From a virus, in IMG/VR virus record IMGVR_UViG_3300032116_018335, positions 1 through 40,813 of that record: a DNA stretch of 40,813 bases. One strand, 5' to 3'. The position numbers and the translations under genes were made by a program. Below the pieces are notes generated by a model. It made no database searches. It was given only the letters and a program-made list of their open reading frames with translations, and was not told where the DNA came from. This document shows, piece after piece, positions 1 to 40,813 of this stretch. Positions within the stretch are counted from its first letter, which is position 1. Each line of letters begins with the position of its first letter.

Positions 1-2
1 GG

Positions 3-1028
3 TTACTTTATAAACAAGTACACCCCTCTTTACCTCTAACCATATGGAACTATACTGAAAAGGTTCAATATGAAGGGCTATGGGATGATATTACTCTAAT
101 GTCAAGAGGATTAGTGACCAACGATAAAGGAAATGTAGTTGCAAGACCATTTAAAAAATTCTTCAATTTAGAGGAATCAAAACATACTCCGACTGAAAAG
201 TTTGATGTATATGAAAAGATGGATGGGTCTTTGGGAATCTTCTTTTATTATAATGGTGGTTGGGTTATGGCAACCAGAGGTTCATTTACTTCTGACCAAG
301 CAGTTAAAGGTTATGAAATGATGTTTAAATATGACTTTGCATCACTACATAAGGATTACACTTATCTATTTGAAATCATATACAAATCAAACCGAATAGT
401 GGTTGACTATGATTTTGAGGATGTGGTTTTGTTAGGTATGATAAATACCAAGTCAGGTTATGAAGTTGATTTATATGGTGGGTCCGTGGATGTTAGATTG
501 AAAAATCTGATAAACAATTTAGGTTTCAAAGTTGTAAAAAAATATGATGGAATAAACGATTATAATACCTTGAAATCTATGGTGAGAGATAACGAAGAAG
601 GTTTTGTTGTTCGTTTTTCCAACGGAGATAGAATGAAAATCAAAGGTGAGGAATATTTGAGATTACATAAAATAATGACTCAAGTATCTACCACTTCTAT
701 ATGGGAAGTTTTAAGTAATGGTGATGACATAGATGCATTGTTAAAAGATGTTCCTGATGAATTTTATAACAAGGTAAAAACTTATGTTGGTAAATTAAAA
801 TACGCACATTATCAAATATCTGAATACTGCGGTAAATATCACGATAGTTATAGATATGGGAAATATGGGGACAAAGAGGTAGAACCAACCAAAAAGGAGT
901 TTGCAGAATTTGTTCAGAAAAATTTTGACAAAAAAGAACTACACGCCGTTATGTTCGCCATGTGGGATAAAAAAGATTATTCATCCATAATATGGAAATT
1001 GATAAAACCAAAATATGAAAAACTTTAG
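3..1028 (+). CDS. T4 Rnl1-like RNA ligase, 5' end outside the window
   Basis: ATP-dependent RNA ligase of the T4 RnlA family, which joins 5'-phosphate to 3'-OH RNA ends and in T4 repairs cleaved tRNA. Visible motifs are the adenylated-lysine motif I (EKMDGSLG), motif III (FEIIYKSNRIVVDY), motif IV (EEGFVVRF) and motif V (MKIKGEEYLRLH). The first ATG is at 99, but the frame is open from base 3. The residues before that ATG (WNYTEKVQYEGLWDDIT) align in pattern with the conserved segment before motif I in T4 Rnl1, followed by SRGLV and RPFKKFFNL. The true start therefore lies upstream of the window. Its stop overlaps the next gene by 14 bases. Family assignment is firm; the biological substrate is inferred from T4 only. 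Confidence 0.9.
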   Translation, partial: LLYKQVHPSLPLTIWNYTEKVQYEGLWDDITLMSRGLVTNDKGNVVARPFKKFFNLEESKHTPTEKFDVYEKMDGSLGIFFYYNGGWVMATRGSFTSDQAVKGYEMMFKYDFASLHKDYTYLFEIIYKSNRIVVDYDFEDVVLLGMINTKSGYEVDLYGGSVDVRLKNLINNLGFKVVKKYDGINDYNTLKSMVRDNEEGFVVRFSNGDRMKIKGEEYLRLHKIMTQVSTTSIWEVLSNGDDIDALLKDVPDEFYNKVKTYVGKLKYAHYQISEYCGKYHDSYRYGKYGDKEVEPTKKEFAEFVQKNFDKKELHAVMFAMWDKKDYSSIIWKLIKPKYEKL

Positions 1029-1341
1029 AATTTTAATTTTGGGTTTGGTTGTAAGTTTGGGTCTTTGTGTAAAAACAAAGGCTCAAACTTTTCGTTATTC
1101 AAACAAACCTAAAAACGGACCTATAATGTTGGTGGGAGGAGTTACTTTAATTACCGCTTCGGTATTGGAAAATAATGCTCAAGGGGATTGGGTATATAGT
1201 TATTCACCGAAAACAAACTCATTTACCAAAGAATATGTAAGACCAAACATTTTCAAAAATACACCTGTCAATATAATTTTTGGAGTTGGTGTTACTTTAA
1301 CCGCGACAGGATTAATTTCTTCGTTGATGTCAATCAAGTAA
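1015..1341 (+). CDS. small secreted or membrane-associated protein
   Basis: A 108-residue protein of unknown function. It starts with a clear signal peptide: MKNFR, a hydrophobic stretch (ILILGLVVSLGLCV) and a probable signal peptidase I site after KTKAQ, a form typical of Bacteroidota. The mature part has two further hydrophobic segments (PIMLVGGVTLITASVL and VNIIFGVGVTLTATGLISSLM), so it may sit in a membrane as a hairpin. It overlaps the RNA ligase by 14 bases and converges with the zinc-finger gene, overlapping its 3' end by 12 bases. No family is recognised. A role in envelope modification or superinfection exclusion is possible but is only inference from location. Confidence 0.7.
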   Translation: MKNFRILILGLVVSLGLCVKTKAQTFRYSNKPKNGPIMLVGGVTLITASVLENNAQGDWVYSYSPKTNSFTKEYVRPNIFKNTPVNIIFGVGVTLTATGLISSLMSIK

Positions 1342-2169
1342 TTTTTCGTTGATGTCGTAAAATGTACCAGGCTCAACCCACCTTAAAACTTGATAATTTG
1401 TTCCGGTCGCACTAAACCTACTCGGTTCAAAATCCTCAACTTTGTTTATAAAACATTTATCCCAATTTTGTTTAGGTATAGAACTTGTTGCGATGTCTTC
1501 AGAACTATATTTTCTTTCCATCGCAAATAACACAGGAAATTCCGATGTAAATTTTGTGTCCTCAACCTCATTCATCTGTGATAAGAATCCTTCAATAACA
1601 GATTCCAAATTTAAGTCATAAGCAATATAAGTGGTAACAAGTATTTCAGGGACCTCTTGAATATCCTCAACCTCACCATTTCCATCACATTTATAACAAT
1701 TGTATTCTCCATCACCACCACAATTATCACAACTCATATCCCCGTCACCATCACAATACTCACATTCTTCTTGTTCTGTATTTCCCTCATCATCTTCTAC
1801 ATCAACTTTTCCACTACCACCACATTCATCACAACTTTCACTACCACTACCTCCACAGTAACCACAAGTTTCGGTACCACTACCTCCACAGTAATCACAC
1901 TCTACCATACCAGGTTCTTTACCAAAACAAATCATATCAAATGTATAAAGGTTATTATTAATTGACCAATCAACTGTTTTTTTCTCAACATTTCTTAAAA
2001 CCGCATCCAAATAGAAAGTTAGTTTTATTGTTACTTCCAAAGGAAAATTTTGTGTAAATTGTTGGAAGGTTTTATTTGTTTTAATATAAATGAAAAGTTG
2101 ATTTAAATTCGTATAAGAACCCTCAGGTATCAATCTTGATAATCTTTTGGCAATGTTGTATAAATCCAT
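1330..2169 (-). CDS. DnaJ-type zinc-finger protein without a J domain
   Basis: A 279-residue protein whose middle part (about residues 95-175) holds a run of CxxCxGxG-type motifs: CDYCGGSG, CGYCGGSG, CDECGGSG, CEYCDGDG, CDNCGGDG and CYKCDGNG. This is the cysteine-rich zinc-binding region known from DnaJ/Hsp40, with six motifs instead of the usual four. There is no HPD-containing J domain, so it cannot stimulate DnaK in the usual way. An acidic linker (DVEDDEGNTEQEE) interrupts the run. An ATG at 2202 would add 11 residues. The start at 2169 is preferred because a phage promoter-like ATATTTAT lies between the two. The N- and C-terminal parts are not recognised. It may hold zinc or bind unfolded protein. 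Confidence 0.8.
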   Translation of the reverse strand: MDLYNIAKRLSRLIPEGSYTNLNQLFIYIKTNKTFQQFTQNFPLEVTIKLTFYLDAVLRNVEKKTVDWSINNNLYTFDMICFGKEPGMVECDYCGGSGTETCGYCGGSGSESCDECGGSGKVDVEDDEGNTEQEECEYCDGDGDMSCDNCGGDGEYNCYKCDGNGEVEDIQEVPEILVTTYIAYDLNLESVIEGFLSQMNEVEDTKFTSEFPVLFAMERKYSSEDIATSSIPKQNWDKCFINKVEDFEPSRFSATGTNYQVLRWVEPGTFYDINEKLLD

Positions 2170-2180
2170 ATGGTTTTTTT

Positions 2181-2190
2181 TTATAAATAT
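2181..2190 (-). promoter_or_regulatory. ATATTTAT motif, putative phage late promoter
   Basis: Reads ATATTTATAA towards the zinc-finger gene and ends 11 bases before its ATG at 2169. It is one of about fifteen copies that face the gene they precede. Confidence 0.5.
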
Positions 2191-2202
2191 GTTATAAAAC
2201 AA

Positions 2203-2230
2203 AAAACCCCACCATTGAGGTAGGGTTTAT
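2203..2230 (-). terminator. rho-independent terminator of the lipoprotein gene
   Basis: On the - strand AAACCCTACC pairs with GGTGGGGTTT (10 bp, one G-U) around a 5-base loop, followed by a T-rich run. It lies just after the lipoprotein stop codon. Confidence 0.8.
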
Positions 2231-2252
2231 TAAGTAATTAATCTTCGGTAGA

Positions 2253-2423
2253 TTACTTACCCATTTTTTTACACGAATCAACTTTACAAGAATCGACACG
2301 ACAAGAATCAACTTGAGTTGAGTCAACAGCCGTAGAATCAGTTGATGGTGAAGGGGCGTCAGCACCACCTGTGCAAGATGCGAGTCCAAGGACTACTACC
2401 AAAGAATAAAATAGATTTTTCAT
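2253..2423 (-). CDS. small lipoprotein with VDSC repeats
   Basis: A 56-residue reading frame. It begins MKNLFYSLVVVLGLASC, a short type II signal peptide with lipobox LASC, so the mature protein should be lipid-anchored at Cys17. The mature part is low-complexity: GGADAPSPSTDST, then repeated VDSx units (AVDST, QVDSC, RVDSC, KVDSC), ending KKMGK, and contains three further cysteines. The gene has its own Bacteroidota-type promoter and a terminator, which argues that this short frame is real. It may act at the host envelope early in infection, for example in exclusion of other phages, but that is only a guess from the lipoprotein form. Confidence 0.75.
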   Translation of the reverse strand: MKNLFYSLVVVLGLASCTGGADAPSPSTDSTAVDSTQVDSCRVDSCKVDSCKKMGK

Positions 2424-2454
2424 AGTTTTTATTAGTTTATTAAGTTTACGATTT

Positions 2455-2485
2455 CAAATATAATTAACATTTTTTAAGAAGTCAA
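2455..2485 (-). promoter_or_regulatory. host-type (Bacteroidota sigmaA) promoter of the lipoprotein gene
   Basis: On the - strand TTG (2485-2483), 20 bases, then TATATTTG (2462-2455), matching TTG-N19/20-TAnnTTTG. The lipoprotein ATG is about 30 bases downstream. Confidence 0.7.
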
Positions 2486-2508
2486 ATACTTTTTTTTACA
2501 AATATGTT

Positions 2509-2538
2509 TTGGAAGTTATATTCCTTTTATTACCTTTG
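2509..2538 (+). promoter_or_regulatory. host-type promoter, first of a tandem pair
   Basis: TTG (2509-2511), 19 bases, then TACCTTTG (2531-2538). Transcription should start near 2545, in front of the hairpin at 2553-2606. Confidence 0.7.
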
Positions 2539-2544
2539 TAAAAG

Positions 2545-2625
2545 GATTGAACACCACCCCTCCCTATCAAATATAAGTTAGTTGATTGATTTAGTCGATA
2601 GGGTGGGGAGGACGAAAGAAAAAAA
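2545..2625 (+). ncRNA. possible short hairpin RNA or leader of the large ncRNA
   Basis: Directly after the first promoter lies a hairpin: CCCCTCCCTATC pairs with GATAGGGTGGGG (11 of 12 pairs) around a loop of about 28 bases. There is no open frame of note and no T-run after the hairpin, so this could be a separate small RNA or the 5' part of a longer transcript reading into the next ncRNA. No known RNA family is recognised. Confidence 0.4.
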
Positions 2626-2638
2626 TTGAAAATAGTGC

Positions 2639-2668
2639 TTGACAAGTGAAAAAAATTACTTAACTTTG
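2639..2668 (+). promoter_or_regulatory. host-type promoter of the large ncRNA
   Basis: TTG (2639-2641), 19 bases, then TAACTTTG (2661-2668), a full match to the Bacteroidota -33/-7 form. Start expected near 2675. Confidence 0.75.
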
Positions 2669-2920
2669 TCAAACAATAATTCAGAAAGTTCTTTAAAACA
2701 TAAGTTACTGAAACAGTCTAGGTCCGTAGGGCTACTGTTGTATGTGAGGAAAGTGACTACGGGACTCCTTCGCATTTAAAGTGTAAGTGAAACATATTAC
2801 CGCAACGGTTATAGTAACAAAAGTAATTCAGAAAAGAGGTCTAGTGTGAACCTGACTAAATAGTATGACTTCGGTCATCGTGTTTGCGAGTCTGTAGCAC
2901 GTTCTGGATTTAAAAATATG

Positions 2921-2992
2921 GCGGGCGGTCAGGTCGGTATCTGGGGGTGTCTCATAAGCATCACTAATTTGGTTCAACTCCAAAGCGTCGCA
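2921..2992 (+). tRNA. tRNA-Met(CAT)-like module inside the large ncRNA, acceptor stem defective
   Basis: Three arms fit a tRNA. The D arm is TCAG-GTCGGTAT-CTGG. The anticodon arm is GGTGT-CTCATAA-GCATC with anticodon CAT. After a 5-base variable loop comes the T arm TTTGG-TTCAACT-CCAAA. The 72-base length is right. The acceptor stem is poor: only four of seven pairs form between GCGGGCG and GCGTCGC, one base is missing between acceptor and D stem, and no CCA follows. It is best read as a tRNA-like domain or decayed tRNA-Met, not as a functional tRNA. Confidence 0.4.
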
Positions 2993-3341
2993 ACTAGTGA
3001 CCCGTTTACGGTGGAATCGAATGAAGCCACCTAATTTTTCGGGATGACGAAAAAAAACAAAAAAAAGAATGTGTTCGGGGGAGTTTTGTTTAATATTTAG
3101 GCTCTTGTTATGTGTTTCACACCCCTCACCCGTGAAATCAGAAAAAAAAGACCACCTTTTCAGTGTGTGCGTAGATGTGATAACCACACCTTTCGTTTAA
3201 GGTTCATCAAAACGAATAAAAAATAGGCTTAGTCACCTATTTAACACATCCGTCGAGTGGTCGAACGATTCGAGTTAATTGCTCACTACAATTAAACTTG
3301 GGTTTATTGGAAACCTAACCACAAAACCAATAGCCAAATAA

Positions 3342-3372
3342 GGGTTATCACTTCGGTGATGACCCTTTTTTT
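3342..3372 (+). terminator. rho-independent terminator of the large ncRNA
   Basis: GGGTTATCAC-TTCG-GTGATGACCC, a 10-bp stem with a stable TTCG loop, followed by seven T. It marks the 3' end of the ncRNA and abuts the stop of the converging cell-wall enzyme gene. Confidence 0.9.
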
Positions 3373-4873
3373 ATGGTTGGAAGATACTTGCGGCGTATTT
3401 ATATGTCTCGTTAGGAATCCTACCTTTCAATGATTGAAAGGCTAAATTATCATTGAGTGCTTTTTTATAGATTTTCAAGTTGGGGCCACTATTGTATGAA
3501 GCAACCGCTATGTCAGGCCTACCAGGAAATCTTTTTAAAAGATAATCCATAAATCTAACATATGCCTTCAATGAATCCCTTACGTTACAAGGATTTCCGC
3601 TACCATATGTTGGCCAAGTTCCTGGCATAAATTGTGCAATACCCATTGCACCTGCCGATGATTTTCTTTTACATTTCATAACTTCTGGACTGAATGCTGA
3701 TTCAGTGTATAGTTGCCTAACTGCAATCACAGGGTCCAAACCGATAGACTTAACATCTGAAATAAATGTGTCAGAATATCCGTCAGAAATTTTTTCAAAT
3801 CTATCCATCAAGTCAGAGGGATATGTCCTCACTTTAACACCAGGGTTGTCAATAACAATATTTTCACTTGGTTTAAATGTTTCTAAACTTTCCGTTTTTT
3901 TAGTTATAATTTTGGATAAATCTTCTTCATCAAAATCTCTTTTTTCTAATTCTTCAATTAAGTCAGAAATCGTTTCATCATCCATAATACCAGTAATCTC
4001 AGCTTTTATTGATTTCTGAAATTCTTCTACCGCACTTTTTGTTTCCTTACCAAACTTACCATCAACACCCCATTCAGGTAATGAAAATCCTAAAAATTGT
4101 AATCCTGTTTGTATGTCCTTTACTTCAGGTTCAAATGGTATCGAACTCTCTCCATCTTCATGCGAAAAACTTTTTTGCTCGTCCATATATTTTTTTAATC
4201 TCTCAATAACCTGTAGTCCTTTTTCTTTTTCGATAATTTTTTCAACTTTTTTATTATCATTTTTCTTCGAAAGATAATCAGATACAATAGAATATACTTG
4301 TCTGTGTGCAGGACCATTTCCATGCATGTTATCCGATGTGTGTGAGTTATCTATATCGAATGAATCGATTACGGTTGCATTACTTATGCCACTAGGTAAA
4401 GATTCTTGAAAATCAATATACTTTTCTCTCATTTTATCTAATTGGTCAGGATTTGCGTATTTTGTGGCTTTATATTTTCCTTTTTTGGAAAAAACCCTTT
4501 GGTCAAAACCGACAATTACATATGCTTGTCCGTCTTGGGAATTCACCATATCAACCATTTTTTGAATGTTTGATATCGCTTCGGAAATAGATACGTTAGA
4601 AAACATATCGTTTGCTCCACCCCAAATTACAACTTTATCGTAGTGTTGTTTGGAGAGTTGATTGGATAATTCAGATACCATCCAAGATGTTCTTTTACCT
4701 CCTATTGCGGCAATTTTGACGTTCTTGAAATTATTTTTTATTAAACTTGAGTAAGTGAAACCAGCATCCACACTATGACTATCACCGATGATTAAAATCG
4801 ATTCTTCTTTTTCCGCCTCATCAACACTTTCAATTAATCTATAGTATTGACTTTCTGATAAAATAATTTTCAT
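3371..4873 (-). CDS. SGNH esterase / peptidoglycan-binding / lytic transglycosylase fusion
   Basis: A 500-residue peptidoglycan enzyme with three parts. Residues about 25-205 form an SGNH/GDSL hydrolase: block I IIGDS (Ser32), Gly in IGGK (58-59), Asn in GGAND (Asn88) and the Asp/His pair in DNMH (181, 184). Residues about 250-290 are a peptidoglycan-binding repeat (LGFSLPEWGVDGKFGKET). Residues about 375-500 are a soluble lytic transglycosylase domain with catalytic Glu391 (YTESAF), GAMGIAQFMPGTW and VASYNSGP. The first 16 residues, MKIILSESQYYRLIES, look like the capsid-targeting leader seen in other genes here, with a protease site LIE/S. A late-promoter motif lies upstream. A likely role is local wall opening during DNA entry. 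De-O-acetylation of MurNAc by the SGNH part is inferred. Confidence 0.9.
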   Translation of the reverse strand: MKIILSESQYYRLIESVDEAEKEESILIIGDSHSVDAGFTYSSLIKNNFKNVKIAAIGGKRTSWMVSELSNQLSKQHYDKVVIWGGANDMFSNVSISEAISNIQKMVDMVNSQDGQAYVIVGFDQRVFSKKGKYKATKYANPDQLDKMREKYIDFQESLPSGISNATVIDSFDIDNSHTSDNMHGNGPAHRQVYSIVSDYLSKKNDNKKVEKIIEKEKGLQVIERLKKYMDEQKSFSHEDGESSIPFEPEVKDIQTGLQFLGFSLPEWGVDGKFGKETKSAVEEFQKSIKAEITGIMDDETISDLIEELEKRDFDEEDLSKIITKKTESLETFKPSENIVIDNPGVKVRTYPSDLMDRFEKISDGYSDTFISDVKSIGLDPVIAVRQLYTESAFSPEVMKCKRKSSAGAMGIAQFMPGTWPTYGSGNPCNVRDSLKAYVRFMDYLLKRFPGRPDIAVASYNSGPNLKIYKKALNDNLAFQSLKGRIPNETYKYAASIFQP

Positions 4874-4889
4874 AAATTAAATATATCAG

Positions 4890-4898
4890 ATAAATATT
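4890..4898 (-). promoter_or_regulatory. AATATTTAT motif, putative phage late promoter
   Basis: Reads AATATTTAT towards the SGNH-transglycosylase gene and ends 16 bases before its ATG at 4873. Confidence 0.5.
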
Positions 4899-4903
4899 CA
4901 TAG

Positions 4904-4940
4904 AAAATAAAAAACCCCACTCCGAAAAGGAATGAGGTTT
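4904..4940 (-). terminator. rho-independent terminator of the tmRNA gene
   Basis: On the - strand AAACCTCATTCC pairs with GGAGTGGGGTTT (12 bp with two G-U) around a 5-base loop, then a T-rich run. It starts 4 bases after the tmRNA 3' CCA. Confidence 0.85.
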
Positions 4941-4944
4941 CAAA

Positions 4945-5315
4945 TGGTGGAGATGCGGGGTGCCGCCCCCCGGTCTTGCTCACTTTGGTAATTAAGGACT
5001 ACGTAAATAGGTCAACATTAGTTCTTAATGTTCCGAAATATTGATTTTCTTACTCAGCAAACCACAAACGAGTTTTGTTTCTTTTAGGATAGAAACCACA
5101 CCCTACCAGTACTTCTGTTCCGAGGTTATGTGTACGCCGACCCGAAGTAGTTTCGCCTTAGGCTACCGCTACAGTTTCAGAAGTGCGAACAAGTCCTACT
5201 GCTGAAAGTTTGTTGATAACGTTTCCGTCTAATTGTTAAGTCAGTTTTACAAGGTTAACTCAGCCTCGTTACGCCCTTAATTAGCAACCGTGCCAATCGA
5301 TGCTATGTCATCCCC
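4945..5315 (-). ncRNA. ssrA: phage-encoded tmRNA (transfer-messenger RNA)
   Basis: A complete 371-nt tmRNA. The 5' GGGGATG pairs with 3' CATCTCC, followed by ACCA, giving a 7-bp acceptor stem with the G3-U wobble that alanyl-tRNA synthetase reads. The long helix P2 is present (TAATTAAGG with CCTTAATTA, plus TTGC/GCAA). Pseudoknot PK1 is present (CGAGG/CCTTG with GTTAA/TTAAC). Resume signal TAGAC (E. coli has TAGUC) is followed by GGA-AAC. The tag frame ends in TAA within a hairpin loop, as usual. CCA is encoded. A host-type promoter lies upstream and a terminator downstream. Odd points are a 22-residue tag ending VAVA and a T-loop GGCGGCA instead of TTCRANN. tmRNA rescues stalled ribosomes with SmpB; no smpB is seen in this window, so host SmpB is likely used. 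Confidence 0.95.
5158..5226 (-). other. tag-peptide reading frame of the tmRNA
   Basis: From the resume codon GGA (5226-5224) to TAA (5160-5158) there are 22 codons. The peptide begins GNVINKLSAV, continues GLVR and ends TSETVAVA. Including the charged alanine that precedes the resume codon, the added tail is 23 residues. Most bacterial tags are about 8-15 residues and end in ALAA or a close variant read by ClpX and ClpA. Confidence 0.85.
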
Positions 5316-5342
5316 ATTATGTTAAAGAACTTCTTTCTTCTA

Positions 5343-5372
5343 CAAATATACGAACCTTTTTGGAAAAACCAA
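5343..5372 (-). promoter_or_regulatory. host-type promoter of the tmRNA
   Basis: On the - strand TTG (5372-5370), 19 bases, then TATATTTG (5350-5343). The expected start leaves a leader of about 20 bases before mature position 5315, to be removed by RNase P. Confidence 0.75.
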
Positions 5373-5380
5373 AAAGAATA

Positions 5381-5389
5381 AATATTTAT
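5381..5389 (+). promoter_or_regulatory. AATATTTAT motif, putative phage late promoter
   Basis: Reads towards the gene starting at 5403, with 13 bases between. The surrounding AATAAATATTTAT is partly palindromic. Confidence 0.45.
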
Positions 5390-5402
5390 CAATAAAAAAT
5401 TT

Positions 5403-6737
5403 ATGACAAGTGAAGACCTCGATGAAGGAAGGGACGTGATTATTGAAAACGATAATTACCTTTTTATGGAAATATTAAATGCTGAAACTGCAAGATACTA
5501 CGGTAAAGAAGATATCGCAAACACTTGGGGAAGAAAATTTAGAGAGGGTCATTTATATTATTTGATTGATAAAAAATTCAGGGGAGACTCAATTTGGATT
5601 CATATTCCTCATATGAGTTCTATAGAAATAGAAACCTTTTATGAGGAAGTTCTTACTTTATCCGACCTTTTAAGAAAACACTCATTTATTGAAAAATTCA
5701 TTATGGATAAGGTCAATCCATTTGATATGAGCACTTATTATGCTTTAAAAGCGATTGCTCAAGGGGTTCCACCTTTAAGTGATTGGACGATGCAAAATGT
5801 CGATGACCTTATTAGTAATTTCAAATATATTAAAGGAAATCCAAGAAATTCTATTGTGACATTAAGATTTGATAATGATGAAGAATATTTTAAAACATTT
5901 GAAGTTAGTGATGATACCGTTTGGTTTTTGAACCAAATTTTCAACTCTTATGGAGGTGGATTTGATTTTGTTGATACCTCTGACAATTACCAATGGACTG
6001 ACGGTTACATTCTTACTTATAATTTGAATGACGAAAATAAAGAAAAAATTAATGAAATATTAAAAGTATTAAAACCTGGTACTACTCTAACAGATAATGA
6101 CCACGATAATGCAGAGTTAACTAAAATACTTGATAATTTCTATCCTGAAATTGGTGATGATTTGTCTACTGAGTATGCTAATTTAGAAAATCAGGCAAGA
6201 AACGAAAAAGCAAAAGAAGAAGTTACTGAAGAACTTTGTAATATATATGAAAAATTTAATATATTCGTAAGAAGAGGATGTTTTTGGGAATATACAACTC
6301 CTGTTTGGAATTTAATTAGATTATACGAATCAAGAGAATTATTTAATACAGATTTATTGGGACTAATCTCTGCGATAGGACATAGTTTAGATGTAACTGA
6401 TTGGTATGAATATATGTATGAAATATATGGTGATAATTTTGATGACGAACAATTTAATAGAGATGCCGCAAGAACCTTGGATAGGGTCTTAGAGAAGTTA
6501 GAGGAACAAAATTTAGATAAAGTAAAAAAGGTATATAATGAAATTTCTAAAAAATTCAAGTTTGAAGTATGGTATGATTTTCCAATTGACCCAAATAAAA
6601 CTTTTTATTTAAGAAAAGTAGATTTGGAAACAGGAAAATTGGATGTCAATTTAAGAGGTAAAGGTATTAATAGTTACCGAACTTTAATGGAACTAGAGGA
6701 TTTTTATAACCTAATTTATAATTATTCTTTGTTTTAA
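5403..6737 (+). CDS. uncharacterised phage protein, 444 residues
   Basis: Not assigned to a family. It is acidic, probably mostly helical, without signal peptide or membrane segment, so cytoplasmic or virion-internal. Near the N terminus the stretch LNAETARYYGKEDIANTW followed by GRKFREGHLYYLIDKK resembles in layout a small domain common in T4-like phages, in which a 'KWCT' core is followed by an aromatic, glycine and an LYxxID strand; here the cysteine is absent. The middle contains repeated D/E/N-rich loops, and the C terminus a strand-rich segment (FEVWYDFPIDPNKTFYLRKVD). The gene stands alone between the tmRNA promoter region and the peptidase, preceded by a late-promoter motif. Function unknown. 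Confidence 0.8.
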   Translation: MTSEDLDEGRDVIIENDNYLFMEILNAETARYYGKEDIANTWGRKFREGHLYYLIDKKFRGDSIWIHIPHMSSIEIETFYEEVLTLSDLLRKHSFIEKFIMDKVNPFDMSTYYALKAIAQGVPPLSDWTMQNVDDLISNFKYIKGNPRNSIVTLRFDNDEEYFKTFEVSDDTVWFLNQIFNSYGGGFDFVDTSDNYQWTDGYILTYNLNDENKEKINEILKVLKPGTTLTDNDHDNAELTKILDNFYPEIGDDLSTEYANLENQARNEKAKEEVTEELCNIYEKFNIFVRRGCFWEYTTPVWNLIRLYESRELFNTDLLGLISAIGHSLDVTDWYEYMYEIYGDNFDDEQFNRDAARTLDRVLEKLEEQNLDKVKKVYNEISKKFKFEVWYDFPIDPNKTFYLRKVDLETGKLDVNLRGKGINSYRTLMELEDFYNLIYNYSLF

Positions 6738-6739
6738 TT

Positions 6740-6769
6740 TTGTTTTGTTAAAAACTTTTGATAGATTTG
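6740..6769 (+). promoter_or_regulatory. host-type promoter of the peptidase gene
   Basis: TTG (6740-6742), 19 bases, then TAGATTTG (6762-6769). The ATG at 6774 follows at once, so the mRNA would have almost no leader. Confidence 0.6.
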
Positions 6770-6773
6770 TCCT

Positions 6774-7607
6774 ATGGAAAGAAATTATCAATTACTGAAG
6801 GACGTTTTGTCCGTACCATCTAAAACTTACAATGAAGAATTGATGGTTGAATTTATCTCAAATTGGCTTACCGAAAATAACATCGACCACGAAGTTGATG
6901 AATATATGAATGTATATGCCACAAAAACAACGGGTCCTGTTCCTGATAATTTTTATTTCCCCTGTGTTGTATCTCACACCGATACGGTTCACAATATTGA
7001 TACTATAAATGTTGTGGAAGAGCAAAAGAAAAATGCTCAAGGTGAAATGAAACTTTCATTAAAGGCTTACAATGATTTAGGTAATCCTACGGGAATTGGT
7101 GGTGACGATAAGTGTGGTATTTATGCTTGTTTGGAATTATTAAAAGAGTTACCGTTTCTAAAAGCATCATTTTTTGTATCCGAAGAAACAGGATGTCACG
7201 GTTCTCGTAAAGCGGACAGGTCTTTTTTCTCTGATATAGGATACGCAATTCAGTTTGACGCCCCTGAGAATTGGATGGTTACTGAAAGATGTTGGGGTAC
7301 GACCTTGTTTGACCGTAGGTCTGATTTTTTCAAACACTGTGATAATGTGTTGACTGAATCTTTTCCTGATAAATTGCAATATTTTTCACATCCATACACT
7401 GACGTTTACGCTCTGAAAGAATCATTTGACTTTTCTTGTATAAACATTTCAATCGGGTATTATGATTACCATACCAAAAACGAATATGTTGTTGTAGAAG
7501 ATGTTTATAACGGAATTGATGTAGGAAAGAAAATGATTGAAAAATTAGGTTATTCCAAATACAGATTCAAAATGGAAAAACCTGATAAATTTTATTCGGT
7601 TTTATAA
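6774..7607 (+). CDS. zinc-dependent M20-type peptidase (single catalytic domain)
   Basis: A 277-residue metallopeptidase. The di-zinc motif set is visible: HTDTV (His68, Asp70), GIGGDDKCG (bridging Asp111/112), SEETG (general base Glu137, ligand Glu138), a later acidic ligand in FDAPEN (Asp162) and a C-terminal histidine in YHTKNEYV (His233). This order is typical of M20 exopeptidases such as peptidase T. It is much shorter than the usual ~400 residues, with the dimerisation domain missing or reduced. It has no signal peptide and so acts in the cytoplasm, probably on short peptides or a modified amino acid. A consensus host promoter suggests expression early in infection. The gene ends at a terminator shared with the converging clp gene. 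Confidence 0.85.
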   Translation: MERNYQLLKDVLSVPSKTYNEELMVEFISNWLTENNIDHEVDEYMNVYATKTTGPVPDNFYFPCVVSHTDTVHNIDTINVVEEQKKNAQGEMKLSLKAYNDLGNPTGIGGDDKCGIYACLELLKELPFLKASFFVSEETGCHGSRKADRSFFSDIGYAIQFDAPENWMVTERCWGTTLFDRRSDFFKHCDNVLTESFPDKLQYFSHPYTDVYALKESFDFSCINISIGYYDYHTKNEYVVVEDVYNGIDVGKKMIEKLGYSKYRFKMEKPDKFYSVL

Positions 7608-7636
7608 AAAAAGGAGGTCAATCGACCTCCTTTTTT
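7606..7636. terminator. bidirectional terminator between the peptidase and clp genes
   Basis: GGAGGTC-AATC-GACCTCC with A-run before and T-run after, so it can work on both strands. The last clp codons lie inside the hairpin. Confidence 0.8.
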
Positions 7637-9657
7637 GTTTTACCCTTCTTTGGTTTCTTATCCTCTGTAATTTTTATTTTTTCCTCCTCAACCGATATAG
7701 TATAATTGTGGTCTGTGAGTAATTCACCTCTGAGAACTTCTTCTGAAATGTAATCTTCAATTTTATCTTGAATTGCTCTCTTCAAAGGACGGGCACCATA
7801 CATTTCATCAAATCCAACTTTAGAAATCATATCAACAATTGATTCGTCAAATTTAAAATTGTATTTAATTTTAGTTAACCTATCTGTCAACTTAATAAGT
7901 TCAATTTTAACAATCTCTTTTACGTGTTCTTCTTTCAAAGTATTAAATACAATGATATCATCAATACGATTCAAGAACTCAGGTGCAAAAAATTTCTGAA
8001 GTTCTTTTTTCAGAGTATCTCGTTTTTGTTCCTCAACGATGTAATCTTTTTTCTGAAAACCGATACCCGAACCAAATTCTTGGATTTTTTTAACACCAAG
8101 ATTTGATGTCATAATAATCAAACAATTTTTGAAGTTAATTTTACGACCCAAACTATCGGTCAAGTGCCCATCATCCAATACTTGAAGTAATGTTGAGAAT
8201 ACATCTTTATTTGCTTTTTCAATTTCGTCAAATAAAACAACTGAATATGGTTTATTTTTAACTTGTTCAGTGAGTTGTCCTCCCTCATCATAACCCACAT
8301 ATCCTGGAGGTGCTCCAATCAAACGAGACACGGTATGTTTTTCTTGATATTCAGACATATCAATCCTGATTAGTGAATCCTCACTACCAAAAATTTCTTT
8401 TGCCAATTGTTTTGCTAAGTGTGTTTTACCAACGCCTGTTGAACCCAAGAAAATAAACGAACCAATTGGTCTATTTGGGTCCTTGATACCCAATCTATTT
8501 CTACGAATTGCTTTTGAGATTTTACTTACCGCTTCTGATTGACCGATAACTTTTGATTCCAACATTGACTCCAAATTAATAAGAGATTTTGTGTCATCAA
8601 CATTTAATTTACCCACAGGGATTTTGGTCATATTTGAAACAACCTCATAGACAAGTTCGATTTGAACATCTTTTTTGTTGATGTTCATTTCTTCTTCAAA
8701 TCGTTGTTTTTCTGCATGTAATCTATTTAGAACCTTTTTTTCTTTATCTCGTAATTCCGCCGCTTGTTCATAGTTTTGTCTTTTAACAACATCTATCTTC
8801 ATTTGTTTTATATCAGAAGCCTCCTGTTTTAACTTCTCAATCGACTCTGGCATTTTAACATCTACCTGACTTCTTGCTCCTACTTCATCTATAATGTCAA
8901 AAGCCTTATCAGGAAACTCTCTATCTGTAATATATCTGTCTGCCAAATCAACACAAGTAATTAATACTTCATCCGAGAAAATTACTTTGTGATAATCTTC
9001 ATATTTTGATTTGGAGTTTCTTAAAATTTGTAAAGTTTCATCTTTTGTTGCTGGGTCAACAATTACTTTTTGAAATCTTCGTTCAAGTGCTCCGTCCTTT
9101 TCAAAGTTCTTACGATACTCATCTAATGTTGTTGCTCCAATACACTGAATTTCTCCTCTTGCAAGTGCGGGTTTGAATATGTTTGAAGCGTCCAAAGAGC
9201 CTGAAGAATTTCCTGCTCCTACGATTGTATGGATTTCATCAATAAAGACAATAATGTTTGGATGAGATTGTAATTCCTCGATTATCACTTTCATTCTTTC
9301 TTCGAACTGGCCACGATACTTGGTTCCCGCAACAATGGATGTCATATCAAGTAAAACAATTCTTTTATCAACCAAATTTCTTGGACATTCACCTTGTTGG
9401 ATTTTCATCGCCAATCCTTCAACAATTGCGGTTTTACCACAACCTGGCTCACCAATAATAATTGGGTTATTTTTCTTTCTTCTTGATAGAATTTGAGCAA
9501 TTCTCAAAATCTCTTTATCTCTTCCAATTACAGGGTCCAATTTGCCTTCTTCGGCATACTTAATTAAATCCTTTGAGAAGTTATCTAATACAGGTGTTCC
9601 TGTTTCACTTTCTATTTTCTTTTTGTGTGATGGTCCATCATCCATTATCTCGTTCAT
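7618..9657 (-). CDS. ClpC-like AAA+ unfoldase lacking the N domain
   Basis: A 679-residue Clp/Hsp100 ATPase with two AAA+ modules. D1 has Walker A GEPGCGKT (69-76) and Walker B FIDE (Asp140, Glu141). D2 has Walker A GSTGVGKT (405-412), Walker B LFDE (Asp477, Glu478) and the pore segment GAPPGYVGYDEGG. A UVR-like segment (QNYEQAAELRDKEKK, about residues 295-309) marks the short ClpC/ClpE middle domain. A GIGF sequence (531-534) matches the IGF/VGF loop that docks ClpC to ClpP, so the phage enzyme may feed a host ClpP. The N-terminal Clp_N substrate and adaptor domain is missing: only about 20 residues precede the linker before D1. It is divergent from hsp20 and shares its control region. Confidence 0.95.
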   Translation of the reverse strand: MNEIMDDGPSHKKKIESETGTPVLDNFSKDLIKYAEEGKLDPVIGRDKEILRIAQILSRRKKNNPIIIGEPGCGKTAIVEGLAMKIQQGECPRNLVDKRIVLLDMTSIVAGTKYRGQFEERMKVIIEELQSHPNIIVFIDEIHTIVGAGNSSGSLDASNIFKPALARGEIQCIGATTLDEYRKNFEKDGALERRFQKVIVDPATKDETLQILRNSKSKYEDYHKVIFSDEVLITCVDLADRYITDREFPDKAFDIIDEVGARSQVDVKMPESIEKLKQEASDIKQMKIDVVKRQNYEQAAELRDKEKKVLNRLHAEKQRFEEEMNINKKDVQIELVYEVVSNMTKIPVGKLNVDDTKSLINLESMLESKVIGQSEAVSKISKAIRRNRLGIKDPNRPIGSFIFLGSTGVGKTHLAKQLAKEIFGSEDSLIRIDMSEYQEKHTVSRLIGAPPGYVGYDEGGQLTEQVKNKPYSVVLFDEIEKANKDVFSTLLQVLDDGHLTDSLGRKINFKNCLIIMTSNLGVKKIQEFGSGIGFQKKDYIVEEQKRDTLKKELQKFFAPEFLNRIDDIIVFNTLKEEHVKEIVKIELIKLTDRLTKIKYNFKFDESIVDMISKVGFDEMYGARPLKRAIQDKIEDYISEEVLRGELLTDHNYTISVEEEKIKITEDKKPKKGKTKKEVD

Positions 9658-9674
9658 AGTATTTAAATTTTGTA

Positions 9675-9704
9675 AAAATATAGGAATTGAATTTATAAAT
9701 TCAA
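9675..9704 (-). promoter_or_regulatory. probable host-type promoter of the clp gene
   Basis: On the - strand TTG (9704-9702), 19 bases, then TATATTTT (9682-9675), one base off TAnnTTTG. The ATG is at 9657. Confidence 0.55.
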
Positions 9705-9707
9705 CAG

Positions 9708-9752
9708 TGTCAGTTTGTCACACATAGTATGACATTTTGTCAGTTCATGTCA
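9708..9752. promoter_or_regulatory. TGTCA repeat cluster, putative stress-regulator site
   Basis: TGTCA occurs at 9708, 9716, 9738 and 9748, and its complement TGACA at 9730, giving the palindrome TGACATTTTGTCA (9730-9742). It sits between the divergent clp and hsp20 genes and just upstream of a sigma54-like promoter, where an activator would bind. Confidence 0.55.
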
Positions 9753-9764
9753 GTTTTTTTGGTT

Positions 9765-9780
9765 TGGCACAAAGTTGGCT
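9765..9780 (+). promoter_or_regulatory. sigma54 (-24/-12)-like promoter of hsp20
   Basis: TGGCACAAAGTTGGCT matches TGGCAYRNNNNTTGCW at all but one fixed position, with GG and GC correctly spaced. The predicted start near 9791 leaves a leader of about 27 bases before the hsp20 ATG. Confidence 0.55.
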
Positions 9781-9817
9781 AATCGGGTGAAAAATAAACT
9801 TATAAATTATAAAAATT

Positions 9818-10198
9818 ATGTTTAACACAATTTCTTTATTCAGTCCAACATTTGATGATTTAACAAAGGACTTTTTTGAATCAACTAGGAAGAATTATTA
9901 TTCGACCGATTATGAAACCCACAAAACTGAGGATGGTATGTACTATTTATTTGATGTACCAGGTTTTAACAAATCAAATCTAAAAGTTGAGGTTGAAGGT
10001 TCAAAACTTTTGATTGATGGTAAAAGAATTTATAAAACATCAAATGGTGAAAGAACAAAGACATTCCAAAAAACTTACGAGTTGGGAAATAAAATTGACA
10101 TCTCAAAACTTGAGGCAACAATCGAGGATGGTATTTTGACAATCTTCATTCCTACTCCAAGTGAAAAGGAAACAAAGAAAAAAATCTCTCTTCTTTAA
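9818..10198 (+). CDS. Hsp20 small heat-shock protein
   Basis: A 126-residue alpha-crystallin-type chaperone that holds unfolding proteins without ATP. The central domain (about residues 30-118) shows the family pattern: YYLFDVPGFNKSNLKVEVEGSKLLIDGKR, then an F-x-K-x-Y-E-L strand, DISKLEATIEDGILTIFIP (the A-x-x-x-DGxLxIxxP signature) and a short tail with two I-x-L-type residues (KKISLL) for oligomer contacts. Length is normal for a bacterial Hsp20. It has its own upstream sigma54-like promoter and is followed by a strong terminator, so it is a single-gene unit. Divergent pairing with a Clp ATPase suggests joint protein quality control during infection. Confidence 0.95.
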   Translation: MFNTISLFSPTFDDLTKDFFESTRKNYYSTDYETHKTEDGMYYLFDVPGFNKSNLKVEVEGSKLLIDGKRIYKTSNGERTKTFQKTYELGNKIDISKLEATIEDGILTIFIPTPSEKETKKKISLL

Positions 10199-10204
10199 TT
10201 TTTC

Positions 10205-10236
10205 AAAAAAACCCCTCCCAAAAAGAGGGGTTTTTT
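10205..10236 (+). terminator. rho-independent terminator after hsp20
   Basis: AAAAAACCCCTC pairs with GAGGGGTTTTTT around a short A-rich loop, ending in six T; symmetrical enough to act in both directions. Confidence 0.85.
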
Positions 10237-10245
10237 AATTTGTAT

Positions 10246-10254
10246 AATATTTAT
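10246..10254 (+). promoter_or_regulatory. AATATTTAT motif, putative phage late promoter
   Basis: Reads towards the gene at 10259 with only 4 bases between motif and ATG, implying a leaderless mRNA if it is the -10 element. Confidence 0.45.
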
Positions 10255-10258
10255 TGAT

Positions 10259-10537
10259 ATGAAAAAAATAATCAAATTAACTGAAAATGACCTTCACAGA
10301 ATTGTTAAAAAGGTTTTGATTGAAAATGAGAGAGTTTTTGGTCATCAAAATATTAAAGGTCTCTACGATAAATTAAACGATACTGAGGAAGTGTATTTGG
10401 ATGATACTACAGGGGATTTGTCTGGAGAAATAATATCGAAAAAAGATTATGTAACTAATATGTTAAAAAGAGCGGTAGAAAAAGAGGATTGGTCTTTAGT
10501 TAGTAGAGCAATTTCATATCTTAAGGTTAAATTTTAA
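10259..10537 (+). CDS. small protein with capsid-targeting-like leader
   Basis: A 92-residue protein. The first 24 residues (MKKIIKLTENDLHRIVKKVL, then IENE) match the leader shared with the proteins at 29893-30381 and 30384-30752. By analogy with T4 internal head proteins this leader would direct the protein into the prohead and be cut after LIE by the gp21-like protease, leaving about 68 residues. The mature part is acidic and helical with no recognised fold (GLYDKLNDTEEVYLDDTTGD, RAVEKEDWSLVSRAISYLK). It follows the hsp20 terminator, carries its own late-promoter motif, and lies 3 bases before the KTSC gene, so the two are probably co-transcribed. Function unknown; packaging is inferred. 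Confidence 0.75.
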   Translation: MKKIIKLTENDLHRIVKKVLIENERVFGHQNIKGLYDKLNDTEEVYLDDTTGDLSGEIISKKDYVTNMLKRAVEKEDWSLVSRAISYLKVKF

Positions 10538-10540
10538 CTT

Positions 10541-10783
10541 ATGGCAATCATAAAAGAAGAAATTAAAGGGACCAAAATAATTAACGATATTCAATCATCG
10601 AATATCAAACACACAGAATACGATACTGAAACAAAATCATTGGAAGTAATTTTTAACAATGACCTAAAATATATTTACGAAGGAGTTCCTCATCAAGTTT
10701 ATACACAATTCAGAATGTCCGAGTCACAAGGTAAATTCTTCAGTTCCAAAATATCCAAATCATACCCTTATAAAAAAGTCTGA
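10541..10783 (+). CDS. KTSC-domain protein
   Basis: An 80-residue protein that fits the KTSC domain, a short fold found alone in many phages and fused to lysyl-tRNA synthetase in some bacteria. Visible signature: SSNIKHTEYDTETKSLEVIF, then YIYEGVPHQVYTQF and a final SxGKFFSSKISKSYPYKK (pattern V/I-SS-I, Y-D, L-x-V-x-F, Y-x-Y-x-x-V-P, Y-x-x-F, S-x-G-x-F/Y). No catalytic residues are known for the family. The short distances to both neighbours (3 bases upstream, about 20 downstream) suggest an operon with the leader-bearing small protein and possibly the giant peptidoglycan enzyme. Role unknown; nucleic-acid binding has been suggested for the family. Confidence 0.8.
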   Translation: MAIIKEEIKGTKIINDIQSSNIKHTEYDTETKSLEVIFNNDLKYIYEGVPHQVYTQFRMSESQGKFFSSKISKSYPYKKV

Positions 10784-10789
10784 TTAACG

Positions 10790-10800
10790 GATATTTATAA
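10790..10800 (+). promoter_or_regulatory. GATATTTATAA motif, putative phage late promoter
   Basis: Ends 4 bases before the ATG at 10805 of the giant peptidoglycan enzyme. Confidence 0.5.
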
Positions 10801-10804
10801 TGTG

Positions 10805-13800
10805 ATGGAAAACAATGGTATTTTAAAAAGTTTTGATTTACAAGATGATTTGAATCCAAAAATTTGGAAAAAAAACTCAAAAGGGTCTTATATTTTATCA
10901 CCAAAAGTTAGAGAAAAACTTTTGGAAATTGCATACGAATTTATTGAATCATTAAAAGTAGATGTAATAGTATCAGATGTTCATCTTACTGGTTCACTCG
11001 TCAATTTTAATTGGTCCCAGTATTCGGATTTTGATTTACATATCATAGCTGATTTTACTCAGTTTCCAAAAAAAAGTCTACACCTCTACGAAGAGTTATT
11101 TAAACTGAAAAAAACCATATTTAATTCTGAACAAAATATTAAAATATACGGATACGATGTCGAGGTCTTTGTTCAGGATGAAAATGAAAAAGGGCATTCT
11201 GCCGGTATCTTCTCTTTAATTTCGAATGATTGGTTAGAAAAACCAAAAAAAGAAAAATTCGAGGTAAATAAAACAATTCTCAAAAAGAAAATAGACCAAT
11301 GGATTGAAAAAATAGATAAAATCCTTGAGTCGGCACAAGAGGAGAAAGATTTAGAAAAATCAAAAAAATTGGTTAGTAACCTTAAAGAAAAACTTAAGGA
11401 CTATAGAAAAATTGGATTAGAAAAGGGTGGAGAAATGTCTTACGAAAACCTTGTATTCAAATACTTGAGGAGAAGTGGACATATAGAAAAATTGTTCGAC
11501 TTCAAAAAGGACAGATTAGATAAGGAACTTTCTCTAAGAGAGCAGGGGGAAACAAATGGTCTTTTGGGTAAATTGAGAAAAATACTAAAAATAGACAAGG
11601 ATGAAGAACAAAAAATTGATGACCCAAAAAAGGCTGATGTTGTTGATGCAGATGTGAAGGAACTATATGATAACTTAGAGTCAATCAATAAAGATGTTAC
11701 TCAACAAAGTCGTGGAGAATACTCATTTCAAAAAAATGTTGAGTCAATACAAATTGGATTGGAGTTATTAGGATATGATTTACCAAGATTTGGTGTTGAT
11801 GGATTATATGGTCCTGAAACTGCAAGTGCTATTGAAAAATTTAAGTCAGATAATTTAAGTGGGGTAGAATCCGATTCAGAAGAAACGGAATCTGAAGAAG
11901 AAAGTTCTACTCTGAAACCGCCAGTTTCAACAAGAGTAATAACTTCACCTTACGGACCTAGAGGTGGTAGAATGCACCAAGGTATTGATATCGGGGTTCC
12001 ATCGGGAACTGAAATAGCGGCACCTGTGAGTGGTGAGGTCATGCATGCGAGATTTGGTTCTAAAAACTGTGGTGGTATAATTTGGTTAAAACATGCAGGA
12101 GGATATGAAACCAAATACTGTCATTGTAAAAAAATAAATGTGTCACCTGGTCAAAAAGTAAAAAAAGGAGAAATAATTGGACTTACAGGTGGTGCAAAAG
12201 GTGATAAAGGAGCCGGAAATTCTTCAGGACCCCATTTACATTTCGAGGTTATTAAAGATGGTAAACATTTGGACCCTGAAAAGGTTTTAGATAAAACTAA
12301 AGTAGGAGGATACAAAGGTTCAGGAGTTGTAAACTCGATTGCAACTTTAGAAACAATCAAAACTTTGATATCTAAATTGAAATCTAAGGGTATCAAGTCT
12401 GAAGACTTGAAACCATTTGTCGACGTATCAAGAGTAAAACCTATAAAAATTTCTGAAGGACAATTATCATCCTCTAAAGATATTATCGAATTCCTCAAAA
12501 ATAAGGGATTGTCGGATGAGCAAGCATCAGGTATAGCAGGAAATTTATTTATTGAATCTGGTTTCAAAACTGACGCATTAGGTGATAATGGAACTTCTTA
12601 TGGTTTAGCCCAATGGCACGAAGAAAGATGGGATAGGTTGAAAGAATTTATCAGACAAAAAGATTATGATATTAATTCTATAGAAGGTCAGATGGAATAT
12701 CTATGGTGGGAATTGACCGGTCCTTATTCGAGTGTTTTAGATGAATTGAAAAAATCTTATACTCCCGCTGACTCAGCAACGATATTTGCTAGCAAATACG
12801 AGAAACCGGCGAGTAGAAACTATTCAAATAGAGTCCAAGCTGCCGAAAACTTGTATGAAAAATACACAGGAAAAAAAATAATAAATAAAGATAAGGAAGA
12901 AGTTGCAAAAGAATTTACAAGCAGAAATGATTTACCAACAAAAATACAATCTGCTATCAAATCATTAGAAAACAAAATTGGTAGAAAGATAACTGATGAT
13001 GATATAAGAAAGGAGTTCGAGCAAGAGGGTAATTGGAGAGAAGATGCTGGCGGAGTAAACCCTGAAGCAAAATCAGCGATTAATAGATTATTATCAGATT
13101 TAAGAAAAAAATTCCCAGGACAAATTCCACAAGGAATTATTTCAGACTATAGAAGTTACAATGACCAAGTTGAAAATTTCAAAAATAAAATAAATAGCGG
13201 TAGAAATTTCGAGGATGTCCAAAGAGCAACAACAATACCGGGGTTCACTCAACATCATACGGGTAAAGCTTTTGACATTGTTTCACTCGAACCTAGTTGG
13301 TGGAATAGTCGACCGGAAATAAAAAAATGGGTCGCCGAGAATTGTAAAAATTATGGTTTTGATGTTACATATAAAGTCCAAGGTCCTGTAAGGATGGCAG
13401 AACCTTGGCATTTGTATTATGGTGGGAATTTTTCACAAGCCGAAAGAAAAATTGAAAATAGTTCTAATGATAAAAAAATGAATGAAAATTCCAATTTTTT
13501 TGTAAATGATGATGGTAAGAATTTAAAAAAATTAGGTGAAGATGTTGGTATTTCATTAAAAAGAAACACCGGTTCAGGGGGGGAATATAATCCATCAAAA
13601 TATAAGTCATACAAAAAAAACTCATCAGTTTTTTGGGCAGTTTATGATATGAACTCAAACCAATTATTAGGGTCCAGTTCAAATGCTTCAACAAATATTT
13701 ATGGGGCGTCGGTTCCTAAAGTATGTGTTGCAGCAGCAGCATTTGCAAATAATGATGGTGTTCTCAAAAATTCTGATTATGAAAAAGTCATAAAACTATT

Positions 13801-14230
13801 AACCAAAAGTGACAACACGGTTTGGAATGATATTCAGAAATTAGCCGGTGGACCCAAAGGTGTAAATGATTGGGCTGAAAGTATGGGATACAGAATGAAA
13901 CCAGCTCGAAACGCAGGTAACCAATCAAATGCGATTGATATGTGTAAGTTTTGGAGCGATGCATATAACAATAAATTTAAAGGGGCCGATAGTATATTGA
14001 GAATCAGTAGTTCTTGTAAAACTAGCGGAAGTAGAAGTTTAAAATTGATGCCATCTAATGTATATATTGGTGGAAAAACAGGAACATATAACGAATACAA
14101 CCACGATTCTTGTTGGATACAGGATGGTGGTAAATTTTTTTCTATAACGGTACTCACAGAATTGGGTAGTAGTGGTAGTGAAGCCATAGCACAAATGTTC
14201 AGAGGATTGTATGATGAATATTGTGCGTAA
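10805..14230 (+). CDS. giant multi-domain peptidoglycan-targeting enzyme
   Basis: An 1141-residue protein (ATG 10805 preferred over the GTG at 10802; numbering below counts from the GTG). Domains in order: (1) residues about 30-135, nucleotidyltransferase-like, with TGS (63-65) and SDFD (Asp76, Asp78); (2) coiled, charged linker; (3) about 310-350, peptidoglycan-binding repeat; (4) about 379-495, M23 LytM endopeptidase, HxxxD (402, 406) and HLH (478-480); (5) about 556-690, phage tail-lysozyme type muramidase, with Glu595 in NLFIESGF and SYGLAQW; (6) about 730-875, VanY/M15 peptidase, HxxGxAxD (828-835) and EPWH (867-870); (7) about 905-1142, serine D,D-peptidase/beta-lactamase fold with SVPK (970-973), SDN (1003-1005) and KTG (1092-1094). 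It would cut glycan, cross-bridge and stem peptide bonds. No signal peptide, so virion-borne action is likely. Confidence 0.9.
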   Translation: MENNGILKSFDLQDDLNPKIWKKNSKGSYILSPKVREKLLEIAYEFIESLKVDVIVSDVHLTGSLVNFNWSQYSDFDLHIIADFTQFPKKSLHLYEELFKLKKTIFNSEQNIKIYGYDVEVFVQDENEKGHSAGIFSLISNDWLEKPKKEKFEVNKTILKKKIDQWIEKIDKILESAQEEKDLEKSKKLVSNLKEKLKDYRKIGLEKGGEMSYENLVFKYLRRSGHIEKLFDFKKDRLDKELSLREQGETNGLLGKLRKILKIDKDEEQKIDDPKKADVVDADVKELYDNLESINKDVTQQSRGEYSFQKNVESIQIGLELLGYDLPRFGVDGLYGPETASAIEKFKSDNLSGVESDSEETESEEESSTLKPPVSTRVITSPYGPRGGRMHQGIDIGVPSGTEIAAPVSGEVMHARFGSKNCGGIIWLKHAGGYETKYCHCKKINVSPGQKVKKGEIIGLTGGAKGDKGAGNSSGPHLHFEVIKDGKHLDPEKVLDKTKVGGYKGSGVVNSIATLETIKTLISKLKSKGIKSEDLKPFVDVSRVKPIKISEGQLSSSKDIIEFLKNKGLSDEQASGIAGNLFIESGFKTDALGDNGTSYGLAQWHEERWDRLKEFIRQKDYDINSIEGQMEYLWWELTGPYSSVLDELKKSYTPADSATIFASKYEKPASRNYSNRVQAAENLYEKYTGKKIINKDKEEVAKEFTSRNDLPTKIQSAIKSLENKIGRKITDDDIRKEFEQEGNWREDAGGVNPEAKSAINRLLSDLRKKFPGQIPQGIISDYRSYNDQVENFKNKINSGRNFEDVQRATTIPGFTQHHTGKAFDIVSLEPSWWNSRPEIKKWVAENCKNYGFDVTYKVQGPVRMAEPWHLYYGGNFSQAERKIENSSNDKKMNENSNFFVNDDGKNLKKLGEDVGISLKRNTGSGGEYNPSKYKSYKKNSSVFWAVYDMNSNQLLGSSSNASTNIYGASVPKVCVAAAAFANNDGVLKNSDYEKVIKLLTKSDNTVWNDIQKLAGGPKGVNDWAESMGYRMKPARNAGNQSNAIDMCKFWSDAYNNKFKGADSILRISSSCKTSGSRSLKLMPSNVYIGGKTGTYNEYNHDSCWIQDGGKFFSITVLTELGSSGSEAIAQMFRGLYDEYCA

Positions 14231-14282
14231 ACATCATAATAATATTTACTTAATAAAAAAAAGAATAAATGAAATAAACGAT

Positions 14283-14292
14283 ATATTTATAA
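14283..14292 (+). promoter_or_regulatory. ATATTTATAA motif, putative phage late promoter
   Basis: Faces the small gene at 14308, with 15 bases between. A weaker AATATTTAC lies at 14241. Confidence 0.5.
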
Positions 14293-14307
14293 AGAAAACT
14301 TCAAACT

Positions 14308-14502
14308 ATGCCAGGATTCTATACTTCAGCTTGTACAGTTTACACCGCAGGAACATACACTTACCTGACGGGAACTTTTTCGGGTGGTGCCAATACGGCA
14401 ACCGTTGTGACACCATATCCGAAATATACGGATGTTAATGGTTGCGTGGTCCTACAAAGGACTTGTGTCGCCCTTGGCGGTTTTGATGGAACTAACTCTT
14501 AA
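14308..14502 (+). CDS. small Thr/Gly-rich protein of unknown function
   Basis: A 64-residue frame starting MPGFYTSACTVYTAGTYT. It is rich in Thr, Gly, Tyr and Val with alternating small and beta-branched residues, suggesting beta structure, and holds three cysteines (SAC, NGC, RTC). No signal peptide or family is recognised. It is preceded by a late-promoter motif and placed directly ahead of the head gene cluster, 20 bases before the next start. The composition would suit a small virion surface or decoration protein, but there is no direct evidence. An overlapping frame from 14211 in another phase is rejected in favour of this one because of spacing and composition. Confidence 0.6.
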   Translation: MPGFYTSACTVYTAGTYTYLTGTFSGGANTATVVTPYPKYTDVNGCVVLQRTCVALGGFDGTNS

Positions 14503-14522
14503 ACAAAAAAAACAGATATAAA

Positions 14523-15881
14523 ATGGGAAAACTTAAACCGATAGGAAGTGAAAAATTACAAGGTATCGAAAAAATCCAAAGAATTATGGAAATTGCTCGA
14601 TATAAAGAAAATATACCCAATCCAATAAATGAGGTAAATTCTAACCACTACAACATAAAGTTAGCAGATGGTAATACTTACCACATCGAAAGAGAAAAAA
14701 ATGGATATGTTATAAAAAAATCAATTCATGAAGGGTTGGCAGAATATTTAGACCCTATGAAACATAGGAAATATTATCAATCTTACTCTCAGGCTTTCAA
14801 AAGATTAAATTTGGTTGCAAAGGAAATTAATGAAATATTTGGAAATGACACTCATATTTCATTATTTAATGAAGATAAAAAATTTGTTTTGAAAACACCA
14901 AAACCAGAACCATCATTAGAAACCCCTTCAGCACCACCTTCAGCACCACCTTCAGCACCACCTGATAGTGAAATGCCTGAAGATGATATACCGCCTCCAC
15001 CTGATGGTGAAATGCCTGAAGATGATATACCGCCTCCACCTGATGGTGAAATGGGTGATGAGGAAATGGGTGATGAGGAAATGCCAGAACCTGAAGACGA
15101 AGATGAAGGAGCAGTTTCATTCAAAACAATACAAAAACTTACAGGTAAGTTATCTCAAAAATTAAGAAAATTAAATCAAGGTGAGGAACCTATTTCTGCT
15201 GATGATACCAAATATGTTCTGAATTCAATACTATCGGCTTTGGATTTATCTGTTCTTACAGATGAAGATATGGAAGATATTATCAGTAGATTAGAGGATT
15301 CTGAATTTGAATCTGATGAAGAACCTTCAGATGAAATGCCTGATGATGAAGACGCTCCACCACCACCAACTGACGATGAGGAATTACCAGAATCATATGA
15401 CTATGAATTAGGTGAAGAAGAAACTAATGAATACATCGAAGGTATGATTGGCGGAGAATATGATTTAGGTTTTAGCGACACACCAAAGAAAAAAAGTAAT
15501 TTCAGTAATAGATTGAAGTCATATATGGGAGAGATGATGGAGGATGATGAAGTTGACAATGTATCTAACATATTTGATGGAGTTTTCTCAGAATCAAAAG
15601 TTGATAGTATTATAAAATCATATTTTGTAGAAACTGAAAACGAAAAACAATTTATTCAAGAAAAAAAGAAGGAAAAGTTTTTGATTGAAAAAGCAAAAAA
15701 AACGAAAACTATGAATGAGGTAAGAAATTTATCGGAATCATACAGACAAGAACAAATTTCTTCAAAATTCTTGGACAGATATACCAAAGCTCAATTTGTC
15801 GGAAAAACAAACAAGAAAAATTTGGTTTTCGAAGTTAACGGTAAACAATACAAAATCACCCCTGACGGAGCAATTCTATGA
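14523..15881 (+). CDS. acidic proline-rich virion-associated protein
   Basis: A 452-residue protein at the head of the packaging and head cluster. Residues about 1-130 form a folded N-terminal region (NHYNIKLADGNTYHIEREKNGYVIKKS reads as a beta hairpin). Then follows a low-complexity section of APPS units and two copies of a 13-residue D-G/S-E-M-P-E-D-D-I-P-P-P-P unit, followed by GDEEM repeats and a further acidic stretch. The C terminus is charged and helical (SESKVDSIIKSYFVETENEKQFIQEKKK) and ends with a small strand-rich motif (LVFEVNGKQYKITPDGAIL). It overlaps the next gene by 4 bases (ATGA). No T4 counterpart is recognised; location suggests a neck, core or scaffold-associated role. Confidence 0.75.
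   Translation: MGKLKPIGSEKLQGIEKIQRIMEIARYKENIPNPINEVNSNHYNIKLADGNTYHIEREKNGYVIKKSIHEGLAEYLDPMKHRKYYQSYSQAFKRLNLVAKEINEIFGNDTHISLFNEDKKFVLKTPKPEPSLETPSAPPSAPPSAPPDSEMPEDDIPPPPDGEMPEDDIPPPPDGEMGDEEMGDEEMPEPEDEDEGAVSFKTIQKLTGKLSQKLRKLNQGEEPISADDTKYVLNSILSALDLSVLTDEDMEDIISRLEDSEFESDEEPSDEMPDDEDAPPPPTDDEELPESYDYELGEEETNEYIEGMIGGEYDLGFSDTPKKKSNFSNRLKSYMGEMMEDDEVDNVSNIFDGVFSESKVDSIIKSYFVETENEKQFIQEKKKEKFLIEKAKKTKTMNEVRNLSESYRQEQISSKFLDRYTKAQFVGKTNKKNLVFEVNGKQYKITPDGAIL
14964..15082 (+). repeat. in-frame tandem repeats (39-base and 15-base units)
   Basis: A 39-base unit occurs at 14964-15002 and 15003-15041 with one base difference (GATAGTG/GATGGTG), then a partial copy turns into 15-base GATGAGGAAATGGGT-type units. 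Just upstream are three 12-base GCACCACCTTCA copies. All are in frame and encode the Pro/acidic region. Confidence 0.85.
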
Positions 15882-16291
15882 GTTATCTAATTTATGTTAA
15901 TGGACTTGGACCAAACTATAAAGGTGATAACATTTATGAATTTATCTTTTCAGATGTTAAGGAAGAAGTTTGGGGTGAAAGTTGGGATTCAAAACCATCC
16001 AATGGAAATCCTCTACCCCCAAATATAGAGTTTATACGAAAAGTCGGGGTCTTGAAAAATGCGGAGATAAAACTCTCATTAATTCAAGATTCCGATTTTT
16101 TCTCTATGATTGACGCCTTAGATGATGTAATAGCATTAGCGTGGGAAAGTGACGATTCTGATATAAATTTTGACATAGAAAAAAGATTAGTTTTCAGATA
16201 CGGTGAAGACGAAAAGAAAATAAAAGATAAACTATATGAAAGAGATATAGTATTAGAATTTGATAAACAAGTTGTTTATGAAAAAGAATAA
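15878..16291 (+). CDS. uncharacterised protein of the packaging operon
   Basis: A 137-residue acidic protein with no recognised family. It begins MSYLIYVNGLGPNYKGDNIYEFIFSD and contains a middle segment (EFIRKVGVLKNAEIKLSLIQDS) and an acidic stretch (ESDDSDINFDIE), then a lysine-rich end. The start ATG overlaps the previous stop as ATGA, and its end overlaps the next gene by 14 bases, so it is translated as part of a compact operon with the terminase and portal genes. Similar small proteins in this position in T4-like phages are neck or head-completion proteins, but no motif proves that here. There is no signal peptide or membrane segment. Confidence 0.75.
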   Translation: MSYLIYVNGLGPNYKGDNIYEFIFSDVKEEVWGESWDSKPSNGNPLPPNIEFIRKVGVLKNAEIKLSLIQDSDFFSMIDALDDVIALAWESDDSDINFDIEKRLVFRYGEDEKKIKDKLYERDIVLEFDKQVVYEKE

Positions 16292-17111
16292 ACTGGCATT
16301 TAAATTAATTGACATGGGACTCAAAGCAGAAACATTAGCCAACTTAACTGAATCTCAATTAAGATTATTATATAATAAATTAAACGAACAACCAAGCCCT
16401 GCGGTTACAAAACAACAAAAAACTGTAACTTCGTATACTATACCGACAAACGCAGAAACAGAAATACCAACGGGAGGTAAAAATGTTGTTGTATCAACAA
16501 AAGGTGGAAAAACTTCTGTGACACCTATGGAATCTGAAATGAAAGAGGGTAAGAAAAAAACTCCAAAGAAAAAATATAATCCTTGGGCGATATGCACCGC
16601 ACAGGTTGGTCGTAAGGATAAGAAAAAATATGAAAGATGTGTGATGGATGTTAAAAAATCAATCAAGGAAGGAAAAGACCCTGTGAATTTGTTTTTGGAG
16701 AAAAAAATTGTATCTTTGTTGGAAAGACATTTACAACCAAAAATATCCAAAAAAGAATTTTTAGAAATGATTTCAGAATCGGAAACAAAAGAAAAACAAA
16801 AAACAAGAGAAAAGGATGCACCTTCTAAACCAAATAGAACTAAACCTGATAAGGATAATCCATATAGACCTAAACATATACCAGCGCCGCAAGCAAAAAA
16901 ATTAAGGGAATTTGTTGGTACTGAAACGGCTCCCTCAAAACCAATAACTAAACCAACAACTAAACCTGGTAAGCCGGATAAAGATAGTCCATATAGACCT
17001 AAACATAGACCCGCACCACAGGCTGGAAATAAGAACCTTTTTCCGTGGGAAGAGATTTCACAAATTGCTAAATCAAGCGGGTTAGGTTTTATTACTAATT
17101 ACATCAACTAA
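16278..17111 (+). CDS. basic Lys/Pro-rich protein with a Cys motif
   Basis: A 277-residue protein; ATG 16278 is preferred to 16260 because it gives a compact overlap with the preceding stop. The N terminus (MKKNKLAFKLIDMGLKAETL, then NLTESQLRLLYNKLNEQ) resembles a helical targeting leader. A basic central module, KKKYNPWAICTAQVGRKDKK followed by YERCVMDVKKSIKEG, carries two cysteines and recalls other Cys-basic modules near 29 and 30 kb. The C-terminal half has two copies of a proline-rich unit (DKDNPYRPKHIPAPQA and DKDSPYRPKHRPAPQA) separated by TKPTTKPGKP. High positive charge suggests DNA or scaffold contact. No family name is assigned. It lies just ahead of the 444-residue protein and terminase. 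Confidence 0.75.
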   Translation: MKKNKLAFKLIDMGLKAETLANLTESQLRLLYNKLNEQPSPAVTKQQKTVTSYTIPTNAETEIPTGGKNVVVSTKGGKTSVTPMESEMKEGKKKTPKKKYNPWAICTAQVGRKDKKKYERCVMDVKKSIKEGKDPVNLFLEKKIVSLLERHLQPKISKKEFLEMISESETKEKQKTREKDAPSKPNRTKPDKDNPYRPKHIPAPQAKKLREFVGTETAPSKPITKPTTKPGKPDKDSPYRPKHRPAPQAGNKNLFPWEEISQIAKSSGLGFITNYIN

Positions 17112-17126
17112 AGAATTTTATTAAAA

Positions 17127-18461
17127 ATGGCAAATAGATATAGAACAGTAAATGAGGTAGAATATGATGGGCGTCCAAGGATGGAACCACAAAAACAAAG
17201 AGATATTGAGAGTCGTAGAACTCAATATCACAAAATGAGCCCATTCAAAGATACGGATGAAAATGTACTCGATAAATTGGCGACCCAAGGATTCAAACTT
17301 TCTGTTGATAAAGTTAGAAAAGCTTTAGGTTCTACAGAGAAAATTGAGGGTACGAATCTTGAAGTTTTACGTAATCTTAGTACCTATGTTGGGGATATGA
17401 TTTATACCATCAAAGAAAAAGAGGCTGGTATAACCAATAGTTTGGAGAATTTGGCTGTCAAAATTGTTAAAAGAATGTTCAATCTCTCTGATGATAAATT
17501 TTTGTTTGATGCAAAATTAACTGGAGGCCCACTACCTCCAGCTGCTGGCATGAGATTGACAAACAAAGAACCCTCAGTTGAGGAAGTACAGAAGGCCTTT
17601 TCAAAATCTGATAGTCCTGAAGCAGATATGGATGATTTCATACAGGCTATGGAAACATTTGACTTAGAAACCGCAAAAAGAACGTTTATCAATACTTTAG
17701 TACAAGGATTTTCTTTACAAGATGCATCATACTATAAGTATGGGTCTATTGAAACGGGTGTTGACCCTGAAACGAATGAAAAAATATTTACCAACATTTC
17801 AGAAATTTTAAATAAGTATGATGGTGAATTAGTAGAATTATATAGCATTTCTCAGGCCATATTAGAACACTTGTATTGGATTTACCCTGAAGAATATACC
17901 AAGAATTTAATAAAACAGGGCGCGGGTCAAGTAGGTCAAGTAGAAATAGACGATGAAACAGACCCAGTGACTATCAAAGCTAGAGGTTTGACGTTTCCTA
18001 TACTTCTTCACGAATTAATCAAAGGTGTTATGAAAGTACCTGCTACATTTGCACTTCCGGATGACCCAACTCAGGCTAATTTGGTAATGCAATCTACAGA
18101 TACTGTTCCCAATGAAGCTTGGGCACTTATGTTCGGACCAATAATGACTAACAGAATAACTAAATTATTACCTACTAGAATGTTTGAGGACGAAAGTATT
18201 AGAGGTGAAATTTTGTTCAATTTGATACATACAATTGCAAATTCTAATCACAAAAGATTCTTCAAGTTGTTGAAATTGGTGTGGGATGAAAATCAGGACG
18301 AAATCATTAGAACTGGAAATCTAAAAAAGGCTGAAGAAGCTTTGAATTTCTATGTTACCGAAATTGAAAATAAAATGAAAGAGAGATACCTCAAAGATAA
18401 ATTCGGTGAGGAAGATGACGAAGATTTCGATGACACCGATGATGATGAAACTATGGTTTAA
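17127..18461 (+). CDS. uncharacterised head or neck region protein upstream of terminase
   Basis: A 444-residue protein with no signal peptide, 15 bases after the Lys-rich protein and only 3 bases before the terminase gene. The N terminus is charged (MANRYRTVNEVEYDGRPRM), the middle mixed helical (SLQDASYYKYGSIETGVDPE, SISQAILEHLYWIYPEEYTK), and the end strongly acidic (GEEDDEDFDDTDDDETMV). The acidic tail and the place directly before the large terminase would fit a structural or packaging protein, possibly in the position of T4 gp13-gp16, but no specific similarity to the small terminase gp16 can be seen. Function left open. Confidence 0.8.
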   Translation: MANRYRTVNEVEYDGRPRMEPQKQRDIESRRTQYHKMSPFKDTDENVLDKLATQGFKLSVDKVRKALGSTEKIEGTNLEVLRNLSTYVGDMIYTIKEKEAGITNSLENLAVKIVKRMFNLSDDKFLFDAKLTGGPLPPAAGMRLTNKEPSVEEVQKAFSKSDSPEADMDDFIQAMETFDLETAKRTFINTLVQGFSLQDASYYKYGSIETGVDPETNEKIFTNISEILNKYDGELVELYSISQAILEHLYWIYPEEYTKNLIKQGAGQVGQVEIDDETDPVTIKARGLTFPILLHELIKGVMKVPATFALPDDPTQANLVMQSTDTVPNEAWALMFGPIMTNRITKLLPTRMFEDESIRGEILFNLIHTIANSNHKRFFKLLKLVWDENQDEIIRTGNLKKAEEALNFYVTEIENKMKERYLKDKFGEEDDEDFDDTDDDETMV

Positions 18462-18464
18462 TCT

Positions 18465-20240
18465 ATGGCATACACAAAAGAACAAGTATTAATAGAATAT
18501 GTGAAGTGCGTAAAGGATACCCCTTACGCACTTCGTACTTATTTACAGACCTATGATAATACTGTGTCAAAATATGTTCCTTTAGAATTATTTCCTGACC
18601 AAGTTTCTCTGTTAGATGACTACGAAAACTACAACGAAAATATTGCATTAAAATATCGTCAGGCAGGAGTTTCTACCGTAACCGCCGCTTGGGCATCCAA
18701 AAGATTGGTATTTGCCAAAAAAACAAAACCAGAAAAAATATTGATTATTGCCAACAAACTTGATACCGCTCAAGAAATGGCAAACAAAGTTCGTGCATTT
18801 GTAGAACAATGGCCTTCTTGGGTTGATGTTGGATTTACGAAAGAAAAAAATTCACAAAGACACTATAAATTAACAAATGGTTGTGAGGTAAAAGCGGTTG
18901 CAACATCAAAGGATGCCTTACGTGGTTATACACCAACTATATTGATATTCGATGAGGCGGCATATATTGAAGCCGATGCTGACTTTTGGTCCGCATGTAT
19001 GGCGTCATTATCAACAGGTGGTAAAGTAATTGTTATCTCAACACCAAATGGTCACGACCCAATTTATTATGAAATTTATGACCAATCTATCAGAGCAATG
19101 AATGATTTCAAAATATCTGAAATGTATTGGTATAAAGACCCCCGTTACACTAAAGATTTATATTTGGTTCAAACGGATGATATTATCGATTATTTTTTAA
19201 ATAAAGAAAATTACAGTCAGGATTTAATAAAGGTTATCGATGATTATGATGTTACAAGTCCTGAACAATATGAAAAACTAAAACATTATATGTCCATTGG
19301 ATACAAACCATCATCATCTTGGTTTGAGTCGATGGTAAAAAAACTTAAATACGACAAACGTAAGGTTTCTCAAGAATTGGAATGTAATTTTTTGGGTTCA
19401 GGAGACAACGTTTTTGATTCAAAAGTATTACAAAAAATAAGAGAAAATTTTATCAGAGAACCCCAAAACAAAATGATGTCGAATTCTCTTTGGATTTGGA
19501 ATGAGCCTGTAATGGGTCATAAGTATGTAATGGGTGTCGATGTTTCAAGAGGAGATTCTGAGGACTTTTCAACTTTTCAGATTATAGATTTTGACACAAG
19601 AGAACAGGTCGCAGAATTTGTTGGGAAATTACCTCCCGACATTATGGCTGAGATTTGTTTCAAATGGGCAAATATGTATTCTGCATTTGTTGTAATTGAT
19701 ATTACCGGTGGTATGGGTGTATCTACATCAAGAAAAATGCAAGAACTTGGATATAAAAACTTGTATGTAGATGGTGTTGACTACCAAAACAAATGGAAAT
19801 ATGACCCTAAACAAGCCGAAAAAATTCCTGGTATAAACTTCAATTCCAAAAGAGTTCAGATAATTGCGTCCTTTGAAGAAGCAATTAGACACGAATTTAA
19901 TTTAAAAAGTTCAAGATTATTGAACGAAATGAATAGTTTTGTTTATATCAACGGAAGACCTGACCATCAAAAAGGTGGGCACGATGACTTAATTATGTCC
20001 ATTGCAATGGCCTTGTATGTTGCGGAAGCGTCCTTTAGTCAACTTACAAAAGTCACAGAACAAACAAAAGCAATGATAAATTCTTGGACGGTAGAGAACG
20101 ATGATTTACCTTCACGTTCAATGGCATTCAATCCACAAATACCAAACATGCCATCAAGATATCAAGACCCCAATTTAAATTCAGGGCCATCGAGAGAAGA
20201 CTATATGAAATATAATTGGTTATTTGGGGGGATGAGATAA
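18465..20240 (+). CDS. large terminase subunit (T4 gp17-like)
   Basis: A 591-residue packaging motor: an N-terminal ATPase that pumps DNA into the prohead and a C-terminal nuclease that cuts the concatemer. The ATPase shows a deviant Walker A, KYRQAGVST (64-71), where the usual lysine after glycine is Val69, as in other terminases with an RQxGxST loop; Walker B ILIFDEA (Asp163, Glu164); and coupling motif ISTPNG (191-196). The RNase H-like nuclease has GVDVSRGDSEDFST (Asp359), FVVIDITGGMG (Asp412) and GGHDDLIMS (Asp507/508). Length is close to T4 gp17 (610). It sits directly upstream of the portal gene, with two late-promoter motifs between. No tail sheath or tube gene intervenes, unlike T4. 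Confidence 0.95.
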   Translation: MAYTKEQVLIEYVKCVKDTPYALRTYLQTYDNTVSKYVPLELFPDQVSLLDDYENYNENIALKYRQAGVSTVTAAWASKRLVFAKKTKPEKILIIANKLDTAQEMANKVRAFVEQWPSWVDVGFTKEKNSQRHYKLTNGCEVKAVATSKDALRGYTPTILIFDEAAYIEADADFWSACMASLSTGGKVIVISTPNGHDPIYYEIYDQSIRAMNDFKISEMYWYKDPRYTKDLYLVQTDDIIDYFLNKENYSQDLIKVIDDYDVTSPEQYEKLKHYMSIGYKPSSSWFESMVKKLKYDKRKVSQELECNFLGSGDNVFDSKVLQKIRENFIREPQNKMMSNSLWIWNEPVMGHKYVMGVDVSRGDSEDFSTFQIIDFDTREQVAEFVGKLPPDIMAEICFKWANMYSAFVVIDITGGMGVSTSRKMQELGYKNLYVDGVDYQNKWKYDPKQAEKIPGINFNSKRVQIIASFEEAIRHEFNLKSSRLLNEMNSFVYINGRPDHQKGGHDDLIMSIAMALYVAEASFSQLTKVTEQTKAMINSWTVENDDLPSRSMAFNPQIPNMPSRYQDPNLNSGPSREDYMKYNWLFGGMR

Positions 20241-20247
20241 TATTTAT
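20239..20247 (+). promoter_or_regulatory. AATATTTAT motif, putative phage late promoter
   Basis: First of two motifs between terminase and portal; it begins inside the terminase stop codon. Confidence 0.45.
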
Positions 20248-20272
20248 TTAGAACTACAAAACTATTGTTTAT

Positions 20273-20282
20273 CTATTTATAG
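20273..20282 (+). promoter_or_regulatory. CTATTTATAG motif, putative phage late promoter
   Basis: Second motif in the terminase-portal gap, 19 bases before the portal ATG. Confidence 0.45.
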
Positions 20283-20301
20283 TTGTAGTTAATTTTATTC
20301 T

Positions 20302-22110
20302 ATGGAAAATAATCAAAATCTTACAGTTTGGCAAAGGCTGACCAAAACATTTGGACCCTATTCATTATTAGGTCAGGACTACCCAACTTATCAATATGAC
20401 AAAACGGAGTTATTAAAAACAACTTCGAAACAACAATACGAAAAAGAAAAATTACAGGCTCAGCAAACTTATTACTTAGCCAATCAGTGGACCAAAATTG
20501 AGAATAATTTATATACTCAAGCCACTTATTATGAACCAACAAGGTTAGCATCGTTTTACGATTTCGAATCAATGGAATATACTCCTGAGATTTCTGCTGC
20601 CCTTGACATCTATGGTGAAGAATCTACAACAGTAAATCAAGATGGTCAAATGGTTCAAATTTATTCTGATTCACAAAGAATAAAATCAATATTGACCGAT
20701 TTATTCAATAACGCTCTTGACATAAACACCAATTTACCGATGTGGACAAGAAATGCTTGTAAATACGGTGATAATTTTGTGTATTTGAAACTTGACCCTG
20801 AAAAGGGTGTCGTTGGTTGTATGCAATTACCTAATATTGAAATCGAAAGATTAGAGATGGGTATGGCGTCCAGAACTTACAATACTGAAGCAGACCCGAG
20901 AAACACTGGTTTGAGATTCAAGTGGAAAGCCCGTGATATGGAGTTTAACTCTTGGGAAATCGCTCACTTTAGATTATTAGGTGATGACAGAAAACTTCCT
21001 TATGGAACATCTATGTTAGAAAAAGCAAGACGTATTTGGAAACAATTAATTTTGGCGGAAGATGCGATGTTAATTTATCGAACATCAAGAGCACCCGAAA
21101 GAAGGATTTTCAAAGTGTTTGTCGGTAATATGGATGACCAAGATGTTGAGGCATATGTAAATCGTGTAGCAAATAAGTTTAAACGCCAACAAGTTGTGGA
21201 CCATAAGACAGGTAATGTGGATATGAGATTTAACCAAATGGCGGTTGACCAAGATTATTTTGTTCCTGTTCGTGACCCAGCACAGGCAAGTCCTATTGAA
21301 ACTTTAGCAGGTGCTCAAAACTTAGCAGAAATTGCCGATATTGAATACATCCAAAAGAAATTATTGACCGCACTTCGTGTTCCAAAAGCGTTCTTAGGTT
21401 TTGAGGAACCTGTTGGTGATGGTAAAAATCTATCATTGATGGATATTCGTTTTGCGAGAACAATAAACAGAATTCAAAAAAGTATGTTGGCAGAAATGAA
21501 TAAAATTGCCATCATACATTTGTTCTTATTAGGTTTCGAAGATGAATTAAGTAATTTTACATTAGGTTTGAATAATTCATCTAAACAAGCTGACTTATTG
21601 GCGGTTGATGTTTGGAAAGAAAAAATGTTATTATATAAAGATGCCGTAACTGCGGTTGAGGGTATTGCACCTGTTTCAGTTTCTTGGGCTAAAAAACATA
21701 TATTAGGATTCTCAGACCAAGAAATACAACTTGATTTACAACAACAAAGAATTGAAAAGGCGGTGGCAGCTGAACTCACGAATACCGCAACTATTATTGT
21801 TCATACAGGTATATTTGATAATGTTGACAAACTATATAGCAAACAAACAGGTGCCACAGAATCAGTTGGGGCCACACCACCTCCACCTCCAGGTGGAGGA
21901 GATATGGGAGGAGCACCACCGCCACCACCGCCGGGTCCTGAACCAGGTGGAGGTGCAGGAGTAACACCAGAATCCAAAAGAAGAGATAATATGAATATAT
22001 TATTGGAAAGTAACGATTTGATAAATGAAGATGACTTTATAGATTTATCAAGAGCAAGAAATTCTTTGGGTGATATTGGAAACGAACTTGATAGAATACT
22101 AAATGACTAA
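20302..22110 (+). CDS. portal protein (T4 gp20-like)
   Basis: A 602-residue portal subunit, which forms the dodecameric ring for DNA entry and starts head assembly. Family features include FYDFESMEYTPEISAALDIYGEES near residue 85, NLPMWTRNACKYGDNFVYLK near 145, the stem and crown region with ILAEDAMLIYRTSRAPERRIFKV, VDHKTGNVDMRFNQMAVDQDYFVPVR, and LAGAQNLAEIADIEYIQKKLLTALRVPKAFLGFEE. The core is comparable to T4 gp20 (524 residues). An added C-terminal tail is proline/glycine-rich (PPPPGGGDMGGAPPPPPPG) and then holds MNILLESNDL, which fits an I/L-x-E cleavage site of the prohead protease. The gene ends just as the next late-promoter motif begins. Confidence 0.95.
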   Translation: MENNQNLTVWQRLTKTFGPYSLLGQDYPTYQYDKTELLKTTSKQQYEKEKLQAQQTYYLANQWTKIENNLYTQATYYEPTRLASFYDFESMEYTPEISAALDIYGEESTTVNQDGQMVQIYSDSQRIKSILTDLFNNALDINTNLPMWTRNACKYGDNFVYLKLDPEKGVVGCMQLPNIEIERLEMGMASRTYNTEADPRNTGLRFKWKARDMEFNSWEIAHFRLLGDDRKLPYGTSMLEKARRIWKQLILAEDAMLIYRTSRAPERRIFKVFVGNMDDQDVEAYVNRVANKFKRQQVVDHKTGNVDMRFNQMAVDQDYFVPVRDPAQASPIETLAGAQNLAEIADIEYIQKKLLTALRVPKAFLGFEEPVGDGKNLSLMDIRFARTINRIQKSMLAEMNKIAIIHLFLLGFEDELSNFTLGLNNSSKQADLLAVDVWKEKMLLYKDAVTAVEGIAPVSVSWAKKHILGFSDQEIQLDLQQQRIEKAVAAELTNTATIIVHTGIFDNVDKLYSKQTGATESVGATPPPPPGGGDMGGAPPPPPPGPEPGGGAGVTPESKRRDNMNILLESNDLINEDDFIDLSRARNSLGDIGNELDRILND

Positions 22111-22117
22111 TATTTAT
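22109..22117 (+). promoter_or_regulatory. AATATTTAT motif, putative phage late promoter
   Basis: Begins in the portal stop codon and ends 16 bases before the ATG at 22134. Confidence 0.45.
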
Positions 22118-22133
22118 TATAAAATATTTGCAA

Positions 22134-22859
22134 ATGAAAATAGGTGTATTAAAATCAAAAGTTGAAAAGCTTCTTTCCGAATCATACGGTAAAGGAACCT
22201 TCAAAGAAGAAATAAAAAATTTCAATAGAAATGTTTTATCAAATAAAAACATATCTAAATTATTTTTTCTTTATGATGAGTTATCAACAAACAAAGGTTA
22301 TGACCAGAAATTGGCAGAAGATTTTGTTTTTGAATCAATCACAATGTTTGAAAACATCTTGAACAAAACTAATAAAAAAGATTTAGAATCTTTGAGAAGA
22401 TGGACAGTTGGTGTAAATTGTCATAATCAATATACTGATATAGATAATTTATTTTACAACTCAAGTGATGTTTTACATTTGGAAAATAAAGTAAGAAGTA
22501 AAAAAGTAATTGTTGAGGGATTGAAAAAAACACCAATCAATGAAAGTAAAGAAACGATTCTATTACCTTTAAGTTCTATGGTAAAAGTTGCAAATAAAAC
22601 TATTGAAGAATTTATATCTAACTTAAACGAATCTGAAAGAAAAGAACTCAATACATTATTAAAAGAAGATGAATCGGTTTTAGTTGGGAAATTCCAAAAC
22701 CTAAAAGATGAAGCAGTAGTTAAATTAGTTGTTGTTTTAGAGGGTGAAACCGACGAATCTGTCAAAAAGACAATTAATGAAACAATAGATAACATCAAAT
22801 CTAAAAAATTTGATAGATTAGAATACTTCAAGTTAAAGAATTTGGTTGATAATATTTAA
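22134..22859 (+). CDS. probable prohead core or internal protein with leader
   Basis: A 241-residue protein; ATG 22134 is used rather than the TTG at 22128. It begins MKIGVLKSKVEKLLSESYGK, a short amphipathic segment followed by a site LSE/S that fits the gp21-type cleavage rule, so it may be processed in the prohead. The rest is helical and charged with K/E/N-rich segments (TIEEFISNLNESERKELNTL, ETDESVKKTINETIDNIKSK). It lies between portal and prohead protease, the place where T4 carries the small core proteins gp67 and gp68. There is no sequence proof of homology, so the role as a core protein is positional inference. Confidence 0.75.
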   Translation: MKIGVLKSKVEKLLSESYGKGTFKEEIKNFNRNVLSNKNISKLFFLYDELSTNKGYDQKLAEDFVFESITMFENILNKTNKKDLESLRRWTVGVNCHNQYTDIDNLFYNSSDVLHLENKVRSKKVIVEGLKKTPINESKETILLPLSSMVKVANKTIEEFISNLNESERKELNTLLKEDESVLVGKFQNLKDEAVVKLVVVLEGETDESVKKTINETIDNIKSKKFDRLEYFKLKNLVDNI

Positions 22860-22928
22860 TTTTTTGACATTTTGACAAACTTTATCTACCTTTTTTTCAG
22901 ATAAATAAACTCCGAAAAAAATGAGAGA

Positions 22929-23381
22929 ATGAAGAAAGGGAAAACCGCTAAACTAAGCGGGTTCAAATCGTCAAAAATTACCTATGGTACGGTAGATTCA
23001 AAAAACTTAAAATCAATTTACATTAACATTCAAACTTGGGTAGAACCAAAAGACGATTTTGAAAATTGGACAAGAATTGTCCTCAATATGTCAAGAGCAA
23101 TCAAACACGTCGTATTCAATTGTCTTGACAAAACTATGTTCGATGAAAAATTCATAGTTGATTTAGATTTACGAACAAGCGGAATTCAATACAAAAAAAG
23201 GTCTTTCACAAATTTAGAAATCAATCTATATCTTTTAGAAGAGATGGATTTCAAATCTACAAAATTAAAAAAATCAATAAAATCTATTGTAAGTTGTATT
23301 CACTCGGATATATTCAGAGGAAACGAATATTTCGATTTTCATTTAAGTAAAAAAGACAAAACTGAACTTGTTGAGGTATAA
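22929..23381 (+). CDS. uncharacterised protein before the prohead protease
   Basis: A 150-residue basic protein, starting MKKGKTAKLSGFKSSKITYG. It shows alternating strands and helices (SIYINIQTWVEPKDDFENWT, FIVDLDLRTSGIQYKKRSF, NLEINLYLLEEMDF) and one cysteine-containing helix (IKSIVSCIHSDIF). No signal peptide, membrane segment or known motif. An out-of-frame ATG at 22921 runs into a stop at once; the ATG at 22929 is the start of the long frame. Its fixed place between the core protein and the protease suggests a morphogenesis role. Upstream, the sequence TTTTTGACATTTTGACAAACTTTATC contains two TTGACA-like words, perhaps a further promoter, but the spacing is not convincing. Confidence 0.75.
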   Translation: MKKGKTAKLSGFKSSKITYGTVDSKNLKSIYINIQTWVEPKDDFENWTRIVLNMSRAIKHVVFNCLDKTMFDEKFIVDLDLRTSGIQYKKRSFTNLEINLYLLEEMDFKSTKLKKSIKSIVSCIHSDIFRGNEYFDFHLSKKDKTELVEV

Positions 23382-23395
23382 ATATAAAGTTTGAG

Positions 23396-23404
23396 GTATT
23401 TATA
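23396..23404 (+). promoter_or_regulatory. GTATTTATA motif, putative phage late promoter
   Basis: Lies 13 bases before the ATG at 23418 of the prohead protease, supporting that start over the in-frame TTG at 23391. Confidence 0.5.
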
Positions 23405-23417
23405 TAAAAATATCGAT

Positions 23418-24146
23418 ATGAACGAACTTAAAATATTGAAACCCTATGAATCAGGGAAAGGAATTCTTATTGAGTATGACGCAGGATATGTATCACCAAA
23501 GGAATTCGGAAATCAAAATATTTTGATGGAATCCAAAAGTTTTATGGACCACAGTAAACCTTTTGAGTTTTATGCGGTTTTACAAAAATATAACACACCA
23601 AATCGTAATGGTAGGATTTACCCTGAGAAAATATTAAAAAGAGAAGCGGAAAATTATAAAAAAATGATTAATAAGGGTGTTTCACTTTCAGAACTTAATC
23701 ACCCTGAATCATCCCTTATCGACTTAGATAGAGTTGCTCACATTATAACAGATATTTGGTGGGATGGAATAATATTAATGGGTAAGTTAAGATTGTTAAC
23801 GTCACCAGGATTCCATGAAAGAGGTATCTGTTCAACTAAAGGAGATTTAGCGGCAAACTACTTAAGACAGGGTGTGACATTAGGTATATCATCAAGAGGT
23901 GTAGGTTCACTAAAAAAAGTTGGTGAACAAAACGAGGTTCAAGATGATTTTGAATTAATTTGTTTTGACTTAGTGTCATCTCCATCAACCCCTGGTGCTT
24001 ATCTTTTTTCTAATCCTGAAGACAGGAATAAATTCGAAGAAAATTTAGAAGAAGAAAAACAAACTCAAAGGGAACGTCACGTAGGACCTGAAGCAAACAA
24101 ATCTTTAGATTTGATGAATCGATTAAATACATACCTAAATAAGTAA
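23418..24146 (+). CDS. prohead core protease (T4 gp21-like)
   Basis: A 242-residue serine protease that matures the head by cutting scaffold, internal and capsid proteins after I/L-x-E. Visible family features: KYNTPNRNGRIYPEKIL near the N terminus, catalytic His95 in SELNHPESS, the strand HIITDIWWDGIILMGKLRLL, and catalytic Ser158 or Ser159 in GVTLGISSRGVGSL, followed by an acidic residue in FDLVSSPSTPGA (Asp194). The layout matches T4 gp21 (ELNHP and GVSSRG there). ATG 23418 is chosen because a late-promoter motif lies just before it. Cleavage sites for this enzyme can be recognised in the capsid protein and in several leader-bearing proteins of this window. Its C-terminal tail is glutamate-rich. 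Confidence 0.95.
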   Translation: MNELKILKPYESGKGILIEYDAGYVSPKEFGNQNILMESKSFMDHSKPFEFYAVLQKYNTPNRNGRIYPEKILKREAENYKKMINKGVSLSELNHPESSLIDLDRVAHIITDIWWDGIILMGKLRLLTSPGFHERGICSTKGDLAANYLRQGVTLGISSRGVGSLKKVGEQNEVQDDFELICFDLVSSPSTPGAYLFSNPEDRNKFEENLEEEKQTQRERHVGPEANKSLDLMNRLNTYLNK

Positions 24147-24195
24147 TCCTTGATTTTATAAAATATTATGATGATATTTTATAAAAAATAAAATT

Positions 24196-24411
24196 ATGGA
24201 CGAAAAATATTTCATTGCAAAACTCTACTACGAATTCCCTGATGAAGAAACTGGTAAAGTAAAAAAAGTTAAAGAGGAAAAACTTGTTAAGGCTTACAAT
24301 CCAACAGATGTTGAAGCTAAGATTACAAAAAGGTATAGTGACCTAACTTGGGATTGGCGAATCACATCAATTGCAGAAAGTAAAATTGACGAAGTAATCG
24401 AAGTTTTGTAA
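24196..24411 (+). CDS. small conserved-looking protein, possibly DUF4494-like
   Basis: A 71-residue protein: MDEKYFIAKLYYEFPDEETG, a basic linker, then LVKAYNPTDVEAKITKRY and a closing WDWRITSIAESKIDEVIEVL. The arrangement (Y-x-V-K/R-Y strand, 'VxAxxxTEAExxI' helix and a final 'xVxxIxxxKIxEVI') recalls a small Bacteroidota family (DUF4494), but this is from memory of the pattern and uncertain. It lies between the prohead protease and the scaffold genes and is followed by a terminator. Cytoplasmic, no known activity. Confidence 0.65.
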   Translation: MDEKYFIAKLYYEFPDEETGKVKKVKEEKLVKAYNPTDVEAKITKRYSDLTWDWRITSIAESKIDEVIEVL

Positions 24412-24439
24412 TATCAGTTACTGAAAATTTTGTATTGTG

Positions 24440-24471
24440 AAGGGAAACTCAAAAGGTTTCCCTTTTTTTAT
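24440..24471 (+). terminator. rho-independent terminator after the small gene
   Basis: AAGGGAAAC pairs with GTTTCCCTT around a 7-base loop, followed by a run of T. It separates the protease unit from the scaffold-capsid unit. Confidence 0.85.
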
Positions 24472-24526
24472 TTTATAAAATAAATGTCACAAAATACCAA
24501 AAACTGAATTTTTTTCAAATGTGTAT

Positions 24527-24535
24527 ATATTTATA
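24527..24535 (+). promoter_or_regulatory. ATATTTATA motif, putative phage late promoter
   Basis: Lies 21 bases before the scaffold ATG at 24557; no further motif precedes the capsid gene, so the two are probably co-transcribed. Confidence 0.5.
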
Positions 24536-24556
24536 TGAAAAAATATACATAAAAAT

Positions 24557-26206
24557 ATGTCAAAAGAAAAAAACTTGGTTGAAGACGCTCTTATCCAAAT
24601 GAGAAATTTGGAAGAGGCCGTAGCCGAAAATGCAAAAGGAATACTTGCTTCTACTATGAAACAAGAAATCAAAGAATTGGTAAAAGAATCTATCGTATCT
24701 GAACAACCTGATGACGAGGAGATTGAAGATGACCCTGAATTATCAGATATTCCTGATGACGAGGGAGATGATGATTCTGAAATGATGGACATGCCTGATG
24801 ATGAGGACGATGAGGACTCTGAAATGATGGACATGCCTGATGATGAAGATGACGATGAAGATTTTGAAATGATGGACATGCCTGATGATGAAGAAGATGT
24901 AATCGACTTTTCAGGAAATGATGATATCAGTGATGAAGATTTATTAACAGTTTTCAAAGCATTAGGACCAGAAGACGGAATCATTGTAAAAAAGGATGAC
25001 AACATCATAAACCTTTCCGACGAGGAAGCAGACCAAGAATATATGATTAGAATGGAGTCAGAAGATGACAAATATATGGAAACATACGAAATGTATGATG
25101 AATACAATGAGTATGATGAGTTTGGTGAATCATTCGACGTAGACGATGAATATTCAATAGGAGAATCAGATTCTTCGGATGACGAAGAATTAAAATCAAT
25201 CATTGATGATATATTTTCAAAGAATGATTCAAATGAATTCAACGATAAATCCGATGAAGAAGTCGTATATGAACTCGAAGTTGATGATTCAGATACAGAA
25301 TTATTCGACGATACTTCAGATGAAACAATTTATGAAGTCGATTTGGATGAAATTGAGGATTCAGATTTATACGAAATGGATTCTGATGAAAGCGATTTAT
25401 ACGAAATGGATTCTGATGAAAGCGATTTATACGAAATGGATTCTGAGTATTTACAAAATGAAGCTATGAAACCTAAAATAGGTAAAGGAGCAAAAATTGG
25501 TAAACCAAAATTTTCATACAAGAAAACATCAGGAGGGTTCAAAGAAGACAAAAAACAAGGAACAAGAGGTGTAGGTATTGGTAAAGGACCAAAATTCGAA
25601 TTCAAAGAAGGTATGAAACAAGAAAAGATGGAAAATCCAAAAACTATAAGTAAAGGAGGAAAACCGTTAGCTACGTTCCATTCTGGAATGTCGAAAGAAG
25701 AAACCAAAGAGGCTGCACGTACACTAGGAAATGGTAAGAGATGGGGTAGAAATAGTTTGAATAAACCTAAAGCGGCTCCTACTCACCTAAGAAAGGAAAG
25801 TTACAATAGAGATATTCAACAAATTCAAGTCCTTCGTGAGAAAAACGAAGAGTATCGTAAAGCACTAAATGTTTTCAGAGACAAACTTAATGAAGTTGCT
25901 GTATTCAATTCGAATTTAGCTTACGCAACAAGATTGTTTACTGAACACTCAACATCTAAACAAGAAAAAATTAACATCTTGAGAAGATTTGATGGTGTAG
26001 AATCCCTTAAAGAATCGAAAAATCTTTATCGTACAATCAAAAGTGAATTAACAAATACAAACAAATCGTCGATAACTGAATCTATTGAAAGAAAGATTGA
26101 AAAATCTCCTTCATCTGGTTCAGCATCGACATTAATCGAATCTAAAACTTATGAGAATCCTCAATTCTTAAGAATGAAAGATATCATGAGTAAGATTATA
26201 AAATAA
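24557..26206 (+). CDS. acidic prohead scaffold protein (T4 gp22-like)
   Basis: A 549-residue protein, directly upstream of the capsid gene and so in the gp22 position. Residues about 1-55 are helical (MRNLEEAVAENAKG, with possible protease sites). Residues about 55-300 are extremely acidic and repetitive: EMMDMPDDED units and three SDLYEMDSDE units. Residues about 300-400 are basic and glycine-rich (KPKIGKGAKIGKPKFSYKK). The C-terminal 150 residues form a coiled coil (IQQIQVLREKNEEYRKALNV, then FRDKLNEVAVFNSNLAYATR), the part most like the major prohead core protein. T4 gp22 is about 269 residues, so this one is doubled in length by the repeat region. It forms the inner core around which the capsid assembles, and is then degraded. 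Confidence 0.8.
   Translation: MSKEKNLVEDALIQMRNLEEAVAENAKGILASTMKQEIKELVKESIVSEQPDDEEIEDDPELSDIPDDEGDDDSEMMDMPDDEDDEDSEMMDMPDDEDDDEDFEMMDMPDDEEDVIDFSGNDDISDEDLLTVFKALGPEDGIIVKKDDNIINLSDEEADQEYMIRMESEDDKYMETYEMYDEYNEYDEFGESFDVDDEYSIGESDSSDDEELKSIIDDIFSKNDSNEFNDKSDEEVVYELEVDDSDTELFDDTSDETIYEVDLDEIEDSDLYEMDSDESDLYEMDSDESDLYEMDSEYLQNEAMKPKIGKGAKIGKPKFSYKKTSGGFKEDKKQGTRGVGIGKGPKFEFKEGMKQEKMENPKTISKGGKPLATFHSGMSKEETKEAARTLGNGKRWGRNSLNKPKAAPTHLRKESYNRDIQQIQVLREKNEEYRKALNVFRDKLNEVAVFNSNLAYATRLFTEHSTSKQEKINILRRFDGVESLKESKNLYRTIKSELTNTNKSSITESIERKIEKSPSSGSASTLIESKTYENPQFLRMKDIMSKIIK
24772..24896 (+). repeat. acidic in-frame repeat in the scaffold gene
   Basis: Three imperfect copies of a unit of about 42-45 bases encode (S/F)EMMDMPDDE followed by further D/E. 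Copies differ at synonymous positions and in the number of Asp/Glu codons. Confidence 0.75.
25364..25446 (+). repeat. 30-base tandem repeat in the scaffold gene
   Basis: Two identical 30-base units (25364-25393, 25394-25423) and a partial third encode SDLYEMDSDE. Identity at the DNA level suggests recent duplication by slippage or recombination. Confidence 0.85.
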
Positions 26207-26232
26207 ACATAAACTTAAAAATTATTCCAAAA

Positions 26233-28044
26233 ATGGGAGCATTATTAGAATCAGGTCTTGTTGGTAACATTGGTCTTAAGCACCTTAAAGTTATCAAAGA
26301 AGATACTATCAACAAATGGGACAGATTAGGGTTCCTTGAAGGCCTACGTGGTCACCTAAAAGAAAATGTTGCGCAGTTGTATGAAAACCAAGCGTCACAT
26401 TTGATTAACGAAGCTTCATCAGAATCTTCAAACGGAGCATTCGAAACGGTTGTATTTCCAATCGTAAGACGTGTTTTCTCTAAATTATTGGCTAACGAAA
26501 TCGTATCGGTTCAGGCTATGAACTTACCAATCGGTAAATTATTCTATTTCGTTCCTAAAATCCAAGGGTATAATGGAGGTTCCGCCTCATCATCAGGAGA
26601 ACATTATGCCCCTGTTGGTTCACCAGGTAACTATCCAGGGGACCCTAACACAGGATACACTGGAGCTGGTGCCTACGCTAAAAATCTTTACGATTTATTT
26701 TATGAAGGTGCTGAAGCGGGTCTTGACCCTCCAGGACTTTTCGACTACTCAAAAGGTCGTTGGTCTGCAATCACAGGTTCAGTTACTACAGTTGCTTGGA
26801 GTGCAACAACAGGAGAATTAGTTGTAAGTGCTTATACAAGTGCTAACTATAGAAAAGTATTAGTTGCAATGTCAGGTTTCTCTAACTCAGGAGCTGGTAA
26901 ATTGATAGGTCCTGATGGTCAAGAAATTGACTCAGAAACATTCTTGTCAGACCTCAAAATTCTTGGTGTAAGTACAAACACAACGACATCTGCTAATGTA
27001 TTGAATCCTTATTTGTTCAGAGTTGTAACTCAAAAATACGGTAAAGGTATAGTACAATATGGTGGAAGCTCATCTACACAATGGCCTAGTACAGGAAATG
27101 GAGGGTCTTATGATGATATTTGCACAGCAAATGGTGTTATTTACTTGGAAGTGGATTTACAAGTACCATCTTGTATTAACTGTGGTTCTGAATCTTTGGA
27201 TGGATACACTGGCTCAACATTCTCGTCATCAACCACCGCGAATACCGCATTCATTGCTGCTTGGAGACGTTACGAAGAGCTTGAATTTGAAGATAAAATT
27301 GGTGAAGTTTCGTTTGACCTTGAATCAGTTACTGTATCAGTTTCTGAAAGAAAACTAAGAGCACAATGGTCACCTGAACTCGCACAAGACGTTGCAGCAT
27401 TCCACAATATCGATGCTGAGGCTGAATTGACAGCGTTGTTGTCAGAACAAGTTGCAGCAGAAATTGACCGTGAAATTCTACGTGACTTACGTAAAGGAGC
27501 GGCTTGGAACTTACGTTGGGATTACAATGGTTGGAAACGTCTGTCTTCAACAGGAACTACTCCATACACTCAAAAAGACTGGAACCAAACATTGATTACC
27601 GCAATCAACCAAATTTCTGCACAAATTCACAAGTCAACTCTTCGTGGTGGTGCTAACTGGATTGTTGTATCTTCTGAGGTTTCTGCGATTTTTGATGACT
27701 TGGAATACTTCCACGTATCAAATGCTTCACCTGAGCAAGACCAATACAACATGGGTATCGAAAGAGTAGGTACATTAGCTGGTCGTTATCAAGTATACCG
27801 TGACCCTTACTTCCCACCAAACACAGTGTTGATTGGTCACAAAGGTACTTCGTTACTTGACACAGGTTACATTTACGCACCGTATGTACCTCTACAATTA
27901 ACTCCAACAATGTACAATCCATTTAACTTTACACCTATCAAAGGTATTATGACACGTTACGCTAAGAAAATGGTTAACAACCGTTTCTACGGACGTATCA
28001 CAGTGGATGGTGTACGTACATTCGACTTGAGAGAATTGAGATAA
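26233..28044 (+). CDS. major capsid protein (T4 gp23-like)
   Basis: A 603-residue shell protein of the HK97 fold. The best match to T4 gp23 is RKLRAQWSPELAQDVAAFHN, then IDAEAELTALLSEQVAAEID and REIL; also VVFPIVRRVFSKLLANEIVSVQAMNLPIGKLF near the start and YIYAPYVPLQLTP near the end. Residues 1-60 are a propeptide: SHLINEASSES fits cleavage after Glu60 (INE/A), as T4 gp23 is cut after Glu65. An insertion between about residues 110 and 330 is glycine/serine/threonine-rich and probably forms a surface domain. Codon choice is visibly less AT-biased than in neighbours, as expected for the most highly made protein. A terminator follows the gene. Confidence 0.97.
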   Translation: MGALLESGLVGNIGLKHLKVIKEDTINKWDRLGFLEGLRGHLKENVAQLYENQASHLINEASSESSNGAFETVVFPIVRRVFSKLLANEIVSVQAMNLPIGKLFYFVPKIQGYNGGSASSSGEHYAPVGSPGNYPGDPNTGYTGAGAYAKNLYDLFYEGAEAGLDPPGLFDYSKGRWSAITGSVTTVAWSATTGELVVSAYTSANYRKVLVAMSGFSNSGAGKLIGPDGQEIDSETFLSDLKILGVSTNTTTSANVLNPYLFRVVTQKYGKGIVQYGGSSSTQWPSTGNGGSYDDICTANGVIYLEVDLQVPSCINCGSESLDGYTGSTFSSSTTANTAFIAAWRRYEELEFEDKIGEVSFDLESVTVSVSERKLRAQWSPELAQDVAAFHNIDAEAELTALLSEQVAAEIDREILRDLRKGAAWNLRWDYNGWKRLSSTGTTPYTQKDWNQTLITAINQISAQIHKSTLRGGANWIVVSSEVSAIFDDLEYFHVSNASPEQDQYNMGIERVGTLAGRYQVYRDPYFPPNTVLIGHKGTSLLDTGYIYAPYVPLQLTPTMYNPFNFTPIKGIMTRYAKKMVNNRFYGRITVDGVRTFDLRELR

Positions 28045-28065
28045 TCAATTTGAAATGTTATAATG

Positions 28066-28096
28066 AAAAGGGACGAGAAATCGTCCCTTTTTTTAT
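28066..28096 (+). terminator. rho-independent terminator after the capsid gene
   Basis: AAAGGGACGA-GAAA-TCGTCCCTTT with a GAAA loop and a following T-run; the stop of the converging gene lies at its edge. Confidence 0.9.
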
Positions 28097-28320
28097 TTAT
28101 TGGGGTTAGAATTTAAAATTCTAATACTTTTAGATACCACCTCTGATTCAACTAAATTGAATGCTCCTCTTTCATATGCAAATTCAACCGCCTGTATTAA
28201 AAATACTGTTGCTAAATTATTATCCATAGAACACAAAAGTGTATCTAACTGAGTGTTATCAGTTATTTCTAACTTCCCAAAAAGATTTGTCAAAATCTGT
28301 ATATTTTTTTCTTCCATCAT
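28093..28320 (-). CDS. small hypothetical protein
   Basis: A 75-residue frame from the ATG at 28320 (a second ATG follows directly; a longer version would start at 28371). It begins MMEEKNIQILTNLFGKLEIT and ends RILNSNPNK. It looks like a mixed helical protein with one cysteine (LLCSMDNN) and no signal peptide or known motif. It overlaps the upstream frame 28259-28450 by about 60 bases in another phase, which is large for this compact genome, so one of the two may be wrong or a frameshift may join them. It converges on the capsid terminator. Confidence 0.55.
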   Translation of the reverse strand: MMEEKNIQILTNLFGKLEITDNTQLDTLLCSMDNNLATVFLIQAVEFAYERGAFNLVESEVVSKSIRILNSNPNK

Positions 28321-28450
28321 TTTTTGTTTTATTTTGTATGAAACAATTATATCCGTCCTCGATACTTTCAAATAAATTATAATTATCTAAAATATTTTTG
28401 TAAAACTCATTTCTGATTTCGGTGGTCCAATCTAAATTTTCATTTTTCAT
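28259..28450 (-). CDS. small hypothetical protein, overlapping the next frame
   Basis: A 63-residue frame beginning MKNENLDWTTEIRNEFYKNI and reaching NLFESIEDGYNCFIQNKTKN, then a lysine-rich tail. The first 45 residues look like a real helical protein in composition. The last 20 lie in the overlap with the following frame and could be out-of-frame translation. No family is recognised. It is divergent from the gene at 28500, sharing a 49-base gap that holds a late-promoter motif pointing away from it. Confidence 0.45.
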   Translation of the reverse strand: MKNENLDWTTEIRNEFYKNILDNYNLFESIEDGYNCFIQNKTKNDGRKKYTDFDKSFWEVRNN

Positions 28451-28467
28451 TGTTTTATATGTTTGAT

Positions 28468-28478
28468 GATATTTATAA
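28468..28478 (+). promoter_or_regulatory. GATATTTATAA motif, putative phage late promoter
   Basis: Reads towards the gene at 28500 with 21 bases between. Confidence 0.5.
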
Positions 28479-28499
28479 TAATACGAAAAATATTTTTTT

Positions 28500-29444
28500 A
28501 TGACAAATAAGAATGAAATAAATGAGGCAACTTCAGACTCAATTGTTGGTGGAAAATATCAAGTCCCATTAAGCCCTGGTTTAAGACAATTCAAAAAACA
28601 AGACTTACAACCCTTTATAAAATCTGACTCCAAATACGATAGTGCAGAACTATCATATGATAGTTATGATGGTAAAATGAGCACACCAAAAAGAGAAATT
28701 AAGAAAAAAGAAGCATTAGCGAGAAAAGTATCCAATTATAATAAAAAACATCCAAGTCTAAGTGATTCTGATGGTGATGTATTAAATAACGGACCAATCA
28801 AAGAGATGACTGATAAAATAATAAGAACTATTAAGGAAGACTTAGCCGTTTGGTTCGGTACCAAGAAAAAACCAAAAGGGTCTAAACAACCTAAAGGTCC
28901 TTGGGTTAATATATGTCGTAAAAAAGAGGGTGGCGGTCACCCTCCTTGTGGTAGACCTGAGGCATCATCCAAAGGATACCCTAAATGTCGTGCCGCAGGT
29001 GTTGCATCTAAAATGACTGATGCTCAAAAAAAGTCTGCTTGTCAGCAAAAAAGAAAGGCTGAAAAATCAGACCCAAAAATCGGTACTGGTAACAAACCTA
29101 CAATGGTATCCTACAAACCAAAAAAGAAAACAAATGAAAATAAATTAATTAATCTGTTCAAAAAAATACTTGTGGAGCAAGTAGACGGGCAAACATATTC
29201 AAAAAAAGAACTTATTTCATTATTGGACAAAAATGGATATTCTACAGTGCCAGGTGGTATGAATTTGAAAATGGGTAAAGATGGTAATTATCAAGTTTTC
29301 AGTTCAGTTGGTAACACACAATCCGCCGCTCAAAGTATGTCGATACAAAAAGCAAAAAATCCGTTAAGAAAATTTGAGTATGTTAAGAAACTTGAAAATG
29401 GAAATATTGAGTTTTTAGTTATTGTTCTAATTATATCTTCTTAA
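28500..29444 (+). CDS. basic Cys-containing phage protein (DUF5872-like module)
   Basis: A 314-residue protein. Residues about 1-100 are polar and probably flexible. Residues about 115-190 form a basic Cys module: EDLAVWFGTKKKPKGSKQPK, then GPWVNICRKKEGGGHPPCGR and GYPKCRAAGVASK, ending SACQQKRKAEKSD. This four-cysteine, Lys/Arg/Gly pattern is common in T4-like phages of aquatic bacteria and resembles what is called DUF5872; the name is given from memory. Further on, KLINLFKKILVEQVDG looks like an internal copy of the capsid-targeting leader with a protease site LVE/Q. The end is hydrophobic (IEFLVIVLIISS). Charge and context suggest a DNA-contacting head protein. It overlaps the converging gene by 14 bases. 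Confidence 0.75.
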   Translation: MTNKNEINEATSDSIVGGKYQVPLSPGLRQFKKQDLQPFIKSDSKYDSAELSYDSYDGKMSTPKREIKKKEALARKVSNYNKKHPSLSDSDGDVLNNGPIKEMTDKIIRTIKEDLAVWFGTKKKPKGSKQPKGPWVNICRKKEGGGHPPCGRPEASSKGYPKCRAAGVASKMTDAQKKSACQQKRKAEKSDPKIGTGNKPTMVSYKPKKKTNENKLINLFKKILVEQVDGQTYSKKELISLLDKNGYSTVPGGMNLKMGKDGNYQVFSSVGNTQSAAQSMSIQKAKNPLRKFEYVKKLENGNIEFLVIVLIISS

Positions 29445-29850
29445 GAATGTCAGTTAAAGAACAATTAATTTGAGAATGAATCACGGTTTCGTAAGATTTC
29501 CTGCGCTTCTCAATCTCGTTACCGAATAGATAATTAACTCTTTCCCAAGTTCTTGGTTCCATTAATATAGAATAATGATATACGTGGTTTGTCACAAAGG
29601 CTTGTTGATGTTGTAAAGTCACAACAATTCCTAACCTATCATTGATTATGATTTTCTTTTCCGATACTGGCGCAAATATCAACTCAGTGTCGTTTTGTTT
29701 GAGAAGTTTTCTTGCAATATGAAAACAAGTTTGTTGATACCTACTCATTGCTGCGTCAATTTTCTCGTCAAGGGGTCTCCTGTGTATCCAAAGGTAATAT
29801 TTAAGAAATACTCTTTTAATTTTTCTTTTTACTAATTGATAGAGTGTCAT
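29431..29850 (-). CDS. uncharacterised basic protein
   Basis: A 139-residue basic protein (MTLYQLVKRKIKRVFLKYYL at the N terminus). A region of alternating strands follows (LIFAPVSEKKIIINDRLGIV, VTLQHQQAFVTNHVYHYSIL), then a helical C terminus with ERVNYLFGNEIEKRRKS. No signal peptide, zinc site or known motif. The upstream region has a good Bacteroidota -7 element, TATCTTTG (29876-29869 on this strand), about 20 bases before the ATG, but only a weak TTG partner, so it may be an early gene. It converges with the Cys-basic gene. Confidence 0.65.
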   Translation of the reverse strand: MTLYQLVKRKIKRVFLKYYLWIHRRPLDEKIDAAMSRYQQTCFHIARKLLKQNDTELIFAPVSEKKIIINDRLGIVVTLQHQQAFVTNHVYHYSILMEPRTWERVNYLFGNEIEKRRKSYETVIHSQINCSLTDILKKI

Positions 29851-29892
29851 ACTGAAGTTTTGTGGTTACAAAGATATAAAAGTTTTCTGACA

Positions 29893-30381
29893 TTAACAGT
29901 ACGGCGGAGAACATTTTTTCTTTCCGTCTAAACCTGGCATTCGTCCTTTACAAACTTGTACTCCGTAGCCGTTCGAATATGCGGAGGGGTAGACCTTAAA
30001 TTTTGCCTTAGCCGCTGCCTTACCCCTTGCACATAGTTTAGTACCTGTTTTTTTTCTACCCTCTTCCATCATACCTGTAAAAGATGCGTCTTCGATATCC
30101 TGTTGACCATCGCCTTTTATATGATTCATCATAAAATCAAATACTTGGTCCATATTGTTTTTGGCTTCTGCGATATGGTCCTGCGCCCAATCGTGACCAT
30201 CGTCCAATATTTGAGTTACCATATCTTGGTCTAACTCTAATAACATATCACACTGTCTTCTCATTTGTTCTAAATTAGAAAAGAACATATATCTATCTGA
30301 ATAATTTTCGTGTGATTCTTCTAAAACTCTTTTCACTAATTTAGTGATATCAGCTTCTGATAATCTAATAACTTTTTTCAT
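29893..30381 (-). CDS. leader-bearing protein with a basic Cys C terminus
   Basis: A 162-residue protein. Residues 1-23 (MKKVIRLSEADITKLVKRVL, then EES) are the shared capsid-targeting-like leader with predicted cleavage at LEE/S. The middle is acidic and helical (LEQMRRQCDMLLELDQDMVT, then QILDDGHDWAQDHIAE). The C-terminal 50 residues form a basic module, KLCARGKAAAKAKFKVYPSA, continuing YSNGYGVQVCKG and ending KKKCSPPYC, with four cysteines; this motif recurs in T4-like phages of uncultured marine and freshwater hosts. The gene starts 2 bases after the stop of the upstream leader-bearing gene. A packaged, nucleic-acid-binding protein is a reasonable inference, not shown directly. Confidence 0.75.
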   Translation of the reverse strand: MKKVIRLSEADITKLVKRVLEESHENYSDRYMFFSNLEQMRRQCDMLLELDQDMVTQILDDGHDWAQDHIAEAKNNMDQVFDFMMNHIKGDGQQDIEDASFTGMMEEGRKKTGTKLCARGKAAAKAKFKVYPSAYSNGYGVQVCKGRMPGLDGKKKCSPPYC

Positions 30382-30383
30382 AT

Positions 30384-30752
30384 TTATACTTTTTTTAATC
30401 TTAAATCAGGCTCAACAATACTACCACTTTCAATCACATTTGGTGAGCCTGTGTCAACAAACTTTAGGACTTTTTTAATTATATCGTAACCAACATCTTT
30501 AGACATTTTACCACCTGTGATTGTGTAACCATTACTGTTAGGTGTAATTTTTTTGATATTCATATCACCCAATTTAGTGAATAATCTAATTTTTTGTAAT
30601 TGGTTATTATTGTTCGCAATTGATATCGTACCGTCAGTATTAATTTTGAAGTTCCTACCTAATAAATTATTATAAGAACTGGTGGATTCTTCTATTACTT
30701 TTTTAACAATTCTAACCAAATCCGATTCGGTTAATCTGATAACTTTTTTCAT
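30384..30752 (-). CDS. leader-bearing small protein
   Basis: A 122-residue protein that begins with the clearest copy of the shared leader, MKKVIRLTESDLVRIVKKVI followed by EES, with predicted protease site IEE/S. The mature part (about 98 residues) is beta-rich: NLLGRNFKINTDGTISIANN, LFTKLGDMNIKKITPNSNGY, TITGGKMSKDVGYDII. It ends with a basic strand. No known family. It carries a late-promoter motif directly upstream and forms a two-gene unit with the following leader-bearing gene. Packaging in the prohead is inferred from the leader. Confidence 0.75.
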   Translation of the reverse strand: MKKVIRLTESDLVRIVKKVIEESTSSYNNLLGRNFKINTDGTISIANNNNQLQKIRLFTKLGDMNIKKITPNSNGYTITGGKMSKDVGYDIIKKVLKFVDTGSPNVIESGSIVEPDLRLKKV

Positions 30753-30769
30753 AAAAAAATAATTTTACA

Positions 30770-30777
30770 ATAAATAC
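30770..30777 (-). promoter_or_regulatory. GTATTTAT motif, putative phage late promoter
   Basis: Lies 17 bases before the ATG at 30752 and just downstream of the terminator of the preceding unit. Confidence 0.45.
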
Positions 30778-30791
30778 TTACAAAAATAAAA

Positions 30792-30812
30792 AACCCCTCT
30801 TTTGGAGGGGTT
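30792..30812 (-). terminator. rho-independent terminator of the structural cluster
   Basis: AACCCCTC pairs with GAGGGGTT around a short loop; on the - strand it is followed by TTTTTTATTTTT. It ends transcription coming from the 490-residue structural gene. The 96 bases between that gene and the hairpin hold nothing recognisable. Confidence 0.8.
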
Positions 30813-30908
30813 CTTTTTAAGTTTTTTTAGTTTTTAAATAACTTGTGCGTTGTTTTACTTATAAGTATTAGAAAAACAACTCCTAAATATCAAATGTAAG
30901 ATATGATA

Positions 30909-32381
30909 TTATTTTTTATTAACGATTTGAAACTTGATTTGTCTTTTGTAAGTGGTGACTTCACCATTAATATCTAATTTCAAATCTATATAATATTCAT
31001 TTGGAATTTTATCCCTTGTGTCAAATATAAAATAATATTCATTTGGTGTTTTATTAACTTGTGTCCAATCTTGGACTTGAACTTCGGTCTGACCTTCCCT
31101 AACATAAACTCTATAATAAGCCTTTATTTTATTTAAAGGTTGATTTGATGTATATTCTTTTTTGATTATCACACCAACTTTACGAATATCTGTATTTAAT
31201 ATCTTTTCATCTTGTTTTATACCATAATAATCGAATCCATATACTGATGGTTCATTAGTTGATGTTCCAATAGAAATAGAAGATGAGAAGGGTCTTATAA
31301 CAAATTCATTTTCTATATTTGGTATTTGAACCCCATTTAAATATAATCCCTTCCAAGTATCAGTAAAAGTGCAAGGGGTTTTATATCCTAACAGTGCCGG
31401 TACGGTCACCTCATAAACACCTTTGGTTCTTCTACAAGTAGTCAATGCTGATAATGATGGAATCACATCACCATTATTATTTGTTATAGCCACGGTTGGA
31501 TTAGAATCCAAATTTATTGGATTTCCATCATCATATACGTAAAGATATAATTTATTTACTTTATTGAGAGCAAATAAATCTCTGTCATCACTTATCAAGT
31601 CATTATAATCAGTTAGTAGATATGGTTCGTAAAAAGTTTGGGTGTGCCTTGTGAAAAACCCAACGGTGTATGCTTGAGTTAATCCTGTTATTAATTCTAA
31701 TTGTGGTTTGTATGCGATACCCCAACCTGTGACACCTGTTAAACTTCCATTCAAAATTGAATTTATCTCATTTGTCATATCAAATGATATGTCTTCATTT
31801 CCGAACTCAAAATGCTGTTCATCTATTATTGTTAGTGCTGAATAATGTATAACGTTTCCTGACTGCGAATTAGTATTATCATAAATTCCATTAGTTGACC
31901 AACCAGATAAAGTTGTTGTTTGATACCAATTAGATGGTCTTTGAGAGAAATTTTTATCTCCTACGTTAGACATTAAATCTGTATAATCATATCCCACTCC
32001 TTCATCCCAAAGTTGGGGAATTCCGTTTTCAGTTGTTGTTTTAGGAATTCTAAAAAGAACTAAATCAAATGATGTTGCCCTTTGTCTATTTTCAGATGGT
32101 ATTAATGTGTTAAGTAATCCAATATCAAATGAACCTGTATTTCTCATCATCAATGTGTGAGTTGCGGTCGAATTACAACCTGAGGTAATTGTCCCATTGG
32201 AATATTTTTGTTGTAATAAGGTCAAATCCAAATCGAATATGAATCTCGAATACGCAACCGTAGGATTTTGTGATGTTGTTGAGCCAAAATAAAGTTGAGT
32301 AATAGGGCTTCTACCTGTATTAGTGTATACGTTAGAAAGTATTGTGTTATTCCTGCTAAAATACGAATTATTTATCGACAT
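30909..32381 (-). CDS. probable virion structural protein (fibre- or tail-like)
   Basis: A 490-residue protein rich in Asn, Thr, Ser and Tyr with beta-type composition and no catalytic motif. The N-terminal part (GSTTSQNPTVAYSRFIFDLD, LRxTxSFDIGLL-like) recalls DNRLRE-type carbohydrate or surface-binding repeats, in which a strand 'SRFxFDLD' begins a jelly-roll-like domain. The C-terminal part (KNKLYLYVYDDGNPINL region, then YEVTVPALLGYKTPCTFTDT and YRVYVREGQTEVQVQDWTQV) looks like immunoglobulin-like strands. It lies after the OB-fold hub gene and carries its own late-promoter motif. A tail, fibre or baseplate-decorating role is likely from context. Confidence 0.7.
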   Translation of the reverse strand: MSINNSYFSRNNTILSNVYTNTGRSPITQLYFGSTTSQNPTVAYSRFIFDLDLTLLQQKYSNGTITSGCNSTATHTLMMRNTGSFDIGLLNTLIPSENRQRATSFDLVLFRIPKTTTENGIPQLWDEGVGYDYTDLMSNVGDKNFSQRPSNWYQTTTLSGWSTNGIYDNTNSQSGNVIHYSALTIIDEQHFEFGNEDISFDMTNEINSILNGSLTGVTGWGIAYKPQLELITGLTQAYTVGFFTRHTQTFYEPYLLTDYNDLISDDRDLFALNKVNKLYLYVYDDGNPINLDSNPTVAITNNNGDVIPSLSALTTCRRTKGVYEVTVPALLGYKTPCTFTDTWKGLYLNGVQIPNIENEFVIRPFSSSISIGTSTNEPSVYGFDYYGIKQDEKILNTDIRKVGVIIKKEYTSNQPLNKIKAYYRVYVREGQTEVQVQDWTQVNKTPNEYYFIFDTRDKIPNEYYIDLKLDINGEVTTYKRQIKFQIVNKK

Positions 32382-32394
32382 AGTAATTTATTCA

Positions 32395-32403
32395 ATAAAT
32401 ATT
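32395..32403 (-). promoter_or_regulatory. AATATTTAT motif, putative phage late promoter
   Basis: Lies 13 bases before the ATG at 32381 of the structural gene. Confidence 0.5.
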
Positions 32404-32419
32404 TCAAAAATCAATATTG

Positions 32420-34027
32420 TTAGTTAATTCTAATATTGTTATTCAAAACTTCGGTATACGCCTTGTTCATTTTCTCAATAATAGATTGGGACCCTAAACC
32501 ATCTTGAGATACTGAATCAGGGGGTAGTCCATCGTGGGGGTGAACATGACCCAACAAAAATATCACTATCTGATTCAAAAGTTCTAATAATTCTTCACCC
32601 CTAACTGATGAAGATGTTTTATTAAGTAGGTCTTTGTCAACAATATCATTATCATTGAATCCATATATGGTATTTGAAAAATCTATTTTTCCTCTTCTTG
32701 GATTATTAGAATCCTGTGATAATAAGAAGAGCTTTTCACTACCTAAAATACCATAACTTATAGATTGATTATCCACTGTTGAATCAAATAACTCTTCGAT
32801 TTTTGGAACGACAAATGGACCTAAATAACCTCTTGACGAAACTAAACCATTTCCTGATTGTTTGTCAGTATCTTTAAGTTTCACAGCATTCATAAATCTT
32901 GTTGCATTACTAAATTCTGTGTTTTTATCAGGACTTGTATTTGATGCGTAGTTTTGAATTTTACCGTATGTTCTTGATGATGGTCTGAAATAAAAAGGAA
33001 ATGCGTTAGGGACTGCGGTTCCTACGTTACCGTGTTTTGGAAAAAATGGTATATATCCGTCATTAAGTCCCCTGATGAATGAGTTTATAACATTAACCGC
33101 TTCACCGAAAGACAGATTACTAAACCTAACACTACCAGGTAATTGTGTGCTAGGTGTAACTTCCGTACTTAAACTAAAATTGTTGGTGTTTGTTTTATTT
33201 CCATCAGGTTTGACATTATATAGATATACATAACCAGAAAACAAATCTTGAGTATTCTCCAAATTTTCTATATGCCATTCAACCAACTTCAATACATTTT
33301 TTGTTTTACGTATGAATTTAATCAACACCTCTTCTGTATTTTTTATCAGACCTGACCTTGTTTGTTCAAAAGTTGAAAGTTGTAAAAATCCTCTATTGTC
33401 ATTTGGTAAAGGTGGTTGTTTAGGGTTTAATAATCTTGTTTTTCCTGACCTTAACAAAACCTCATTTGCCTTTACGATAATATCAGAGTTTCCTCTACCC
33501 AATATGTAATTGTCTCCTGGTTCAGGAAATATACCTTTGGAGCGAACATCTGTATAGGTCCCTAACTTATCTTTATTTCTCAACCTATAATGTTTTTTCA
33601 CTAAATCTCCTTGAGATGTAAATGCTTTAGCATTTGGATATGTTTCTTTTGGGGAAGCCATAGGGGATGAATAAGACCCTTGTAAATAATATTGATTATT
33701 GGCTGCCTGTGTTCTATACGGATTTGACGCATTTTGAACCACAGGGGTTATAATATTGATAATTTCACTCTCCATTGGAACAACGTTGATATGAAATGGT
33801 AATAGAGGTAAATAAACAAATGGGTCTAACATTTCCCACTGACACTCCTTTTTGATACCTATTATATTCTTTTGGTTATCAAAAATTGCACAATCTCCAT
33901 TTATACTTTTTAAGATGTCTAAATAAAATTCTTGTTCAGGTATTGCTCTAACTCTTCCCAACATATATGGGTCCTTATTGTCTATAACGACGGCTGTGAA
34001 TAATATCCTATCTATTTTTGATGCCAT
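32420..34027 (-). CDS. baseplate hub OB-fold protein (gp5-like N terminus)
   Basis: A 535-residue protein. The N-terminal 70 residues contain the pattern VVIDNKDPYMLGRVRAIPEQ, close to the gp5/VgrG OB-fold signature in which a loop 'xDPxxxGRVxV' precedes the barrel. The rest includes asparagine-rich loops (ASNPYRTQAANNQYYLQGSY), a strand with GDNYILGRGNSDIIVKANEV reminiscent of the 'gDxxlxgxxxxxixvxxxxv' repeat of spike proteins, and a C-terminal segment with HVHPHDGLPPDS (three histidines that might hold a metal ion). No lysozyme domain is present, so wall cleavage would be done by other proteins of this phage. It overlaps the upstream small gene by 20 bases. Confidence 0.7.
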   Translation of the reverse strand: MASKIDRILFTAVVIDNKDPYMLGRVRAIPEQEFYLDILKSINGDCAIFDNQKNIIGIKKECQWEMLDPFVYLPLLPFHINVVPMESEIINIITPVVQNASNPYRTQAANNQYYLQGSYSSPMASPKETYPNAKAFTSQGDLVKKHYRLRNKDKLGTYTDVRSKGIFPEPGDNYILGRGNSDIIVKANEVLLRSGKTRLLNPKQPPLPNDNRGFLQLSTFEQTRSGLIKNTEEVLIKFIRKTKNVLKLVEWHIENLENTQDLFSGYVYLYNVKPDGNKTNTNNFSLSTEVTPSTQLPGSVRFSNLSFGEAVNVINSFIRGLNDGYIPFFPKHGNVGTAVPNAFPFYFRPSSRTYGKIQNYASNTSPDKNTEFSNATRFMNAVKLKDTDKQSGNGLVSSRGYLGPFVVPKIEELFDSTVDNQSISYGILGSEKLFLLSQDSNNPRRGKIDFSNTIYGFNDNDIVDKDLLNKTSSSVRGEELLELLNQIVIFLLGHVHPHDGLPPDSVSQDGLGSQSIIEKMNKAYTEVLNNNIRIN

Positions 34028-34229
34028 TTTTTCTTGACTGATATTCTGTTAATAAAACTTCATATGACTTTTCTAATTTATCCAAATGTTCCGACATTTT
34101 TATCAAAGTTTCCTTTGTAAAATCGAAATCTTTTTGGATAATGTCCATAGCAAATGTCAAATCGTTGTTTGATTTGTTTTTATAATTTGCTATTATATCT
34201 TTTGCTTTTGTGAAATCTTGTTCATTCAT
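34008..34229 (-). CDS. small coiled-coil protein of the baseplate cluster
   Basis: A 73-residue protein starting MNEQDFTKAKDIIANYKNKS; this ATG (34229) is preferred because it lies directly after the stop of the upstream gene, whereas the ATG at 34253 would overlap it. The remainder is a helical segment with heptad character (TLIKMSEHLDKLEKSYEVLL). It ends inside the start region of the OB-fold gene, so the two are probably translationally coupled. Function unknown. Small helical proteins in this position may act as assembly chaperones, but that is speculation. Confidence 0.7.
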   Translation of the reverse strand: MNEQDFTKAKDIIANYKNKSNNDLTFAMDIIQKDFDFTKETLIKMSEHLDKLEKSYEVLLTEYQSRKNGIKNR

Positions 34230-34230
34230 A

Positions 34231-36129
34231 TTAAAAAGATTTGCCGAACGCACTTGATGGTGTTGTTACGCCGGCTGGAGTTATTGCTAATGGGGGTATA
34301 CTTATCTGAGTTTTACCATTTTCAAATTGTTCTGTCATACTTCCTTTAATTTGAGAAAATAAGCTTTGAACAAATAGGTTAGGAGCACCGCTTGGTAGTG
34401 AACCTGTCGGTAAACCTTTTTTCTGCATTTCTTGTATTGTATTCACAAATGCTCTTGTTGGGGATGTGCCGGGTAAAAACTGAGACCCGAAAACTAAACT
34501 TGGTGATAAATTTGTGTTCGATGGTAATGCAATTTGTAATAATTGTAATAACTCGTCAATAATACTTTTACACCTTCTAAAATCACTTATGAGTTTGGCC
34601 AATACAATTATAACCTGAATCAATTTGAGAACCATAATAATTCTTTTGTCGGCTTTTTCTTTTTCCAAATCATTGACAACACTCTGAATAAGGTTGACAA
34701 CATCTCTTTTAATTATTTTGAATAACTCTTCTATGAAGATTGCCGAGATTTGTGATACGGTTTCAATTATGAACTTTTTGAATTGTTTGAAAAAATTTTG
34801 TAGTGAATCTATTACATCAACTTCTATTTTACCAAGTTGTTTTATCATAATCATTATTGGTAATAATGTTTTTGGACTTAACAAAACGTAAAAAGTGGCT
34901 AGAGGTAATCTCAATAGAAATTTCAAATCTAAACTTTTGATAAAATCAAAATTAATACCCAACCCTCTTACTGTATTATCATTCACCAATATTTCACCTG
35001 TCAAATTTATAATATTGTTAACCTGTTCTTCACCCTCAACAAATGTGAGATTTTGCAAAGCTGATAAAGTAGATTCGAAATTTACAGGTATTTGAACATT
35101 ACCACAATCCTCGAATTCTAACACTCTTGAAAATATATTATTAACTCTATTATTAATATTTCTCAAATCGAATTCCGTCAATTCGAAAAATGATTCATCC
35201 AATAAATCGATTTCACCAATTTTTGAGGTCCCTTGAACATCTATTTCCTTTCTCGAATCGAAACACACTCCCAAAATTCTCGCAAGTAAAAGTTGGAATC
35301 TAGATGCATCCTCAACCTGTTTGAGACCCACTGATTCACCCATAGACAAAATACCAGCAATTACCTCCATAAGTTGTCCAAAAATAGATTTAATCTCAAG
35401 AAGACTTATACTCTTGAAGTAATCTCTTAGGAATGTGATTATTTTTTTACTATTATTTATTCTACTTGACAGAGATATTTCGAACCACCCAGAATCATCA
35501 CCAGTAATTGGATTGACTTCAACATATCGTATATCGAATAAGTCTTGACCTGAAAATCCCTTATATTTTGAGTTGGCAACACTACTATAGAATACATTTT
35601 CGTTGATGATTCTATTATGTAATTCTCTATTCATTGAGAAGGGAATATTACCATATGAAACATCTTTGATTTCATAGAGTATTTGACCCACTTTTGAAGC
35701 AGGGTCCTTTTTTAACATACCAAATAAGTCAACACTTCTTACTTTGATATATAGAGTAGATGTATCATCGTATTCCTGTTCTTGTGAACAGCCTATGGCA
35801 TTTAATGCCTCATTAAGAAATATTTGTTCAATCCTAGGTCTTGAGGTTAGTAAAGCTTTTACAAACTTTTTTTTAAGGTATCTTGCACTTGAATAACTAC
35901 TTGTAACCTGTGAAAGGTCCAAGAGATTTTCCATTTGAGATTTCGAACCGGTTAAGGATTTTATTCCCTGACTTGCGACGTTATTTAATGATTGTTGAGC
36001 ACTACTGGCAGCACCTTCAAAGGTCTCACCTACCTTTTTTTCAAGGTTTTTTCCATCCGCAATAGATTTTGATGCGGTTTGTAAGGCTTGAACCCTTTTG
36101 GTAACATCACCATAACCACTTTCAGGCAT
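34231..36129 (-). CDS. large structural protein of the baseplate cluster
   Basis: A 632-residue protein. Residues about 1-75 are helical and Ala/Ser/Gln-rich (TKRVQALQTASKSIADGKNL). A folded region follows (LYIKVRSVDLFGMLKKDPAS, then QILYEIKDVSYGNIPFS). Residues about 400-530 are strongly hydrophobic and helical (LLRLPLATFYVLLSPKTLLP, then IMIMIKQLG; IIMVLKLIQVIIVLAKLISD), as in proteins that insert into or cross a membrane or form a buried bundle. The C terminus is Pro/Gly/Ser-rich (GLPTGSLPSGAPNLF). It could be a baseplate or tail-tip protein that acts on the host membrane. The start overlaps the upstream stop by one base (TAATG). Confidence 0.7.
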   Translation of the reverse strand: MPESGYGDVTKRVQALQTASKSIADGKNLEKKVGETFEGAASSAQQSLNNVASQGIKSLTGSKSQMENLLDLSQVTSSYSSARYLKKKFVKALLTSRPRIEQIFLNEALNAIGCSQEQEYDDTSTLYIKVRSVDLFGMLKKDPASKVGQILYEIKDVSYGNIPFSMNRELHNRIINENVFYSSVANSKYKGFSGQDLFDIRYVEVNPITGDDSGWFEISLSSRINNSKKIITFLRDYFKSISLLEIKSIFGQLMEVIAGILSMGESVGLKQVEDASRFQLLLARILGVCFDSRKEIDVQGTSKIGEIDLLDESFFELTEFDLRNINNRVNNIFSRVLEFEDCGNVQIPVNFESTLSALQNLTFVEGEEQVNNIINLTGEILVNDNTVRGLGINFDFIKSLDLKFLLRLPLATFYVLLSPKTLLPIMIMIKQLGKIEVDVIDSLQNFFKQFKKFIIETVSQISAIFIEELFKIIKRDVVNLIQSVVNDLEKEKADKRIIMVLKLIQVIIVLAKLISDFRRCKSIIDELLQLLQIALPSNTNLSPSLVFGSQFLPGTSPTRAFVNTIQEMQKKGLPTGSLPSGAPNLFVQSLFSQIKGSMTEQFENGKTQISIPPLAITPAGVTTPSSAFGKSF

Positions 36130-36491
36130 TACTTAAGTTTGAAAGTTTTATTATTATCCACATCCTTTTTGATTAAATCTTCAATCAAATCATCATCCAT
36201 ATCAGATATAGAAAAACTTTCCTGATTGTTTTGAGTTTTTTCCCACATTGAAGATTGTAATTTGGACAATTGCAATTTTTTCTCAACACAATCATTTATT
36301 ATTTTTTGTTGTTTTTCTATCACAGGTCCAATCAAAGTCATGTCTTCAGGGTCTTTCATCATAGAAAGCATTTTATTTTGTATCCTTAAAGCAGTGCTTC
36401 TTTGTTCTACCAATTCGTTATATATCTCTTGCATTAAAGACAACAACGATTCTTTGCTTAGTTCGATTTTCTTTTTTTGTGGTCTAGACAT
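36129..36491 (-). CDS. small helical protein opening the baseplate cluster
   Basis: A 120-residue highly charged helical protein: MSRPQKKKIELSKESLLSLM, then EIYNELVEQRSTALRIQNKM and GPVIEKQQKIINDCVEKKLQ, with a coiled-coil look over about residues 10-90 and an acidic end (SISDMDDDLIEDLIKKDVDN). No enzymatic motif is seen. It is the first gene after the gp55-like sigma gene and carries a late-promoter motif 2 bases before its ATG, so it leads the late structural operon. A tail-assembly or chaperone function is possible. Confidence 0.7.
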   Translation of the reverse strand: MSRPQKKKIELSKESLLSLMQEIYNELVEQRSTALRIQNKMLSMMKDPEDMTLIGPVIEKQQKIINDCVEKKLQLSKLQSSMWEKTQNNQESFSISDMDDDLIEDLIKKDVDNNKTFKLK

Positions 36492-36493
36492 AA

Positions 36494-36503
36494 CTATAAA
36501 TAT
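36494..36503 (-). promoter_or_regulatory. ATATTTATAG motif, putative phage late promoter
   Basis: Lies between the sigma gene stop and the ATG at 36491, with 2 bases to the ATG. It appears to switch the strand from earlier genes to late baseplate genes. Confidence 0.5.
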
Positions 36504-36518
36504 CTTTTATTACAAAAT

Positions 36519-37262
36519 TTATTTTATAATACCCTGTAACATTGTTACGTATAACCTTTTGAACTTTTTCATTGAGACCCGTATTTCTTTTGTTGATAAA
36601 TTTGTCATCTCTCTCAATGATAGTAAAATCACATTTTTATTAAATTTGTTGTTATCTGTTGATTGAAATATGTCATTATAGTTTGCAAATATCTCTATAA
36701 GAGATAGGCCCAATCTCCGTTCATTTTCCGATAAACTTGGCTCGTCAACTATCTTTTCTAATTCGAAAATATAACTTTCTATCAAATTGTCAGTGTCAAT
36801 AACATCTTCATCAATATAATATATCAAATCGGCTCTATGTTCATTTTCCAAGTCAGAAGAAATATCCTCATATGATATCTTCCTATTCGTTTCTTTTTGG
36901 TCCTTGATTATTTGACCCATCAAATAATTCTTGCAAATCGTACCGAAATAGGAATATGCTTTTTTCTCTTTTGATGGTTTGAACTTATCCAACTTAGTCA
37001 TCAAAAAAGAATGTGTATCAGCATGAATTTCAACAAAATCCATATCTTTACGATATAATTTATATCGTCTAATGATAGACGATATCATTTTATCTAAGGG
37101 TTTACGAAGAGCTTTGTTATATATTTTGTTTTTTTCTTCAAAAGTCGTGGCTGAGAGATATAATCTCACAGCCAGTTCTTCTTCTTGGTCAAAATAATTA
37201 TCACTTTTCGGTTTACGTCCCTTCTTTTTTAAATCGTTTTCCGTAAAACCTGTTAAACTCAT
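36519..37262 (-). CDS. late sigma factor (T4 gp55-like)
   Basis: A 247-residue protein with features of a small sigma70-family region 2. A basic, helical N-terminal half contains LDKMISSIIRRYKLYRKDMD, then LMTKLDKFKPSKEKKAYSYF and GTICKNYLMGQIIKDQKETN. The 'F-x-Y-F-x-T-I-x-x-N-x-x-x-x-x-I' segment corresponds to the core of region 2 in T4 gp55, which recognises the -10-only late promoter. After an acidic linker, the C-terminal part (NVILLSLREMTNLSTKEIRV, then SMKKFKRLYVTML) looks like a helix-turn-helix, as in region 4, which gp55 of T4 lacks. It overlaps the GT2 gene by one base. The ATATTTAT motifs in this window are its probable targets. Confidence 0.75.
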   Translation of the reverse strand: MSLTGFTENDLKKKGRKPKSDNYFDQEEELAVRLYLSATTFEEKNKIYNKALRKPLDKMISSIIRRYKLYRKDMDFVEIHADTHSFLMTKLDKFKPSKEKKAYSYFGTICKNYLMGQIIKDQKETNRKISYEDISSDLENEHRADLIYYIDEDVIDTDNLIESYIFELEKIVDEPSLSENERRLGLSLIEIFANYNDIFQSTDNNKFNKNVILLSLREMTNLSTKEIRVSMKKFKRLYVTMLQGIIK

Positions 37263-38068
37263 TAAACCATTTGGGGTTCGTATTTTATTGTTCTATCATC
37301 GAAAAAGAAATACTCTTTTTTCGCAGTGTCAATCCAAAATTTTACTTCTTCTTGTGTCAATGGTTCCTGACCATTTTTATAATTCCAAAAAATTGAACCT
37401 TCCCTTAAGTTGATATGTTTGTATCCAATTTTAGGGATTGTCATTATTCTTACTGAATTATAAGTCATTCTCAACAAGAATTCATAAACAAATGTTAATT
37501 TCAAAGTGGATTTCATTTTCCCATATTTCTCAAAAACACTTTTTTTGATAACCATACCAGAGGTTTGAAAATTTTGGTAGTTTTGCAAAGTTTCGTTCGT
37601 TAGTATACCAATTTCAGGGGTAAAGTTAGCAGCAAAAGTGGCTTCATTTGTAAATCCTGCAAAAACCCCTTTATTATCGATATCAATTACAATTGGTAAA
37701 AAAGCGTCGACATCATTATAATGTGTGATATAGTTCTCAACATTTTTGAACCAAATTGATGAGTATTCGTCATCGAATTCGAAAAATGAAACCCAAGTTG
37801 AATTAGCGTTTTCCACACCGTAATTCAATTGTTTCGAATAATTTGGTTCTTTCAACCACTTTAATTTAACCACATTAATATCACCGAAATCGTAGGAGTT
37901 TAATATATCAATTAGTTTTTCTTCATCGGTATGGACAATAACCAATTCATTTATTGCAACTTTTTGTGTTTTAATAGAATTGATTGCTTTATCGAAAAAA
38001 TCATCAAAATCTCGTGCGGTTGCACTTTTGATAGGTAAAATTACTGAAATATCTAATTTATTTTCCAT
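37262..38068 (-). CDS. family 2-like glycosyltransferase
   Basis: A 268-residue protein with the GT-A fold pattern. It begins MENKLDISVILPIKSATARD (the ISVILP strand of GT2 enzymes), continues with INELVIVHTDEEKLIDIL and NYSKQLNYGVENANSTWVSF, and has an FEFDDEYSS segment (about residues 97-105) in place of the DxD metal site. Such enzymes transfer a sugar from a nucleotide sugar to an acceptor; in T4-like phages they may modify DNA bases, virion proteins or host surface polymers. There is no membrane segment. It overlaps the sigma gene by one base and the GT4-like gene by 11, so all three are made together. Confidence 0.8.
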   Translation of the reverse strand: MENKLDISVILPIKSATARDFDDFFDKAINSIKTQKVAINELVIVHTDEEKLIDILNSYDFGDINVVKLKWLKEPNYSKQLNYGVENANSTWVSFFEFDDEYSSIWFKNVENYITHYNDVDAFLPIVIDIDNKGVFAGFTNEATFAANFTPEIGILTNETLQNYQNFQTSGMVIKKSVFEKYGKMKSTLKLTFVYEFLLRMTYNSVRIMTIPKIGYKHINLREGSIFWNYKNGQEPLTQEEVKFWIDTAKKEYFFFDDRTIKYEPQMV

Positions 38069-39134
38069 CTTCTGTTACTGGTGTTTCAAGTTTATTTAAT
38101 TGTTCCATAAATGATATCATTCTAGTAGAAAAATAAGAATCAAATAATCTTACAACTTTATTTTCATATTTTTCTTTGGATGAGTATTCGTTAGCGGTTT
38201 TCTCAATTCCTTCATAAATTGTAGTATTGATATTATCCTCCAACCAATTTTGAATGAAATCAGCAACAAAATCTACAATTTGGTTCTGATTCTGAATCCA
38301 AATTCCGTTATCTTCATTCATCCACTGCGGAAATAAATTTGGAATTTTACCTATTACAGGAACACCTGATTTCATAGATTCTATTGGGAAGGTCCCGAAG
38401 CCACTAATATCGTCAATCCAAACTGACAAAAACACGTCATTAAAACCTTTGGCAAATTCACTTTCAGATAATCCTCTCATATCTCTGAAAGTTACCCAAC
38501 GATACTGAGGGAATTTAATGTAAAAGGTTTTGATTAAGTTTAAAGTTTCTCTTTGGTCTCTTGTGTGAACCGCAATAATTGGTTTTGGTGGTAAAATTTG
38601 TTTTTTGAATACCTCTGAAATCAATGGTTCTACAATATCAAAAGTAACATTTTTCATAACATTTGATATGTATTCTTTTTGTAACTCAGAAGTTGTTATA
38701 CATTTGTTAAATCCAAACTGAGCCCAAGTTTGACCAGGTTGTAATGTTTCAAACATATAGTCATACGATTGACATAATACTATCTTTGAACAAGGTAGAT
38801 TATTGAGTTGTGGCATAACAAAACCATATAACTCTGGAACAATTATGAAATCATCAGGAGCAACATCTAAGTTCTGTCCTTCGATTGATTTATGAGGTAA
38901 TTCAGTCATATATTCTTCACCTAACCAAGAAGTTACTCCCATATAGTCAGGTTTTTCGTGAAGGATAATGGAGTTATAACCCGCCCTTTTTAATGTAAGG
39001 GCCATTTTGTAGATGTAAGATACGGAACCTTTAGCGTTACCTTTTGTATCTTGAACCATAAAATAAATTCTCGAACTTTTATCTTTTAAGTTTGAGATAG
39101 ATTTTTCTAATTTTTGAATTAATTCAGGATTCAT
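38058..39134 (-). CDS. family 4-like glycosyltransferase
   Basis: A 358-residue protein with a GT-B layout. The N-terminal Rossmann part has YFMVQDTKGNAKGSVSYIYK and ALTLKRAGYNSIILHEKP; the C-terminal part has the GT4 donor-site pattern FGTFPIESMKSGVPVIGKIP, followed by NLFPQWMNEDNGIWIQNQNQ. A central hinge region contains PKPIIAVHTRDQRETLNLIK. Length suits a GT4 enzyme. The donor and acceptor are not deducible. Together with the adjacent GT2-like gene it suggests a two-step sugar modification, for example of hypermodified DNA or a virion glycan. It starts 1 base after the 87-residue gene and overlaps the next by 11 bases. Confidence 0.8.
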   Translation of the reverse strand: MNPELIQKLEKSISNLKDKSSRIYFMVQDTKGNAKGSVSYIYKMALTLKRAGYNSIILHEKPDYMGVTSWLGEEYMTELPHKSIEGQNLDVAPDDFIIVPELYGFVMPQLNNLPCSKIVLCQSYDYMFETLQPGQTWAQFGFNKCITTSELQKEYISNVMKNVTFDIVEPLISEVFKKQILPPKPIIAVHTRDQRETLNLIKTFYIKFPQYRWVTFRDMRGLSESEFAKGFNDVFLSVWIDDISGFGTFPIESMKSGVPVIGKIPNLFPQWMNEDNGIWIQNQNQIVDFVADFIQNWLEDNINTTIYEGIEKTANEYSSKEKYENKVVRLFDSYFSTRMISFMEQLNKLETPVTEDGK

Positions 39135-39135
39135 A

Positions 39136-39399
39136 TTAGTATTTGTTTATTAGTTTTTTATTCAATAAGGAATTAAATGCTAGTTTGAATGGTATTGTGG
39201 TGCCGTTTCCACCTTTCAGTCCGAGAGATTCGTCCATTTCCTCATCCTCGGTCATTAAAACCTCCATCATCATTTTTACGACCTCATACTTCACAACATT
39301 TATGTGAACTTCACTTCCTCCTGATATTGATGGAATGTTAATGTATTTTTCGATTTCATCAACATCGATGTAATAATTGTCATTAAAAATTTTAAACAT
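39136..39399 (-). CDS. small hypothetical protein
   Basis: An 87-residue acidic protein: MFKIFNDNYYIDVDEIEKYI, INIPSISGGSEVHINVVKYE, then a methionine-rich helix (VVKMMMEVLMTEDEEMDESL) and a tail (GTTIPFKLAFNSLLNKKLIN). No motif of known function. Its start overlaps the HAD-like gene stop by one base and its end lies one base before the GT4-like gene, so it is an integral member of the phoH-sigma operon. Small proteins of this form with an N-terminal 'YxxDVDEIxxYI' strand-helix occur in other T4-like phages, but I cannot name the family. Confidence 0.75.
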   Translation of the reverse strand: MFKIFNDNYYIDVDEIEKYINIPSISGGSEVHINVVKYEVVKMMMEVLMTEDEEMDESLGLKGGNGTTIPFKLAFNSLLNKKLINKY

Positions 39400-40064
39400 T
39401 AGGCAACCTCCTTTAAGATATTTTCCAACACATTGTCAAAGTCTTTTAATGAAGAAATAACGTATGGTGAAGGGATTTGTTTATTGTAGTTTGTTTCGTA
39501 TTTAACCACAAGTTTATTTTGTGGGTGATTCAATAATAAGTCAGGATTTGCCGTAAGTAAAATGTCTACTTCATCCCACATCGATTTTATTGTTTGATTA
39601 GAATAAAATTTTACTTTTTCTAATAAACAACCGAATTTTGAAATGAAAAATAGTGATGCTGGTTTAGATTTACCAATTTCATCTGAAACAATCAACAAAT
39701 CGTGTTCGTCTCGGAGTTTGATGTATAAATCATTTAAATCGTTAAATGATGTCATCTCAGTTGATGGTGCGTGACCAAAAATCTGCATTGGAAATTCGTG
39801 ATACATAAAATTGTATAACTCATCATTATCTTTGAAGGCAAAATGTTTTGATAAATCCATTGAATCAACCTCAGATAAAATTTCATATTTGAAAGGTAAT
39901 TCGTGTTTAGATAAAATTTCTTTATATTCTTCTTTATCATCTAAAGCTTCATACGTCTTCAATTTCTCATCAAATTCCTCGTCAATCAAATACCTTTCGT
40001 ATGTTTGTTTAAATTTTTCTACAGTGTCTCTCAATACACCATTTAATTCAATACCGATTTTCAT
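39399..40064 (-). CDS. HAD-like protein with altered catalytic motif
   Basis: A 221-residue protein with the outline of a haloacid dehalogenase-type phosphatase. The N-terminal strand MKIGIELNGVLRDT is in the place of motif I (hydrophobic-DxDGTxxD), but both aspartates are replaced, by Glu6 and Asn8. Motif II is LLIVSDE (Ser after a hydrophobic strand), motif III may be the lysine of KSKPASLFF, and motif IV VDILLTANPDLL lacks the usual acidic pair. The change of the nucleophile makes phosphatase activity doubtful; it may only bind a ligand. It overlaps phoH by 4 bases (ATGA-type) and is co-transcribed with the glycosyltransferases. Confidence 0.7.
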   Translation of the reverse strand: MKIGIELNGVLRDTVEKFKQTYERYLIDEEFDEKLKTYEALDDKEEYKEILSKHELPFKYEILSEVDSMDLSKHFAFKDNDELYNFMYHEFPMQIFGHAPSTEMTSFNDLNDLYIKLRDEHDLLIVSDEIGKSKPASLFFISKFGCLLEKVKFYSNQTIKSMWDEVDILLTANPDLLLNHPQNKLVVKYETNYNKQIPSPYVISSLKDFDNVLENILKEVA

Positions 40065-40789
40065 TCTTCGTATCTTTTTAAAAGTTTACTAATTAATGGA
40101 TTTCTAACAACATCTTTATCTGAAAATTCAAATACTCCAACATCGTCAATACTCTTGAATCGTTGAAGTGCATCCCACAATCCTGATTGACGTTTATCTT
40201 TGTATCTGTCTGTTTGTTCCAAATCCCCTGATATGAAAAATTTAGAATTATAACCAATCCTTGTCAATAATAATTTCATCTGATTCGGTGTTGCATTTTG
40301 TGCTTCCTCGAAAATCAAAATTGTATTGTCGATATTCATACCTCTCATGTAGGCTAAAGCGAACACTTCGATGATTTCTGCCTCTTTAAGTTTTTCTCTT
40401 GCTTCTTTACCAACAATCTTATTTAGTAGGTAATAAGAAGGGAAAATATAAGGGTCTAATTTTTCCTCTACGTTTCCTGGTAATGAACCTAATTTTTCTT
40501 CAGCCTCAACTGCAGGACGAACAATTACTAACTTTTCGTATGAATTAGTTGGGTCTAAAAGTAAATCAACCGCCGCTTTCATGGAGATATAACTTTTACC
40601 AACACCAGCCGGACCCGAACACAAGACAATTTGGTTATTTGTTAATAATTCGTAATATGTCTTTTGACTTTCGGTAAGAAATTTATTTCTAATTTTTTTT
40701 GTTACCAAAGAATTAATATAATCTTTTTTTGACATTTTCCTTTCAACAGGTTCAGGTTTCGGAGTATTCTGTTTTTTTCTTTGCGTCAT
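40061..40789 (-). CDS. phoH: PhoH-like ATPase
   Basis: A 242-residue RecA-fold ATPase of the PhoH family, common in T4-like and marine phages. Walker A GPAGVGKS (59-66), the PhoH signature VIVRPAVEAEEKLGSLPGN and EEKLDPYIFPSYY, FALAYMRGMNIDNTILI, a Walker B-like LIFEEAQN (Glu161, Glu162, where most family members have Asp-Glu), and the sensor SGDLEQTDR with a final SGLWDALQRF. A 20-residue basic N-terminal tail (MTQRKKQNTPKPEPVERK) precedes the domain. Function in phages is not settled; an RNA-related helicase role is proposed for the family. First gene of the operon leading to the sigma factor. No clear promoter is seen in the 24 bases left upstream. Confidence 0.92.
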   Translation of the reverse strand: MTQRKKQNTPKPEPVERKMSKKDYINSLVTKKIRNKFLTESQKTYYELLTNNQIVLCSGPAGVGKSYISMKAAVDLLLDPTNSYEKLVIVRPAVEAEEKLGSLPGNVEEKLDPYIFPSYYLLNKIVGKEAREKLKEAEIIEVFALAYMRGMNIDNTILIFEEAQNATPNQMKLLLTRIGYNSKFFISGDLEQTDRYKDKRQSGLWDALQRFKSIDDVGVFEFSDKDVVRNPLISKLLKRYEE

Positions 40790-40813
40790 TTCTTAAATTG
40801 TTGTTACACCCTT

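Follow-up and report, generated by a model that had tools for sequence, protein, structure and literature searches.

The tmRNA gene carried by an uncultured phage raises the question of why its tag should be 22 residues long and end in VAVA, and whether a protease of the phage, of the host or of both would read it. The window considered here, which is the whole stretch of DNA that was analysed (40,813 nt, the basis of all numbering), is a 40.8-kb IMG/VR record and represents a fragment.

The tmRNA gene and its tRNA-like domain

The gene and its predicted expression signals occupy the following positions:
4945–5315, minus strand: one-piece tmRNA gene (ssrA), RF00023, 77.8 bits, E 1.1e-28
4947–4945, minus strand: encoded CCA, read from the sequence
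5227–5231, minus strand: TAGAC, directly 5' of the resume codon, read from the sequence
5158–5160, minus strand: tag stop codon TAA within a predicted P5-like hairpin, from frame and fold checks
5343–5372, minus strand: putative promoter of Bacteroidota type, TTG-N19-TATATTTG, upstream of the tmRNA, read from the sequence
5321–5330, minus strand: boxA-like GTTCTTTAAC in the tmRNA 5' leader, recurring in relatives
4909–4939, minus strand: predicted intrinsic terminator directly beyond CCA, AACCTCATTCC-TTTTC-GGAGTGGGGTT-TTTT

An earlier note, made by eye, had placed the hallmarks of a tmRNA at 4945–5315, and the coordinates proved exact, with the gene on the minus strand and G3-U70, CCA, PK1, TAGAC and the stop codon in a hairpin all seen. 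The search that it had proposed with the Rfam tmRNA covariance model gave a full-length match (model positions 1–374 of 374) well above the gathering score of 47. The acceptor stem, as read from the sequence, is a perfect helix of 7 bp that includes G3-U70, a pair present in 174 of the 175 distinct tmRNA sequences of the family. Among relatives, both stems of PK1 covary by compensatory changes, with 91% and 89% of the cells paired, and helix P2 is predicted from the Rfam alignment. The position of TAGAC is taken in relatives by TAAAC, TACAC, CAACT or CAAAT, and the predicted hairpin around the tag stop reads GCC-UAA-GGC.

The TTG-N19-TATATTTG arrangement is the promoter type of Bacteroidota, and TAnnTTTG was found upstream of 47 of 59 tmRNAs. 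Hairpins comparable to the window terminator come after the tmRNA in most relatives. Directly before the tmRNA, the window and its relatives share a leader element, GTTCTTTRA, which resembles the rRNA boxA antitermination signal.

When ARAGORN was run on the window, the tmRNA was not called, probably owing to a T-loop that reads GGCGGCA in place of UUCRA. This program, the tool of earlier surveys, misses or miscalls many phage tmRNAs. Five others (L028, L037, L050, L054 and L065) are called by it as tmRNAs, but with a tag that is truncated or read in the wrong frame, such as AEEATVVA. The T-loop of the window departs from the usual, but not defining, UUCRANY, and it is accompanied by a second change in the D-loop:
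4956–4972, minus strand: T-arm, with loop GGCGGCA at 4967–4961 and a perfect, G+C-rich stem of 5 bp, read from the sequence
5303–5304, minus strand: D-loop dinucleotide A-G, where others have G-G (equivalent to positions 18–19), from sequence comparison

Both changes had escaped the earlier note. The loop class GGC[AG]G occurs with varied T-stems in six distinct tmRNAs (the window, L003, L203, L228, L174 and L211), and the A-G D-loop was found in all six of these but in none of the 169 others (Fisher p 3e-11, relatedness ignored). The six do not form a single tag group but come from several, and canonical loops also occur in sequences that share a tag with them. The pairing of T-loop and D-loop is an apparent tertiary covariation of the elbow. 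Five other tmRNAs share the T-loop class together with the matching D-loop change, which suggests a rebuilt rather than a lost elbow in the tRNA-like domain. A GGC[AG]G T-loop would abolish the usual T54/Psi55 modification sites.

Further variation was observed in this domain among the relatives. Compared with L128, L180, L191 and L205, L203 shares the tag and almost all of the middle but differs at the 5' and 3' ends, and the tRNA-like domain seems, from this comparison, to have been exchanged as a unit. A further group of tmRNAs (L101, L125, L161 and others, 12 distinct sequences) has an 8-nt T-loop, AGTCGGAG, with the normal G-G D-loop. In two phage tmRNAs of related records (L133:1849-2076 and L036:10641-10865), the T-loop is split by group I introns (RF00028, 98 and 95 bits), and a 2025 database paper reports such T-loop introns in tmRNAs (PMC11915505). 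It is a matter of speculation that the altered T-loop might exclude them.

The tag family and its conservation

The tag frame begins immediately after TAGAC:
5161–5226, minus strand: tag frame GNVINKLSAVGLVRTSETVAVA, with GGA at 5226–5224 as resume codon, from translation, frame check and same-family relatives

It comprises 22 codons, ends in TSETVAVA and is followed by TAA, while the two other frames after TAGAC reach a stop after 9 and 15 codons. An LAA, ALA or AAA end was sought in all frames of the window tmRNA and none was found. Translation therefore bears out the earlier description of a 22-residue tag ending in VAVA rather than ALAA, and no other frame gave the ALAA-type tag that the earlier note had named as the contrary outcome. 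The tag had also been described as about twice the usual length, which agrees with the commonest tmRNA tag length of 10 residues given in the 2025 database paper (PMC11915505).

All 59 tmRNAs examined (that of the window and 58 from related virus records, detected by a covariance model that is blind to the tag) encode one tag family of 21–22 residues with the pattern G-N-x-[LIF]-x-K-[LM]-x3-G-L-x-R...V-x-V-A. Among 86 distinct tags, a set that comes in part from pattern scans and is biased to fixed positions, G11 and L12 are invariant, K6 and G1 are each retained in 85, the final alanine in 82 and R/K14 in 81; the 59 pattern-free tmRNAs share this core. Conservation within the tag is stronger in its central part (G1-N2..K6-[LM]7...G11-L12..R14) than at its C-terminal end. 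The earlier note was correct that the end is not LAA, but it looked too exclusively at the final residues. In 82 of the 86 tags the terminal alanine is preceded by small or hydrophobic residues. Degrons read by Clp ATPases have an alanine end after small or hydrophobic residues.

Codon usage within the frame points to the peptide as the object of selection. The in-frame tag has a mean pS of 0.62 against a pN of 0.28, a pattern that shifted frames lack, and Leu, Arg and Gly codons swap freely among members with the residues unchanged. In G128, a 261-kb relative whose ClpC is 88% identical, the tag equals that of the window with six synonymous and no non-synonymous differences. Because the peptide is identical despite these six changes, the comparison indicates that selection on the tag is working at the peptide level.

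Scans of viral contigs with two codon-level tag patterns returned at least 120 stretches each and at least 237 loci with complete tags of 21–22 codons; two further matches reach contig ends. On the evidence of these contigs, the tag family is common to hundreds of related uncultured phages. The L-type codon pattern gave no tag locus among 84,980 bacterial and archaeal species, although it fixes some codons and host tags with a different codon choice may escape it. Two L-type matches in that scan were dismissed, as their frames lack a stop at tag length and they have no tmRNA ends. Against 50,697 phage records, blastn with the window tmRNA matched its 3' 31 bases alone and tblastn with two tags gave no match, so that no isolate carrying the tag was identified among them. 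A tag profile compared with the proteins of the collected loci and with the PDB found no other protein, and hence no natural carrier of the degron, in either set. The lysozyme gene, used as bait for relatives, gave one weak locus.

ClpC and the surrounding genes

The genes beyond the tmRNA include a AAA+ unfoldase and the following neighbours:
7618–9657, minus strand: ClpC-like AAA+ unfoldase of 679 aa, without N domain, with GIGF ClpP-docking loop, from Pfam and PDB matches
6774–7607, plus strand: M20/PepT-like peptidase, between ClpC and the tmRNA, with a homologue in 77 of 80 ClpC loci
5403–6737, plus strand: conserved protein of no family, adjoining the tmRNA on the opposite strand, with homologues in 69 of 80 loci
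9818–10198, plus strand: Hsp20 small heat-shock protein, from a family match

The unfoldase has two AAA+ modules with Walker motifs GEPGCGKT and GSTGVGKT and pore loops KYRG and GYVG. Its alignment to S. aureus ClpC begins at residue 155 of the latter, so that the adaptor-binding N domain is missing, and it is called ClpC-like because this domain of the ClpC subfamily is absent. The ClpP loop [IV]GF (LGF or MGF in two) is present in every relative ClpC whose loop was read.

With the homologue at 7618–9657 as query, 80 viral loci were collected, and a full tmRNA over the cut-off was found in 58 of 81 whole records tested. Each of the 58 tmRNA records reached by way of ClpC has the two genes on one strand, with the tmRNA 1.9–4.8 kb downstream of ClpC; in the window the distance is 2.3 kb. 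ClpC is also encoded, usually in one copy, in 48 of 50 records picked by the tag alone and was not seen in the other two. No full tmRNA was seen in G078, a ClpC record of 111 kb. All of these phages belong to one lineage, however, so that common descent, with no functional link, could account for the synteny.

The tag-found records encode a phage ClpP in 17 of 50 cases and SmpB in 3 of 50, and G128 encodes all four of SmpB, ClpP, ClpC and tmRNA. The SmpB gene is absent from the window fragment. Most records, many of them fragments, are without ClpP and SmpB genes, as are G036 and G073 (about 290–304 kb); most of the phages would therefore borrow SmpB and ClpP from the host. The nearest huge-phage ClpC records, LR745206 and LR756502, contain SmpB and ClpP and no tmRNA over the cut-off. 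An association of phage ClpP with T as the third tag residue looked perfect in a first set, but in a larger one it fell to 16 of 27 versus 8 of 60, confounded by descent, and was rejected.

The protein at 5403–6737 yielded a confident AlphaFold2 model (pLDDT 93) and weak viral matches alone. A fold search with this model, directed at an adaptor role, returned no informative match, and no adaptor was identified. A 290-aa protein at 1330–2202 contains a DnaJ-type CXXCXGXG zinc segment that falls below the Pfam cut-off; with Hsp20 and ClpC it marks what is, by its predicted gene content, a proteostasis-rich region. In four relatives, though not in the window, a GOLLD RNA (RF02032, >300 bits) was detected on the strand opposite to the tmRNA, about 0.8–6.3 kb beyond it:
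L003:17985-18384, L011:17076-17487, L402:16474-16875 and L036:11887-12296, minus strand: GOLLD RNA, RF02032

The top-ranked match of the terminase is a Flavobacterium phage, and the peptidase has Cellulophaga phages among its best matches in isolates. Together with the promoter type, these matches make a Bacteroidota host likely, though not certain, and the window derives from a lineage of large tailed phages whose hosts are probably Bacteroidota.

Proposed function, alternatives and known systems

The reading favoured here, to which a probability of about 0.58 is assigned, is that the tag is a phage-dedicated degron, appended by the phage tmRNA, for phage ClpC acting with host or phage ClpP. 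The tmRNA would be transcribed from the host-type promoter, charged with alanine via G3-U70 and, with SmpB from the host (or from the phage in some relatives), would free ribosomes that have stalled on broken messages, appending the phage-specific tag of 21–22 residues instead of a short host tag. The N-domain-less ClpC would then read this tag as a degron and hand its substrates via the [IV]GF loop to ClpP, that of the host in most records and that of the phage in others, and the M20/PepT-like peptidase may complete peptide breakdown. The fixed length and the conserved front part suggest that docking involves more than a bare hydrophobic C-terminus, with G-N-x-[LIF]-x-K-[LM]-x3-G-L-x-R as the putative specific docking element and V-x-V-A as the likely pore-entry end.

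Among the fates proposed in the earlier note, redirection to a different protease would fit the near-constant phage ClpC with its ClpP loop and the ClpP of some relatives. Slower decay is not favoured, given the Clp-type alanine end of most tags, and the tag may mark rescued proteins for use by the phage. A bolder version, held with somewhat less than even confidence, is that a virus-only tmRNA degron and a virus-only ClpC form an orthogonal disposal channel, in which rescued phage products would escape recognition by the host's tag-reading machinery and the quality control of the phage would be separated from that of the host, with an elbow rebuilt in the lineage of the window (GGCRG T-loop, A-G D-loop).

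It is also conceivable, although unlikely, that the tmRNA chiefly rescues ribosomes and that the tag is an ordinary degron for host ClpXP or ClpAP, its length being incidental. Host Clp ATPases may accept the prevalent alanine ends, and phage ClpP is absent from most records. An incidental length should drift, however, so that the fixed 21–22 residues count against this explanation, as do the stronger conservation of N-terminal and middle residues than of the end and the absence of the tag motif from the bacterial and archaeal genomes scanned. Less probable still is a stabilising or sorting signal: rescued proteins would be kept out of reach of host ClpXP or delivered to a phage compartment or an aggregate, and ClpC and Hsp20 would serve as chaperones. 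The lack of an LAA end, a conserved core that could form a short helix-turn-helix, and the Hsp20 and DnaJ-like genes close by would suit such a signal, but ClpC, unlike a pure disaggregase, retains the ClpP-docking loop, and a peptidase gene lies within the same cluster.

The two remaining explanations concern the RNA itself. A decayed or inactive window tmRNA with a broken T-loop consensus would account for GGCGGCA in place of UUCRANY and for the missing ARAGORN call. Such decay is very improbable. The acceptor stem and the T stem are both perfect, 6 contigs whose T-stems differ share the loop class and in each case the matching D-loop change, selection acts on the tag, and promoter and terminator are intact. 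Conservation of the tag through RNA-level constraint (pseudoknots or protein binding to the tmRNA) is disfavoured and scarcely credible: PK1 and P5 do flank the tag region, whose 3' end is paired around the stop, but many of the changes are synonymous and few are not, with Leu, Arg and Gly codons exchanged and the residues kept.

The window gene resembles the bacterial one-piece tmRNA (RF00023) in its whole-model match, G3-U70, PK1, resume codon after TAGAC and hairpin stop. The phage family is distinguished by the conserved 21–22-residue tag ending in VAVA, VTVA or VVxA, and the window additionally by its GGCGGCA T-loop and A-G D-loop. In the literature, phage tmRNAs are described from mycobacteriophages Bxz1, Wildcat and others and from Bacillus phage G (PMC4131195), tmRNA and SmpB from huge phages (PMC7162821), and the tmRNA of Wildcat as its most expressed lytic gene (PMC7474061). 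These earlier tmRNAs are likewise phage-borne, some with SmpB. The tmRNA of the Methylophilales phage Melnitz (PMC9004378) is two-piece and similar to the SAR11 host tmRNA, unlike the one-piece gene of the window, and the same paper offers suggestions alone as to why phages carry tmRNA. No account of this tag family or of its tie to phage ClpC was found in the passages of open literature that were covered.

With S. aureus ClpC (6em8) and B. subtilis ClpC/MecB, the phage protein shares two AAA+ domains, the M domain and the ClpP loop, but it is without the adaptor-binding N domain. The closest functional precedent appears to be Mesoplasma florum, whose 27-residue ssrA tag is read by its own Lon (PMC9097571); there, too, the tag is long, has a non-LAA end and is served by a dedicated protease. 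The Mesoplasma system differs in being cellular, in using Lon rather than ClpC, in the unrelated sequence of its tag and in having been tested by experiment, whereas the phage system is known from sequence. Phage tmRNA and SmpB themselves were already known, and the principal finding here is the family of tags together with its link to ClpC. A tag of fixed length and sequence in hundreds of phages and a phage ClpC capable of docking ClpP form a testable pair. If the proposed reading is true, the pair would constitute a viral degron–protease system from which an orthogonal degradation tag could be obtained.
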